This document shows positions 1 to 56,295 of a DNA stretch of 56,295 nt, piece by piece. Position 1 is the stretch's first letter; the number at the start of each line of letters is the position of its first letter. Position numbers and translations under genes: made by a program. Source of the stretch: a virus; the IMG/VR virus record IMGVR_UViG_3300042308_000597, positions 1 through 56,295 of that record, one strand, 5' to 3'. The notes under the pieces were generated by a model that searched no databases, was not told the origin of the DNA, and saw only the letters and a program-made list of their open reading frames with translations.

Positions 1-3000
1 TGTTTTTCTGAATCAACTGCTAATGCAGGTGCACCAGGGAAGTTAGTGCTTGGAAAATTACCAGTTCCAATATTTAAAAAGTCGTGTCCTGTTAATCGAA
101 CTTGACTATATTGAATTCGCATAGTTACAATAACTCCGTGTGCTGGCGCATTTGCAATTGGTACTGCAGGACTTAGCTGTAGTGTGGCGTTATATGGGGA
201 TTGCCCTCCGCCAGTCCCCATATAATTCAATACTGCAACCAATTTATAATAAGTTGGATCCCCAGTAAATACAACATTTGAACCTGGAATCGGAGCTGAT
301 GCTAAACCTGAAATATTAACATAATTTCCTGGTTGGAACATATCAGCATATCCGTTACCAATTACGCTTGCAGATGCAACTGAATACTGGGTTCCTCTAT
401 TATTAAATGTCGGGTTTGCTAATACACCTACCCCTGTTCTTACTTGCCATGTAAATGGAGAGGTTACGTTTGAGTCAGTTACAGTTACAATTGGTATTGC
501 ATTGTAACCGCTTCCAGGTTCAACAATTCTAAATTCTGATATAGAACCTGACGATACTTTAACACGACCTTGAGCCGTTGCACCAGTAACAATATTGTTA
601 GCAGTCGTAGTTGCACTTGATAACGCTGCCCAAATTGGAGTACTATTTGGATTACCAAATGATACAGTAGGCCAAGATGTTGATGTTAATAACGTTCTGC
701 TAATCCATGCAATTCCATCTTCTGACGATGCAGCAATAGTTGTAGTACCGGTTGCTACTGCAAAGAATACACCTTGTCCGTATTTTACTTGTGTCCATGC
801 TTGCGATGCTGGCAACGGCTGACTTGAGTACCATGTGATACCATTTAACGAATATGCAGCAATAGTACTTCCACTTGCAATTGCTACAAATTTACCATTA
901 CCATACGTAACACTTTTCCACGTTGCAGCAACTGGTAATGCTGCAGGTGTCCATGAAGTTCCGTCATTAATTGAATATGCAGCAGATGTGCCACCACTTG
1001 CAATTGCTACCCATGTACCTGCTCCATATGCAACACTAGTCCACGTAGTAGGCGTAGGTAATGCACCAGTTGATGTCCATACAGTAGCATTTGATGTAAT
1101 ATTAGCAGTAGCTGATCCGGATAACACTGCAATGTATCTATTATTGCCGTATGCAACATCTGACCAATTACCTGTTGTTGATAACGATCCTGCACTTGAC
1201 CATGTTGCGCCGCCATCTACACTTTTTGCAGTATTTAATGATCCGTTTTGTACTGCAACCCATGTACCTACTCCGCTTAATGTACCATAAGTTACTGCAG
1301 TCCATGACGAACTAACTGGAAGAGCTCCTCCTGTGACCCAATTAGTACCATCAACACTATATTGAGTTGATGTACCTGAACCTGCGATTGCAACATAATT
1401 ACCGCCAGCTCCTAAACCGTTATATGTAAAGTTACTAATAACACCGTTTACAACGTTATTTACAGTAATCGTTAAGTTGTTTAATGGAGCAGCTCCGCCT
1501 AAACTCGTACCTAATATAGTTAATACATTGTCTTTAACATAATTAATACCGCCTGCATTTAAAGTAACTGCATATGATACACCAGTTTTAACTATATTAA
1601 ATGTTGCACTTGTACCAGCACCCCCAGTCGGTGATACTGCTGTATACGTAGTATTAATATCCCCGTAAATTGAATCAATCCATGCAGCATTTTGTTGTGT
1701 TACTGACGTTGCAGAATAACCAGGACTTGCAAATTGTACTCTTGGTTCAATTATATACGATGAGGTAGTATCTAACGCTGCTAGAATTGGAGTACCTGAT
1801 ACCACATGATCCCATCCTGCAGCATTTAAAGTCATTGTACTTGCAGTTATTGTCGATAAAGTAACTGCTGATCCTCCAACGCTTGTGCTAACTGAAAATT
1901 GAGTTGATGTAAATCCTGTAGAAATTACATAGTACACTGTTCCAACTGCTAATCCACCAATTGCAGTTCCGGTAAATATAACCGGCATGTTAACATATAA
2001 TGTAGCAGTACTCGGAACTGTGATTAGATTTGAAGTAACAGTCGTTCCGGTTGCAACTATTGCACTGAAACTTTCTTTTGCAACCATTGCTACTTTAGAT
2101 CCTGAATTATATCTTACAATATAGCCGTATTGTCCTGTTCCTAAACCACTAGTTATTTGAATGCTCATTCCAATATATGTTGAATTAATTGCCAAATCAA
2201 CTGCAGCAATGGTTATTGATGTAGTATTGCCTGACTGTCCAGTGTTAGCAGATGTTACATAATTTTCACCATTTGATAACAATTTTGTTTCAAACACTGC
2301 GTTATCTCTAAATTCGTTAGCAACTGATACTGCACCGTAACCTGTTCCACTAAATGAAAATGTAGCAGTATTGTACTTTGTACCAGCATTTAAGAATTCA
2401 ACTCTGTAAATTCTATCAACTGCGTTAGTTATTACATTAGTAATAAGTGCTTGGTTAGCATAATTGTTAACCGTTGCAATCAATGGAGTTTCATAAATAT
2501 CAACACCTTCAGCAACTGTGCCATACGTACCATACGAGCTGTTACCATTAGTAGCACGAATTTTACCGCCGTTCTCAGCTAAGTATCCCATATATCCGTA
2601 GTACGAAAACACAGATACTAATTCAGTTAATGATTGTGAACCAGTACACCAAACACCAATACCGTCACTTAAAATTTGAGTAAAGTCGTTTGCTACAACA
2701 GAACGGTTTCCGCCACTGTGTATAGTTCCATCAATCTTTAACCCAATACACCCTGTACCAAATGTTGTAACATTTTGAATATACGGTGACCGTGATGTAA
2801 TCCAGGTACGTCTATCATTTGGTCCCCAACCTGGGTCTAAACTAACATATGCGCCAGCAGTTGGACGTTTTGTACCATAGCTATTTACAGGTCCTAAAGT
2901 GCCAGTTAATCCCTGTACTGTTAAATTCCTAATACCTGTTGAATTTCTAACATAGAACATATCAGATAACAGAGAACCAGATACTGCAGTTGAATAACAC

Positions 3001-6000
3001 GCTGCACTCCATTGAGATGAATAATTTCCAATATTAATAATGTCATTAGCAACTGAAGTTACTAAAATTTTCATATCTCTTGCACACGAAATTGGATCAT
3101 AAACATAAGAAACAATCATAGATCCAGTACCAGTAGTTAAGGTTTCTGCAGATCCACCTACTGTAGATGAAATTTTAAACGAAACTCCGTTAACTACTGT
3201 ATGAATATAATAGTTAACACTTAAATTAATTCCACCAAATATTGATCCAGTAAATGTAATTTTGTCTCCGGCTACCATCCAACTGGTGCTTGTACATGTG
3301 AATGTAGTAGTTGAACTTGCAGTAACAGTAGTATTAAATGTATTAATATACGCAACTGATTCAGCTGCAAGAAAATCAGCATTTGCAAGCAACTGATATG
3401 CGCCATTAATTGCGTCATTACTTGCATTTGTAAAGTTGCTGCCTGCATTTGGAACACTTGTTCCGCTCATATTTGCAATAACATCTGTCCACAATGCATT
3501 AGCAAGTGCTGCTGATCCCGATGCTGCAATATATTTTGCAGTATATTTTAAGAACGTTATCATTCCTAAAGTTGCAGATTTTTGTCCTGATAATACAATT
3601 TGTGCCGACGCTACTGCTCTGTAATACGACATGCCAGTTTGACATGATAAGAAATTACTTCCAAACATCATATCATACCCAATTGCGTCAATCATATATC
3701 CAACATCTCGCGAACACGTAGTTTGATTAAACAATAATGTTGCATTATGCGCTTTAACATACGCTAGACAATCAAGTTGTATTTGTGATTTTGCTGCTTG
3801 TAATGCAGTATTTGCTGCAACTAGACCGCTAGCAACCCAACTTGTTGTTGGTGCAAGTAATGTTGGTGTAATTCCGGTGTTTATAGTATTATAAATTTCT
3901 TGAATACGATCTTGTGCAAATGTACCAGCATTCGTCGAACCTCCCGAACCACTAACATCTTGCGTAGTAGTGTTTCCGGTAGTTCTAGTAATCGCAGTGC
4001 CTTGTGCAATGCTTGCGATAATTGTTTTAATTCTATCTTGAACAGCCAATGCTGCAGGTTTTTCAGTAATTAATTCAACAAAATTATTATTGCTATAATA
4101 TGATCTTGCAACAATTGTTGTAGCTAAATTACAAGGAATAAGAGTAGTCCCGTATGTTAAATCGTAGTATACTGCATCAACAATATAGCCAATATCACGC
4201 GTACATGATGCTTGACCTGCTGGACCTAACATAGTCCATATTGAACTGTAATTAAGTACCATAAATGCAGTAACTTCATCTTTTAAAAATTGTTTGTTAG
4301 CATTAATTAATCGTCTAGCATTTAAAAATCCAGTATTATAACTTGTTGGGTCGGTGTATGTATAAGGAGGTGCTGACACTGTACCGCCATTGAGAATTGT
4401 GTACATTACATCGGCATTTTCCGATACTGCAGTTACTGCAGACGTACTACCGACAGATCCTGCTGGCAAATGCACATCTTGAGAAACTGTAACCTGATAC
4501 GGCGATGCAACTGTAGTGTTTGATATAATATCTGACGTAATTGATTGAATATATGTAACTGCTGAAATTGATTTTGCAATATCGTTACTTGCAATTAACG
4601 ACGGGGACGGTCTAATATTTGTTGATCGTAATTCGTCTCCAATAATTGACGTATTATCTGGAACAATAATTGGAAGTGTTTCATAGTAAATCCCTGTTTT
4701 AACAAAAATAGAATAAGTTGTACTAACAACCGCCGGAATATTTGTACTTACACCGGCAGTAATTGCTGCTGTGATAACACCTACTAAATTTGATAACAAT
4801 GTAACTACGCCAGGTTCAACAGGTTTAAGATTATTTGAAACTCTTGTTACTGTTGCTTGATATGAAGTATTTGGTGAAGTACTTGCAATTACTGAATTAA
4901 TAACAGACAACATATAGTTATATCCAGCAACATCTTGGCTTGATTGGGTACCTAATACAGTGTAACTTCCGGATACATACGATTGAGCAACTTCTACAAC
5001 TTTAGCATTGCCACCATGCGATAAGTCATAAGCTAACGCATCAACTACATAGCCAATATCACGCTCACATTTACTTTCATTATAAGTAAATGCTGATGTA
5101 AATGGTAGTGTATTATTAGTTATTTGTGAATTAATCCATCCAATAACTTCTTTTTGAATATATGCCCGGTTATTTGTTAAGAAATATTTTGCATTTGGAT
5201 TTAATGGTCCGTTTGTAACTTGTTCAGCTGCATATCTAACAGTTAACCACGGACGATCTAAAGTTGCGCCATAACTTGGTGCTGGATTATTTAAGCCAGT
5301 CTGCCCAACATAATAAATTTGATCAATAACACCAAAATATCCCCACGATGGTAGTAACGTTGGTGAAACTTTTAACACCTGACCAGGGTCACCGATTGCT
5401 AATCGTGTAGGACCACTTTGACTCATGTATGGTATATCACCAGCTGTTGTTAACACCGAGTCTTGCGCACCCGCAGCAATCACATTCCAGTACTGTCCTG
5501 ATACATCAACATCCGGTCTGTTACCACTTGCACTTGTATGTGCTAAAATACAAATATAACTGTTTGGTCCAACACTTATAGTATCGCCTAACACATAGTT
5601 AACACTAGTATCCCATGTTGCTGCATAGCCAGTTGCTGTAATAGTAGCAATTGCATTACCCGAAACAGTAGCAACAGTAATTAACACGTCATTAAACGGT
5701 GATAACCCGCCAACTTGTGTACCTAATATCTTAATGGTTGTATTTGCAGCATATCCAGTACCACCTGCATTTTTAGTAACAGTGTAAGAAGTACCAATTG
5801 TACTAACATCAAATGTTGCAGAGCTGCCAGCAGCTGTTATGTTTGTACCTGCTAATGCAGTATATGTCTTATTAGTATTTGCCCATTTTACCCCTGAGTT
5901 TAATCTTGACCAATAAGTAACATTTGGTGGTTGATTGTTAGATGCAGAAGTGTGATCAGCTGTAACTACGTAAGTGTACGCACCATTTCGTAAAACATCA

Positions 6001-7037
6001 CCAACTAAATATGATTGCCCAGATGCCCAATCTCCAATAAACGAAAATCCGGTTGTAAATAAAGACCAATCACTTGCGTTAGCAGTAGGAGTTTTATTTG
6101 AATTATTAGTTTTACTAATATATGAATAACCACCGTACCCAACAATATCTCCAGGCTGATAAAGTGTTGCGTTATCCCATGAATCTTCATAAGTTAACCC
6201 TTCAACAAATCTTGCCCAGTTTGATTCTTCAAATAGTGTAGATGATGTATGGTATGTTGTACATATCCAAACATCGGCACCGTAGTTTACTAAGTCATTA
6301 ACTGTATAACGAACAGAACTTCCACTCCATTGACCTAAATAATTAACACCTTTATGGAAATAATCCCATTTACCTTGATCATTTTCAAGACCTAACGTAG
6401 CGGTTGCTGCAGAAGTATGACCAGCATTACACACATATGTCTGTCCTCCATACTTTACAACATCATTTACTTTATATCTTGTTGATACTGTCCAATCAGT
6501 TAACCATGTAAAACCATCAGTAAATAAATCCCATTTACCTTGATCATTTTCAAGACCCAGCGCAGATGTTGCTGCAGAAGTATGACCAGCATTACACACA
6601 TAATTTCTACCACTATATTTTACAACATCATTCTTTTTATATCTTGTTGATACTGTCCAAGTTGATTTCCAATCAAAGCTAGTTGCATATAATGTCCAAT
6701 TGCTTTGATTTGCTTCAAGGCCTAATACAAGAGTTGCTGCAGAGTTGTGACTATTATTACAGATATATACAATTCCACCATATTTTACTAAATCATTTAA
6801 ATTGTAATATGTGTTAACTGTCCAGTTTGATCTCCATGTAGTACCGTCAGATACTTGATTCCATTTTGTAGGAATACCGGTTAAATCAGTTGTAAACAAA
6901 ACAGAGCTAGTATGCCCTGCTATACAAACGTATGCTTTACCACCGTTTCTAACAACATCATCTCGTAGATAAGATGTGGATGGAGTCCACTCATCTTTCC
7001 ATATGAATCGTATTCTACCTAGTTTAAATTCAGCCAT
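1..7037 (-). CDS. Giant fibre/adhesin-like structural protein, C-terminus cut off by window edge
   Basis: The reading frame starts at ATG 7037 (MAEFKLGRIRFIW) and was open at every point I checked down to base 1, giving at least 2345 codons with the C-terminus missing. The first ~430 residues hold about eight repeats of the pattern W...Y..GD.V.y.g..Y.C...Ht, which resembles carbohydrate-binding modules of family 5/12. Next come segments with the motif C-x-RD-(V/I)-GY-(I/M)-VDA-x-x-YD, a beta-helix-like stretch (DNA about 2.5-3.0 kb) and BNR/Asp-box-like repeats (DNA about 0.6-1.4 kb). It is a paralogue of the next gene, 7096-12840: the N-terminus, the beta-helix and the stretch near base 80 (LTGHDF) align by eye. 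Probably a virion-surface host-recognition or decoration protein. No late RNA or chaperone evidence is visible beyond a late-promoter-like box 25 bases upstream. Confidence 0.85.
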   Translation of the reverse strand, partial: MAEFKLGRIRFIWKDEWTPSTSYLRDDVVRNGGKAYVCIAGHTSSVLFTTDLTGIPTKWNQVSDGTTWRSNWTVNTYYNLNDLVKYGGIVYICNNSHNSAATLVLGLEANQSNWTLYATSFDWKSTWTVSTRYKKNDVVKYSGRNYVCNAGHTSAATSALGLENDQGKWDLFTDGFTWLTDWTVSTRYKVNDVVKYGGQTYVCNAGHTSAATATLGLENDQGKWDYFHKGVNYLGQWSGSSVRYTVNDLVNYGADVWICTTYHTSSTLFEESNWARFVEGLTYEDSWDNATLYQPGDIVGYGGYSYISKTNNSNKTPTANASDWSLFTTGFSFIGDWASGQSYLVGDVLRNGAYTYVVTADHTSASNNQPPNVTYWSRLNSGVKWANTNKTYTALAGTNITAAGSSATFDVSTIGTSYTVTKNAGGTGYAANTTIKILGTQVGGLSPFNDVLITVATVSGNAIATITATGYAATWDTSVNYVLGDTISVGPNSYICILAHTSASGNRPDVDVSGQYWNVIAAGAQDSVLTTAGDIPYMSQSGPTRLAIGDPGQVLKVSPTLLPSWGYFGVIDQIYYVGQTGLNNPAPSYGATLDRPWLTVRYAAEQVTNGPLNPNAKYFLTNNRAYIQKEVIGWINSQITNNTLPFTSAFTYNESKCERDIGYVVDALAYDLSHGGNAKVVEVAQSYVSGSYTVLGTQSSQDVAGYNYMLSVINSVIASTSPNTSYQATVTRVSNNLKPVEPGVVTLLSNLVGVITAAITAGVSTNIPAVVSTTYSIFVKTGIYYETLPIIVPDNTSIIGDELRSTNIRPSPSLIASNDIAKSISAVTYIQSITSDIISNTTVASPYQVTVSQDVHLPAGSVGSTSAVTAVSENADVMYTILNGGTVSAPPYTYTDPTSYNTGFLNARRLINANKQFLKDEVTAFMVLNYSSIWTMLGPAGQASCTRDIGYIVDAVYYDLTYGTTLIPCNLATTIVARSYYSNNNFVELITEKPAALAVQDRIKTIIASIAQGTAITRTTGNTTTQDVSGSGGSTNAGTFAQDRIQEIYNTINTGITPTLLAPTTSWVASGLVAANTALQAAKSQIQLDCLAYVKAHNATLLFNQTTCSRDVGYMIDAIGYDMMFGSNFLSCQTGMSYYRAVASAQIVLSGQKSATLGMITFLKYTAKYIAASGSAALANALWTDVIANMSGTSVPNAGSNFTNASNDAINGAYQLLANADFLAAESVAYINTFNTTVTASSTTTFTCTSTSWMVAGDKITFTGSIFGGINLSVNYYIHTVVNGVSFKISSTVGGSAETLTTGTGSMIVSYVYDPISCARDMKILVTSVANDIINIGNYSSQWSAACYSTAVSGSLLSDMFYVRNSTGIRNLTVQGLTGTLGPVNSYGTKRPTAGAYVSLDPGWGPNDRRTWITSRSPYIQNVTTFGTGCIGLKIDGTIHSGGNRSVVANDFTQILSDGIGVWCTGSQSLTELVSVFSYYGYMGYLAENGGKIRATNGNSSYGTYGTVAEGVDIYETPLIATVNNYANQALITNVITNAVDRIYRVEFLNAGTKYNTATFSFSGTGYGAVSVANEFRDNAVFETKLLSNGENYVTSANTGQSGNTTSITIAAVDLAINSTYIGMSIQITSGLGTGQYGYIVRYNSGSKVAMVAKESFSAIVATGTTVTSNLITVPSTATLYVNMPVIFTGTAIGGLAVGTVYYVISTGFTSTQFSVSTSVGGSAVTLSTITASTMTLNAAGWDHVVSGTPILAALDTTSSYIIEPRVQFASPGYSATSVTQQNAAWIDSIYGDINTTYTAVSPTGGAGTSATFNIVKTGVSYAVTLNAGGINYVKDNVLTILGTSLGGAAPLNNLTITVNNVVNGVISNFTYNGLGAGGNYVAIAGSGTSTQYSVDGTNWVTGGALPVSSSWTAVTYGTLSGVGTWVAVQNGSLNTAKSVDGGATWSSAGSLSTTGNWSDVAYGNNRYIAVLSGSATANITSNATVWTSTGALPTPTTWTSVAYGAGTWVAIASGGTSAAYSINDGTSWTPAALPVAATWKSVTYGNGKFVAIASGSTIAAYSLNGITWYSSQPLPASQAWTQVKYGQGVFFAVATGTTTIAASSEDGIAWISRTLLTSTSWPTVSFGNPNSTPIWAALSSATTTANNIVTGATAQGRVKVSSGSISEFRIVEPGSGYNAIPIVTVTDSNVTSPFTWQVRTGVGVLANPTFNNRGTQYSVASASVIGNGYADMFQPGNYVNISGLASAPIPGSNVVFTGDPTYYKLVAVLNYMGTGGGQSPYNATLQLSPAVPIANAPAHGVIVTMRIQYSQVRLTGHDFLNIGTGNFPSTNFPGAPALAVDSEK
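6365..6670. repeat. Near-identical 165-nt tandem duplication inside the CBM-like array
   Basis: The segment beginning at 6365 (cccatttaccttgatc) recurs 165 bases later at 6530 and stays nearly identical for about 135 bases. This equals 55 codons, one CBM5/12-like module, and indicates a recent in-frame module duplication in the partial fibre gene. Confidence 0.8.
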
Positions 7038-7061
7038 TCAATGCTCCAAAATTCTTTATTA

Positions 7062-7069
7062 TATTTATT
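7062..7069 (-). promoter_or_regulatory. T4-type late promoter -10 box (AATAAATA)
   Basis: On the minus strand the box reads AATAAATA, one base from the T4 late consensus TATAAATA. It lies 25 bases upstream of the ATG at 7037, a normal distance for a short leader. Confidence 0.45.
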
Positions 7070-7095
7070 CATTTGATATTACTAATTTTCAATAT

Positions 7096-10000
7096 TTAGT
7101 CAGTAGATCCAGGTGATTGCATAAAATATTGCAATGCTAACATAGTACCGGCAATCCCGCCTGTGAAATTAACATTGTTATTCATTACAATAGTATCGTT
7201 TGACGATGAAAAAATGCGTTGCGGGCCGATACCGACTGTACCAGCAGTTAAAATAGACGTCATTGCATTTGCACCACCGCTACTAATTAGTCTAGCCAAA
7301 TAAGATTTAATAGCTTTTTGTGTAGGGACAATGTTATCACTATTTGCAGTAAAGTAAGAGTCGGTTGAAAATTGCGTAATTGTAACAGTGTTTTGTCCAA
7401 TTTGCACGCCGCCTAATGTAATTTGATTTAATCCTGCTAGGTTAAATAAATCTGCCGAAATTGTAACAATACCAGTTGCTTGTTGTACTGCAAATTGCCC
7501 ACCTACTTTAAAGTTACCGTCTTGATCAGTTGCAGTTACAAATACCCGTCCTTGATTATTTTCTTGAACTTGATATGCCTGTAATGCTAACGTAATATCA
7601 GTATTAGGAAAATTAGTCGATTCTTTATTACCGGTTCCAATTAACAAAAAGTCGTGACCAGTTAACCGAACTTGACTGTATTTTTGTCTAATTTCAACTG
7701 CAGTGGCATGAACCGGAGCAGTCATTCTAGTAAGTGCAGGTGCAATTTGAAAATAATAAGTACCTGTTGAAATTAGAGTAATGTTAACAATTTTAAATTG
7801 TGTTGAGTTTCCGGAAATTGCAATACTAGCTCCTGGACTAGGTGCTGCGTCCAACCCGCTAACATAAACATATTTAGAAATACTTGGAATATCTGCAAAT
7901 CCGTTACCGCTAATTGTACAACTTGTAGTTGAAGTTTGATAATTATTTCCTCGATTTGTAAAAGAAGGATTCCCTAAGACACCGTCTGCAGTTCTACAAT
8001 TTACAATTACTGTTGTTATGGCATCTGGTGCAGTAAGAGTTACTACTGCAGATCCTAATGTGTACGCAAACATATTAGCAGACGCAACCGTTTGAGTTAA
8101 ACTTATAGTGTAGTTAACTGCATTAAATGTAACTGTTAGACTTGGCGAACCATTAATTTGTCCATTTTCAACTGTGTATTTTGTTCCAGTTATCAATGTA
8201 GAAGATTGACTAACAGTTGTATTGATTAACCATGTACTATTGATCCCTGCTCCTGCTATATTTGAAACAATAAACACTTCTGCAGGTATAGCGCCACCGG
8301 TTAACACCATGCCTGCAGAAATAACTCCAGAAGTCATTCCAGTTACAGTTAGCGTAGTTCCGGTTATTGATCCAGTAAATACTGCAGTGATTGTTCCTGT
8401 AATAGTTGTACCGGAACTTGCTGCTCCGTTATCGATTACCATGCCAAACGTAACAGTTCCTGAAACTATTGAAACAATAGTTAAAGATGTATTTGATATA
8501 AACCCAGTAAATACTGCATTATTTACTGTAGTAATAGACGTATTAGCAGATATATTACCTCGACCGCCGCCTAAAAACAAGCCTGCAGCAAGAGCACCTG
8601 ATATTACATAAGTAACAGATAATGTTGTATTAGAGATAGAACCAACAAATTGCACTACAGTTGGAGTTAGTGAATATCCGCTGCCAGGTTCCCAAATATT
8701 AATGCTACCAATTTTTCCGGATGCAATTACTGCTCTACCAAACGATTGAGCACCTGCTAGTATTTGTCTACCTGCAGATGAACCGGCGGTTGCTACTGCA
8801 ATGAATTGTCTTAATGATGATGGATTTCCAAATGCAACCGCTGACCATTGATTAGATGCTAAAATACTTCGAGTAATCCATACTATTCCGTCTTGTGTTG
8901 TAGCAATTGTATTTGTTCCGGTTGCAACTGCAACAAACACACCTTGCCCGTATGCAATAGATGTCCACGCTGCTGCAGTTAACACAGCAGATGCTACCCA
9001 AGTAATACCATCTAATGAATAAACAACTGATGTTCCTGAAGTTGCAATAGCAATAAATCTACCATTACCATATGTAATGCTTGCCCATGTTGCAGTTGTT
9101 GGTAATGTTACGCTAGTCCAAGTTGTTCCATTAGTTGAATATGCAGCTGCATTTGTACTACCACTAGCAAACGATACATACGTGCTAGCACCGTATGCAA
9201 TTTTTCCAGATTGTATGCCAGTAGCAGCTACAGGAGCCCATGATACACCATTAGATGATACTAATAATTCAGTAGTACTATAACTCACAACTACAAATGT
9301 AGTACCAACTGCAATTACATTTGAATACGATGCGCCTGTTGAAAAAGTACCCGAGTCCCATGTAATACCGTCATTTGAGAATGCGTATGATGTAGTAGTT
9401 GCATTTACAGAGACAAATATTCCATTTGTATATGCTACCGTTGGGGATATTAAACTTGGGAAATTTGATCCTACAGACCATGTTGTACCGTCAGTTGAAT
9501 ATGCTGCATTTGAAAACGATGCAACGCTTACAAATTTGCCATTGCCATATACCACACCTGTCCAAGATGCAGCCGGTAAAGTAACTGCAGTTGATGAGTA
9601 TAACGGTGTTGAAAATGTAACACGAGGTTCAATATTGTATACAGTAGTAGCATCAAGTTCTGATAAAATTACAGTACCCGGAATCATGTGATTCCACCCA
9701 ATTAATCCCGTTTGTTCGTTATATACCGTTGCAACTTTTCCAATTTCGTCGTATGCCTGAATATACCCGTATTGTCCAACACCGGTTCCGCTAGTTAATA
9801 TAATTCGCATGCCTACATAATTTACAGCAAGATTAGTGTCATTTGACGCAATTGTAATTGTAGTTGCATCACCGGTTTGTGCATGGTTGCTTGCTGTAGA
9901 ATACCCGTCGCCACCTGCAGATATTTCTGTTCCATATATTTTATTTTCAAAGATTGCGCGATCTCTAAATTCATCAGCAACTGCAATTGCTCCAGTACCG

Positions 10001-12840
10001 GAACCTGCAAACGAATATGCCGCTGCTGTATAATTTTGCCCAGCTGTTAAATATTCTAATAATATAATTTTATTTTGAGATTCACCTGCAACTACTGACG
10101 CAACTTGTGCTTCTTGTGTTCTATTATTAATAGTTCCTAATTGAGGAGTTTCTGATAAATCGTACCCTTCCGCAACCGTACCGTAGTTACCATATGAACT
10201 ATTACCATTAGTAGCACGGATTCTACCACCATTTTCTGCTAAATATCCAATATGTCCATAATATGAAAACACAGATACTAATTCAACTAATGCGTTAGAT
10301 CCGGTACACCAAACGCCAATTCCGTCACTTAATACTTGTGTAAAATCGTTTGCTACAATAGATTTATTCCCACCACCGTGTAAATTTCCATCAATTTTTA
10401 AACCAACACAACCCACACCAAAGTTTGTAACATTTTGAATATACGGCGATCTTGTAGTAATCCAAGTTGATGAATCAGCCGGTCCTGCACCACCATCTAA
10501 ACTAACATAAGCACCTGCAGATGGACGTTTTGTTAAATATTGATTAGCTGGTCCTAATGTTCCAGATAATCCTTTTAATGACATATTTCTTATACCAGTG
10601 CCATTTCGTACTCTAAACATATCAACTAATTCATTGCCAATAGCCGGATGTACAATGGTACTATGAAGTTCATCACCTACTAATGCAGTATCAGCAGGAA
10701 CAATAATTGGTGTATTTTCATAATATGTACCAGTTTTAATAAAAATAGTTGCATCTAACCCGCCGGTAATTTTAGGTATATTTGAAGTTGTTTGTGTAGT
10801 TAGTGCGTTAATTAATATGTTTGATAATGTTGTTATTAAGTTGTTAATTCCTAGTTCAGGAGGATATGATGGATTAATAACTTGTAATGCAGGAACAGTT
10901 ACTCCGTTTAACAATTGATAACTTTGCAAAGGTGCAGAGTTTGAAACTGCGTCTTGAATCAATGATATCATTTTTGTTAATGCTGCAATAATATACGGCA
11001 TGTCATTTGCAACGTCTGTATTAAAGAATAAATTAGTACCTGGTTGAAAATATGCGTATGTATTAGTAACTAGTTGGCTATTACCGCCGCGAGATATATC
11101 ATAAGATAATGCATTAAAGATAATACTTGCATCTCGAATTGTTTTAGATTGATCAATTACAGAACTAACAGTAAATGGACTAATATTATTAGCTTTTTGA
11201 TATAACATCCATTGATACATCTCTGCAAGTACCCATGCTCTATTTGAAGTTAATAAAAAATTTGCATTTTGATTTTGTGTACCAGCTTTAACAAAATCAC
11301 AAGCATATTTAATAGTCTTAAATGGTAGATCTAACGTTTTACCATAAGATGGATCATCAACTCCTGATGGTGATACGTAGTATATGTAACCAATTTCTCC
11401 AAAACCGCCAAAATATGGTAATATTTCTGATTTAAACAATTGACTTGTTTGGCCAATTCCTGTTCTTATATTTTCATCTAAGTTATAAGAAACTGTATCG
11501 CCTGCGTATGTTAATGGATTGCGTGGATCACCATCTATTACTCGTTCCCAATAAGTGTTATCAATTGACGGTTTGATTAAATTTAATGCAATATGCGCTA
11601 AAATGCAACGGTACAATGTAGATGCATAATCAACAATGTCACCGACTGCATAAGCTGTTGACACTACCCATACTTTATGCCATTCGTCCCCCGGTACAAC
11701 TAATGTCCACACTGAATTAGTTGTGGGTTCTTGCGAGGAAGTGTTAGCATTTGCTACATATAATCTACCGTTACGACGAACAAGATCACCAGTTTTAAAT
11801 GTAGTAACATTATCCCAATTACCAACAACTTTAAATCCAATTGTTAATAATCTCCAGTCAAGTAGATGACCGTATGGGATAACATTAAGATTGTGATTAA
11901 GACAAGTATAACTATATCCGCCGTATCTTACAATATCTCCCGGAACATATTGTGTAATATCAGTCCATTGATCAACATATTCGTTACCTGGGATATAAAT
12001 TGCCCAGTTATTTGGATCAAATGTAGAAACTGAAGTATGGCCTGCTGTACAAATCCATACATTTGCACCATATTTTACAGTGTCGTTTAATTTATATCGA
12101 ACTGCTAATGCAAAAATACCTTTATGATCAATACCAGCATGAATAACAGTCCATTTTTCTATATCAGCTTCAAGACCTAACGCATCTGTTGCAGCTGCAG
12201 CATGACCGGTAACACAAGAGTAAACAATACCGCCATATCTAACAGTACTATTAATTTCATATCGTGCTCCGGGTATCCAATTTGATTGCCAATTTTCTGA
12301 GGTTGATACAACATCCCATTTAGCAATATCTGGTGTAACACCGGTTGAAATAGTAGATGCTGACACATGCGTAGTATTACACCGATATAAATTTCCTGAT
12401 ATTTTTACAATATCATTAACTTTATAGTTAGTTAATGGTAGCCACGCATTCCCCCATTTTTCAGCAATTGCGTATATTACCCATTTGCTTAATGTGTATT
12501 CTAATCCTAATGGATCACTAGTATGTGATTCGTTACATACATAGATTAAACTTCCGTATCTAACAATGTCACCTAAATTATACAACGTGCTTCCAGTCCA
12601 GTTATTTCTAAATTCATAACCGTCAAACCATAGTACCCATTTTGGTTTAGGAATATCTGGTTCTGATGCAGTATCTACGTAGTTAAGGTCTGTATAAAAA
12701 TTAGAACTTGAAGTGTGGCCAACTAAACAGACATATGATTTGCCGCCGTATCGGACAATATCGTCCTTTCTAAATAAAGTAGCAGCTATCCAATCTCCTA
12801 CCCATGAAAATCTAATTCTTTCTAATTTAAACTCAGCCAT
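7096..12840 (-). CDS. Giant fibre/adhesin-like structural protein with CBM-like array, beta-helix and BNR-like repeats
   Basis: 1914 aa starting at ATG 12840 behind a GAGGT ribosome site. Residues 1 to about 435 contain eight tandem modules with the core GDIV-R-YGG-x-x-YVC..HTS, resembling CBM5/12 chitin- or glycan-binding domains. A linker with SYDISRGGN and a pectate-lyase-like beta-helix follows (YYENTPIIVPADTALVGDE, then DMFRVRNGTGIRNMSL). After that come about eight BNR/Asp-box-like repeats (YGNGRFIA....YS.DG.TW) and a C-terminal part with GSGYS.TPTV and KVGGQFAV motifs. It is paralogous to the partial gene 1-7037. The combination suggests a surface protein of tail or head that binds polysaccharide; no catalytic residues could be identified. 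Confidence 0.9.
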   Translation of the reverse strand: MAEFKLERIRFSWVGDWIAATLFRKDDIVRYGGKSYVCLVGHTSSSNFYTDLNYVDTASEPDIPKPKWVLWFDGYEFRNNWTGSTLYNLGDIVRYGSLIYVCNESHTSDPLGLEYTLSKWVIYAIAEKWGNAWLPLTNYKVNDIVKISGNLYRCNTTHVSASTISTGVTPDIAKWDVVSTSENWQSNWIPGARYEINSTVRYGGIVYSCVTGHAAAATDALGLEADIEKWTVIHAGIDHKGIFALAVRYKLNDTVKYGANVWICTAGHTSVSTFDPNNWAIYIPGNEYVDQWTDITQYVPGDIVRYGGYSYTCLNHNLNVIPYGHLLDWRLLTIGFKVVGNWDNVTTFKTGDLVRRNGRLYVANANTSSQEPTTNSVWTLVVPGDEWHKVWVVSTAYAVGDIVDYASTLYRCILAHIALNLIKPSIDNTYWERVIDGDPRNPLTYAGDTVSYNLDENIRTGIGQTSQLFKSEILPYFGGFGEIGYIYYVSPSGVDDPSYGKTLDLPFKTIKYACDFVKAGTQNQNANFLLTSNRAWVLAEMYQWMLYQKANNISPFTVSSVIDQSKTIRDASIIFNALSYDISRGGNSQLVTNTYAYFQPGTNLFFNTDVANDMPYIIAALTKMISLIQDAVSNSAPLQSYQLLNGVTVPALQVINPSYPPELGINNLITTLSNILINALTTQTTSNIPKITGGLDATIFIKTGTYYENTPIIVPADTALVGDELHSTIVHPAIGNELVDMFRVRNGTGIRNMSLKGLSGTLGPANQYLTKRPSAGAYVSLDGGAGPADSSTWITTRSPYIQNVTNFGVGCVGLKIDGNLHGGGNKSIVANDFTQVLSDGIGVWCTGSNALVELVSVFSYYGHIGYLAENGGRIRATNGNSSYGNYGTVAEGYDLSETPQLGTINNRTQEAQVASVVAGESQNKIILLEYLTAGQNYTAAAYSFAGSGTGAIAVADEFRDRAIFENKIYGTEISAGGDGYSTASNHAQTGDATTITIASNDTNLAVNYVGMRIILTSGTGVGQYGYIQAYDEIGKVATVYNEQTGLIGWNHMIPGTVILSELDATTVYNIEPRVTFSTPLYSSTAVTLPAASWTGVVYGNGKFVSVASFSNAAYSTDGTTWSVGSNFPSLISPTVAYTNGIFVSVNATTTSYAFSNDGITWDSGTFSTGASYSNVIAVGTTFVVVSYSTTELLVSSNGVSWAPVAATGIQSGKIAYGASTYVSFASGSTNAAAYSTNGTTWTSVTLPTTATWASITYGNGRFIAIATSGTSVVYSLDGITWVASAVLTAAAWTSIAYGQGVFVAVATGTNTIATTQDGIVWITRSILASNQWSAVAFGNPSSLRQFIAVATAGSSAGRQILAGAQSFGRAVIASGKIGSINIWEPGSGYSLTPTVVQFVGSISNTTLSVTYVISGALAAGLFLGGGRGNISANTSITTVNNAVFTGFISNTSLTIVSIVSGTVTFGMVIDNGAASSGTTITGTITAVFTGSITGTTLTVTGMTSGVISAGMVLTGGAIPAEVFIVSNIAGAGINSTWLINTTVSQSSTLITGTKYTVENGQINGSPSLTVTFNAVNYTISLTQTVASANMFAYTLGSAVVTLTAPDAITTVIVNCRTADGVLGNPSFTNRGNNYQTSTTSCTISGNGFADIPSISKYVYVSGLDAAPSPGASIAISGNSTQFKIVNITLISTGTYYFQIAPALTRMTAPVHATAVEIRQKYSQVRLTGHDFLLIGTGNKESTNFPNTDITLALQAYQVQENNQGRVFVTATDQDGNFKVGGQFAVQQATGIVTISADLFNLAGLNQITLGGVQIGQNTVTITQFSTDSYFTANSDNIVPTQKAIKSYLARLISSGGANAMTSILTAGTVGIGPQRIFSSSNDTIVMNNNVNFTGGIAGTMLALQYFMQSPGSTD

Positions 12841-12871
12841 TTTTTACCTCATAATTATGTAAATTCATTTG

Positions 12872-13231
12872 TTATATACCGGTTGGATACTGATATGCCG
12901 AATACATTCTTACTACTAAATTTCCAGTGTCATCAATAAAGTAAAACAAGTTGCAATCATCCCATCTGTATTGTTCATATTGTAAATTATCAAACACTAA
13001 TTCGTGATGTACATCTCGTCCTTCAAAAAAATCCACACCTTGTGCAAATTCGTTGTAGTTTTCGTCCATAGCACCTGAATAATTGATTGCTACAATTTCG
13101 TTATCTGTTAATTGATTTACACGGGTAAAATATAATTCCCCGTCGTCTGTTCTGCGTAATGCATAGAAATATCTAGAATTAGTTCCTAATAATTCTCTTT
13201 GGTCGATGTCTCCGCCAACATAATATGCCAT
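12872..13231 (-). CDS. Conserved small phage protein, likely virion-associated
   Basis: 119 aa starting at ATG 13231 behind AAGGGAATAAACT. Acidic and aromatic-rich, with the short motifs FFEGRDVHHEL, YEQYRWDD and a C-terminal YQYPTG. I recognise this pattern from proteins found near fibre genes of marine T4-like phages, but no function is known to me. It sits 11 bases downstream of the 110-aa gene and 31 bases upstream of the giant fibre gene, so it is probably co-transcribed with them as late structural genes. No signal peptide or membrane segment. Confidence 0.8.
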   Translation of the reverse strand: MAYYVGGDIDQRELLGTNSRYFYALRRTDDGELYFTRVNQLTDNEIVAINYSGAMDENYNEFAQGVDFFEGRDVHHELVFDNLQYEQYRWDDCNLFYFIDDTGNLVVRMYSAYQYPTGI

Positions 13232-13242
13232 AGTTTATTCCC

Positions 13243-13575
13243 TTATGTAAGTTCAACATAGCTCATTACGAGATCTATGCTTAATTCTGTATTTGTTTGT
13301 ACGTACACGCTCATACCTTGACTTAACACTAATTTCTCACCTCCATTTACAACTCGTAAACTTTGATGAGGTGGTATAATTACATTTTTTATGTAGTATG
13401 CAGTATCTAAAGTAGTAGTATCAAGAATACGAACAGATGCAAGAACCATAGCATCAGTAATATTTGTTAAACTTAATCCAATTACCGTAACCCTTGTGGT
13501 AGAATCGGTTGTAAGTATTAGTGCTTCTGTAGCACCAATATTAGCAAGAAGTTTATTTTTTAAGAGTGTTGCCAT
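13243..13575 (-). CDS. Small beta-rich phage structural-type protein
   Basis: 110 aa. I place the start at ATG 13575 (MATLLKNKL) rather than the upstream TTG at 13653, because the TTG lies immediately next to a perfect late-promoter box (13643-13650), so that codon would not be in the transcript. Alternating hydrophobic strands (TTRVTVIGLSLTN, VIIPPHQSLRVVNGGEKLVL, SIDLVMSYVELT) indicate a beta-sandwich. The pattern 'iPPhqSL.v..GeKLvL..G' is common in small tail or head accessory proteins of marine phages. Exact role unknown. Confidence 0.8.
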   Translation of the reverse strand: MATLLKNKLLANIGATEALILTTDSTTRVTVIGLSLTNITDAMVLASVRILDTTTLDTAYYIKNVIIPPHQSLRVVNGGEKLVLSQGMSVYVQTNTELSIDLVMSYVELT

Positions 13576-13642
13576 TATATTATCCGATTGTGAGTTGGTT
13601 GATACAATCTGCAAATTTGACCGATACCCAACTATATTGTAG

Positions 13643-13650
13643 TATTTATA
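13643..13650 (-). promoter_or_regulatory. T4-type late promoter, perfect TATAAATA
   Basis: The minus strand reads TATAAATACTA, an exact match to the T4 late -10 consensus, 67 bases upstream of the ATG at 13575. It probably drives the 110-aa, 119-aa and giant fibre genes. Confidence 0.75.
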
Positions 13651-13675
13651 CAATTAGTCAGGTATGGTTATAAGA

Positions 13676-14428
13676 TTAAAGGTAAGTTATATCAGTTGTT
13701 TTCTTTTGGTGTAACCATTTTCTATAAAAGCCGGGAGATTTTGTTCGGTAAGTAAAGTTAGCTAACCCGGCCTCTTTCTGATTTATTAATCCAACTTCGG
13801 CTGTAATGTCTTCTCGTTTGTACGGAATAACATGCAACATTGGAGTACCTGCATATATTTTAACACGCATTTCTCTTAATGGTGAAAACATAACATTAAT
13901 TGTATGGTAATGATCATAATCGTTTATTCCCGGATATAAAAATAAATCTCTTAAAAATGGAGAATGATATAACGCAGGCATAACAAATGCAGAATATCCC
14001 GGTTTAGTAAATACTTTCCACGGGCACGGTAATTTTAGGGCATGTGGTTTAATATTCTCATCAATATTAGCAGCGCCTGCAAGAACGCTATATCCCATTC
14101 TTTCAAAAGGAGCACAACTTATTTGATCAGTTATGCCAATTTTAATATTTGCAGTTTTATCATTTACTACAATTTCAAAATCTTCCCATGCAGGAATAAT
14201 ATATCCTGTTCTATAATAGTCGTGCATACCCGGACATGACGAAAATTTAGGGGTATTATTTTTTTCGGAGTCTTTTAATTGTTTGATCATCCAGTCTGGT
14301 TTTACATCCATTGCACGTTTCACTGGTTGTCCAATTTCATATCCCGGAATACAACACTTAAACCTAATTATTGGTTGTGGACTAAACATTTCAGATACTG
14401 ATGATTTAATTTTTGAAAATACCGACAT
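13676..14428 (-). CDS. Phage protein of unknown function, paralogue of the next gene upstream
   Basis: 250 aa starting at ATG 14428. It shares with the 239-aa protein encoded at 14428-15147 the sequence landmarks PDWM/PDWY, GYIIP, a TKPGYS/TPPGYS loop followed by a conserved H, and AGTP-(M/I)-(L/I)-(H/Q)-x-IP-(Y/F)-KR near the C-terminus, so the two are diverged duplicates. Its start codon overlaps the stop of the upstream gene (TAATG), implying translational coupling. The repeated short strands and conserved His/Gly turns suggest a cupin-like or jelly-roll fold, but this is inference. Location next to a 2OG oxygenase and fibres suggests an accessory role in virion modification or assembly. 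Confidence 0.85.
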   Translation of the reverse strand: MSVFSKIKSSVSEMFSPQPIIRFKCCIPGYEIGQPVKRAMDVKPDWMIKQLKDSEKNNTPKFSSCPGMHDYYRTGYIIPAWEDFEIVVNDKTANIKIGITDQISCAPFERMGYSVLAGAANIDENIKPHALKLPCPWKVFTKPGYSAFVMPALYHSPFLRDLFLYPGINDYDHYHTINVMFSPLREMRVKIYAGTPMLHVIPYKREDITAEVGLINQKEAGLANFTYRTKSPGFYRKWLHQKKTTDITYL

Positions 14429-15147
14429 TATTTTTTTACTCGAAGATTATTTACATAATAACTATTTTGATTGTCTTGTTTTAATCTAGTAATTTCTCGT
14501 TTTTTAAATTCTGTATCTGTAAATGGACGAACGTCACATTCATTAATACTTGTACTACGTTTAAAAGGAATGCATTGTATAATAGGTGTACCGGCAGGTA
14601 ATATATCGTCATAATTAGCTGCTAACCAGCATGTTGGAAAATTTATTTCTCTGTCGTAATTGTCAGTATCAACAACTGCACCTAATGTATGAAATCTAGT
14701 TTCTAAATGATTAATTGGTGCTACAAACAAACACGAATAGCCAGGAGGAGTTTTTATAACAAAATGATTTATAAATTTAACTAAATGCCTACCTGGAAAC
14801 GGGAACTGCGGTCCTACTTGTTCTTCGCTGTGTTCATCTGTAAGTTTAACATAATGGTTTTCAGTAATATCAATTCTAGTTGCATCATCGTTTGTTCGTA
14901 TATGTACATCACCTGCTAGCGGAATAATATAGCCGTGAGTCATTGCATCAATCATTGGTAAACATTTCTTTGCAGTCATTGCAAATCCACCTTTTGCATC
15001 TCTATTTTTCTTGCTGTGGGATGGAATTACTTTATACCAATCAGGTATAAATTTATTTGCAGGTGCAGGGGGTATTAGAATATCGTAATATTCTTCGGTA
15101 GTTAAAAACTCTATAAGAGGATCTTTAAAAAATGATAATAATGACAT
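14428..15147 (-). CDS. Phage protein of unknown function (first of a paralogous pair)
   Basis: 239 aa starting at ATG 15147 behind AAAGGATTT. Motifs: IPDWYKVIPS near residue 35, AKKCLPMIDAMTHGYIIPL, TPPGYSCLFVAPINH and AGTPIIQCIPFKR. Its stop overlaps the start of its paralogue by one base. It lies 11 bases downstream of the 2OG oxygenase gene, so the three genes form a tight sub-operon. Similar proteins occur next to 2OG oxygenases in aquatic T4-like phages as I recall them; substrate and activity are unknown. No membrane or signal segment. Confidence 0.85.
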   Translation of the reverse strand: MSLLSFFKDPLIEFLTTEEYYDILIPPAPANKFIPDWYKVIPSHSKKNRDAKGGFAMTAKKCLPMIDAMTHGYIIPLAGDVHIRTNDDATRIDITENHYVKLTDEHSEEQVGPQFPFPGRHLVKFINHFVIKTPPGYSCLFVAPINHLETRFHTLGAVVDTDNYDREINFPTCWLAANYDDILPAGTPIIQCIPFKRSTSINECDVRPFTDTEFKKREITRLKQDNQNSYYVNNLRVKK

Positions 15148-15158
15148 AAATCCTTTGA

Positions 15159-15755
15159 TTATTTAAATTTTGGCCCAAGCACCCAGCATACTAAACTTCT
15201 GCGTTTACCTGAAGTAACTTCTGCAACTTGATGAGGAACAAATGCAGGAAATGCTAATACATCTCCTTTCTTAATTTCTATTGTATTTACATGTTCGGGA
15301 TTGCCGTCTGGGATAATCTGGAATTCACCTCCTGCAAATTCAGTAGTAGGGTCAGATAACACTAAAATAATACCAAGTTTTCTATGTCTAGGTCCAAACG
15401 TATCTTCTGCCATGCCGTCAATGTGCCACGAATAAAACCCTCCGGTAGTATAAGTAGTATATTGAAACTCGTCGATTGATGTTAAATCAAATTGATACTT
15501 ATCGGTATTCATTCTTGCAACTACTTCAACCATTTTATTAAACAACCAAGCAGTATCTTCCGCCGGCTGTATCCACGATATATTGCTGTTTCGAACAGCT
15601 ATATCGTCTATGCCGTCGCCTGAGCCTGTCTTGCCTTGATGAAATTCTTGAGCATCACCTAGTTCGATGATTGCATCAAGTTCTTCTTCTGAAAATGCGC
15701 CTGACCAGCAAACGCATGGTTCTAACGCAGAATGGATATCTGGTATTGTAAACAT
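15159..15755 (-). CDS. 2-oxoglutarate/Fe(II)-dependent oxygenase (PKHD-type hydroxylase fold)
   Basis: 198 aa. The iron-binding facial triad is readable: H111 and D113 in YSWHIDG and H175 in PHQV, with R185/R186 in GKRRSLV placed to bind 2-oxoglutarate. The double-stranded beta-helix core (residues about 95-195) includes GGEFQI and KKGDVLAFP, typical of prolyl-4-hydroxylase-like PKHD enzymes. These enzymes hydroxylate protein or small-molecule substrates using O2 and 2-oxoglutarate. Phages of the T4-like aquatic group commonly carry them near tail-fibre genes, where modification of virion or host proteins has been proposed but not established. The start ATG 15755 has GAGAACC upstream. Confidence 0.93.
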   Translation of the reverse strand: MFTIPDIHSALEPCVCWSGAFSEEELDAIIELGDAQEFHQGKTGSGDGIDDIAVRNSNISWIQPAEDTAWLFNKMVEVVARMNTDKYQFDLTSIDEFQYTTYTTGGFYSWHIDGMAEDTFGPRHRKLGIILVLSDPTTEFAGGEFQIIPDGNPEHVNTIEIKKGDVLAFPAFVPHQVAEVTSGKRRSLVCWVLGPKFK

Positions 15756-15764
15756 ATTAGGTTC

Positions 15765-17303
15765 TCATAGTGTAAATGTAATTGTAACATACCCACCGGA
15801 GGGTACAGTTACTGGTGTTGTAGTTCCGTATTTTGGTATAGATGATGCTAATGTAGCAGGTACTACTGTACTTGGCCCACCGTATCCGCCAGGTAATGTT
15901 ATTCCAAGTACGCTAGACGAACCGCCGGTATTTGTAATATTTGCATTAGTATTTGCATACGGATAATTTGTTGCATTAGTATTTGCATACGGATAATTTG
16001 TTGCATTAGTATTTGCATACGGATAATTTGTTGCATTAGTATTTGCATACGGATAATTTGTATTATTAGTATACCAGTATGGATAGTTTGTATTATAATA
16101 CCAAAGCACTGGAGTTATTGCGTTATTACCATTATGCGGAAAACTTGGATTATTATTACCAGACACATTTCCAAGTTGAGTAAACGCATTACTGTCGTAT
16201 ACAGTTAAATATTGAACATTATACCAAATTCTAAATGCTGAATACGCATTTGGGGTATTATAGCTTGCAACAGTTTGTGTATTATAAGTTCCTGGAATTG
16301 CATTTTGTGTATTATAAGTTCCTGGTATAGATTGTATAGGTATAACTCCGTCAACCGCAGTAAGAGAGTAATAATTTGTATTTGCATAGTTAGCCGGTAG
16401 CGCACTTGCCTTAGGTACCGGTCCTTGATTTTCAGTATATGCGCCGCTGTAAATATATGATGGTGAAGGTAATGGTGTTGTGTACAATGCATAATACAAT
16501 GTATAATAATAATTTACACCTACTGTCCTATACAGCGTTGTATTGAAATATGTGTTTGGTGCACCTTTTGCATAATTTACATTCCATCCTTGGGCAACGT
16601 ACGACATATATCCAATAGTACCGGGAGTTGCAGCATTATAGGTTGTTGCATTTAGATTAGATGCATTATAGGTTGTTGCATTTAGATTAGATGCATTATA
16701 ATTTGCATTATTACCTGGGCTAAATGCAATTGCACTATAGTACTGATACGTAGTTGTACGATACCATGTATTATATCCTGCACTATACGCCGATCCTGCA
16801 TTAACTGGACCTTGACCGTATGTTGAGTAATTGTTTGATGAAAAACTAGTTTCATTAACATAACTACCGTAAATAGTCCCACCAGAGTTATTAGTATAAT
16901 TAGCGGTAGAGTTACTTGTTGCAGCAACTGCAGTCGGCGCATAGTAATTTGCAGTCCCAGTAACTGTGCTATAAATTGCATTGCCTCCAGTATTATAATA
17001 TTCTGCATTCCCAGTAGCAGTATAATAAACATCAAATCCATTAACAGTATTATAATTTGCATTCCCAGTAACTGTTGTGTAATTTGCAGTACCAGTAACT
17101 GTTGTATAATTTGCAGTCCCAGCAACTACATTATAATTTGCAGTGCCGGCTATATACGAACCGGCGGCTCCTTTTCCACTTACGTATTGGCGAGACTTTC
17201 CGTATCTTGGATTATAATTACCGGTTGCATTAAATGTAACAGGTGTAATATCGGAAATGTTTGTAGTTTCTGTAAATACTTTTTTAATTAATCTTGAAAA
17301 CAT
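15765..17303 (-). CDS. Asn/Tyr/Thr-rich repetitive fibre-like protein
   Basis: 512 aa starting at ATG 17303 (RBS AAGGATT). The sequence is strikingly low in complexity: N, Y, T, A and G dominate and acidic residues are rare. It carries several internal repeat families: four 9-residue units of type TVTGTANYT, two ASNLNATTYN units, two IPGTYNTQ units and four TNYPYANTNA units near the C-terminus. The C-terminal ~60 residues return to an ordinary beta-rich, glycine-containing sequence ending VTITFTL. Nothing indicates an enzyme. By position between fibre genes it is likely a virion-surface fibre or sheath component; its composition resembles repetitive, possibly amyloid-like or adhesive proteins, which is inference. 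Confidence 0.85.
   Translation of the reverse strand: MFSRLIKKVFTETTNISDITPVTFNATGNYNPRYGKSRQYVSGKGAAGSYIAGTANYNVVAGTANYTTVTGTANYTTVTGNANYNTVNGFDVYYTATGNAEYYNTGGNAIYSTVTGTANYYAPTAVAATSNSTANYTNNSGGTIYGSYVNETSFSSNNYSTYGQGPVNAGSAYSAGYNTWYRTTTYQYYSAIAFSPGNNANYNASNLNATTYNASNLNATTYNAATPGTIGYMSYVAQGWNVNYAKGAPNTYFNTTLYRTVGVNYYYTLYYALYTTPLPSPSYIYSGAYTENQGPVPKASALPANYANTNYYSLTAVDGVIPIQSIPGTYNTQNAIPGTYNTQTVASYNTPNAYSAFRIWYNVQYLTVYDSNAFTQLGNVSGNNNPSFPHNGNNAITPVLWYYNTNYPYWYTNNTNYPYANTNATNYPYANTNATNYPYANTNATNYPYANTNANITNTGGSSSVLGITLPGGYGGPSTVVPATLASSIPKYGTTTPVTVPSGGYVTITFTL
15961..16050. repeat. Perfect 30-nt tandem repeat, three copies plus partial flanking copies
   Basis: The 30-base unit starting ggataatttgttgcattagt occurs at 15961, 15991 and 16021 without change. 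Partial copies flank it (15939-15960 and from 16051). It encodes the ten-residue unit TNYPYANTNA and is in frame with the protein. Confidence 0.95.
16274..16333. repeat. 30-nt tandem duplication
   Basis: Units at 16274 and 16304 share their first 22 bases (tttgtgtattataagttcct and two more) and encode repeated IPGTYNTQ. Confidence 0.85.
16633..16692. repeat. 30-nt tandem duplication, two perfect copies
   Basis: The unit beginning gcattataggttgttgcatt occurs at 16633 and 16663, followed by a partial third copy from 16693. It encodes ASNLNATTYN. Confidence 0.9.
17038..17145. repeat. 27-nt tandem repeat, four diverged units
   Basis: Units start at 17038, 17065, 17092 and 17119; the middle two differ by two bases. 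They encode nine-residue TVTGTANYT-type repeats near the N-terminus of the 512-aa protein. Confidence 0.9.
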
Positions 17304-17312
17304 TACTAATCC

Positions 17313-20300
17313 TTATGCATTTCTAACGTCAGCCATTGATAGACTGCCAACTAAACTTGCACCTGCATCATATGTAAAGAACGACCATATGTCAATAGCA
17401 CCTGCAGTAACAGTACTTGGAGGTATAATATTCCCAGTCCATTTTGGATTAAGAGCTGATCCAAATTTCCAAACAATTGATGTTGTTGCGGATAATGCAG
17501 AAACATGCGACAACACTACATTATATGAAAATACAGTATTTGATATTGCTTTACTGCTTAAATTAGTAAATGTAATAGTAGCTCCTGTAATGCCTGTTGG
17601 TAACGGAATTAAAATAGTAGTTGAGTTCACTGTTGCAAAGTCTATAGTTAATGTAATTGCACCACTACCTGTAATAGAAGGAGTGTATGTTGGTTCAAGT
17701 AACGTCGATTTCCAAGTTCCATCACCTGCTAAGTATGTAGTTGAATCTTTAGTGCCGGTGGCAGAAATTGACGCAACTGGAATAGTATTAGTTGATATAC
17801 CGGCGCCGCTACCATTAAATGATCCAGAAATATTTACATTTCCAGCATCGGATATTGCAAAAATTACTGCGTTATATGCATTGTTAATTACTTCAAGTCC
17901 GCCTGCTATATTAGTGCGAATATATTTGTTAGTATTAGTAGCACCGGCATTAGTATTAGTTAGAGTAAAGAACCCAGCATATCCAGCGCCGCCGTATGCA
18001 TTTGACGATGCAATGTTTACTTGAGAACTACCTGTACCTCCTGCAATATTAATAGATTGTCCCGAAGCACATAACGATAATATGCCAGTACTTAAATTCC
18101 ACGACAGTGGTCTATATGTATTCCAAGATGCAGCTTTAGCTAATGCCTGTGTAGTTTGAACATTTGAACTTAATAAGTAAACGTTTCCGCCATCATTTCT
18201 AAACCCAGCATTATACCAAGATGTGCTTGAACCGTATACTGCATCGTATTGTCCAATTGCTCCTGTTCCAACAGCTTGTGCGTAATCTAATGTTAACGTT
18301 CCAGTTACTGTTGGTGATGACGATAATCCAGTAGCAGTACCAGTAATATTAATACCCCAATTTCCGCTTGCACCAGTACCAGTTAATGTTGGAGAATACG
18401 TATTATAGTTTGCACTTGTTAATATCTTATCCCATGTTGACCAACCATTAGTTCCTACTGCTGAATCACGTAATGATCTTATATAGTTGTCAGCAGTTGC
18501 ACCAGTTGTCCCAGACCACCCTAATAATAATTGAGATGCGCCTGTGCCGTACATTGTCATTACGTTACCGTAACTTGTAGGATATCCATTATTATAAACT
18601 TGCGCGTGACTTAATCCTGGAGCTAATCCTGTTCCAGTTGTATTATTTGCCACTGCACCTTGACTTGCAAGTGCTCCGTCAATACTTGTTATGCCTGTTA
18701 ACGTTAATGCACCTGACGCTCTATTAATATTAATTGCAGTAGTACCAATATACATTGTTTGATTAGTTAGTGCATATGAATTTGTATCAGCACTTAACGC
18801 ACCACTTGCGCCTAATTTTACAAAACCAGAAGTGCCAACATTTGGTAAATTTACTGATCCATTTAACGTAGTAGCAGTACCAGCTACACCAATAGCTAAC
18901 GTAGTAGCTGCTCCTGCAAAGTTTATAGTAGTTGCAGTAGTATTAATTAAGTTAAATGATGCAGACGATGATACTAATGATGTTGCTGCAGTTAACCCAA
19001 TATTACTTACCCATGTATTTGATGCAGATGCCCATTGGAATGTTTTATCAGCAGCTGCTTTTAATGTAATACCGCCGCCGTCTGCAGTTACATCAGTTGG
19101 TGTAGTAACTGATCCTAATTCAAGGTTCTTGTCGTCAACGGTTACTGTAGTTGAATTTACAGTAGTAATTGTTCCGTTTACAGTTAATGCACCTGATACC
19201 GTTAGATCATTGTTAATTGTAGTAGTGCCAGTCGTTGCTCCTATACTTAATACAGTAGCCGCTTTAGCAAAATTTACAGTCGTTGCATTAGCGTTAATTA
19301 AATCAAAACTAGTTGAAGTAGTAGTTAACGAAGTAATGATGTTTGGGCTAGTACCAAATACTAATAATCCAGATCCGGTTTCATCTGATATAACAGTTGC
19401 TAATTGAGCAGATGTAGTAGATGCTGATGTAAATTGACTCAGCCCGCTAGATGCATAAACTACTGTGCCACCTGTGCCAAATGCTACAGATGATGCATCC
19501 GTTCCATTAAAAGTTAATGTATTGTTAACTGTAAGAGTTTTTGTATCACCTATTACAATAGATGCATTATTAGTAGTACCAATTGTGCTAATTGCTACTT
19601 TATTGATAGATGTTGCAGTTGCTACGCCTAATATTGGAGTTACTAATGTTGGACTTGTATCAACTACAAATTTAGAACCAGTACCAGTTTGGCTTGCAAT
19701 AACTGTGGCATTACCAGTTGACGTAATAACACCAGTTAAATTTGCATTAGTTGTAACAGTGGCTGCATTTCCGTCAATACTAACACCGGTTAATGTTTGT
19801 GCTAACGACGCCCTATTAATTGCAATTGACGTTGTACCAATATAATGTATTTGATTATTAAGTGCAACTGTTCCAGTAGTGGCTGGTAATGTAATAGTAG
19901 TAGAGTCAGTACCGGCTAATGTTATTGTATTGTTAACTGCAAATGTTTTGGTATTTGCAATACTTAAAGTACCAGTTGACGATGAAATTGTTAACCCGTT
20001 AATTGAAGTAGCAGTTGCAACTCCTAGCGCAGGTGTAACTAATGTTGGACTTGTGTCCATAACAAATTTAGAACCAGTGCCAGTTTGGCTTGCAATAGCA
20101 GTAGCATTACCTGTCGATGTAATTGGTCCGGTTAAATTTGCGTTAGTTGCAACGGTTGCTGCAGTTAAATTAGCAACTGTAGTAGTTGACGTTACAGAAA
20201 ACGGTGCAGTACCAGTTGCAATAGTTGAAATTAATTGTGTTCCGGATATTGTTGATGCAACAATAAGTTTTTTTGCAATACCTACACCACCTGCAACAAT

Positions 20301-20402
20301 TAGTGCTGCATTTGATGTAGATGTTGCTTCAGTTTGTGATGTAAATGTTGCAATTTCGTTAACGGTTGCTCCGTGTTTAACGACAAAATCTGCTATAGCC
20401 AT
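17313..20402 (-). CDS. Tail-fibre-like protein with repeat shaft and pyocin-knob-like tip
   Basis: 1029 aa starting at ATG 20402 behind a strong AAGGAGAT ribosome site. The N-terminus (MAIADFVVKHGATVNEIATF) matches that of the 1152-aa paralogue (MAQADFTIKSGFTANDILQV), consistent with a common attachment domain. The shaft consists of Ser/Thr-rich units with the recurring cores VDTSPTLVTP, SFDLINANATTVNF and SIGATTGTTTINN. Around residues 600-680 the pattern Y.NVMTMYG....QLLLGW and W-S-T-W-D-K-I-L resembles the pyocin-knob domain found in many tail fibres. The last ~120 residues are shared in pattern with the end of the 1152-aa protein (WKFGSALNPKWTG / PKWQGG). Likely a host-recognition fibre. 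Confidence 0.9.
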   Translation of the reverse strand: MAIADFVVKHGATVNEIATFTSQTEATSTSNAALIVAGGVGIAKKLIVASTISGTQLISTIATGTAPFSVTSTTTVANLTAATVATNANLTGPITSTGNATAIASQTGTGSKFVMDTSPTLVTPALGVATATSINGLTISSSTGTLSIANTKTFAVNNTITLAGTDSTTITLPATTGTVALNNQIHYIGTTSIAINRASLAQTLTGVSIDGNAATVTTNANLTGVITSTGNATVIASQTGTGSKFVVDTSPTLVTPILGVATATSINKVAISTIGTTNNASIVIGDTKTLTVNNTLTFNGTDASSVAFGTGGTVVYASSGLSQFTSASTTSAQLATVISDETGSGLLVFGTSPNIITSLTTTSTSFDLINANATTVNFAKAATVLSIGATTGTTTINNDLTVSGALTVNGTITTVNSTTVTVDDKNLELGSVTTPTDVTADGGGITLKAAADKTFQWASASNTWVSNIGLTAATSLVSSSASFNLINTTATTINFAGAATTLAIGVAGTATTLNGSVNLPNVGTSGFVKLGASGALSADTNSYALTNQTMYIGTTAININRASGALTLTGITSIDGALASQGAVANNTTGTGLAPGLSHAQVYNNGYPTSYGNVMTMYGTGASQLLLGWSGTTGATADNYIRSLRDSAVGTNGWSTWDKILTSANYNTYSPTLTGTGASGNWGINITGTATGLSSSPTVTGTLTLDYAQAVGTGAIGQYDAVYGSSTSWYNAGFRNDGGNVYLLSSNVQTTQALAKAASWNTYRPLSWNLSTGILSLCASGQSINIAGGTGSSQVNIASSNAYGGAGYAGFFTLTNTNAGATNTNKYIRTNIAGGLEVINNAYNAVIFAISDAGNVNISGSFNGSGAGISTNTIPVASISATGTKDSTTYLAGDGTWKSTLLEPTYTPSITGSGAITLTIDFATVNSTTILIPLPTGITGATITFTNLSSKAISNTVFSYNVVLSHVSALSATTSIVWKFGSALNPKWTGNIIPPSTVTAGAIDIWSFFTYDAGASLVGSLSMADVRNA

Positions 20403-20451
20403 TAGATCTCCTTTTCCTGCTAATATGCAGTATTTAGTTTAAAAATTAGAG

Positions 20452-23400
20452 TTAATAATACCCGCTAATGTATGCACTGTACACTTGCCAAGCTGTTCCA
20501 GTTGAATTACTTGCAAATACATATGATGTATTTGCAGCCGGACTCCAAGCTGTTATTAATGCAGAACTTGAATATATTCCCGCAATATTAGTACTACTAA
20601 TAATGTTACTAGATCCTATAATCCATTCAATTACCGAGTTTCCACTTTGAACACTTGGATTAAATATTGTACATTCGTAAATTACTGTTGATGCGCCGAC
20701 TGTTCCTGAAGTAGATGCACTGCCTTCATATCTAATTCTTACATAAGAACTTGTTGAATAAGTGGCAACCCGTTGCCAACTTCTGTCACCTGAATTCATC
20801 ATGATTTTATCAATTGCTGGATTTGAAGCTGATAACCCAGAGTAGTTACTCGAACCACTTCCAAAAGTTATATAAGCGTTTGATCCTACATACACGGTAG
20901 TATATGCAGTTCCGTTAAAGTAAAAAGTAAACGGTAGGGTAAGACCAAAGTTAGCATCGTCTTGGCTACTATTTATTTGTGATGTCCATCCACTTGGAGG
21001 CCATGAACCGGCGCTTGATGCACCATACAATGGCGATCGATTTGAACTAACTAAGTTTAATGGAGTAGGTATAACTACACTAAACGGAGTTCCGTATCTT
21101 GTGCCAGTAGTTCCCCAGGTAATATAAGAATTACCAACAACCGCTGCACCAGCTGCACCGCCGGCACCACTGCCAGTATTTATACCACCGGAAGCTCCAG
21201 CAGAACCACCACCTGCACCGCCGTAACCGGAACCTGATCCTGCATTACCGTTAGCACCACCTGCACCGCCTGTTGTTGCACTTTGTGTTGACCCGGCACC
21301 GCCACCTCCACCAAGTGAGCTACCTCCACTTGCGCCCGAATATCCACCGCTACCACCTGCACCTGCAAGACTTGTACTACCAGCTGTGCCATTGCCCATC
21401 GGGCCGGTACCAGCTGCACCACCCCCGGCGCCACCACCTCCACCGCCTGATCTTGTGTCGGCTGTTGATCCGCCGTTGCCGCCTCCCCAGCCACCGCCAC
21501 CACATCCCCAATAACTGCTGCCACCGCCACCGCCACCGCCAATAATTCCATTATTGTTAAATGTAATTGCCGCGTTTACTGCTATTGCAGTGCCGCCTGC
21601 GCCGCCTGCGCCTCCCCATACACCGCCATCTCCTCCTCGTCCTGCAATATAAATTCCGGAGCTATTAGTAAAAGTAATAGAAGATCCAGATGGTAGTGTT
21701 GACAAATCAGCTGCAAATGTTAATGCTGCAACTGAAGTAGTTGAAGATCGAATATCTGCAGTATTAGTAATAGTTGTAGAAAGTATTGAATTTCCATCCC
21801 ATCCGTTTGTCATTAACCATGCTTTGTTAATAGTTACATTAGTACCACCTGCTAACGTCATAGTAAGCGGCGCAGAAGCTCCTATACGTAACACCCCTAA
21901 TCGTCCAGGTGCAGTAAAGTTTGATGTATATCGAGCAATACCTTTAGTAATACGAAGGTCGTCGATAAACCCTTGTAAGAATTCTCTACCTCCACTACCA
22001 ACACTGTCTGATGTTGCTAATGCAGGACGATCCGAATTGGCGCCGACTGATCCGGTGTACGAAACACTACCAACACTTGCACCGTTTTTATATGCAGTAA
22101 TTATGTTATCATTTCGTACTAGAGCAACATGCGTCCACACGTTATTAGTTATAGGACTACTGAATGTTATTTGAGAGCTTCCAATTAACACATTTTGATG
22201 ATGAATACGAACACCAGTACCTACTGAATTCCAATCGTTGTCACCATGATTTGTAAAGAATGTTGGGTTATAAGTTGACGCAGGACCTGCTTGCGGATAT
22301 ACCCAAAATTCAATAGTAAAATTGCTTATGTCGTAATTAAATGCAGAATTTGCAGTTGTTACATACAGATAATCGCCGGTACCGTCAAAGTACATCGATG
22401 ATGTGCCAGTTTTATAAGTAGTAGTGCTGTTAATAGCGTTACCGGCAGCAGTAATTGCTTTAGGTGTAGGACTTAGATCGGTAAACGTGTTTACCCCATT
22501 AGCACCATCGCCTACTAAAAGTAAACTTACATTGTTATAGTATATGTCCGGATAAGTTAACAATTTTGATGTAGGAGGTGTAAAGTTTGAAAGATACAAT
22601 GCTTGTTTAGTAATTCGAATATCGTCTAAATACGCGTTTAAATATCCGCCCCATGTTTGAGCGTGTCCAATATAAAACGTTCCAGTTGAATCTGAAACAG
22701 CAGCAAAGGATGTACCTGTTGCATCTAAAACTCCATTTTTATACCATTTTAATGTTGTACCAGATCTTACTAATGCCCAATGTTCCCATGTATTTTGTGT
22801 TGGTGTACTTCCCGTTGGAAAATTGTTTTCTAATGCAAGTCTTGCATTTATTTTAGATGGATAACCTCCATCAATATAAAGTACCCACCCGTTAGTAGAA
22901 TCATTTGCCTTTTGTCCAAGTATTCCTGCACTATACGCTTGACTTGTCCATGCAATTGGAGTGTACATCCAAAATTCAATAGTTAAATCACCTGAATCAA
23001 AGTTAAATAAAGCGTTATTTGGTGCGCTCACCCTGCTACTTGATCCGTTAACATACAACGACGAAGTACCGAACTTATAGGTAGCTGTGCTTAGTTGCGG
23101 TGCACCGCCTCCGTTAGATAAAGTTACGTTGTTTAATGAATGATCTAAAAAGATTGCTGAACCATTTGCACCGTCACAGTTCATTAATAAGCTTAATTTT
23201 GTTACATCATAAGTAGATGCTACTGTTATAAGTGATGAATTATATGCAATTCCAGATGTTTGCACGTTACCTGCTAAGTCAGTTTGTCGTACTTGAACTG
23301 AACCTATTGCGTATGAACCCGTAGCTAAAGAAAATGTAGTACCGGTACCAGTCGTCCATGAACTACCAGAATTAGTACTGAATTGCCAAGTTGCTCCAGA

Positions 23401-24609
23401 CTCTAATCCACTTACTGTAACTAATCCATTTGCATCTACACTTATCGATCCTCCAGTTGGGGCGGTAGTGTCTACTTTATACGATGGATTTGCTGCTACT
23501 GCAAGACTAGTTAGATCAGCACTATTACCTGCTATATCAATTATTGTTCCGCCATTTAATGATACTGCATTTGCATCAAAACTAATACCATCAGAGTCGT
23601 TATATCCTGCAGGTAATGATCCATATGAAAAATAAACGTTTAATCCAGATATACTTACATAATTTAGATATAAAATACTTCCACCGATATTTGCTGCCAA
23701 TCTCGGAGTTCCTGTTATAGTAACTGCTTTGTTAAACGACACTACAGCAATTAATGAATCAGTTTCATTCATATAATTATTTTGTATACCAGATGAAGAT
23801 GATATGCCAATGGCAGTAATTACAGGGGCAGTACTACTGGTACTAAAATCTAAAAATTCAAATGATTGAGGAACAAAGTTTGCAGTGTATCTTGCAACAC
23901 CTTTAGTAATACGAAATTCATCCATATATCCAGTAAATCGATACCCTCCGTTAATGTACGATCCGACTTCAAGATTAGAACCGCCATCATATATTGAACC
24001 AGAATATGTAAAACTTCCAGTACTTGATCCATTAACATATTGAGTAAACGTGCTGCCTGATCGAACAAATGCAACATGATACCATGTGTTTGGCGATACT
24101 GTATAAGTTGATGTACCTAAAGATGTACCTTGATATGTTCCGTTGGTACTGGTTGCAATACTCGAGCTTAAGCCACTACCGGTGCCGTCAAGCCCAATTG
24201 CCCAACAGCTTCTTGATCCGTAGCTCGAATCTAAATAGTTTCCGCAAAATCCTTTCCATGCACCTTGCGTGCCATTAAGATATACCCAAAATTCAATTGT
24301 AAAATTGTTATTTAAACCAACTAATGTAGTTGCAGTACTTGGATTAGTTAAATTAGAAGTTCCTGGAAAATACATTGATCCAGTTCCAAATTTTAAGGTA
24401 GATGTATTAATACTGTTTAACGACGATATATTAGTCATTGTTAACTGATTATTACTTGTATCAGTAGCAACAGTAGACCCGCTTGTTCCATTAAAATGTA
24501 ACATAATAGTAACATTATCCCAATACGGATCACCTATAGACGAACCCTTTTTATTAGTTAACCCATATGCACGTCCTGCTGCAGTTCCAAAAGATATTAA
24601 TGATGGCAT
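20452..24609 (-). CDS. Large adhesin with three LamG-like domains, Ig-like domain and glycine-rich segment
   Basis: 1385 aa. Start chosen at ATG 24609 (MPSLISFGTAAGRAYGL), which has TAGGAAA 8-14 bases upstream; the TTG at 24627 would consume that ribosome site. Three LamG/concanavalin-like jelly rolls carry FTIEFWVY, W.H.ALVRSG....YKNG and D-(E/D)-(F/I)-RITKG-x-ARY (DNA about 23.83-24.51, 22.56-23.20 and 21.88-22.54 kb). Between the first two lies an Ig-like region (TDLAGNVQTSG). After the third comes a segment of about 150 residues that is largely glycine (DNA about 21.13-21.65 kb), recalling the polyglycine motifs of T-even gp38 adhesins. The C-terminal domain ends NTSYVFASNSTGTAW. Probably a receptor- or glycan-binding protein. 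Confidence 0.9.
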   Translation of the reverse strand: MPSLISFGTAAGRAYGLTNKKGSSIGDPYWDNVTIMLHFNGTSGSTVATDTSNNQLTMTNISSLNSINTSTLKFGTGSMYFPGTSNLTNPSTATTLVGLNNNFTIEFWVYLNGTQGAWKGFCGNYLDSSYGSRSCWAIGLDGTGSGLSSSIATSTNGTYQGTSLGTSTYTVSPNTWYHVAFVRSGSTFTQYVNGSSTGSFTYSGSIYDGGSNLEVGSYINGGYRFTGYMDEFRITKGVARYTANFVPQSFEFLDFSTSSTAPVITAIGISSSSGIQNNYMNETDSLIAVVSFNKAVTITGTPRLAANIGGSILYLNYVSISGLNVYFSYGSLPAGYNDSDGISFDANAVSLNGGTIIDIAGNSADLTSLAVAANPSYKVDTTAPTGGSISVDANGLVTVSGLESGATWQFSTNSGSSWTTGTGTTFSLATGSYAIGSVQVRQTDLAGNVQTSGIAYNSSLITVASTYDVTKLSLLMNCDGANGSAIFLDHSLNNVTLSNGGGAPQLSTATYKFGTSSLYVNGSSSRVSAPNNALFNFDSGDLTIEFWMYTPIAWTSQAYSAGILGQKANDSTNGWVLYIDGGYPSKINARLALENNFPTGSTPTQNTWEHWALVRSGTTLKWYKNGVLDATGTSFAAVSDSTGTFYIGHAQTWGGYLNAYLDDIRITKQALYLSNFTPPTSKLLTYPDIYYNNVSLLLVGDGANGVNTFTDLSPTPKAITAAGNAINSTTTYKTGTSSMYFDGTGDYLYVTTANSAFNYDISNFTIEFWVYPQAGPASTYNPTFFTNHGDNDWNSVGTGVRIHHQNVLIGSSQITFSSPITNNVWTHVALVRNDNIITAYKNGASVGSVSYTGSVGANSDRPALATSDSVGSGGREFLQGFIDDLRITKGIARYTSNFTAPGRLGVLRIGASAPLTMTLAGGTNVTINKAWLMTNGWDGNSILSTTITNTADIRSSTTSVAALTFAADLSTLPSGSSITFTNSSGIYIAGRGGDGGVWGGAGGAGGTAIAVNAAITFNNNGIIGGGGGGGSSYWGCGGGGWGGGNGGSTADTRSGGGGGGAGGGAAGTGPMGNGTAGSTSLAGAGGSGGYSGASGGSSLGGGGGAGSTQSATTGGAGGANGNAGSGSGYGGAGGGSAGASGGINTGSGAGGAAGAAVVGNSYITWGTTGTRYGTPFSVVIPTPLNLVSSNRSPLYGASSAGSWPPSGWTSQINSSQDDANFGLTLPFTFYFNGTAYTTVYVGSNAYITFGSGSSNYSGLSASNPAIDKIMMNSGDRSWQRVATYSTSSYVRIRYEGSASTSGTVGASTVIYECTIFNPSVQSGNSVIEWIIGSSNIISSTNIAGIYSSSALITAWSPAANTSYVFASNSTGTAWQVYSAYISGYY

Positions 24610-24619
24610 GTTGTGTTTC

Positions 24620-27600
24620 CTATGCAAATTTAGTTATTGATGCTAACACAGTAAATGTTGAAGCTGCAGTTTTAATTACAGTGTACGAATATACATCAAG
24701 AGCGTTAGTATTACCGGAAGTTGGCGCTGATCCACCTTGCCATTTTGGAGTTACTGCTGTTCCGTCTATTTGAACTGCGGTATTATAATATGCAGTAGCT
24801 CCTTGAGTTACTAAAAATGCAACAGTGATTGATTGCCCAATCCCTAACGCGGTGTTTAGTGTAGTACCTGCTGAATGTGTTATGTTTATAGCCCAGTTTG
24901 ATGATGCTGCAGTTGTATAATATAGAACTGCCTGTGACGACGTGTAGTAAGTAACTGAAGTTGCTGCAGCAGTTGCAATTACAGTTGTTACCTCTGCCAT
25001 ATTTGTAAGAATAGCAGCCAACGTTGACGAAGAACCTGCTAATGTTAATGCACCAAATATTTTAGCCGAAGTTGTAGTACTGTTACCAATTACAGTAGAA
25101 TTACTTCCTAAACCAATAGCAGATGATCCAATTACAATTTCATTTGTGTTAGCTGTTCCAGATCCTATGGCATAATAACCAACATATACATTGTTTGATC
25201 CGGTAGCATTTGCATTTGAACTACCTGCATACCCTGCTGCATGCCCAATTGCAGTATTGCTACTACCGGTTGTATTTAATGCTAACGATTGTGTCCCAAT
25301 TGCAATATTAGTGCCGCTAGTAGTTGTGCTAAGTAATGTTTGATAGCCAATTGCAATATTGCTGCTTCCAGTAGCTGATAATGTTGCTGCGGTTACAGTA
25401 AATCCGGTACCGGCGCCCATACTTGCATACGTCATAACAGTAGTTGCGTCAGTAAATCCAGTTCCATACGTTACTAACGTTACGCTTGTAACTACTCCGC
25501 TAGCATTGGTAACAATAGTAGCAGTTGGATACGATCCTGCAACTGTACCTGATGAATACACTAATTGTGCTGCAGTAAATGTAGAATTAGCAGTATATCC
25601 AGATCCGGCAGTAAATGTAATAGTAGCAACTGATGTAGTTAGATTTATTAATGATTCTGAACCAAGCGCAACATTATAGTTACCTATTGAATTTTTTATT
25701 AATGCCGATGAACCAATTGCGGTATTTGAACTGCCAGTTGAATTAACATTTAATACGCCATACCCTATTGCAGTATTTTTTGTACCAGAAGTAGTATACG
25801 ATAACGGAGCATATCCTACACTAGTGTTTCTAACACCGGCTGCAGTAACGTTAGCTAATGTGCCAAATCCGACTCTTATATTTGTTGAATACGATCCAGA
25901 GCCAACCACACACGAGTTAAATGTTGCATCAAATATTGACGAAATTGCATTATTAATTGTAGTAGTACCAGTTGCTGCACCAATACTCAAGGTAGTAGCT
26001 GCTTTGGCAAAATTTACAGTAGTTGCAGTAGTATTAATTAAATCAAAAGACGTCGACGGAGTAGTTAACGATGTAGTAACAGCTGGACTGGTTGCAGGTA
26101 AATAATCTGTGTTAACAGTAGCGGCTGAAATTGCAGTTCCATTACCTTTTAATAATCCTGTTATAGAAGTAGAAATTGTAATTGCTGATGAAGAAGTTCC
26201 AGAAATAGAACCTGCAAACCCGTTAGCTGATGTAACTGACAATGATGATACTACTGCAATGTCTCCTGATCCTAAAAGTGAACTACTGTTTATAGTTTTA
26301 AGTGTTGGTCCAGGAGTACTAATTACACCTGACCCATTTATTGTAATACTAGAACCGTCTACTTTTACCCCACCTAATGTAGTTGTAGTAGCTGCTAGTA
26401 ATGAATATGCACTCGGAGTTCCAGTTATTTTTGAATAAGCTAAACTTGTAAGCCATGCTGGATCTGCATAACTTCCAGTTGTGTAAACTCCACTGGTAAC
26501 TGTAGCAGCATTACCGTCAATACTAACACCGGTTAGGGTTTGTGCTAATGATGCTCTCGATAGCGTAATAGCAGTTGTTCCAATATACTGTGTTGAATTA
26601 GCTAACACTGCACTTGGAATAGTTCCACTTAAATTTCCTGCAGTTAAACTTGTAAGATTTGAACCTGATACTATGCCGAATGATCCTGACCAAGTACCCG
26701 AAGTAATAGTACCAACTGATGCTAATGATGAGAGTGTTGTTACAGATGTATTAACTAATATTCCAGAAGTGGGTAATGTTACTGCAGTATTAGCAGTTGA
26801 TGTAATTGTAGTAGTAAATGCACCTGATGTTGCAAACGTTGCGCCGTCTGCAATAGTCAATGTTGCACTTGTAGTTGGGGCAGTTATTGCTACCTTATTA
26901 ACACCAGTAGTTGTTAGTTTTCCAATCCTTAAATTATCGTATGTAGCTCCTGTTAAGTCTACAGTAGTAGTCGGTTCTGCAGTAATATTACTAAAGAGTT
27001 TCCATTCTTTATCTGCAGCACTTCTTATAAATCCTACGTGAGCATCGTTAACAACACCGTTGTTGTAACGTCCTATCCACCCTAAATCTAATAAATCACC
27101 TATGTTGTTTGCACCAAAATAAACTAATGCATCGTTAACTTCAATGTTAGTTGAACTAAGTTTACTTGCAGTACCATTAAAATAAATGTCACCAGTTACT
27201 TGTAGGTTATTGTTAACTGTAGTAGTTCCAGTAGCTGCTCCAATACTTAATGCAGTTGCTGCTTTGGCAAAATTTACAGTAGTTGCAGTAGTATTGATTA
27301 AATCAAAACTAGTAGATCCGGTTGTAATTGATGTAGTAAATGCAGGACTTGTACTAAAAACTAAAACACCAGTTCCGGTTTCATCTGAAATTACAGTTGC
27401 TAATTCAGCTGATGTAGTTGCTAAAAATGCTGATAATTTATCTTTATCAGTATATGCAACTTGGCCACCTGCTCTAAATGCTAACGTTGAACTGTCAGTA
27501 CCTGAAAATGCTACCGAATTTGTAACAGTTAAAGTTTTACTATCAGTACCTGCAATCGTAATAGAATTACTTGCAGTTAACGTTTTGTTATTAGCAATAG

Positions 27601-28078
27601 TTAGTACAGAATTAGTAGCCGGAGCAGTAATTGTTACTTTATTAACCGTAGTTGCAGTTGCAACTCCTATATCTGGAGTAATTAACGTTGGTGAATTATC
27701 AACAACAAATTTAGTACCAGTACCAGTTTGACTTGTGATAGAAGTTACATTTCCAGTTCCTGTAATTGGACCTGTCATATTTGCATTTGTTACTACCCAA
27801 TCTGATTTTAAGTTAGTAACAGGCGTGGTAGAAGTTACAACAAATGGTGCAGTTCCTTGTGCAATAGTTGATGTTAATTGAGTTGTTGAAACGGTTGATG
27901 TAAAAGTACCGGTAGTGGTATTAATACCACTACCTACATATAATTTTTTACCAATACCCATACCACCTACAACAATTGCCGCACCAGTTATAGATGATGT
28001 TGAATCAGTTTCTGAATTAACTTGCAAAATGTCGTTAGCGGTAAATCCGCTTTTTATGGTAAAATCAGCTTGAGCCAT
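24620..28078 (-). CDS. Fibre-like protein with shared shaft modules and YadA-like head repeats
   Basis: 1152 aa starting at ATG 28078 (AAGGAAAATAA upstream). The N-terminus matches that of the 1029-aa fibre. The shaft repeats the same cores as its neighbours (SFDLINTTATTVNFAKAAT twice, SIGAATGTTT). Residues about 690-1010 contain NTAIGYGVLN, SNIAIGYQTL and NNVYVGYYAIGSG.TNEIVIGS, the degenerate 'N.aiG..al' pattern of trimeric adhesin head repeats. The C-terminus carries PKWQGGSAPTSGNTNALDVYSY. It is likely a trimeric fibre or part of one. It sits 9 bases downstream of the 3165-aa gene and 10 bases upstream of the LamG protein start, so all are co-transcribed. Confidence 0.9.
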   Translation of the reverse strand: MAQADFTIKSGFTANDILQVNSETDSTSSITGAAIVVGGMGIGKKLYVGSGINTTTGTFTSTVSTTQLTSTIAQGTAPFVVTSTTPVTNLKSDWVVTNANMTGPITGTGNVTSITSQTGTGTKFVVDNSPTLITPDIGVATATTVNKVTITAPATNSVLTIANNKTLTASNSITIAGTDSKTLTVTNSVAFSGTDSSTLAFRAGGQVAYTDKDKLSAFLATTSAELATVISDETGTGVLVFSTSPAFTTSITTGSTSFDLINTTATTVNFAKAATALSIGAATGTTTVNNNLQVTGDIYFNGTASKLSSTNIEVNDALVYFGANNIGDLLDLGWIGRYNNGVVNDAHVGFIRSAADKEWKLFSNITAEPTTTVDLTGATYDNLRIGKLTTTGVNKVAITAPTTSATLTIADGATFATSGAFTTTITSTANTAVTLPTSGILVNTSVTTLSSLASVGTITSGTWSGSFGIVSGSNLTSLTAGNLSGTIPSAVLANSTQYIGTTAITLSRASLAQTLTGVSIDGNAATVTSGVYTTGSYADPAWLTSLAYSKITGTPSAYSLLAATTTTLGGVKVDGSSITINGSGVISTPGPTLKTINSSSLLGSGDIAVVSSLSVTSANGFAGSISGTSSSAITISTSITGLLKGNGTAISAATVNTDYLPATSPAVTTSLTTPSTSFDLINTTATTVNFAKAATTLSIGAATGTTTINNAISSIFDATFNSCVVGSGSYSTNIRVGFGTLANVTAAGVRNTSVGYAPLSYTTSGTKNTAIGYGVLNVNSTGSSNTAIGSSALIKNSIGNYNVALGSESLINLTTSVATITFTAGSGYTANSTFTAAQLVYSSGTVAGSYPTATIVTNASGVVTSVTLVTYGTGFTDATTVMTYASMGAGTGFTVTAATLSATGSSNIAIGYQTLLSTTTSGTNIAIGTQSLALNTTGSSNTAIGHAAGYAGSSNANATGSNNVYVGYYAIGSGTANTNEIVIGSSAIGLGSNSTVIGNSTTTSAKIFGALTLAGSSSTLAAILTNMAEVTTVIATAAATSVTYYTSSQAVLYYTTAASSNWAINITHSAGTTLNTALGIGQSITVAFLVTQGATAYYNTAVQIDGTAVTPKWQGGSAPTSGNTNALDVYSYTVIKTAASTFTVLASITKFA

Positions 28079-28087
28079 TTATTTTCC

Positions 28088-31000
28088 TTATATAATATTT
28101 AAACTACTTACTACACGAACTGAAATAGTATCACCAGTAAGTGCTTGTGCTAAAATTCGAACGTTATCTAATCCATCAATATCACAAGTAAATGTTGCTA
28201 ACATGTTTGCACCAGTTTTAATATCACCGTATTCTGCCATATATGCAGTAGTACCGTCATGGATGATTAAAACTTCACCAATTTGATATGTATTTGCATT
28301 TGGTCCCGACGTACAAGTTACTTGGAATATTAATTTAGCACTTCTATAAACTGTCTTTGAAAATGATTTTACTGGCACAGCTGCTGCATTAGTAATTCCA
28401 GTAGTATTAACACCGTGTACTTCAATGTTTTGATTTATAACTACTGAATTTGTAAATGTTGCAATACCATTATTATCAATAGTTAACTTAGTAGTCGGAG
28501 TTTGGGGTGATGTGCCTGATGCTGCACCGTTACCTGTTTTTACTACAAAACTACCTGATGCTGCATTACCTGTTCCTGTTCCAGGGATAATATTAAAATC
28601 AACACCTGCAACATTTGTACCTACTGATTTTTCACCAATTAATGTAGCTGCAACCGGAGTTGCACTTGCTTCACTGCTACCAATTGTAATATTTTTATTT
28701 TTTAATACTAATGAATTAGCTTTAGTAATATTACCTACGCGAGGAGCAGATGATGCAGTAATTGCAGTAGTTATTGAAATACTAAATGATGTTGAAAATG
28801 AAGATGCGCTAGTAACTGGCCATGTACCGTCTAAATTTGTTATACCAGATGACGCAATAGTTATTTGGTTACCAGTAGCAATACCTAAACTAGCATTAGT
28901 GTGAACAAACACAATTGACGTAGCTGACATAATTACATCAGTGATTGCTGCACTTAAATAAATATTTAACGCATCAATACCAATAACTGTTGTATTTGTA
29001 GGTATATGCGAATTACCTAATACAATTTGGCCAATAATAACTCCAGCAGTACTACCAAAAATTAATTTAGTATCACCGTTTGCAGCAGTCGTTGCTAATG
29101 ATAATGATTGTGACCCAGTAAATATTGAACCAGTACTTGCAACAACGGTAGTTAACGAGCCAGCATTTGAATAGGTAAATGTAGTTGTGTTAGTAACTGA
29201 TACTACAGCGTTTCTTACGTTGTACGACGGGTCAGACAAACACACAACCGTAATTAGATCACCTGCAGTTAAACCGTGCGGTATAGTAGTAACAATAGTT
29301 GATACTCCACTATTATTTCTAGCTGCGGTGCTAATAGGTGCAACAATACCATATACTGCTGAAACAGTAGTGCTTGATGCACCGTTTGTAGTATAGCTCT
29401 TAACATTAATTAATGTTATACCTGTAGAATTTGCACCTAAATACACACTAGTTGCTGCTCCACCAACATTTAATGTTAATGCATTCGTATTAAATACGTT
29501 TGCAGAACCTGCATTAGTAGTTGAAATCTCGCCAGCACCTGTTTTAATAACAGTTGCTAATGATAATGACGGCGCCCAATACGGTAATGTACCGTTGCTT
29601 GATAAAATAGTATTAGCTGGCCCAATTGGAAGTTGATTTAAGCTTGTTGTCGTACTTGCATAAATCATATCGCCTGCAGTATACACACTAATTCCAGTAC
29701 CGCCTTTATTGAGTGGTATTGATGCAGATAAGTTTACAGGATCTAAGTAATACGACGAGTCGTTACCATCTAATGTACCAGCATCAATTGTTCCTGCAGT
29801 AATATAAACTAGACCAGCAGTGGCGCCTGTACCAACTGTAAATTGATTAATATTAAAACTAGCAACACCTAATGTTGAATAAGATCCATTATCAGTTGGG
29901 AATGTTGTTTTTGCAACATCAAATGTTAATGCACCGTACATAGCACCTATTCCAGATCCGGTAATAGTTAACGCGCTGTTTGAAGACTGGATGCTTGTAA
30001 CTGCAGTTGACCAAGTAGAGTCGCCTCGTAAATAAGTTGTTGAACTTGCAGTACCGGATGTTGCTAATCTGCTAGTTGTAACTACGCCCGACACAATATT
30101 ACTTGCATCAATACTTGACGATGCTAAAAGTCCCCAGTTTGATATTTGTTTACTACTAGTATTTGAATACCCAATAATTTGAACTTGATAATGAATCATA
30201 GATAATGTACTAGATCCAATACTTGTAATGTTGTTTGGGGCAACCACTACGCCATTTACACTATCTAATGCATCACTTCGTAAATTGTGAATTGTAAATG
30301 TGTTAGTTGTAACTGATCCAATAAAGAAATGCGATCTATCACCAATCTGATTAGAATCAATTGACGGTAAGTTAGTTCCGGTAAACACTAATGCATCACC
30401 AGTAGATAACCCGTGCGCCGCAACGTACAATCTGTTATTAGTAATGTTTATTGCACTTGTTGTAAACGTGTGTGTACCAGTTGAACTAGTGCCTAATGAT
30501 ATAATATTAGTTAGGTAGTATTCGCTATACAGTTCAATAATATTAGCATCAATTCGTTTAACATAATACGGTAGAGTAATTGATAATCCGGATATTAGTT
30601 GATTAGAACCTGGATTATACATTACGTAATCACCATTAGAATAACCGTGGGTTGCAATAGTTATTCTGTTAGTAGAGTAATTAACATCACTTGAAGCATT
30701 AAATGTTTTAGAAATTGTACTTGACACAGTAATAGTGTTTATTGCACTAGCGTTATCACTAACAAAATCTGGTGATATACTTGACCCAACAAACAAATCT
30801 GAGATATTGTTAATATATGCATGAGTTTCAATTGCCGAAACTGGTATACTAAAACCACTGCCACCAGGCAATGATGCACTTACTGTATTCCCAACTGCAT
30901 AACCTGATCCTGCATACGTTAAATCTACTGCCGTTACTGAATCGCCAGTAACTGTGATATTTGCTAATGCACCAGAACCTGTACCTGTTACATTAGATAA

Positions 31001-34000
31001 CGAAACCCTATAATATGTTCCTGACACATAGGAACTACCGCTAGTAATTGTTAAATTATTAACTGCAGTTAACATGCCTTTTCGTATGCTTGAAATTTCA
31101 CCTTGCGCACTGTTATTAACTGCAGTTATAACAGATCGAACTGTACCAGCTTCAGTTATTGGTCGAATAAATGTTAATCCTGCTATCGATGATGCAGTAG
31201 AAGTATCACTTACTGACGGAAATTCAATTGCAATTAAAAGTGTTGTAGTTCCAGTTACTCCGGTTACTACTGAACCTATTGGAAAACTATTAATATTTGA
31301 AAATACGTAATCTCCAATCTGAATTGGGCCGCCGGAAACACTTGCACTTGCAACAGTAACAGTAGTAGTTCCGGTAGTTGCAGGCACTGTTGCAGTGTTT
31401 GTAGTAGTTGCAGCAGCAGGAGTTTGTGGTCCAACATTTGGACACCTAAATCTAGTAGAACTTAGCACAGTAACATACGGTGTAGCTGCGTAATTTGTTA
31501 ACGTAGTTGGTGTAATTTTAACTTGATTAGATGATACTAATAAATGTGCTGCGTCGGTAGTAACATATGCAATGTTGTTGTATCTAAGAATCTTACTAAT
31601 ACCTACAAATGTATATACATATGTTCCAGTAGTAGGTAACACTAAGTATTGATTAGTTGTAGAATTACGTAACACACTATTATCAGTTGCGCTAATTGCA
31701 GCACTGACTACTAAACAATACACCGATGTGTTAGTAGTACTTGGTGTTGAATCTAAATTAATAATAAGTGTATGCGCAGGAGTTGTATCAAATACAGTAG
31801 TAAATGTATAACCAGTACTAGCTACTAAAATAGTATTTACGTTAGTATGATCGCCTTTTAACAAACCTGATGCACCGCTAGTAGATTGGGTAACAATTGC
31901 ACCATCTAATGCAGTAATTGGATCACTTAACGTTAACGTGACAGTTTCAAATTCTTCTGTACTGTTATCACCTGATAAAAAGTTTACAGATGGCACATCA
32001 TCGTATGCAGTTAATCGTGAACGGTAACCATATGTAATAACCGATGCAGATGTTCGCTGTGCCGGAATTAAGTCAACGTTAATTTGCCCAGTTGCATTTA
32101 ATTGAACTAGTGCTCCAGGTACTGCGTTAGTACTAACTGCTTTATCAATAAACGCACCTAATCGTTGATTTGCATATGACCAAATTGCTAGCTGCGTACT
32201 TAATTTACTATCAGATGGTCCGCCAACTTCATTTTCACCTAACCCAGTGTCATTACTAATTGCATCAACCGAAATGTCACTTAACGCTAATTTTAATACA
32301 TTTAACTGACTAACTGTAACAGTATTTTTAAATACAATGTTCCCTGTTCTGTTATATGCGGTAATAAAATCACCAACTTTAAAGTCACCTAATTCGTTAG
32401 TACCTGACGTATATACTCGCCCAGATCGTTCTTGATATTGTTCAAATCTAACATCTGTTTTACCACCATTTGTCGGTAACGCGTTGTAATCAATTCCTGA
32501 ACCTGCGTATTCCCATGTATGACCAGACGAGTTTACAATACTTGCTCTATGGAAGAAAATTTGTTTACCAACTAGTGTACCAACGTTGTCTAATAATCCG
32601 CCTAGCAATGTTGATGCAACGTTAAATGTAGCTGCATGTAAGTCGTTTCTTGATGTTACAGACGACACCGTTAAACTAACTACAGTTGCATTTATTTTTG
32701 TTATAATTGAATTTGTAGCAAATAGTTTGCGTTCTTGTGATATGCCAATAGTAACAAAATTAATAGCAACAACAATAGTTTTATCACCATCATAGCTATA
32801 AACGCTTGCTTTATTAGGCAATGCACCGGTTGTACCTTCAAGTAAATCACCAGGTGCAAACGAATAAGCAGATGTTAAAACAATTGTTTGGAAAGTAGTA
32901 TGTGTGCTAGTAACTGTGTCAACATACAATTCATAATCATTTTTTGTAAATGTATGTGTACCAGTGCCTAATGCTACTACATCAACCGGTAATGTTAAAC
33001 TATCATCGTGTGCTAATTTAAATTGCACAGTATTTAAGAAATACACGTAGTATACACTACCTGTAAACAGTCCGCCCAACGGTGAATTGCCGGTACTGTC
33101 GTAGATAACCGAGTCACCGTTTGTTAACCCATGCGGTGTACTAGTTGTAAACACATCAGTTGCAATATCAATCTCAGTAAACGCATTAAATGAAACTTGC
33201 AAAAAGTTAGGTGATTGCACTTTATACTGTGATGTTAAATCAGTAGCGCCGTACTGAGTAGAAATATATTCAGTAACAAATGTTTTTATTGCGTCTTTTG
33301 TTGTTTGTAAAATGTTAAATTGTGTAACTAAGTTAGCATCAACTACCCATGTTGTATCTGGCAATATTGCTACTGCAGTTTCTGTACCTGTATTAATAGT
33401 ATCATATATTTCTTGGAAACGTGCCTTTGCAAAAGTAACTGCTCCAGGAGTTGCAGCAGTTCCACTAATAAATTGTGATGCTGCATTGCCAGCTGATTTT
33501 GTCCAGCCTGCAGTATTGTTTGTTACAATATATTCAACAATTGCACGTAATCTTAAAACTACATCCAATGCTGCAGTTTTTTCTCCAGCGTTCTCTACAA
33601 AAGTGTTAGTTAATCGATTATAATACAGTCTTCCAATTACAGTTGTTTCTAAGTTACATGCGTATATTAAATCATATTGTATTGCATCAACCATATATCC
33701 TACATCGCGTTGGCATAACAAGCGTTGCGGTGCAGTTAAACTACTCCATAATGCAGTGTAAGTTGACGACATAAATGCTATTATTTCAGCTTGTAAGAAT
33801 AATTTATTACCAGCAAGTAACCTAGCAGCATCTGAAAAACCAGGATCGATGTTAGATGGTTCCGGTATTACTGATGCAGGTACTACTGACAACCCGTTAT
33901 TAACAATATCATTAATTGTATTCATATTAGCAATAATAGATGCTCCGGCTATTGGATCACCATTAACTGCATTAGCAACATAGTCTCGTAAATACGTAAA

Positions 34001-37000
34001 TCCTGCAATTGTTGCAGTTTTTTGAACACCAACTACGTTTGCAGCTTGCGTTGAATAATATGTCATTGCAGCTTTAATTGATCTAAAGTTACCGCCAAAC
34101 ATCATATCGTAACCAATTGCATCAATAATAAAACCAATATCTCGTTGGCAAATTGCTACGTTGTAAGTAAATGCGTTATTATCGTATATTCTAATAACAT
34201 ATTGTTCAACTGGACCATCTGGTCTTGTAAAACCAATTGCAGTAACTGTTTGAATACTTCCAGATGATCCAACAGCGGATACAAAACCTTTATCGTATGG
34301 GTATGCAATAGGCGAATAGCCTGAAGATCGCAATGCGTACTTACCAAAGTTAGTTGCAGAGTTAGTAATAGACGTATAACCACCGCTTTGTGCATAAACA
34401 CCATTTAGTAAGAATAATTGGAAACATGATACTAACTGAACATACGCATCATTTGTAACACGCCATCCTGTACCGCCAAAACTAATCATAGTAAACGCAT
34501 TTGCAATCATTGATTTACACTGTACAGGTGCAGCACCTGCAGGGTTTACTTCAACTTCTAATAAGCTAGTCGGAACGTTTGGATTAGCAACCTTACTTCC
34601 GTCAACATATGCACCGTTACCGCCTAAGAAACTAATAATAGAACAGTTTTGAACATATGGCGACAATGTCATCGTTGGTCTGTTACTTGGTAAGTTAATA
34701 TACCCAGTACGATCACATTGCGTATCAAATACATCATCAAATGCAAATGCATACGCCCAAGTATACGATGCTACACCAGATGCAGTTATCCCATCTCTAA
34801 ATGTAAATTGCGCAAAATATCCACCGTTTCTAAGTCTAAACATATCTTTGTTTGCGTTTAACGGACGAATAACACATGCTCTTAACCCTGCGCCTTCTAC
34901 ACTAACATTATCAGGAATAATAACTGGATTGTTTTCAACATAGTTGCCTGCAGCTACTGAAACAACGGCACGTATACGGTTTACTGCACCTAACGAATTG
35001 TAAACCATTCCAGATGCAATTTGTAATGCGCGTTTAATTGTTCTAACTGGTAAAGATAACCCGTCATTTAGATCATTACCTTTAGATTCTGATACGTACA
35101 CAACGTTACCACCAAACACATCAGAGTCAACAAACGTTAATGCACCATTACCGTCAGTTGATAGTACTTGTCCAGCTGTACCGACAGTAGTAGGTAACGT
35201 TATTGTGTAATCTGCAGCTAAACTATCTGGAGATTTAATGCTAATATAGTTGATACCATTTAATGATGTTTCTTTTAAAATTAAGGATCCACCATTTTCA
35301 ACAGTAATACCTGTAAAGTTTCCTGAACTAGCAGTTGTAGATCCAATTGGGGTATTTTGAATGCTTGATGCAGTAATACCAACGTTACTTACCCAACTAT
35401 TTGATGCAGCACTCCATGTAAATGTTTTATCAGTTAACCCTTTTAACGTAATGCCGCCACCGTCTGCAGTTACGTCAGTTGGTGACGCAGTTGATCCTAA
35501 TTCAAGATTTTTATCGTCAACTGTAATTGTAGTAGAATTAATCGTAGTGATTAACCCGTTTACAGATAAGTTTCCTTCAACATATAAATTACCGCCAATT
35601 CCAACTCCGCCTGCAACTTTTAATGCACCGGTTATTGAACTAGACGATGCAGTAGTATTAGGTATCGATAATGCACCGTAAATAGTTGCAGTAGTTGTAC
35701 TTGTTGTACCAAGTACTGTTGAATTAGACCCTAACCCTACTGCAAGTGAACCAATTACAATTTCGTTTGTATTGTCAATTGCAGAACCTATAGTACTATA
35801 CCCTACATATACATTGTTTGTTCCAGTAGTGTTTGCGTTAACTCCGTTAGATCCGTACCCTGCAAATGCACCAATTGCAGTGTTTTGTGCACCTGATGTG
35901 TTAGAATATAATGTCCCAGCACCTATCCCAACGTTTGCACTACCGTCTTGCACATTTTGCATTGATTGAGAACCAACTGATGTGTTTACATTAGCAGTTG
36001 TTGATCCATACAGCGATTGCATACCAATCGCAATGTTTGATGTGCCTGTTGTATTACCACTAAATGCAGAAAAACCAATAACAGTATTAGATGCAACGTT
36101 GCTTCCGCCTAACCCGATTGTTAATCCATTAATTGTAGAATCACTTGTTAGTACTACTGATGTACCAGTTGCAGCACCAATTGCTGGAGTAATTAATGTA
36201 GGAGTATTTGCAAATACTAATTTACCTGTACCGGTTTCATCTGAAATAACACTTGCTAATTCATCTGAAGTTGTTGCAGCAAATGATGATAATTTAGTAC
36301 CTGTGCCGCCTGTGTATGCTACTGTTCCACCTGCGCCAAATGCTACAGATGATGTATCAGTACCAGTAAAGGTTAATGTATTGCTTACGGTTAATACTTT
36401 ATCAGTTGCAATAGTTAATGTACCGGTTGATGCAGTAAGTGTTAACCCGTTTATTGATGTAGCAGTAGCAACACCAATAGTAGGTGTAATTAGAACTGGA
36501 CTAGTATCCATTACAAATTTAGTACCTGTACCGGTTTGACTTGTAATAGATGTAACATTGCCGGTACCTGTAATTGGTCCTGTCATATTTGCATTTGTAG
36601 TAACAGTTGCAGCATTTCCGCCAATGCTTAAATTAGTAACAGGGGTAGTTGACACAACTGAAAATGGTGCAGTACCTTGTGCAAGAGTTGATGTTATTTG
36701 TCCGGAAAAGTTACCAGTGGTTGCAGTTAATGCAGCTATTTTTAAGTTATCATAGACTGCATTACCAAAATCAATTGTAGTTGACGGTGCAGTAATTGTT
36801 CCGCTAAACAATTTCCACGATCTATCAGATTCACTAGCATCTCTTACTAAACCGGTATATGTTTTTACACCTGTTGCAGTTGCAATATAAGACGCATACC
36901 AACCAACATCTACAATATCACCCGGGTTATTTTTAGCCAACATTACTAATGTGTCAGTTACTTCAATAGTTGATGCACTTAACTGACTTGCAGTACCATT

Positions 37001-37585
37001 AAAGAAAATATCACCAGCTACTTGTAAATTATGATTAATTGTTGTAGTTCCAGTACCGGATGCACCAATGCTAATAGTTCCTGCAGCACTTGCAAAGTTT
37101 ACAGTAGTTGCGTTAGTATTGAGTAAATCAAAACTAGTTGACGTAGTAACAATTGAGTTTTTAATTGTAGGACTGTCGTTAAACATTAATATTGCACCAG
37201 CAACATAACCAGTCTCGTCTGAAATAACACCTGCTAACTCAGCTGATGTAGTAGTTGAAAATACTGATAATTTATCTTTCGTATAAGTTACTGTTCCCCC
37301 GGTACTAACTTCAACTGCAGCTGAATCAGTGCCAGTAAATGATATAGTGTTGCTTACAGTTAATACTTTATTATTTGCAATAGTCAACGTCGCATTACCG
37401 GTTGGTTGAGTAAACATTACTTTATTAATTGAAGTAGCAGTCGCAATACCTATGTCAGGAGTAACTAATGAAGGACTTGTATTTAATACAACACTTCCGG
37501 TACCAGTTGATACTGTTACGCCAGTACCTCCGTGAATAACTGGAAGAGTTCCTCCTTTTAGAATGTTTGAAAGATTTTTTGACAT
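28088..37585 (-). CDS. 3165-residue giant fibre protein
   Basis: Starts at ATG 37585 behind AAGGAATTTTAA. Domain order as read: shaft repeats like those of the two smaller fibres (residues 1 to about 520); YadA-like head repeats (NTAIGAFAGYG, NNVYVGYSTIGS); a module TVDDKNLELGS...DGGGITLK that is nearly identical in the 1029-aa fibre; a beta-helix segment (VYVSESKGNDLNDGL, YVENNPVIIPDNVSVEGAGL); two CQRD-(I/V)-G-x-x-(I/V)-DAI-x-YD modules; long Thr/Ser-rich repeats; and a C-terminal end-fold containing KTVYRSAKLIFQV and AYMAEYGDI. No enzyme motif was found. Probably the main long-fibre or whisker protein; it may be proteolytically processed, but nothing in the sequence proves that. Confidence 0.92.
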   Translation of the reverse strand: MSKNLSNILKGGTLPVIHGGTGVTVSTGTGSVVLNTSPSLVTPDIGIATATSINKVMFTQPTGNATLTIANNKVLTVSNTISFTGTDSAAVEVSTGGTVTYTKDKLSVFSTTTSAELAGVISDETGYVAGAILMFNDSPTIKNSIVTTSTSFDLLNTNATTVNFASAAGTISIGASGTGTTTINHNLQVAGDIFFNGTASQLSASTIEVTDTLVMLAKNNPGDIVDVGWYASYIATATGVKTYTGLVRDASESDRSWKLFSGTITAPSTTIDFGNAVYDNLKIAALTATTGNFSGQITSTLAQGTAPFSVVSTTPVTNLSIGGNAATVTTNANMTGPITGTGNVTSITSQTGTGTKFVMDTSPVLITPTIGVATATSINGLTLTASTGTLTIATDKVLTVSNTLTFTGTDTSSVAFGAGGTVAYTGGTGTKLSSFAATTSDELASVISDETGTGKLVFANTPTLITPAIGAATGTSVVLTSDSTINGLTIGLGGSNVASNTVIGFSAFSGNTTGTSNIAIGMQSLYGSTTANVNTSVGSQSMQNVQDGSANVGIGAGTLYSNTSGAQNTAIGAFAGYGSNGVNANTTGTNNVYVGYSTIGSAIDNTNEIVIGSLAVGLGSNSTVLGTTSTTTATIYGALSIPNTTASSSSITGALKVAGGVGIGGNLYVEGNLSVNGLITTINSTTITVDDKNLELGSTASPTDVTADGGGITLKGLTDKTFTWSAASNSWVSNVGITASSIQNTPIGSTTASSGNFTGITVENGGSLILKETSLNGINYISIKSPDSLAADYTITLPTTVGTAGQVLSTDGNGALTFVDSDVFGGNVVYVSESKGNDLNDGLSLPVRTIKRALQIASGMVYNSLGAVNRIRAVVSVAAGNYVENNPVIIPDNVSVEGAGLRACVIRPLNANKDMFRLRNGGYFAQFTFRDGITASGVASYTWAYAFAFDDVFDTQCDRTGYINLPSNRPTMTLSPYVQNCSIISFLGGNGAYVDGSKVANPNVPTSLLEVEVNPAGAAPVQCKSMIANAFTMISFGGTGWRVTNDAYVQLVSCFQLFLLNGVYAQSGGYTSITNSATNFGKYALRSSGYSPIAYPYDKGFVSAVGSSGSIQTVTAIGFTRPDGPVEQYVIRIYDNNAFTYNVAICQRDIGFIIDAIGYDMMFGGNFRSIKAAMTYYSTQAANVVGVQKTATIAGFTYLRDYVANAVNGDPIAGASIIANMNTINDIVNNGLSVVPASVIPEPSNIDPGFSDAARLLAGNKLFLQAEIIAFMSSTYTALWSSLTAPQRLLCQRDVGYMVDAIQYDLIYACNLETTVIGRLYYNRLTNTFVENAGEKTAALDVVLRLRAIVEYIVTNNTAGWTKSAGNAASQFISGTAATPGAVTFAKARFQEIYDTINTGTETAVAILPDTTWVVDANLVTQFNILQTTKDAIKTFVTEYISTQYGATDLTSQYKVQSPNFLQVSFNAFTEIDIATDVFTTSTPHGLTNGDSVIYDSTGNSPLGGLFTGSVYYVYFLNTVQFKLAHDDSLTLPVDVVALGTGTHTFTKNDYELYVDTVTSTHTTFQTIVLTSAYSFAPGDLLEGTTGALPNKASVYSYDGDKTIVVAINFVTIGISQERKLFATNSIITKINATVVSLTVSSVTSRNDLHAATFNVASTLLGGLLDNVGTLVGKQIFFHRASIVNSSGHTWEYAGSGIDYNALPTNGGKTDVRFEQYQERSGRVYTSGTNELGDFKVGDFITAYNRTGNIVFKNTVTVSQLNVLKLALSDISVDAISNDTGLGENEVGGPSDSKLSTQLAIWSYANQRLGAFIDKAVSTNAVPGALVQLNATGQINVDLIPAQRTSASVITYGYRSRLTAYDDVPSVNFLSGDNSTEEFETVTLTLSDPITALDGAIVTQSTSGASGLLKGDHTNVNTILVASTGYTFTTVFDTTPAHTLIINLDSTPSTTNTSVYCLVVSAAISATDNSVLRNSTTNQYLVLPTTGTYVYTFVGISKILRYNNIAYVTTDAAHLLVSSNQVKITPTTLTNYAATPYVTVLSSTRFRCPNVGPQTPAAATTTNTATVPATTGTTTVTVASASVSGGPIQIGDYVFSNINSFPIGSVVTGVTGTTTLLIAIEFPSVSDTSTASSIAGLTFIRPITEAGTVRSVITAVNNSAQGEISSIRKGMLTAVNNLTITSGSSYVSGTYYRVSLSNVTGTGSGALANITVTGDSVTAVDLTYAGSGYAVGNTVSASLPGGSGFSIPVSAIETHAYINNISDLFVGSSISPDFVSDNASAINTITVSSTISKTFNASSDVNYSTNRITIATHGYSNGDYVMYNPGSNQLISGLSITLPYYVKRIDANIIELYSEYYLTNIISLGTSSTGTHTFTTSAINITNNRLYVAAHGLSTGDALVFTGTNLPSIDSNQIGDRSHFFIGSVTTNTFTIHNLRSDALDSVNGVVVAPNNITSIGSSTLSMIHYQVQIIGYSNTSSKQISNWGLLASSSIDASNIVSGVVTTSRLATSGTASSTTYLRGDSTWSTAVTSIQSSNSALTITGSGIGAMYGALTFDVAKTTFPTDNGSYSTLGVASFNINQFTVGTGATAGLVYITAGTIDAGTLDGNDSSYYLDPVNLSASIPLNKGGTGISVYTAGDMIYASTTTSLNQLPIGPANTILSSNGTLPYWAPSLSLATVIKTGAGEISTTNAGSANVFNTNALTLNVGGAATSVYLGANSTGITLINVKSYTTNGASSTTVSAVYGIVAPISTAARNNSGVSTIVTTIPHGLTAGDLITVVCLSDPSYNVRNAVVSVTNTTTFTYSNAGSLTTVVASTGSIFTGSQSLSLATTAANGDTKLIFGSTAGVIIGQIVLGNSHIPTNTTVIGIDALNIYLSAAITDVIMSATSIVFVHTNASLGIATGNQITIASSGITNLDGTWPVTSASSFSTSFSISITTAITASSAPRVGNITKANSLVLKNKNITIGSSEASATPVAATLIGEKSVGTNVAGVDFNIIPGTGTGNAASGSFVVKTGNGAASGTSPQTPTTKLTIDNNGIATFTNSVVINQNIEVHGVNTTGITNAAAVPVKSFSKTVYRSAKLIFQVTCTSGPNANTYQIGEVLIIHDGTTAYMAEYGDIKTGANMLATFTCDIDGLDNVRILAQALTGDTISVRVVSSLNII

Positions 37586-37616
37586 TTAAAATTCCTTGTT
37601 GATATACGGTTTATTT

Positions 37617-39437
37617 TTATCCAGTAACTTCTGCGGTATTGCATACTGCTACCCATTTAATTGTTTTATTTGCTTCGCCAGTAACTGTAATTCGTAATCC
37701 ACCGTTAACGGTATCTTCTGAAATAACACAATCCCACAAAGCCGAATCTTCTGCTAGCACAGTTTTAATCGGTACTCCGACAAAATTAGTTGTTGCTGCA
37801 ATAGTATTACGATCAATCACTCCTTCAAATTTATAGCCTGCAGACTCGTTATCTGCATCTGTCCGTCTTGCGGTTACTAAAATTGAAAATGTATAAGTGC
37901 TGTCGTTTGGTAAAATTAGTTGATTAGTTGCACTTGGCACTTCGCCGTCAAATGTCAATGCAGTAGGTGTAGCAGTTGCTGTTGTAACTCGAGAAACAAC
38001 TCGACTATTTGAAATAGTTAATCCTGCAGATCCGCTGCTTGGTCCGGTTGGTGTTTGTTCTAACTTCCAGTTAGTAACTGCTGCAATATACACAAATGAT
38101 ACAAATGTACCTTCTAAGTCTAAAACTACATCAGTAGTACCTTCAATTGTGCCAACTGCGCCCGGAACAACTGTTACTTCTTTACCGCTAATACCAAATG
38201 TATTTGCAACATCAATAATACCAACAACATCGCCGTCATTTGGTGCATCTGGTAGTGTAATTGTAAACCCACCAGCTGTTGAATTTGCTCTAACTAAATT
38301 ATTTGATAATGCAGTATAATTGCTTGTTTCAATTCCTGGACTTGATTGTAAACCGCCGCCTACAGTACCCCATAATGTACCGTTAAATCCTTCAAACGAT
38401 TTAATAGTTGTGTTATATCGTATGTTACCTGCAGCAGCATTAGTTGGACGACCACCGGCACCAGTTGTTGGACCTGATGGAAGAGTAGCTGAAGTAGTTA
38501 CTTGCAAGTTATTAAATTTACTGTTACCAGGAGTAGTTAACCCAATATCTACATTGTTAATTGTACCTGTAGTTCCTGATGTAAGAGTAATAACACCAGT
38601 GCCATCTGTTGTAAGTGTAATGTCTCGGTTAGCATCACCTATAATATCCACATTACCGGTAAGTGTTAAATTATATGCACTTTCGATATTTGATACAAAA
38701 AATACAGTATCACCTGTTATACTTTGTATTTGGTCAATATAAATTCCATCGATTAGTATTTTTCCAATTAAATTTTTAACACTGTCTGTTTCGCCAACAT
38801 AAAATTCAATTGCGTCTGCAGTTGCTAGAACTTGTGAATTAGTAACAGTTCCTGCTGTTTGCAAAAGTTGACTAACAATAGCACGACCACTGTCTGCTTC
38901 AACATAATTTTCAAGATATTGTTTAGTTACAATGCTGTTAGAAACTAAGGTACGATTATGATAATCAGTAGCTGAATTTGGTGTTTCTATAGTTACTGTA
39001 GTGTTATCATTTGTTAAACTAAGAGTAATGCCTACGTCGTTACTCGAGACTTTATTTAAATTAGCAGTATTTGCATATAAATTAGTTAAGGTAGTAGTTG
39101 TGTTAGAAGTAGTGTTTAATACAAATGCAGATAATGATTCGTCAAATATTAAACTTGCAGATAATTTTAATCCGCTAGGTAATCCGTTAGATGTTCCACG
39201 ATCAATTTCAAAACCAGATTGGTCGGCAGCTTTTGTAATTCCGGGACCTACTTCACCTTTATTTAAAACGATTATATTATCAGCAATAGTAGTATTCGTC
39301 GTTTGGATTTCAGTAGTAGTGCCTTCAACAACGATATTACCGGTAACATGTAACGAATCAGTATCTAACGTAATTTTTTTACCAGAAGGTACTTGAACTA
39401 TGTAATCACCTTGGCTAATTTTTAATATTTTTGACAT
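37617..39437 (-). CDS. Fibre/structural protein, N-terminal half shared with other fibres
   Basis: 606 aa starting at ATG 39437. The N-terminus MSKILKISQGDYIVQVPSGK is followed by TGNIVVEGTTTEIQTTNTTI and DNIIVLNKGE, a pattern common at the start of short fibre or baseplate-attached proteins in marine T4-like phages. A middle section has LTGNVDIIGDANRDITLTTDGTG and NIRYNTTIKSFEGFNGTLWG. The C-terminal ~130 residues (TYTFSILVTARRTDADNESA, NKTIKWVAVCNTAEVTG) form a beta-rich end domain like that of phage fibre tips. It is the first gene after the hairpin terminator at 39446-39471, so it may depend on read-through or on its own promoter, which I could not identify confidently. Confidence 0.88.
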   Translation of the reverse strand: MSKILKISQGDYIVQVPSGKKITLDTDSLHVTGNIVVEGTTTEIQTTNTTIADNIIVLNKGEVGPGITKAADQSGFEIDRGTSNGLPSGLKLSASLIFDESLSAFVLNTTSNTTTTLTNLYANTANLNKVSSNDVGITLSLTNDNTTVTIETPNSATDYHNRTLVSNSIVTKQYLENYVEADSGRAIVSQLLQTAGTVTNSQVLATADAIEFYVGETDSVKNLIGKILIDGIYIDQIQSITGDTVFFVSNIESAYNLTLTGNVDIIGDANRDITLTTDGTGVITLTSGTTGTINNVDIGLTTPGNSKFNNLQVTTSATLPSGPTTGAGGRPTNAAAGNIRYNTTIKSFEGFNGTLWGTVGGGLQSSPGIETSNYTALSNNLVRANSTAGGFTITLPDAPNDGDVVGIIDVANTFGISGKEVTVVPGAVGTIEGTTDVVLDLEGTFVSFVYIAAVTNWKLEQTPTGPSSGSAGLTISNSRVVSRVTTATATPTALTFDGEVPSATNQLILPNDSTYTFSILVTARRTDADNESAGYKFEGVIDRNTIAATTNFVGVPIKTVLAEDSALWDCVISEDTVNGGLRITVTGEANKTIKWVAVCNTAEVTG

Positions 39438-39445
39438 TTATATTC

Positions 39446-39471
39446 CTCAAAAAGGGGCCTTGCGACCCCTT
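39446..39471 (-). terminator. Intrinsic terminator after the 321-aa protein gene
   Basis: On the minus strand a stem AAGGGG/CCCCTT with an 8-base loop is followed by six T residues. It stands 13 bases after the stop of the 321-aa gene and just before the ribosome site of the 606-aa fibre gene. Confidence 0.85.
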
Positions 39472-39483
39472 ATCTAATTTTTA

Positions 39484-40449
39484 TTAACCGTTTTCTATTT
39501 TTACTGATACATTTGCTGTTGCAGTGCCAAGTGTCCATTGAGGTCTTTGATAAACTCCAGCAGAGGTTGCAGGAAATTGGTGTCCAGTAACAGAAGATGT
39601 ATCTGGAACAATAACTACTTTACGTGAAGTTAATTTTTTAACAAAATATGGTTTACCGGCACTATCAGTTGCTTTAATCATCATTTCGCCAACTGCAGCA
39701 GGTGTGCCAACTGTTATTAGTTTTGCAATAATTGGTGTAGTAGTATCTGAGGTAACAACTTTATAACGATCGGTTGAAACTTGTTTAACAATGTCAGCTT
39801 GTTTAGAAGATGACGCAGTATATGCATACGCAATAATTGCAGACTCTGGATTAAATCCTGAACCTACTGTAGCAGTATTTGCAATTGGAGTAGTCATTAC
39901 CACGGTTCCTAATACAACAGATTGTGTTGCTGCTGCAGTTGGAGTTGTAGTTGTGTAACCTGAACCAGGTAATACTTTTACTGATTTAGCTTGGAAGGTA
40001 ATAGTAATTTCAGCGCCTGTGCCAGTTCCACCGACTGCGGCAACTTTAACACCAGGTAATGCTTCAAAACTACCACGACTTGCTCCAGTACCAGTAAAGT
40101 TAACTAAGCCAATTGGACCAGTTGCGCCACCGCCAGTGATGCTAGCTACAACTGCAACAGCTGTGCCGCCTGCAGTTGATAATGTAAGAGTGTCGCCAAC
40201 AGTATAACCTGTACCCGGAGTAGTAGTTGCACCGGTTGCTGCTTCTGAAGTAATAGTTGCAGTAGCAGCTGTACCTTTTACTAAATTAGGTGCACCAGTT
40301 AATGTTACTAACGGACGAGTAGTGTATGTACTAGCAGTAGTTACTGGAATACTTGCTACACTTTTACCGCCAATACCATCATCTGCAGTAGTGGATGCTG
40401 AACCGACATTACGGTTACCAAAATATCTTTTATTGAGTGGACGTCCCAT
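39484..40449 (-). CDS. Conserved virion-type protein beginning MGRPLNKRYFG
   Basis: 321 aa behind a strong AAAGGAGAAAACA site. The opening MGRPLNKRYFGNRNVG is one I associate with a protein family widespread in marine myophages near the capsid genes. The body is made of beta-rich Gly/Thr segments with TPGTGYTVGDTLTL and LPGSGYTTTTPT motifs, the same 'GSGY..tPt' motif that occurs in the giant fibres. The C-terminus has KKLTSRKVVIVPD and YQRPQWTLG. Most likely a structural component of head or neck; function is not established. It lies between two terminators and has a late-promoter-like box 79 bases upstream, so it may be expressed as a single cistron. Confidence 0.85.
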   Translation of the reverse strand: MGRPLNKRYFGNRNVGSASTTADDGIGGKSVASIPVTTASTYTTRPLVTLTGAPNLVKGTAATATITSEAATGATTTPGTGYTVGDTLTLSTAGGTAVAVVASITGGGATGPIGLVNFTGTGASRGSFEALPGVKVAAVGGTGTGAEITITFQAKSVKVLPGSGYTTTTPTAAATQSVVLGTVVMTTPIANTATVGSGFNPESAIIAYAYTASSSKQADIVKQVSTDRYKVVTSDTTTPIIAKLITVGTPAAVGEMMIKATDSAGKPYFVKKLTSRKVVIVPDTSSVTGHQFPATSAGVYQRPQWTLGTATANVSVKIENG

Positions 40450-40527
40450 TGTTTTCTCCTTTGACGTTTTAAGCCATACGCAGTGGGTACTGCATAAGTC
40501 TGTGTTTACAGCACTTGAATGACTAAG

Positions 40528-40535
40528 TATTTATC
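40528..40535 (-). promoter_or_regulatory. T4-type late promoter-like box (GATAAATA)
   Basis: GATAAATACTTA on the minus strand, one base from consensus, overlapping the stop codon of the 192-aa gene and 79 bases upstream of ATG 40449. Confidence 0.5.
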
Positions 40536-41109
40536 CGTAGGTGATACCTAACGCAATCTGATTTATTTGCGCTATATCACGATGTGGATATACTTGATTA
40601 CTGCGGAAACTAATTATGATTCCAAATGACGGATCGGAGACATTGGTACTAGTTAATCCAGTTGTTCCCCATAAATTAGTAGAACTACCGTATATATTAG
40701 AGTCGCCTATTATAGGAAGTAATGGACTATTATCACCTGTATACATATTACTTTGTACAGGATTAACTGGACTTGCCATGTTATCACCAATTGCTTCGCC
40801 ATTTAGCGTTAATTGCAATCGTAAATCTTCAATTCTTGAAAATCGATGCATTAGCAATGAAAATTCTATACCTACTACTGATTGCTCAGTGTCTAGAATA
40901 TTAAGTCCAGTACACCATAACTCGCTAGTATGACTGAGATATTTCTCCATCCACAACCCACTGATAGTATAAAGCGGTTGCTTAGTAACAGCATAGTTGT
41001 TATCATATATTGCGCCATTGTGATTCCATCCTATAATAGGTTGCATCAAATAATCGTCTGTAGGTGTAACTTCTTGAATTGTGGTAGGTGTATAGAATTG
41101 TGTTGTCAT
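40531..41109 (-). CDS. Virion-associated protein of unknown function downstream of gp23
   Basis: 192 aa starting at ATG 41109 (MTTQFYTPTTIQE). No Shine-Dalgarno sequence precedes the ATG; a late-promoter-like box ends only four bases upstream, so the mRNA may be leaderless, or the true start may be the in-frame ATG 63 bases downstream. Beta-rich with aromatic clusters (GWNHNGAIYDNN, YTISGLWMEKYLSH) and a C-terminal DIAQINQIALGITYG. No recognised domain. Position directly after the major capsid gene suggests a head or head-completion role. Confidence 0.75.
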   Translation of the reverse strand: MTTQFYTPTTIQEVTPTDDYLMQPIIGWNHNGAIYDNNYAVTKQPLYTISGLWMEKYLSHTSELWCTGLNILDTEQSVVGIEFSLLMHRFSRIEDLRLQLTLNGEAIGDNMASPVNPVQSNMYTGDNSPLLPIIGDSNIYGSSTNLWGTTGLTSTNVSDPSFGIIISFRSNQVYPHRDIAQINQIALGITYG

Positions 41110-41113
41110 GATG

Positions 41114-41121
41114 TATTTATC
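41114..41121 (-). promoter_or_regulatory. Late promoter-like box placed against a start codon
   Basis: GATAAATA on the minus strand, four bases before ATG 41109 and directly after the gp23 terminator. With T4 geometry transcription would begin within a base or so of the ATG. Confidence 0.5.
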
Positions 41122-41123
41122 AT

Positions 41124-41149
41124 AAAAAAAGGCTCCAAAGAGCCTTTTT
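41124..41149 (-). terminator. Strong intrinsic terminator after major capsid gene
   Basis: A 10-bp stem AAAAAGGCTC/GAGCCTTTTT with a 4-base loop and a T-rich tail on the minus strand, 25 bases after the gp23 stop. The A and T runs on both sides could make it work in both directions. Confidence 0.92.
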
Positions 41150-41173
41150 AATATAATTAAACCTAAGTTTAAA

Positions 41174-42346
41174 TTAGCTAAATCTTACGTTAGCGTTAGA
41201 AATACCAACACGACCTAAATAGTCAGCAGCGTTACCCAAAGATGACGCAGTGTTAGAAAGTTCAACATAACCATAACGTGTCATGAACGATACAACTGGT
41301 TCAAATGTTGATGGATCTAAAACAACACCTGAAGACATCAAAGGAATGTAAGGGCAATAAAACGCAGGAGCGTCTGATTCTGAACCACCTTTGTAACCAA
41401 TTAAGATAGATGTGTTATCAGTTGCATAACTGTTAACATATACTTTCAATGAATTGTTTAATGTACCAACAAATTTAGTGTTAGTAGGAGCTTCAAAAGT
41501 ACCTTCAGTAGTACGAGCAAAAGCTGAAGTAGTAGCTGATTGTAAAATTGTTAAAGCAAATGGAGATACAACAGCATAGTTGCCAGCGCCACGACGTGTA
41601 CGTTGTGCAATTAAGTTACTTACACGGTTGATTTGAACAGCTAATGCAGCATGTTCGTCACCTACGAAAGTAGCAGTACCTGATACTGCAGATTGGTCAT
41701 ATCTTTCAACATCTGAACCAGCCAATGTTAACAATGAAGCGATAATTTCTTGATCAATCTCAGCAGTAATTTCTTGAGCTAATGCAGCCATAATTTCTGC
41801 TTCAACGTCAATACCTTGTTGTGCTTGAGCGTCTTGAGCAGCTTCAAATGTCCAGCGAGCTGATAACTTACGAGTTTTTGCTTCAACTGTTTGTTTCAAG
41901 ATTTGAATGCTCATTTTTTTGCCTGCTTGTCCTTCTAAAGTTGCAGTTGATGCAGCTTTCGCTGTAGCTGATTCATTACCTGAATAGCTTTCTGCAATTT
42001 TGAATGGGCTTAATGCTTCTTCGCCTGCTAATACACCAGCACCTGTGCTAGAATCTGCATAACGAACACGCAATGTATGGATTTGACCAACTGGGCCAGT
42101 CATCGGTTGTACACCTACCAATTCGTTAGCAATAACAGTTGGCATAACACGACGAATTACTGGTAAAATCACACGGTTTAAAGTTGAGATGTTTCCAGCT
42201 GATGTAGCACCAGCAGTAGGAGATTCTATCAAATACCTACGTGTATTTTCAAGTGTTACGCCCATTACTGATTTTTTTGTACCTGTCAAGCCTTCTAAAA
42301 GTGCTTGCTTTGTTTCTGCCCAACGGCCATTAAGTAGTTCTGACAT
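41174..42346 (-). CDS. 23: Major capsid protein (T4 gp23-like)
   Basis: 390 aa starting at ATG 42346 behind TAGGAGAATTTAA. The N-terminal propeptide (about 41 residues) ends in YLIE41-S42, a good (L/I)-x-E site for gp21-type prohead protease. The mature part contains RRVMPTVIANELVGVQPMTGP, AKTRKLSARWTFEAAQDAQ and QEIIASLLTLAG, the typical HK97-fold gp23 pattern, and a C-terminal YVELSNTASSLGNAADYLGR. Shorter than T4 gp23 (521 aa), as in aquatic relatives. It forms the hexamers of the head shell. Gene order scaffold-capsid and the strong terminator directly downstream support the call. No separate vertex protein gp24 is visible in the window. Confidence 0.97.
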   Translation of the reverse strand: MSELLNGRWAETKQALLEGLTGTKKSVMGVTLENTRRYLIESPTAGATSAGNISTLNRVILPVIRRVMPTVIANELVGVQPMTGPVGQIHTLRVRYADSSTGAGVLAGEEALSPFKIAESYSGNESATAKAASTATLEGQAGKKMSIQILKQTVEAKTRKLSARWTFEAAQDAQAQQGIDVEAEIMAALAQEITAEIDQEIIASLLTLAGSDVERYDQSAVSGTATFVGDEHAALAVQINRVSNLIAQRTRRGAGNYAVVSPFALTILQSATTSAFARTTEGTFEAPTNTKFVGTLNNSLKVYVNSYATDNTSILIGYKGGSESDAPAFYCPYIPLMSSGVVLDPSTFEPVVSFMTRYGYVELSNTASSLGNAADYLGRVGISNANVRFS

Positions 42347-42364
42347 TTAAATTCTCCTAAATTT

Positions 42365-43459
42365 TTATAGACCAGCGAGGCGGCGGATATCAATAATGTT
42401 TGATTCATCTTCGCTGCTACGGGTGGTTGTGGAAACAGCTTTGTTTCCTGTTATTTCTTTAGCTTCTACAAGAGCTTGTCTTTTTTGTGGTGCTTGTTTA
42501 CCAGAAATTACTGCCGGTAAGTATTTTTCAAAGCTTTCGTTAAGTTTTGAAGTTTTCACACTCGTCATCAATTCGCCCATAATAGAGCGTTGTTCAGCGT
42601 TTAGAGGAGCCAACAATTCGCTCATAATTGCTTTTCTTTCTTGCGACTCTTTCAACGCAACGATTTCTGCTTGTTTGCTTTCTAATATTTTTTCAGCTTT
42701 GACAACTGCATGTGCAGCCTCATTGATGGCCAAATCTTTCATGTCTATGACTTTGAGCAATTTTGCAGTTTCGGATTTTTCATTCAAGTAACTCGCTTGA
42801 TATTCAACAGCAAATGCTTCAAATAATTTGCGACCAAAATCTGTACGACGAGCTGATTCAATATCTTCTTTTAATGCAGTAATTTCAGCGTTTAAGGTAG
42901 TACCTACAACACTTTCAACCATTGCAGCTGCACGTTGTACAAACTGTTGTTTTACTCGTTTGATTTCTTGACGACCTTCACGAATCAGACGAACTTTTGA
43001 TTCGGCTACGTCTTTTTTATCTTTGTAGAACTCTGCAATTTCTTGTGCAAGAGCTTCTACTACGAAGTGTTCTAATGTACCAAATTTATTAGCCATTGTC
43101 ATTTGATCTTCGTGTAATTCTTTAACTTCTTGTGCTAACTGACGTGTAACAAAAGTGTTAACGGTTTTTGCGCTTTCGGTCATTTTTCTAGCAAATTTAA
43201 TTTTCATTTCTGCTAGTTGTTTACGATCGTCAACGAATTCACTAAGTTCACTTTGAAGTTGCTCAGAAATCATACGATCAACTGCTTCAACCATTGTGCT
43301 CTTATCATGCTCGTATTTACGAGCGAATTCTTCGCGGAGTTGTTGAGAAACTAATTCACGGTTTTCAACAATACGTTGATCCCATGCTTGTTCAATAGAC
43401 TCTTTGATCTCTGCCGAAACCACATTGTTTTCAAATAAAGTTTTTAGTGCGTCCAACAT
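42365..43459 (-). CDS. 22: Prohead scaffold/core protein (T4 gp22-like)
   Basis: 364 aa starting at ATG 43459 behind AAAGGAGAATCACAT. Almost wholly alpha-helical and charged; long heptad-rich stretches from about residue 15 to 260 indicate coiled coil (for example QLREEFARKYEHD, EVKELHEDQMTMANK). The end (NIIDIRRLAGL) and the position directly upstream of gp23 match the T4 scaffold gp22, which forms the prohead core and is degraded by gp21. Longer than T4 gp22 (269 aa). Confidence 0.93.
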   Translation of the reverse strand: MLDALKTLFENNVVSAEIKESIEQAWDQRIVENRELVSQQLREEFARKYEHDKSTMVEAVDRMISEQLQSELSEFVDDRKQLAEMKIKFARKMTESAKTVNTFVTRQLAQEVKELHEDQMTMANKFGTLEHFVVEALAQEIAEFYKDKKDVAESKVRLIREGRQEIKRVKQQFVQRAAAMVESVVGTTLNAEITALKEDIESARRTDFGRKLFEAFAVEYQASYLNEKSETAKLLKVIDMKDLAINEAAHAVVKAEKILESKQAEIVALKESQERKAIMSELLAPLNAEQRSIMGELMTSVKTSKLNESFEKYLPAVISGKQAPQKRQALVEAKEITGNKAVSTTTRSSEDESNIIDIRRLAGL

Positions 43460-43475
43460 ATGTGATTCTCCTTTA

Positions 43476-44102
43476 CTATTGGAGTTTGCTTATTATATTC
43501 AATAAGCTCTCTTTGAGGTATTTTTGTGCTTTTGGATCTCCTCTAACTTCTTCCGCTATGCGAAAGGATTTAAGGCCACCTTGTGTATTCATTAGGTGTT
43601 CGTAAATAGGCGTAGGGTAAGCTCCTGGAGCACTTGGTTGAGCTACCATATCAACTGTGATAATCTCAAAATCTGAAACTTCACCGGATCCGCTATCGCT
43701 AACGTTACCAGATCCGCGTGAACTAACGCCAAGTTTCACTCCGCTTTCTAACATTGTTTTGATTAATTGTCCCATTGGTGTTGGTAAAATTTTAAGTTTA
43801 CCGTAACCATTTGGGCCTTCCATCCACATGTTAGTTATCATATGCGAAACTCGGTCTAAGTTTATTTTTAGATCATCTGGATGATCTACTTCTCCGAGCA
43901 CAGAATAACCGTTTTGAATTTGATCGTTGAGGGTTTTAACAGCCTTGCTAATCTCGCTCACAGGATACACACGTTGATTTGCGTTGCGGATGCCACCTTG
44001 TATACAAATACCGCTCATATACAAGTTCTTTCCTTCCTTGTCGTCGGATTCAACGATCATTTGTGCTTCGTTGAAGCTAAGGTTTTCTCGGAGATGTAAC
44101 AT
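43476..44102 (-). CDS. 21: Prohead core protease (T4 gp21-like serine protease)
   Basis: 208 aa, close to T4 gp21 (212 aa). The catalytic histidine is H74 in GEVDHPD and the nucleophile lies in GVSSRGSG (S127/S128); VSDFEIITVDMVAQPSAPGA follows as in this family. The enzyme cleaves scaffold, gp23 and internal proteins after (L/I)-x-E during head maturation. It starts at ATG 44102, three bases after the stop of the gp67-like gene, with only a weak AGGCAG ribosome site, so translation may be coupled. Confidence 0.96.
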   Translation of the reverse strand: MLHLRENLSFNEAQMIVESDDKEGKNLYMSGICIQGGIRNANQRVYPVSEISKAVKTLNDQIQNGYSVLGEVDHPDDLKINLDRVSHMITNMWMEGPNGYGKLKILPTPMGQLIKTMLESGVKLGVSSRGSGNVSDSGSGEVSDFEIITVDMVAQPSAPGAYPTPIYEHLMNTQGGLKSFRIAEEVRGDPKAQKYLKESLLNIISKLQ

Positions 44103-44105
44103 AAA

Positions 44106-44957
44106 TTATTTTCTGCCTGGAATCAAACTTTTTGTGTTTGGAGCTGATTCGCGGTTACCTTTTTTCTCTGCACCGTGACCTGGTTGTTGGCTTTTGAATG
44201 CTTTTTTACCAGCGTTACTATCTTTACGATTATGTACTTGCATACCTTTAGTTAAGTCTTGGGTAGCTGGGTTTAACAAACCGCCTTTTGTACCTTCACC
44301 AGATGCTTCTTTTGCAAATACAGGTGCTGTTCCACCCATGTCATTGTATTTTGGTTTATTAAAAATACTTTTATTGTTTAAGCCGTTGTCACCGTGTTTA
44401 GGTAATGCAACTTTGTTTACGTATTCAAACATGCTTTGGAATTCATTTTCTTCTTCGCCAGCGCCAAATTCATCGCCGCCCATCATGTCGCCGCCAAATT
44501 CATCGCCGCCTAATTCATCATCAGCACCAAACATGTCATCATGTTCTGGTTCATCTTCTTCGCCAGCTAATAATTGTTCAAATTCTGATTTTAATTCGTC
44601 TAATGCATCTTCAAGATCCATAACGCGATCTTCTAAACCTTCGTCGCCTTCTTCATCACCAAATTCGTCATCACCAAATTCATCGTCTTCGCCTTCTTCG
44701 TCGTCAGCACCAAACATGTCATCGTCTTCGCCTTCTTCGTCGTCAGCACCAAACATGTCATCGTCTTCGCCTTCTTCGTCGTCAGCACTAAATGCGTCAT
44801 CTTCAGAATCATCTTCTTCAAATTCTTCTGCTAATAATTTTTCGTAAATCTCACGCGATTTACCTACTACGATATTGTGAAAAATATCTTTCGCTGCTTC
44901 GTGATCTTCATTGATCAATGCCTCAAGCATGGCTTCAAATTTTGTACGGTCAGTCAT
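44106..44957 (-). CDS. 67: Acidic prohead core protein (gp67-like)
   Basis: 283 aa starting at ATG 44957 behind CAGGAGATTAAC. N-terminal helix (KFEAMLEALINEDHEAAKDI) followed by a strongly acidic region (residues about 45-170) made of E, D, F, G and M, including a 13-residue unit EEGEDDDMFGADD in tandem. A helical stretch (LEDRVMDLEDALDELKSEFE) and a basic C-terminus ending KSLIPGRK complete it. T4 gp67 is a small acidic core protein at the same locus; the aquatic homologues are longer. The gene symbol rests on gene order and composition and is less certain than gp20-23. Confidence 0.8.
   Translation of the reverse strand: MTDRTKFEAMLEALINEDHEAAKDIFHNIVVGKSREIYEKLLAEEFEEDDSEDDAFSADDEEGEDDDMFGADDEEGEDDDMFGADDEEGEDDEFGDDEFGDEEGDEGLEDRVMDLEDALDELKSEFEQLLAGEEDEPEHDDMFGADDELGGDEFGGDMMGGDEFGAGEEENEFQSMFEYVNKVALPKHGDNGLNNKSIFNKPKYNDMGGTAPVFAKEASGEGTKGGLLNPATQDLTKGMQVHNRKDSNAGKKAFKSQQPGHGAEKKGNRESAPNTKSLIPGRK
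44682..44798. repeat. 39-nt tandem repeat, three copies
   Basis: The unit starting atcgtcttcgccttcttcgt lies at 44682, 44721 and 44760. The first two are identical and the third differs at a few positions. It encodes the 13-residue acidic repeat of the prohead core protein. Confidence 0.95.
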
Positions 44958-44975
44958 GTTAATCTCCTGTGATAA

Positions 44976-44983
44976 TTTTTATA
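44976..44983 (-). promoter_or_regulatory. Possible late promoter box (TATAAAAA)
   Basis: One base from TATAAATA, 19 bases before ATG 44957. Weaker than the perfect box at 45067-45074, which could serve the same genes. Confidence 0.3.
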
Positions 44984-44995
44984 CAAGGCTGTCTT

Positions 44996-45030
44996 ATATT
45001 TACACTACTTATAAAAAAGAATGTAAATAT
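44996..45030. repeat. 9-bp perfect inverted repeat in the gp67-like leader
   Basis: atatttaca (44996-45004) and tgtaaatat (45022-45030) are exact inverse copies around a 17-base spacer. They would fall in the leader of the transcript from the 45067-45074 promoter. Could be a regulatory hairpin or a protein site; no tail of T follows. Confidence 0.6.
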
Positions 45031-45066
45031 GGGGTCAAACCGGTGGTTTTTTTAATATTTTAGAAT

Positions 45067-45074
45067 TATTTATA
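45067..45074 (-). promoter_or_regulatory. T4-type late promoter, perfect TATAAATA
   Basis: Exact consensus on the minus strand, overlapping the stop codon of the small 78-aa gene and 110 bases upstream of the gp67-like gene. It likely drives gp67-like, gp21, gp22 and gp23. Confidence 0.75.
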
Positions 45075-45306
45075 CTGCAGGTGGTGGAGTTGAATACATT
45101 GCGTTAACGAATGATAATTCAACTTCTTGTTCTAAAATATGAGCTTCACTGCTCTTACGTAATTCATTAATTTGCCTAAGAGATAAACGTGTTTTGCGTG
45201 TATCTGAACGCTGCATTACCGATTTATCATTATCAGGATTGTACCGCATATCACTAGCAACATGGCGTGTGTTAGGGTCAATATAAAAAAGTTCTCTAAG
45301 TATCAT
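45070..45306 (-). CDS. Small conserved protein between portal and prohead core genes
   Basis: 78 aa from ATG 45306 (MILRELFYIDPNTRH). An alternative GTG at 45321 would add five residues and overlap the portal stop as GTGA, a classic coupling arrangement. Neither start has a clear Shine-Dalgarno site. Basic and helical, with DTRKTRLSLRQINELRK in the middle and a proline-rich end (STPPPAV). T4 has gp67 and gp68 in this position; this one could be a gp68 counterpart, but I cannot show similarity and leave it unnamed. Confidence 0.75.
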   Translation of the reverse strand: MILRELFYIDPNTRHVASDMRYNPDNDKSVMQRSDTRKTRLSLRQINELRKSSEAHILEQEVELSFVNAMYSTPPPAV

Positions 45307-45311
45307 ATATC

Positions 45312-45319
45312 TATTTATC
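45312..45319 (-). promoter_or_regulatory. Late promoter-like box next to ATG 45306
   Basis: GATAAATA on the minus strand, five bases before ATG 45306. In T4 geometry the A of the ATG would be the +1 base. It may be chance in AT-rich DNA. Confidence 0.35.
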
Positions 45320-47069
45320 ACATTGATGGCGGCATACCGCCTGCAGGTGCGCCAGCTGGGGGCATACCAGCTCCCATGCCACCCATTGATGGATCCATGC
45401 CCATGCCCATATCAGCCGGTGCAGCTAAATTACCTGCTGCGCCTAAATCGCCTTCCATACCTGCAGCAGATAAGCCTGCACTACGTAGTTCACCAGCTGC
45501 ATCTGTATGAGTAGGTTGCCCTTTACCTTGTTCTTCACCCCATAATCTTTCGTTTTCTGCCATTTCATCTTCGTTTAACCCTAAAAATCGTTTAAGGGCA
45601 AAGCGTTTACTCATGTAAGGAACTGCTTGTATGGTGTTAAATGTATTAATTCTTTCCGAATCTAATCCTGCTTGACGGGCACTTGCAAAGTTCATTGGCG
45701 GATTAAATGCTAATTCAAATAAGTTTGCATCAATATTCATACCTCTTGAGTACATATACATTTTAAATTCGTTCGTAAATGCTTCTGTAATTAAACTTTG
45801 CAATCTTTCACAGTATTTGTTAAATCTTAGCTCTTGAATGTATGCTGTACCTACGCGTCCGTCGTTAAAACTTGCTTGAGAATCATCAGCACCTGTTGGT
45901 AAGTAGCTACTTGGAATTCGTAAACCACGGAATAACTTGTTTGTAAAGAATTTTAAGTCATCAATTTCACCTAAATTAGTACCACCCGGTAATGTATCAA
46001 CTTTAGAACCACGTCCTTCTGCAGTTTGCGGAAAGAAATAGTCTTCATTTATGCTTAAAGGGTTGTATGCACTATCAATTACGTTCTGTCCACCGCCACT
46101 TTGACTAGGAATTCTACGTTGATGTATCTCATTTTTAACTCTTTCTACAAAAGCCATAGCTAAATGACTAGGCATATTACCTACGTCAATATGAAATACA
46201 CGTCTTTCTGGAGCTCTTTGTATACGATAAATCAAAATAGCGTCTTCTAACAGCTCTTTTTGCTTATAAACTTTGAAAATGTTCTCTAATAAGCTGTTAC
46301 CAAATGGGAAATTGTTATCTAAACCTTCAGATAGTGACAAATGAACCACATGTTCTGCATTGATTGCATATTCTGTTTCAGCTAAACCAAATTTAGAACC
46401 ACCACTTGAGCTAGGATAAGGACCAGATGACCCACGTTGAGCACCAGGCGAACCCATAAAACCTGCACCAGATGTCATTCCGCCGCCTGCTTGTCTAGGA
46501 TTAATGTTAGGTGTAATCTGTGTAACTACTAAATTTTCAAAGTTAGGAGCAAGATCTTTAATAATATACTGTTCTGGTTTCTTTCCATCACTCTCGTTTG
46601 CAATAATTTTAACAATTTTGCTGTTATCAATCCAATTCCATTTCTGTGTTTCTGGATCTCTAATAAAGAAAGCGTCACCATATTTGAATACATTACGTAC
46701 TATACGAAATATTTTAGTATCAAACTGTTGTAATTTATTCCACTGCTGCAGATATTCACCTAAGATTCTAATTTCCGAATTAGTACCTTTACTGTTCCAT
46801 CGAACCGTAAATGGACTTTTACCATCTTTTAGCTTCTGTGTACAAAATTCAGCAAGAATATCAAGTGCTGCGTTAATTTCTGGATCACTATCCATAACTT
46901 CGTATTGTTGATACCGTTCAACTCTATTAGGACTACCTGTATATACATCAGGTAAGTAGCTAGAATAATTGGTTCTAGCAGGACCGGCTTTAGAATTTTG
47001 ATTAAATCCTGCAGATCTAGTGGTATCGTAATCAGTTTCAATTGGTGAAAAGTGTTTTCGCCACGACAT
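45318..47069 (-). CDS. 20: Portal vertex protein (T4 gp20-like)
   Basis: 583 aa starting at ATG 47069 behind AAGGAATTATTAT; T4 gp20 is 524 aa. Characteristic stretches are YEVMDSDPEINAALDILAEF near residue 60, ERRVFHIDVGNMPSHLA in the middle, GTNLGEIDDLKFFTNKL and RLQSLITEAFTNEF. The dodecameric portal nucleates prohead assembly and is the DNA channel. Two extras are unusual: a Gly/Ser-rich insert (residues about 200-225) and a Met/Gly/Pro/Ala-rich tail of about 50 residues (GMGMDPSMGGMGAGMPPAG). Followed immediately by the small conserved gene. Confidence 0.97.
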   Translation of the reverse strand: MSWRKHFSPIETDYDTTRSAGFNQNSKAGPARTNYSSYLPDVYTGSPNRVERYQQYEVMDSDPEINAALDILAEFCTQKLKDGKSPFTVRWNSKGTNSEIRILGEYLQQWNKLQQFDTKIFRIVRNVFKYGDAFFIRDPETQKWNWIDNSKIVKIIANESDGKKPEQYIIKDLAPNFENLVVTQITPNINPRQAGGGMTSGAGFMGSPGAQRGSSGPYPSSSGGSKFGLAETEYAINAEHVVHLSLSEGLDNNFPFGNSLLENIFKVYKQKELLEDAILIYRIQRAPERRVFHIDVGNMPSHLAMAFVERVKNEIHQRRIPSQSGGGQNVIDSAYNPLSINEDYFFPQTAEGRGSKVDTLPGGTNLGEIDDLKFFTNKLFRGLRIPSSYLPTGADDSQASFNDGRVGTAYIQELRFNKYCERLQSLITEAFTNEFKMYMYSRGMNIDANLFELAFNPPMNFASARQAGLDSERINTFNTIQAVPYMSKRFALKRFLGLNEDEMAENERLWGEEQGKGQPTHTDAAGELRSAGLSAAGMEGDLGAAGNLAAPADMGMGMDPSMGGMGAGMPPAGAPAGGMPPSM

Positions 47070-47093
47070 ATAATAATTCCTTTTTGGTTCTAT

Positions 47094-50000
47094 TTAAAAT
47101 CTTGAATTAGATAAACTTTGTGTTGCACTAATTTGTTTATGGCTGTTAGTACTAATTTTATCAGTATGGTGTGCCATCGTTGTCATTGTGTTATTTAACT
47201 TTGTTACTGCATCGAGTATATCTTTTAATGATACTTGCTTTTCAACAACTTGCGCTGTAGATTTAGGTTGTTCGGCTGGTTTTTGTTCTTCATGCGGCTT
47301 GTTTACCACTGGCGGAGATGGCGGCTTTAATGAATCTCCTGAAACTACCGGTGCTTTAATATCAGGTGCTTTAATTGTTGGCATTACAGTTGGTTTAATT
47401 TCAGCAAGCTTGCTGTGATCAGGCTTTTTAGCTTTTTCTTCAGCTGTCATTCTTGCATTGTAGTCATTAAACGATTCAAGACCAAACTTTTTGTACATAT
47501 CTTTAATATGAGCTTGCTCTTTTGTTTCTGCAGGCTTTTTAATTTCAGGAAGTACATGTTTCTCTGGTTCTTTTTGTTTGTACATCCCTGAATTTTTCTG
47601 TCTGTCAAGTTCTGCATTACGAGCTTCAATTGCTTCCGGACTATTGTCTATTGTACCTATAGTTTTTTGAAGTTCTTTATCTCTAGCATCAATTTCTGCT
47701 TGTGGTATAGTTTCGTATTTTACATTACCACTTGCAAATGCAGGTTTATTGCTACTACTGAATAAATTTGTAAACTTATCAAATATTCCCGGTGAATTAT
47801 CTTTAGCTTCATCTTTATTAGGTTCAACTAGTTCAGCAGTAGGATTAGCAGCAAGATAATTGTCAACTGTTTTGTCATTGTCTTTTTTCAGCTGTGCTTG
47901 TTGTTCTTCTATTGATGCATCTGGTACTTTTTCTTCAACAGTAGGAGTACTAACATTAGCAGATGCAAAAGAATCGCCAACTGATGCAAATGCTTTATTA
48001 AAATCAGTAGATTTAAATGTATCAGTTGCAGATGTCATTGTTTCTTCTAATTTTTCAGTTGATGGCAATGCTGTAGATATTGAATCAGTAAGTTGAGAAC
48101 CAATTTCTTTAAAAGTTTCAGGTCCGCCCATGTTTTTTAATGAGTCATTAAACGTTTTCATTTCTTTTTCAACGTTTCCGCCTTTAATTACTTCGTCAGC
48201 CGGTCTACCTTTTGCTAAATGTTGACGTAACATCTCATCATATATAGGAAGATCATGTTCTGCATCTTCATCTTTCCGTGTTCTAAGATATGCTATTTGA
48301 TCTTGAAGAGCTTCAGTGTCTATATCATAATCAATTTGTTTAAACGAACCTGTTGGTTGATCTGTACCATTTTCATCTGGAATCCAATGCGGTTTTCTAT
48401 TTGTTATTGATGGACCTGGAATAGCTGGAAAACCGTCAGCTGGTTTTGTTTCAGGCTGTTTGGTACCAACTTGCTGTGTGCCAAACATAAACTTGTTTAA
48501 ATCTTCTGCAGTTTTAATACCTAAATCTAGTATTTTAGGTTCTTCTTTTTTAACTTCAGCTGGCTTTTCTTCTTTTTTAGGTTCTTCTTTTTTAGGTTCA
48601 GCTGGCTTTTCTTCTTTTTTAGGTTCTTCTTTTTTAGGTTCGGTATGTTTTTCAACAGATTTAGTTACTGTTTGTAGCATATTCCCCATGGGGTGAAACA
48701 CTTTAGTAACTACATCATGAACAGTTGTAGAAATGTTCTTTACTAATAAATCTTCGTTGTTTGGCGTAAGTACTGCTAACGATTTAATATCTATTGGTTT
48801 GTGGTCTGCGGTTTGTGTTGCGTTGCCTGATGTTGGTAAATCAATTGTAAACGGTTGCATTCCTTGTTGAGACTGTGATTTAGCCGCATTCATTGGCTGT
48901 TTAATCATGTCCATTATATCGGTAGGCATAAATTTAGCAATAATACCTTCCATTTGTTTAGGTGTTACTACTGATTCTGCACCATGTAGTTCTACCATTT
49001 CACCTTTTGGGTTAAATTGTTCAAACATACTATTAAAAGATGAGGAAGATGATTTAATAAAACTGTCAATTTCAGGTGATCCTGATGCACGTTTTGGAGG
49101 AGTAACTGGTATGTTTGCGTTGTTACCTTCAAACAATTTATTTACTTTATCGCCCGTTCCTTTTTTTAGCTCTCCAACAATTGCGTCTAAATTTATATCT
49201 TTTTGTTTATGAGGTTTTAATACTTCAGAATCTAATAAATGAAATTTGTTTATAACATCATCAGTTGCTCCAACTAACTTACTAAATCCTTCAGTTGACC
49301 CGGCAAATAAATCAGATAACGTTCGATCTGCATTGTTTAATGCTTTTGATACAGTTGCACCTGGCGTGTCAAGTGCACCGCCTTCTTCTGTTTTAAGGTT
49401 ACGGCGGTTTATTGCAGCATCTTTTAGTTCTTTTAAGGCATCTTCAGCACTTAATTTTTTACCTTCAGATGCTGCTTCGGCTTGTTTAGTTACATATACA
49501 CCTTGTGTTTTACTTGTAACTAACTCTTTACCCATTTTGTCAGCAACTGCGCCGCCTGCTAGAGCTGCAGCTTCTAATGCACCTTTAGAATTCATATATT
49601 CAAGTTGCGCTGCACGAGCTTTTTCGCCTAATGCTTCAGATCGTTTTTGGCCTTCATCTGTAGTATCTTTTAACGATATCCCATATTCTCTAATTGCAGC
49701 AGCTGCTGTGCCTGTTGCTGCTGCTGCTTCTGAACCTTCTGCAGTAGTTTTTCCAGTAAACGCTTCTTTCATTACTCGTTTAAAAGAGTCGCCCATTCCC
49801 ATTGAATCAGCTTCGGCTTGTTTATATTGCGCACGAGCTTGTGGGCCAGCTAATAACATTGATGCTTCTAAATCGCCTTCGTCTTTTGATCGTTGAAGCG
49901 CCTCAAGTTGGTCTTTTCTACTTAAACCAAGTATTCTTGAATTTTCATCAATTGCCGTTCCTAATTTTTCAGTAGCTATTACTGCGTTTTGCTGATTATT

Positions 50001-50633
50001 GGGATCGTTCAGGTCCATGCCTTTGCGATTAGACATTGCAACTTTGGTAACTTCGTTAAGTTCGTCAGTAGTCCACCCTAACGTTTTAAATCTAGCACCA
50101 ACGTCTGATTCTTGAAAATCTCTAGCTATATCTAAAAAGTGTTTTTGAGCTTTATTGATTCCACTGCCTAATCCTGCTAAATCAGTAGCACTATGCTTAA
50201 TCATGTCGTTGTATTGCTCATGGGTCATACGAGCGCCTTTTAATAAGCGATCGTATTCTGCAATATCCATGTTAAAATCAGCGCCGTTTGATCCAGCTTT
50301 GTTTAAACTTGCAGTAGTATCAATAAGAGCAGTTCCAACTTGAGATGCGATCTGGCCAAATACTTTACCAAGAGATGAATCTGCGTTTTTTAAGACTCCA
50401 GTTAACGAGTCAAAACCATTAGACACATTTAGAGTTCCTCTCCATAAATCGTCTAATGCTTTAGCGCCAGTTTGTGCAGTATTAACAAATATTTGGCCAA
50501 ATCCGCCCCATCCACCACCGCCACCGCTTGATCCAGAATCTGGGTTAGATCTTCGATTATTTCGATTATTACCTTCCAACGCGTTGATAAGCTTATCTAA
50601 TTGATCATTACGTCTATCGTCTTCACTACTCAT
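47094..50633 (-). CDS. Large virion structural protein with tape-measure-like features
   Basis: 1179 aa starting at ATG 50633 behind TAGGAAAATAAAAC. N-terminus charged (MSSEDDRRNDQLDKLINALE) followed by a Ser/Gly stretch. Residues about 60-420 are helical with many Ala, Lys and Glu. Near residue 560 the motif FNPKGEMVELHGAESVVTP resembles the 'GE.VELHGaE.VV' signature seen in tail tape-measure proteins. A Pro/Lys/Glu repeat (EEPKKEEKPAEPKK) and disordered, proline-rich regions follow, then a C-terminal coiled coil (LKDILDAVTKLNNTMTTM). It occupies the place before gp20 where T4 carries the tail tube gene gp19, so the locus is rearranged. Tape measure is one reading; a large internal or neck protein is another. 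Confidence 0.75.
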   Translation of the reverse strand: MSSEDDRRNDQLDKLINALEGNNRNNRRSNPDSGSSGGGGGWGGFGQIFVNTAQTGAKALDDLWRGTLNVSNGFDSLTGVLKNADSSLGKVFGQIASQVGTALIDTTASLNKAGSNGADFNMDIAEYDRLLKGARMTHEQYNDMIKHSATDLAGLGSGINKAQKHFLDIARDFQESDVGARFKTLGWTTDELNEVTKVAMSNRKGMDLNDPNNQQNAVIATEKLGTAIDENSRILGLSRKDQLEALQRSKDEGDLEASMLLAGPQARAQYKQAEADSMGMGDSFKRVMKEAFTGKTTAEGSEAAAATGTAAAAIREYGISLKDTTDEGQKRSEALGEKARAAQLEYMNSKGALEAAALAGGAVADKMGKELVTSKTQGVYVTKQAEAASEGKKLSAEDALKELKDAAINRRNLKTEEGGALDTPGATVSKALNNADRTLSDLFAGSTEGFSKLVGATDDVINKFHLLDSEVLKPHKQKDINLDAIVGELKKGTGDKVNKLFEGNNANIPVTPPKRASGSPEIDSFIKSSSSSFNSMFEQFNPKGEMVELHGAESVVTPKQMEGIIAKFMPTDIMDMIKQPMNAAKSQSQQGMQPFTIDLPTSGNATQTADHKPIDIKSLAVLTPNNEDLLVKNISTTVHDVVTKVFHPMGNMLQTVTKSVEKHTEPKKEEPKKEEKPAEPKKEEPKKEEKPAEVKKEEPKILDLGIKTAEDLNKFMFGTQQVGTKQPETKPADGFPAIPGPSITNRKPHWIPDENGTDQPTGSFKQIDYDIDTEALQDQIAYLRTRKDEDAEHDLPIYDEMLRQHLAKGRPADEVIKGGNVEKEMKTFNDSLKNMGGPETFKEIGSQLTDSISTALPSTEKLEETMTSATDTFKSTDFNKAFASVGDSFASANVSTPTVEEKVPDASIEEQQAQLKKDNDKTVDNYLAANPTAELVEPNKDEAKDNSPGIFDKFTNLFSSSNKPAFASGNVKYETIPQAEIDARDKELQKTIGTIDNSPEAIEARNAELDRQKNSGMYKQKEPEKHVLPEIKKPAETKEQAHIKDMYKKFGLESFNDYNARMTAEEKAKKPDHSKLAEIKPTVMPTIKAPDIKAPVVSGDSLKPPSPPVVNKPHEEQKPAEQPKSTAQVVEKQVSLKDILDAVTKLNNTMTTMAHHTDKISTNSHKQISATQSLSNSRF
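48557..48640. repeat. 42-nt tandem repeat, two perfect copies
   Basis: The unit beginning tcagctggcttttcttcttt occurs at 48557 and 48599. It encodes the repeated KKEEPKKEEKPAEP linker in the 1179-aa protein. Confidence 0.9.
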
Positions 50634-50659
50634 GTTTTATTTTCCTATAAGTTTGTATA

Positions 50660-50667
50660 TATAAATA
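50660..50667 (+). promoter_or_regulatory. T4-type late promoter, perfect TATAAATA
   Basis: Plus-strand TATAAATACGG, 28 bases before the ATG at 50696; the ribosome site CGGAG lies between them. Confidence 0.75.
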
Positions 50668-50676
50668 CGGTTAATA

Positions 50677-50684
50677 TATTTATG
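50677..50684 (-). promoter_or_regulatory. Late promoter-like box (CATAAATA)
   Basis: One base from consensus on the minus strand, 43 bases before ATG 50633. It would cross the plus-strand promoter 50660-50667 and give a divergent pair. Confidence 0.45.
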
Positions 50685-50695
50685 CGGAGTAACAA

Positions 50696-51526
50696 ATGGC
50701 ACAAAACCCTTTACAAGAATTTTATAGACAACCAAAAATATTCGTTTCTTTACCTTCAAAAGGAATATACAATCAATTAGGAACATTTACTGGTGATCCT
50801 ACACACATGCCAATATTTGGTATGACAGGTATGGACGATATCATAATGAAAACTCCGGATGCATTATTATCCGGTGATAGTTCAGTGAAACTAATTGAAA
50901 GCTGCTGCCCGTCAATTAAAGACGGTTGGGCAGTAACTACATTAGATGTTGATCTACTACTAACAGCAATTCGAATTGCTACTCATGGGAGTGTGTTAGA
51001 AGTTGTACATACATGCCCAAAATGTAAAACAGAAAACGATTACGATATTGATTTAGGTACAGTGATCGATCATTTTAGTAGTTGTATATACAATAATACA
51101 ATTGAAGTTGGCACATTAACTATCAAATTGCAACCACTAAATTATAAACAAACTACTGAGTTTTCTTTAAGAAATTTTAAAATGCAGCAACAATTAGCAG
51201 CAACTCCAATTGAACCTGCAGAGAAATATAAAGAAGTTGTACATGATTTGTTTATTGAATTAGGTAAAATGCAAAATGAAGTTTATTCGGCTAGTATCGA
51301 ATCAATTGATACTGGAAAAATAGTAGTAACTGAATCTAATTTTATTTCAGAATGGTTACAAAATTGCGATAAACAAATTTTTAATATTATTAAAGCACAT
51401 TTAGATCAAACTAAATCTGATTGGAAAATTCCAGCAGTAAAAGTAATTTGTAGTAACCTTGATTGTAACCACGAGTCATCAATATCAGTTGACTTAGATC
51501 AATCGAATTTTTTCGATCCCGCCTAA
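50696..51526 (+). CDS. 26: Baseplate hub / tail-assembly protein (T4 gp26-like)
   Basis: 276 aa starting at ATG 50696 (RBS CGGAG). The N-terminus (PLQEFYRQPKIFVSLPSKG), the MTGMDD..MKTPDALLSG segment and ESCCPSIKDGWAVTTLD are typical of the T4 gp26/gp51 baseplate family. Two Cys pairs, C107/C110 (CPKC) and C252/C257, could form a zinc ribbon. T4 gp26 is 208 aa and participates in baseplate hub assembly. The last codons contain a slippery T TTT TTC (51508-51514), and the -1 frame stays open for 77 further codons, so a longer frameshifted product of 350 aa is likely. First gene of a plus-strand block; driven by the late promoter at 50660. Confidence 0.85.
   Translation: MAQNPLQEFYRQPKIFVSLPSKGIYNQLGTFTGDPTHMPIFGMTGMDDIIMKTPDALLSGDSSVKLIESCCPSIKDGWAVTTLDVDLLLTAIRIATHGSVLEVVHTCPKCKTENDYDIDLGTVIDHFSSCIYNNTIEVGTLTIKLQPLNYKQTTEFSLRNFKMQQQLAATPIEPAEKYKEVVHDLFIELGKMQNEVYSASIESIDTGKIVVTESNFISEWLQNCDKQIFNIIKAHLDQTKSDWKIPAVKVICSNLDCNHESSISVDLDQSNFFDPA
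51508..51514 (+). promoter_or_regulatory. -1 ribosomal frameshift slippery heptamer T TTT TTC
   Basis: In the 0 frame the codons are AAT TTT TTC GAT; both TTT and TTC can re-pair one base back. The 0-frame stop follows three codons later (51524-51526). A classical X XXY YYZ heptamer positioned at the overlap with a continuing -1 frame. Confidence 0.65.
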
Positions 51527-51747
51527 TTGGACAATCAAGAGATTCAATTAGTCAATATCTAATTAGGCTAGATAACGAAGTTAAACGATTTAAACATGAA
51601 TTATTTAAAATATCGTGGTATATGAGAGGAGGAGTGTCAATCAACGATCTCCTGTATAACCTAAGTCACGAAGATCGTATGATTATGTATAATGTAATTG
51701 AAGAAAATATAGAAATGACAAAAGTATCTAGAATGCCATTATTGTAA
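51514..51747 (+). CDS. -1-frame extension of the gp26-like protein (gp51/GT-like domain)
   Basis: 77 codons after the slip, ending with TAA 51745-51747. The only ATG in this frame (51622) lacks a ribosome site and lies after conserved-looking sequence (RDSISQYLIRLDNEVKRFKHE), so independent initiation is unlikely. The tail WYMRGGVSINDLLYNLSHED has the pattern seen in C-terminal halves of gp26/gp51-type proteins and of frameshifted tail-assembly chaperones (lambda gpG-T type). The stop overlaps the convergent minus-strand gene by nine bases. Confidence 0.65.
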   Translation, partial: RSRLIGQSRDSISQYLIRLDNEVKRFKHELFKISWYMRGGVSINDLLYNLSHEDRMIMYNVIEENIEMTKVSRMPLL

Positions 51748-52590
51748 TGACTTCATTTCTACTCTGCCTGTTACGGGATTACGTTGCAATCTAGATCCTA
51801 GGTATTCACCTGGAACAGGCAATTCTTTTTCAACTGGTTTATTTGTGCTAAACATCTGTGCCGTTAGACTTGCATCTTGTGCTGGCGTTAACGGTGGAGT
51901 TGGCGGTGGCGCATTTGGATCTAACTGGTCTTTTCCATTAATGGGTTTATCTAATTCTTTTAATCCAATTGCACGTCTAAATAAATCTTCAAAATAATCG
52001 TGTGCTTCAACACCTAGTTTACCAATTATTTGTGTTATATTAACGTCTCCGTGAATATGAACACCAAGCCAGTCAATATCATAATTAACTCCAGTAAAAA
52101 CCACTAATTTAGCAATTGCTGATCTTCCTGTTTCAGACTGAAGTTCGTATAATATCCATGCTCTAGCTCCGTCAGATAACAATCCTATAGTTTTTCCTAG
52201 TGGGCCACCAATACCTGGAATAAATTGTAAAAATTTTCCAAATGTACTAAGTGATCCAAGTATTCCGCTAACTATAATTCCTGCAGATAATCCTGCAATT
52301 AATTGACCCATTTGCAGTTCATGCTGCTCATTAAATTCAGCAATTGCAGCTGGAGTGTTACCGGCTTTAGTTAGATTGGCTTCAACTTGTTGCATGTTTA
52401 CCATATACGTGTCAAACGGTTTCCATAATGCTTCGTACCAACTAAACAGTTTTAAACTTTTATGCAACACACGTCCTAATTTAGAAAAGAACCCAGGATC
52501 AGGCGGAGCATCAGCTTCGTATATTTTACTTAATTCCTGAGCAAGTATTTTCTTGCTTGGAAGTTGATTAGTAACTTCGTAAATTTTCAT
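51739..52590 (-). CDS. Putative internal/ejected head protein with hydrophobic core segments
   Basis: 283 aa. Start chosen at ATG 52590 (MKIYEVTNQL) because AAAGGAATATT precedes it; the ORF could otherwise begin at 52617. The first 25 residues end in KIYE25-A26, an (L/I)-x-E site for gp21 cleavage, and resemble a capsid-targeting sequence. Two hydrophobic, glycine-rich stretches (about residues 95-117 and 120-150: GLSAGIIVSGILGSL, FIPGIGGPLGKTIGLL) could insert into membranes. A proline-rich linker (PNAPPPTPPLTPAQD) precedes the C-terminus. Function unknown; internal head or DNA-ejection protein is inferred. Late promoter-like box at 52638-52645. Confidence 0.78.
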   Translation of the reverse strand: MKIYEVTNQLPSKKILAQELSKIYEADAPPDPGFFSKLGRVLHKSLKLFSWYEALWKPFDTYMVNMQQVEANLTKAGNTPAAIAEFNEQHELQMGQLIAGLSAGIIVSGILGSLSTFGKFLQFIPGIGGPLGKTIGLLSDGARAWILYELQSETGRSAIAKLVVFTGVNYDIDWLGVHIHGDVNITQIIGKLGVEAHDYFEDLFRRAIGLKELDKPINGKDQLDPNAPPPTPPLTPAQDASLTAQMFSTNKPVEKELPVPGEYLGSRLQRNPVTGRVEMKSLQ

Positions 52591-52601
52591 AATATTCCTT
52601 T

Positions 52602-52621
52602 GATATTGCAAACGCAATATC
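52602..52621 (-). promoter_or_regulatory. 8-bp leader hairpin directly before a ribosome site
   Basis: GATATTGC and GCAATATC pair perfectly around a 4-base loop and end just upstream of the AAAGGA ribosome site of the 283-aa gene. With the late promoter box at 52638 the hairpin would lie near the 5' end of the mRNA, where it could protect the message or control translation. Confidence 0.6.
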
Positions 52622-52637
52622 CCTTATATAATATGAA

Positions 52638-52645
52638 TATTTATT
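52638..52645 (-). promoter_or_regulatory. Late promoter-like box (AATAAATA)
   Basis: One base from the T4 late consensus, 48 bases before ATG 52590. Confidence 0.45.
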
Positions 52646-52667
52646 AAAAAATATATTTCATATTAAA

Positions 52668-52687
52668 AGATGAACTAACGTTCATCT
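52668..52687 (-). terminator. Hairpin AGATGAAC-GTTA-GTTCATCT with T-rich tail
   Basis: A perfect 8-bp stem with a 4-base loop, followed on the minus strand by TTTTAATATG. It separates the upstream non-coding interval from the promoter of the 283-aa gene. Moderate terminator quality. Confidence 0.5.
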
Positions 52688-52733
52688 GTATTTCGCTATC
52701 GCTCAATACTATTCTCTCTAACAACAATAATGA

Positions 52734-52774
52734 AAAAAACAATTAAATTATAAATGAATTAATATAATTTAATT
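52734..52774 (-). terminator. 12-bp AT hairpin followed by T7
   Basis: aattaaattata (52741-52752) and tataatttaatt (52763-52774) are perfect inverse copies. On the minus strand the hairpin is followed by G and seven T (52733-52739 region). A possible end of a minus-strand transcript through the hairpin-rich interval; the stem has no GC pairs, so efficiency is uncertain. Confidence 0.5.
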
Positions 52775-53200
52775 ATTTTAATAAAGAGATATCACTTTTG
52801 AAGTCAGATGCACCCTAATAAAAATAGATGCATGATTTCACCCCATCGCCATGGAATTTGCAGTAAGAATTTATATGACTGTAGACTTTTGCTATTGGCT
52901 ACCTCCGGACCAACACTTACAGGTATTTTTAAGATATAACTTTCAGGTGCTTCGTATATCATTACAAAATTGTTACTATTACTAGTATTCTACAGATTTA
53001 AAGCCTATGTATTCTTTTTCAAATACAGCTAGACCACCATTCCGATTAAACAAAGCATTGACATCAATGGACGTTGCTTTTGGCATCCTCTTGCGAGAGG
53101 GTAGTGTTTAAAAGTCGTTGCACAATCAACGATTTGAGCAGCGGTTCTCGTTTCCAGAACTTGTCTCAGCAGTATTACAATCCGGCCTGCCAACCTTATG
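52775..53200 (-). ncRNA. Candidate structured non-coding RNA (no known family recognised)
   Basis: The whole stretch between the 283-aa gene and RNase HI (52591-53276) lacks a convincing gene. It contains a set of perfect short helices: TTGGCA/TGCCAA (53080-53085 with 53188-53193) enclosing three hairpins, CCTCT/AGAGG (53087-53100), TCGTTG/CAACGA (53115-53132) and GTTCT/AGAAC (53144-53160), the last extended by TGAG/CTCA. Further along are CTGTA/TACAG enclosing TTGG/CCAA (52879-52922) and CCAT/ATGG (52843-52854). GC content is visibly higher here than in adjoining intergenic DNA. Strand is assigned from both flanking genes and the downstream T7 hairpin; structure would also form on the plus strand. 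Two short minus ORFs (34 codons ending 52982, 52 codons ending 52804) lie inside and could be coding instead. Confidence 0.4.
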
Positions 53201-53276
53201 TTAGTGTGAATTAAAAGTGTTTTGTGTGTTTTGTCTAGTATTTACAAAAGTGTTTTAAACAAGGGGTTAAAAGTGG

Positions 53277-53696
53277 TTAGTTGTTACGAGCAGCAGCTTC
53301 TGCTAAATCATTAGCGCGTTCGTTACCTGGATTACCTGCATGGGCTTTAACCCATTGCCAATCTATAGTGTGTGCAGCAGCAACAGTTTCTAATTTAAGC
53401 CATAGATCACGATTTAAGTAATCAGTACGCCCTTTCTTTTTCCAATTAGGAAACCATTGTGTAAAGCCATCAACTAGATATTTTGAATCAGAATAAATTT
53501 TAACTTTGCATGGTCTTTTTAAACGCGATAGTGCTTCAATAGCAGCTTGCATTTCCATGCGGTTGTTAGTAGTTTGTGGTTCTGTTCCAGAAAATTCTTT
53601 AATGACGTCTCTGTATTGCATAGTAGCACCCCATCCGCCTTTACCTGGATTTGGTACACATGCGCCGTCTGTATAAATTATTACGAGTTCTTCCAT
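53277..53696 (-). CDS. rnhA: Ribonuclease HI
   Basis: 139 aa starting at ATG 53696. All catalytic residues of type 1 RNase H are present: D10 (YTDGA), E48 (NNRMEMQAA), D70 (YSDSKYL), H119 (KAHAGNPGNE) and D130 (ANDLAEAA). It is slightly shorter than E. coli RNase HI (155 aa) and unrelated to the T4 Rnh of the FEN family, so it is the bacterial type. It removes the RNA strand of RNA-DNA hybrids, probably processing primers in phage replication. No clear Shine-Dalgarno site precedes the ATG. It is separated from the capsid-type genes by the non-coding interval. Confidence 0.97.
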   Translation of the reverse strand: MEELVIIYTDGACVPNPGKGGWGATMQYRDVIKEFSGTEPQTTNNRMEMQAAIEALSRLKRPCKVKIYSDSKYLVDGFTQWFPNWKKKGRTDYLNRDLWLKLETVAAAHTIDWQWVKAHAGNPGNERANDLAEAAARNN

Positions 53697-53737
53697 AGTG
53701 TTTTGTTAGATATATAGGTTTAGTATTTTTAAACAAA

Positions 53738-53745
53738 TATTTATC
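53738..53745 (-). promoter_or_regulatory. Late promoter-like box (GATAAATA)
   Basis: One base from consensus on the minus strand, 42 bases upstream of the RNase HI start. A replication gene under a late promoter would be unusual, so this may be chance. Confidence 0.3.
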
Positions 53746-53848
53746 TGAACAACTTCTCCACCTTGTTAGAAACGATTATACAGTCATTAGTATCAAAAGT
53801 CAACTGCTATTATTACCGATGGTAAATATACACAATATAGGAACACAC

Positions 53849-54865
53849 ATGAGAGTTATAGATATTTTAAAAGAATCTGATATTACACCTAAGCCTAAAG
53901 CTGCGATACCGATTACTACATATAAAAAACAATATAAAAACTTAATAGCTGATATTGAGCAATTTCTTCGTGATGATTATAAAGGTCCATTTTATGTTAA
54001 TACACGAGTTCATGATAACCATACTGATAATCTTAGATCACCTGAAGGACGAACATGGCCGGTAATACTGGAATTAATAAAATTTTATAATAATTTAAAA
54101 AAAATTTATGGTAACGGAACAGATGTTAATTATAGTTCGTTGTATAGTAGTATGGTCGAATTAAAACAATATGTTCTATCGCAACGAAAACCATCTACCG
54201 GAGTACTAACACCTAATACTAAACCGGTAGTACAAGGTAAACGAATACCATTTTATACTACATTTGTAAACGATATTACTAATTTTCTCAATTCAAAAGA
54301 GAATGTTCAATTATATTCAAAATATGGTTATTTTAGAGATCAAGTAACACCTGAACAATACGAATATTTAAAAAGTTTTATAGAATATACACCTGTATCT
54401 GAAGAAGATGCAAAAAGTAAAATTGATATATTTACTAATTTTCTTAATGATCGTGATTCCGATTATAAAACATCTGACCGTAGAAAAGAATCTAAAAAAC
54501 GGATGGCAGAAACCCCATTACCTCCTGATCTTGACACTAACAATCCGTTGCATGCACAATGGCTAACACTTGCAAGAGATGTAGTATTACGGAGAGAGTC
54601 TACAATAACATTTTTAGAAATGTGGGATATAATAAAATTACAAGAATGGCGATGTGCGTTATCTAATAGAGAATTTAATGAAACAAACAATCGATTAAGC
54701 TTTGATCGAATTAATTCAGATAGATCTTATGAAGTAGGTAATCTTTGGTTTACTACACATGCAATTAACGTTATGAAAAACCAATTAACAACAGACCAAT
54801 TTGTATCATTGTGTAAATTTATACATGATAGAAATACAGTAAATACTAAAAATGGAAGTATTTGA
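53849..54865 (+). CDS. HNH-type nuclease with capsid-targeting-like N-terminus
   Basis: 338 aa. Start chosen at ATG 53849 (ATAGGAACACAC upstream) instead of ATG 53819. The N-terminus MRVIDILKE9-S10 has the length and the (L/I)-x-E end of T4 internal-protein targeting signals (MKTYQEFIAE-A). The C-terminal domain (about residues 255-330) reads WRCALSN....LSFDRINSD..YEVGNLWF......NVMK, the pattern of HNH/endonuclease-VII-like homing nucleases (Cys, DR, GN, N..MK). The intervening region is helical and charged without recognised domain. It is a distant paralogue of the next gene, whose start overlaps it. Could be a homing endonuclease or a nuclease packaged in the head. Confidence 0.85.
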   Translation: MRVIDILKESDITPKPKAAIPITTYKKQYKNLIADIEQFLRDDYKGPFYVNTRVHDNHTDNLRSPEGRTWPVILELIKFYNNLKKIYGNGTDVNYSSLYSSMVELKQYVLSQRKPSTGVLTPNTKPVVQGKRIPFYTTFVNDITNFLNSKENVQLYSKYGYFRDQVTPEQYEYLKSFIEYTPVSEEDAKSKIDIFTNFLNDRDSDYKTSDRRKESKKRMAETPLPPDLDTNNPLHAQWLTLARDVVLRRESTITFLEMWDIIKLQEWRCALSNREFNETNNRLSFDRINSDRSYEVGNLWFTTHAINVMKNQLTTDQFVSLCKFIHDRNTVNTKNGSI

Positions 54866-54866
54866 A

Positions 54867-55853
54867 ATGAGCACACCAGAGAAATACAAAGACACTTTAA
54901 CAAAAAAACTTACAAAAACTATAATACATATAAAGGGAAAACCATATAAAAATTATCCATTTCCTCTTGGATTTTATCTACAACGGACTGACATGGAGTT
55001 ATTGCATAAAGTAAGAGATGATCTTACAAAAGTACTTGATTCTCGAGAAACGTTTGAAATTACAGAACAAATGTTTAATTTTTATAACGACCGTGCAGCT
55101 AAAGTTTTTGAAATTATTTCTGACCGATATAAACTTATAAAACGAGCTTTATCAATAAAACCAGAACTTACACCCAATGAGTATAAAGTTGTCTCATTAC
55201 GGAGGCAATGCTTATACACCGGTTTACCTATTGAAACATTTAATTACAATGCAGATGCAATAATAGCTTCGGATAAAAGATATAAAGAACCGTTAGACCG
55301 TGAGAAAGAAAGATATAAAAAATCATTAGCTATACAACAGTATGTAAGGAATATTAAAGGTCCGCTACCATCTGACTACAATAACAACGATACTAAACAT
55401 AAAATGTGGTTTATTGCTGCAACTAGCATTTATGATCGATTAACTTCTAGGTTAGAAAAGTTAGAAGACGGAAAACAAATAGAGGATAGATTTTCAGTAT
55501 CTATGTCATATCAAGATTTATGGGATTTAATTAATAAACAAGAATGGAAATGTGCATTTACACATCTCCCATTTTATGAAGGAAAAACAAAATTAGATCA
55601 AGGTAGATTATCTGGACTTAAATCAAGCCCAGATCGATTAGATCCGTTGAAAGGATATCATAAAGGAAACGTTGAGTTTGTATTAGTTAGAATGAATATG
55701 ATGAAATGGACAAGTAGCTACAGCGAATTTCTTAGTCTGTGTAGTGATGTTGCTACGTATGCAGTAACAAAATATAATATACCACTGTTAAATGTTAATG
55801 AGATTATCAATTCATTAGATAAACCTGTTGACTCAACAGATCTTACACTTTAG
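54867..55853 (+). CDS. HNH-type nuclease, paralogue of the preceding gene
   Basis: 328 aa. I use ATG 54867 (MSTPEKYKDT) with the GGAAGT ribosome site 8-14 bases upstream; ATG 54852 would place that site inside the coding region. It starts one base after the previous stop (TGAAATG), so translation is coupled. The C-terminal domain contains LWDLINKQEWKCAF, SPDRLDPLKGYHKGNVEFV and NMMK, i.e. the same HNH-like core as its neighbour. An extra Cys-containing segment (LRRQCLYTGLPIE) sits in the middle. No targeting-like N-terminus. Function in the phage unknown; tandem pairing suggests duplication followed by divergence. Confidence 0.85.
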   Translation: MSTPEKYKDTLTKKLTKTIIHIKGKPYKNYPFPLGFYLQRTDMELLHKVRDDLTKVLDSRETFEITEQMFNFYNDRAAKVFEIISDRYKLIKRALSIKPELTPNEYKVVSLRRQCLYTGLPIETFNYNADAIIASDKRYKEPLDREKERYKKSLAIQQYVRNIKGPLPSDYNNNDTKHKMWFIAATSIYDRLTSRLEKLEDGKQIEDRFSVSMSYQDLWDLINKQEWKCAFTHLPFYEGKTKLDQGRLSGLKSSPDRLDPLKGYHKGNVEFVLVRMNMMKWTSSYSEFLSLCSDVATYAVTKYNIPLLNVNEIINSLDKPVDSTDLTL

Positions 55854-56295
55854 AAAGTTTCTCAACAACATCTTTATTTTCACTCCAAAAAGAATCGTAA
55901 TCAGTAAACACCCATTTACCGTTCTTTTTGGAGTAATAGTCTACACTTTTTTGTAGTTTGAATTTTTTGAAATGTTTATGTTCAAACGCAACATAAGAGC
56001 CTTTGCGATTAAACTTCATCATAATAATATTGAAATCATCTGTATCAGCAACTTCTAAAGTTTGCTCAATCCAAGTATCTAAAATCTTAATTTCACCTGC
56101 AGTAAACAATTGATGAAATGGAAAATCAGCATAAGATTTACATTCAGCATTAAAGTGTTTCCAATTTAATGGCGGCACAATATCACCTTTCATAGAACGT
56201 ATTTGTCCTTCATGTAAGAAGTCTTTACGTACTGCATTCTTACCTCCAATATAAGCACCGCTGCCTGGCACCCGCATGAAAGATGCATTATACAG
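55843..56295 (-). CDS. PD-(D/E)XK nuclease, Holliday-junction-resolvase-like, N-terminus outside window
   Basis: The frame stays open to the right edge (LYNASF precedes the internal ATG at 56277), so the true start lies beyond base 56295 and the gene is partial. Reading from that ATG, RVPGSGAYIGGKNA (residues 2-15), GDIVPP with D32, and FNAECKSY with E45 and K47 form the R..GSG...GD...E-x-K core of PD-(D/E)XK nucleases such as Hjc-type resolvases. The C-terminal half is basic and aromatic (HKHFKKFKLQ). It may resolve recombination or packaging intermediates, a role filled by endonuclease VII in T4, but that is inference. Its stop overlaps the convergent HNH gene by 11 bases. Confidence 0.82.
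   Translation of the reverse strand: MYNASFMRVPGSGAYIGGKNAVRKDFLHEGQIRSMKGDIVPPLNWKHFNAECKSYADFPFHQLFTAGEIKILDTWIEQTLEVADTDDFNIIMMKFNRKGSYVAFEHKHFKKFKLQKSVDYYSKKNGKWVFTDYDSFWSENKDVVEKLSKV

Follow-up and report, generated by a model that had tools for sequence, protein, structure and literature searches.

GOLLD forms a 14-mer RNA nanocage. In PMC12286853, GOLLD is described as a large, phage-borne RNA with a better-kept 3' part, and ROOL as a phage or prophage RNA with a 659-nt example and multiple pseudoknots; both often lie near tRNA islands. A third described RNA, Polynucleobacter-1 (RF01718), appears in the table of PMC2864571 as 'Burkholderiales, fresh water/estuary' with cis-regulation 'y', that is, as probably cis-regulatory. 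Unlike the RNA described here, it is not tabulated there as a phage RNA, and our label "aquatic" for the present RNA rests on that 'fresh water/estuary' entry.

Here we analyzed a 56,295-nucleotide stretch of viral DNA (IMG/VR record IMGVR_UViG_3300042308_000597, hereafter the window), which carries a candidate structured RNA gene beside its tail-region genes. Based on sequence comparison, this RNA is very probably real and akin to a phage RNA family. Like GOLLD, the RNA is large and phage-borne and has a better-kept 3' part, and its second copies lie near tRNA islands, where GOLLD and ROOL are often found as well (PMC12286853). It resembles ROOL in size, phage or prophage origin, and multiple pseudoknots (PMC12286853). 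However, many GOLLD members exceed 800 nt (PMC12286853) and neither RNA gave an Rfam match here; unlike in ROOL, the main copy sits beside tail-region genes, not tRNAs.

The window is compact, with 28 ORFs of at least 70 amino acids and 1,785 bases in total between ORFs. The gap on the rnhA side takes up 686 bases between the RNase HI gene and a minus-strand tail-region gene. An earlier note on this DNA had reported a non-coding interval of about 0.65 kb. Such an interval is present and is slightly larger, at 0.69 kb, while the limits proposed for the RNA (52734-53200) were too narrow, since the 5' domain begins at about 53215 and the tandem hairpins shared at the 3' end extend to 52668. Nor does the RNA end at the AT hairpin as the note had it; it runs about 70 nt further in the 3' direction. 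Both ends of the RNA gene listed below are predicted, the 5' end at about 13 nt past the start of the late-promoter-like box and the 3' end after the terminator-like hairpin.

53277..53696, minus strand: flanking RNase HI gene (PF00075, E 2e-44)
53239..53246, minus strand: T4-type late-promoter-like box TGTAAATA upstream of the RNA, by motif match only
52661..53232, minus strand: predicted RNA gene of about 570 nt (19 of 20 rnhA loci; alignment A1; ORFs broken in the most diverged homologues)
53107..53215, minus strand: 5' domain, homologous to that of the main family (match to model R1)
53144..53160, minus strand: hairpin GTTCT/AGAAC (97.8% of A1 cells paired)
53115..53132, minus strand: CAACGA/TCGTTG helix region with compensatory changes (100% of cells paired, three pairs changed on both sides)
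52804..53030, minus strand: central and 3' domain, where A1 has long invariant blocks as well as compensated helices; the main-family 3' model has no match here
52688..52709, minus strand: penultimate hairpin GTATTGAGCGATAGCGAAATAC, in the 3' tandem-hairpin stretch that the P clade also has (nhmmer E 0.0025)
52661..52687, minus strand: terminator-like hairpin AGATGAAC-GTTA-GTTCATCT (hairpin 52668-52687), then TTTTAAT; stem in 9-10 of 10 A1 rows
52638..52644, minus strand: late-promoter-like ATAAATA of the next gene, 3' of the terminator, by motif match
51739..52590, minus strand: downstream flanking gene, fast-evolving, tail region (no PHROG or Pfam match)
50696..51526, plus strand: convergent baseplate hub gene, the syntenic anchor (phrog_150)

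The TGTAAATA box lies about 24 nt ahead of the 5' domain and may start transcription of the RNA; its variants are TATAAATA in loci L009 and L017 and CATAAATA in L019. The 3' end shared within the window clade consists of two successive hairpins (52688-52709 and 52668-52687); the second is followed by TTTTAAT and then the ATAAATA box. Relatives carry the same type of terminator-like hairpin. ARAGORN finds no tRNA or tmRNA in the window.

A scan with the RNase H protein returned 20 loci, some of them near-identical. The interval adjoins rnhA in 19 of these at approximately 80-100% identity, two 372-kb records among them, and only L020 lacks it. In 35 of 36 pairs drawn from the window and eight relatives, the RNA core is more similar than rnhA is at its four-fold sites, though by a small margin where divergence is greatest; only L009-L010 departs from this (79.1 for the core and 80.0 for the four-fold sites). 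In some pairs the overall RNA identity is below the nucleotide identity of rnhA, as between the window and L009 (79.7 vs 90.9). The downstream gene behaves differently from the RNA, with 21-33% amino acid identity over aligned parts in most relatives, among them L002, L004, L006, L011, and L017, where the RNA is 91-99% identical. The stable RNA next to a fast-changing gene thus sits at the junction of conserved and fast-changing blocks.

The gap folds better than its shuffles on both strands (z of -4.4 for minus and -3.3 for plus, 20 shuffles each). RNAalifold on ten window-clade sequences gave 138 pairs, 17 of them with compensated double changes, though the covariation term is just -0.89. 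All helices listed in the earlier note occur as letters, including the AT-rich inverted repeat with its T7, the surroundings of which vary in length among the A1 homologues. Their support in ten homologues is uneven. TCGTTG/CAACGA holds up best, with every cell paired and three of six pairs doubly changed, and GTTCT/AGAAC is kept. TTGGCA/TGCCAA (53188-53193 with 53080-53085) exists in the sequence but is weak as a closing stem, at 92.6% paired, and in three of its six pairs every change disrupts pairing. The inner part of CCTCT/AGAGG, two pairs, forms in just 58.8% of cells. The closed multibranch that the note had drawn from these stems is partly right, in that its TCGTTG/CAACGA and GTTCT/AGAAC arms hold; its closing stem and the inner part of CCTCT/AGAGG are not supported. 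The note had also read the gap as a phage-encoded large structured RNA, naming presence in relatives, compensatory changes, and coding conservation of the short ORFs as checks. All three were run, and the conserved interval, the covariation (for example in TCGTTG/CAACGA), and the lack of a conserved ORF strongly support that reading.

We next refer to two clades of relatives by labels coined in this analysis, M and P. The M clade was collected with a pattern of about 20 letters written from the window and from L079, a bridging locus of the P clade that was fetched via its hub gene and matches the 5' end of the window RNA. The pattern had at least 120 matches in viral contigs, of which 116 were located. 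Three other pattern matches, L126-L128, had no match to the 5' domain model and were dropped. Among the matches listed, the RNA is 340-550 nt long in the same gene neighborhood, the hub gene is on the opposite strand in 29 of the 32 loci with 5.2 kb downstream, and a SegE-type GIY-YIG gene (PF19835) is directly upstream in 86 of 108. The window shares this position, with its RNA upstream of a convergent baseplate hub gene.

The 5' domain model, R1, was built from 38 M sequences and no window-clade sequences, and comprises a GGCRGGCC...ACYGCT hairpin with adjoining stems. Its alignment has 96 double-change cells, compared with 34.8 when shuffled and at most 27 when slid. R1 matches the window at 53107-53215 on the minus strand, the first 109 nt, with 36.9 bits (E 1.9e-6 in 535 kb). 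Part of this match is by construction, as the some 20 letters used to choose the M set also occur in the window. Kinship is independently supported by synteny, by L079, by the shared 3' hairpins (nhmmer E 0.0025), and by loci fetched by the 3' motif alone. R1 also matches all eight other window-clade loci tested and scores 105.5 bits at L079, the only P locus tested at which the RNA matched. As for the loci fetched by the 3' motif, 59 were obtained and 39 searched, of which 31 have 450 nt or more on the upstream side. The 5' domain is recognized by R1 in 14 of the 39 (73-99 bits); the 25 others have no strong match, eight of them having less than 450 nt upstream. The 3' domain with its two identical 7-mers (described below) seems to occur with other 5' domains as well, and since it is seen apart from the R1-type domain, it may be the more widespread part of the RNA. 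A 3' domain model from 33 M sequences, R2, scores 100.4 bits at L079 and gives weak matches (E 0.6-6) at the RNA in 13 of the 25 P loci given to it. It has no match in the window up to E 10, so the window copy is best described as a relative with a diverged 3' domain rather than a full member of the M family.

The full M-clade structure was derived from covariation in alignment A5, which holds 48 RNAs of 341-437 nt up to the end of the 3' motif. It has 12 helices and 60 pairs, including two pseudoknots. Pairs form in 97.7% of cells (82.2 shuffled), double-change cells number 435 (120.4 shuffled, 20-68 slid), and the score is 0.463 (0.170 shuffled); since the helices were picked on the same alignment, these values should be judged against the slid and shuffled controls. 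In the first pseudoknot, which is paired in 48 of 48 rows, the 5' end CCAACA meets the loop UGUUGG of a hairpin, and three of the six pairs change on both sides. The second joins columns 212-216 to 372-376, and all five of its pairs show double changes.

The P clade was found with the hub protein. Among the best 80 of 339 hub-relative stretches, 62 loci have more distant hubs (50-57%) and no rnhA. The core RNA motif is present in 55 of these 62, a partial or divergent RNA is found in L063, L079, L113, and L119, and the remaining three have less than 1.2 kb available on the RNA side. SegE lies upstream in 46 of 47 (same best 80 of 339). Twenty-seven non-redundant P RNAs share 80 consensus pairs, 34 with double changes, and a covariation term of -11.08; L121, with a long insert, was omitted from alignment A3. 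The 141-nt model of Polynucleobacter-1 fits the 5' part of this syntenic RNA, covering the first part of the equivalent gap in four of five loci scanned (91.9 bits in L065), but it spans just the 5' third of P-clade RNAs. It matches neither the window (gathering score 37, or up to E 10) nor L079 (up to E 10). This suggests that Polynucleobacter-1, instead of being a small and probably cis-regulatory RNA, is a piece of a larger one that is phage-borne and free-standing. This piece of one subclade is the sole Rfam 15 match that we found for the family, which is widespread judging by its sequence matches, with only a fragment in Rfam; the family sizes given here are lower bounds. Two viral-contig scans each gave at least 120 matches, indicating that the RNA is common in public viral contigs. 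The hub proteins of RNA-bearing phages are often only about 30% identical to that of the window, and as the RNA is kept with two pseudoknots over such distances, it probably does something important in infection.

In relatives, the 3' domain is laid out as ACUC plus a 7-mer, a hairpin, and AAUCU plus the same 7-mer. Both copies are identical in 48 of 48 A5 rows although four positions vary, and identity holds over more than ten variants. Three of the four vary in more than one row, and at these no third column tracks the change (best normalized mutual information 0.49, vs 1.0). An anchored scan of 91 M sequences among the matches listed found 83 identical pairs, and none in 1,820 dinucleotide shuffles. 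The copies in L219 and L244 agree at six of seven positions; L183, L185, L186, and L225 fail the anchors but have identical copies visible by eye, and no identical pair was seen in L129 and L177. Identity also holds in 55 of 55 P loci (best 80 of 339 hub relatives). We then took an independent sample with one of the seven letters fixed and six open, which gave at least 120 viral-contig matches. Among those listed, 110 of 111 are identical overall, as are 45 of the 45 distinct anchored stretches that were not already in the first set (at most nine of which are not ACATGAA). Of the distinct stretches other than ACATGAA, 31 of 32 are identical, compared with 0.18 when copies are shuffled between sequences. 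L245, found by a different pattern, carries yet another variant (ACTTAAA/ACTTAAA). Mutual pairing is possible for ACAUGAA and weak for ACAUAAU, ACAUAAA, ACAGGAA, and ACAGAAA, so pairing cannot explain the identity in those variants. Complements of the 7-mers are not enriched in the flanks of about 10 kb, and thus no nucleic-acid partner was found there. The simplest reading of these patterns is that both copies would meet the same partner. In the window clade the two elements differ in A1, and in the window we read them as GTGAAAT and GTGATAT; the window does not carry the 3' domain with two identical elements. As a separate observation, A5 columns 421 and 494, upstream of the 7-mers, also change in identity (CC in 46, GG in 2), and the repeated module may be longer than 7 nt.

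Some large phages carry a second copy, RNA-B. A search of ten records with R1 revealed additional copies in G001 (E 9.7e-4) and G002 (E 5e-5), the 372-kb records of the window clade, and in G004 (E 3.7e-7) of the P clade. R2 also matches the RNA-B copies, confirming the first two and giving E 0.025 for G004.

G001:240155-240571: second copy L257, window clade
G002:272325-272704: second copy L258, window clade
G004:60680-61080: second copy L259, P clade

The identical 7-mer pair is intact in all three. The copies lie approximately 7, 8, and 10 kb from a tRNA island, with the RNA first and on the same strand in each of the three records.

At the level of sequence, the comparisons establish that the gap has no conserved ORF, that its structure and position are conserved, and that its 5' domain is homologous to that of the family; in relatives they likewise establish the terminator-like hairpin before the promoter-like box of the next gene and the two mutually identical 7-nt elements. 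As a whole explanation, we lean toward a free-standing, terminator-bounded structured ncRNA that is probably made late, that is a divergent relative of the family, and that in the family serves as a docking scaffold. The RNA would be transcribed from the late-promoter-like box, probably late in infection, and the transcript would be bounded by the terminator-like hairpin ahead of the next gene. In the family it would then fold into a scaffold offering two identical docking sites to one trans partner, which could be a dimeric protein or one RNA present in two copies. In the window copy the 5' domain and the terminator are retained and the identical sites are missing; RNA-B of its two 372-kb relatives has these sites. 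Because the window has neither an R2 match nor the identical pair, the docking mechanism rests on the relatives. The two-site scaffold is itself a tentative proposal. Equally speculative is the idea of a new class of RNA machine, a pseudoknotted scaffold with two co-evolving, identical 7-nt addresses for the same phage- or host-specific partner and with duplicated copies in some large phages, one beside the tail genes and one near tRNA islands. The jointly changing repeats provide a handle, since a binding partner should change with them and hence be findable, and the RNA could in this way reveal a new RNA machine used during infection. M RNAs mostly have no late-promoter-like box upstream (4 of 111 have one within 160 nt, among the matches listed) and may instead be made together with SegE and then trimmed.

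Other explanations account for parts of these data. In the window, and in 46 of 55 P loci (here and below in this paragraph, best 80 of 339 hub relatives), the gene that follows the RNA is on the same strand. This would suit an RNA acting in cis as the leader of that tail-region gene, the role guessed for Polynucleobacter-1 by the 'y' entry of the 2010 table (PMC2864571). Yet a terminator-like hairpin and a separate late-promoter-like box stand between RNA and gene. Of the P loci whose next ORF is on the same strand, 46 of 46 have such a box no more than 15 nt past the terminator, and of those whose next ORF is convergent, none of nine does. The RNA is kept in those nine of 55, and so persists with no gene to lead. 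With no constant link to a same-strand gene, and with a downstream gene that diverges to 21-33% identity next to a stable RNA, we rejected the leader as very improbable. Even less credible is a short protein-coding ORF (such as 52804-52962 on the minus strand) or an element that acts as DNA, for example a recombination boundary. Long invariant blocks and the junction of conserved and fast-changing blocks fit this idea, but the covariation is RNA-like, and each of the five ATG-started ORFs of at least 30 amino acids is frameshifted or stopped in both L009 and L019, the most diverged homologues. Several of the five remain open in nearer copies; the coding reading is rejected for these ATG-started ORFs, GTG- and TTG-started ones being outside the test.

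The remaining alternatives concern what the two elements do. A T-box specifier pairs with the tRNA anticodon loop. If the 7-mer is read as NN-triplet-A-N (AUG, AUA, AGG, AGA, GUG, AUC), each copy could similarly pair with an anticodon loop, and both the A at position 6 of both copies in 48 of 48 aligned rows and the position of RNA-B near tRNA islands in three of three records agree with tRNA docking. However, tRNAs were found in five of the 19 records searched and in none of the 12 from the M clade, all fragments; position 2 is a G in the P-clade copies and would call for C37 in the tRNA; and the islands hold too many anticodons to discriminate. We regard tRNA docking as very improbable. A homo-oligomeric particle like those of GOLLD and ROOL, in which the elements would be contacts within the assembly, is unlikely but deserves more weight. 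The size, phage origin, and pseudoknots, the occurrence of the 3' domain without an R1-type 5' domain, and second copies about 7-10 kb from tRNA islands all point that way, and GOLLD and ROOL are described as forming cages (PMC12286853). Against it, no Rfam scan made here matched GOLLD or ROOL, including searches at E 10 of the window, L079, and two relatives, and identity of the elements, as opposed to complementarity, misfits simple kissing pairs. The comparison with GOLLD in the earlier note is fair as an analogy of size, phage origin, and a second copy about 7-10 kb from a tRNA island; the Rfam scans gave no match to GOLLD.

The note had recognized no known family, and Rfam agrees, with no gathering-level match in the window. 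At E 10 the only match there is a fragment of c4 antisense RNA targets (RF03163) on the plus strand, rejected at 17.2 bits against a gathering score of 46.7. Fourteen M loci gave none at gathering, and the L191 RNA gave nothing meaningful at E 10. Four RNA queries found no convincing match in a DNA comparison with a cultured-phage collection, one comparison giving just short matches inside the RNA at E 0.3 or worse. R1 also matched three cultured phages weakly, namely RaK2 (E 0.04), Mosig (E 0.26), and S-SRM01 (E 0.63); these matches were taken as chance, neither the 5' nor the 3' motif being visible by eye in the first two. Phage Melnitz has a close SegE (63.9%) but a different gene context and no R1 or R2 match. 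In a blastn search with RNA-B, the 20 listed of 233 phage records all align to the far end of the query, where by position the next (HNH-like) gene has begun and the RNA is over. A 2017 list reportedly holds 224 candidate RNAs. We found no description of the full RNA in the open-access papers searched.

In Sinorhizobium phage Phosso (L248:6846-8246), the hub, small genes, and RNase HI are ordered as in the window, with a 1-kb unannotated gap beside RNase HI; R1 and R2 had no match in this record. A related RNA lies at L245:3030-3630, on a 152.9-kb contig binned into a Methylococcaceae MAG; this is possibly a phage contig and a hint to the host. Within the window itself, two adjacent endonuclease VII/HNH-like genes (53819-55853) lie between a PDDEXK/RusA-like gene and rnhA, and the pair is present in some relatives and missing in others, as expected of homing genes. 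At 48460-48700, a Lys/Glu/Pro repeat (KPAEPKKEEPKKEE) occurs inside a 1179-amino-acid protein adjoining the portal gene.
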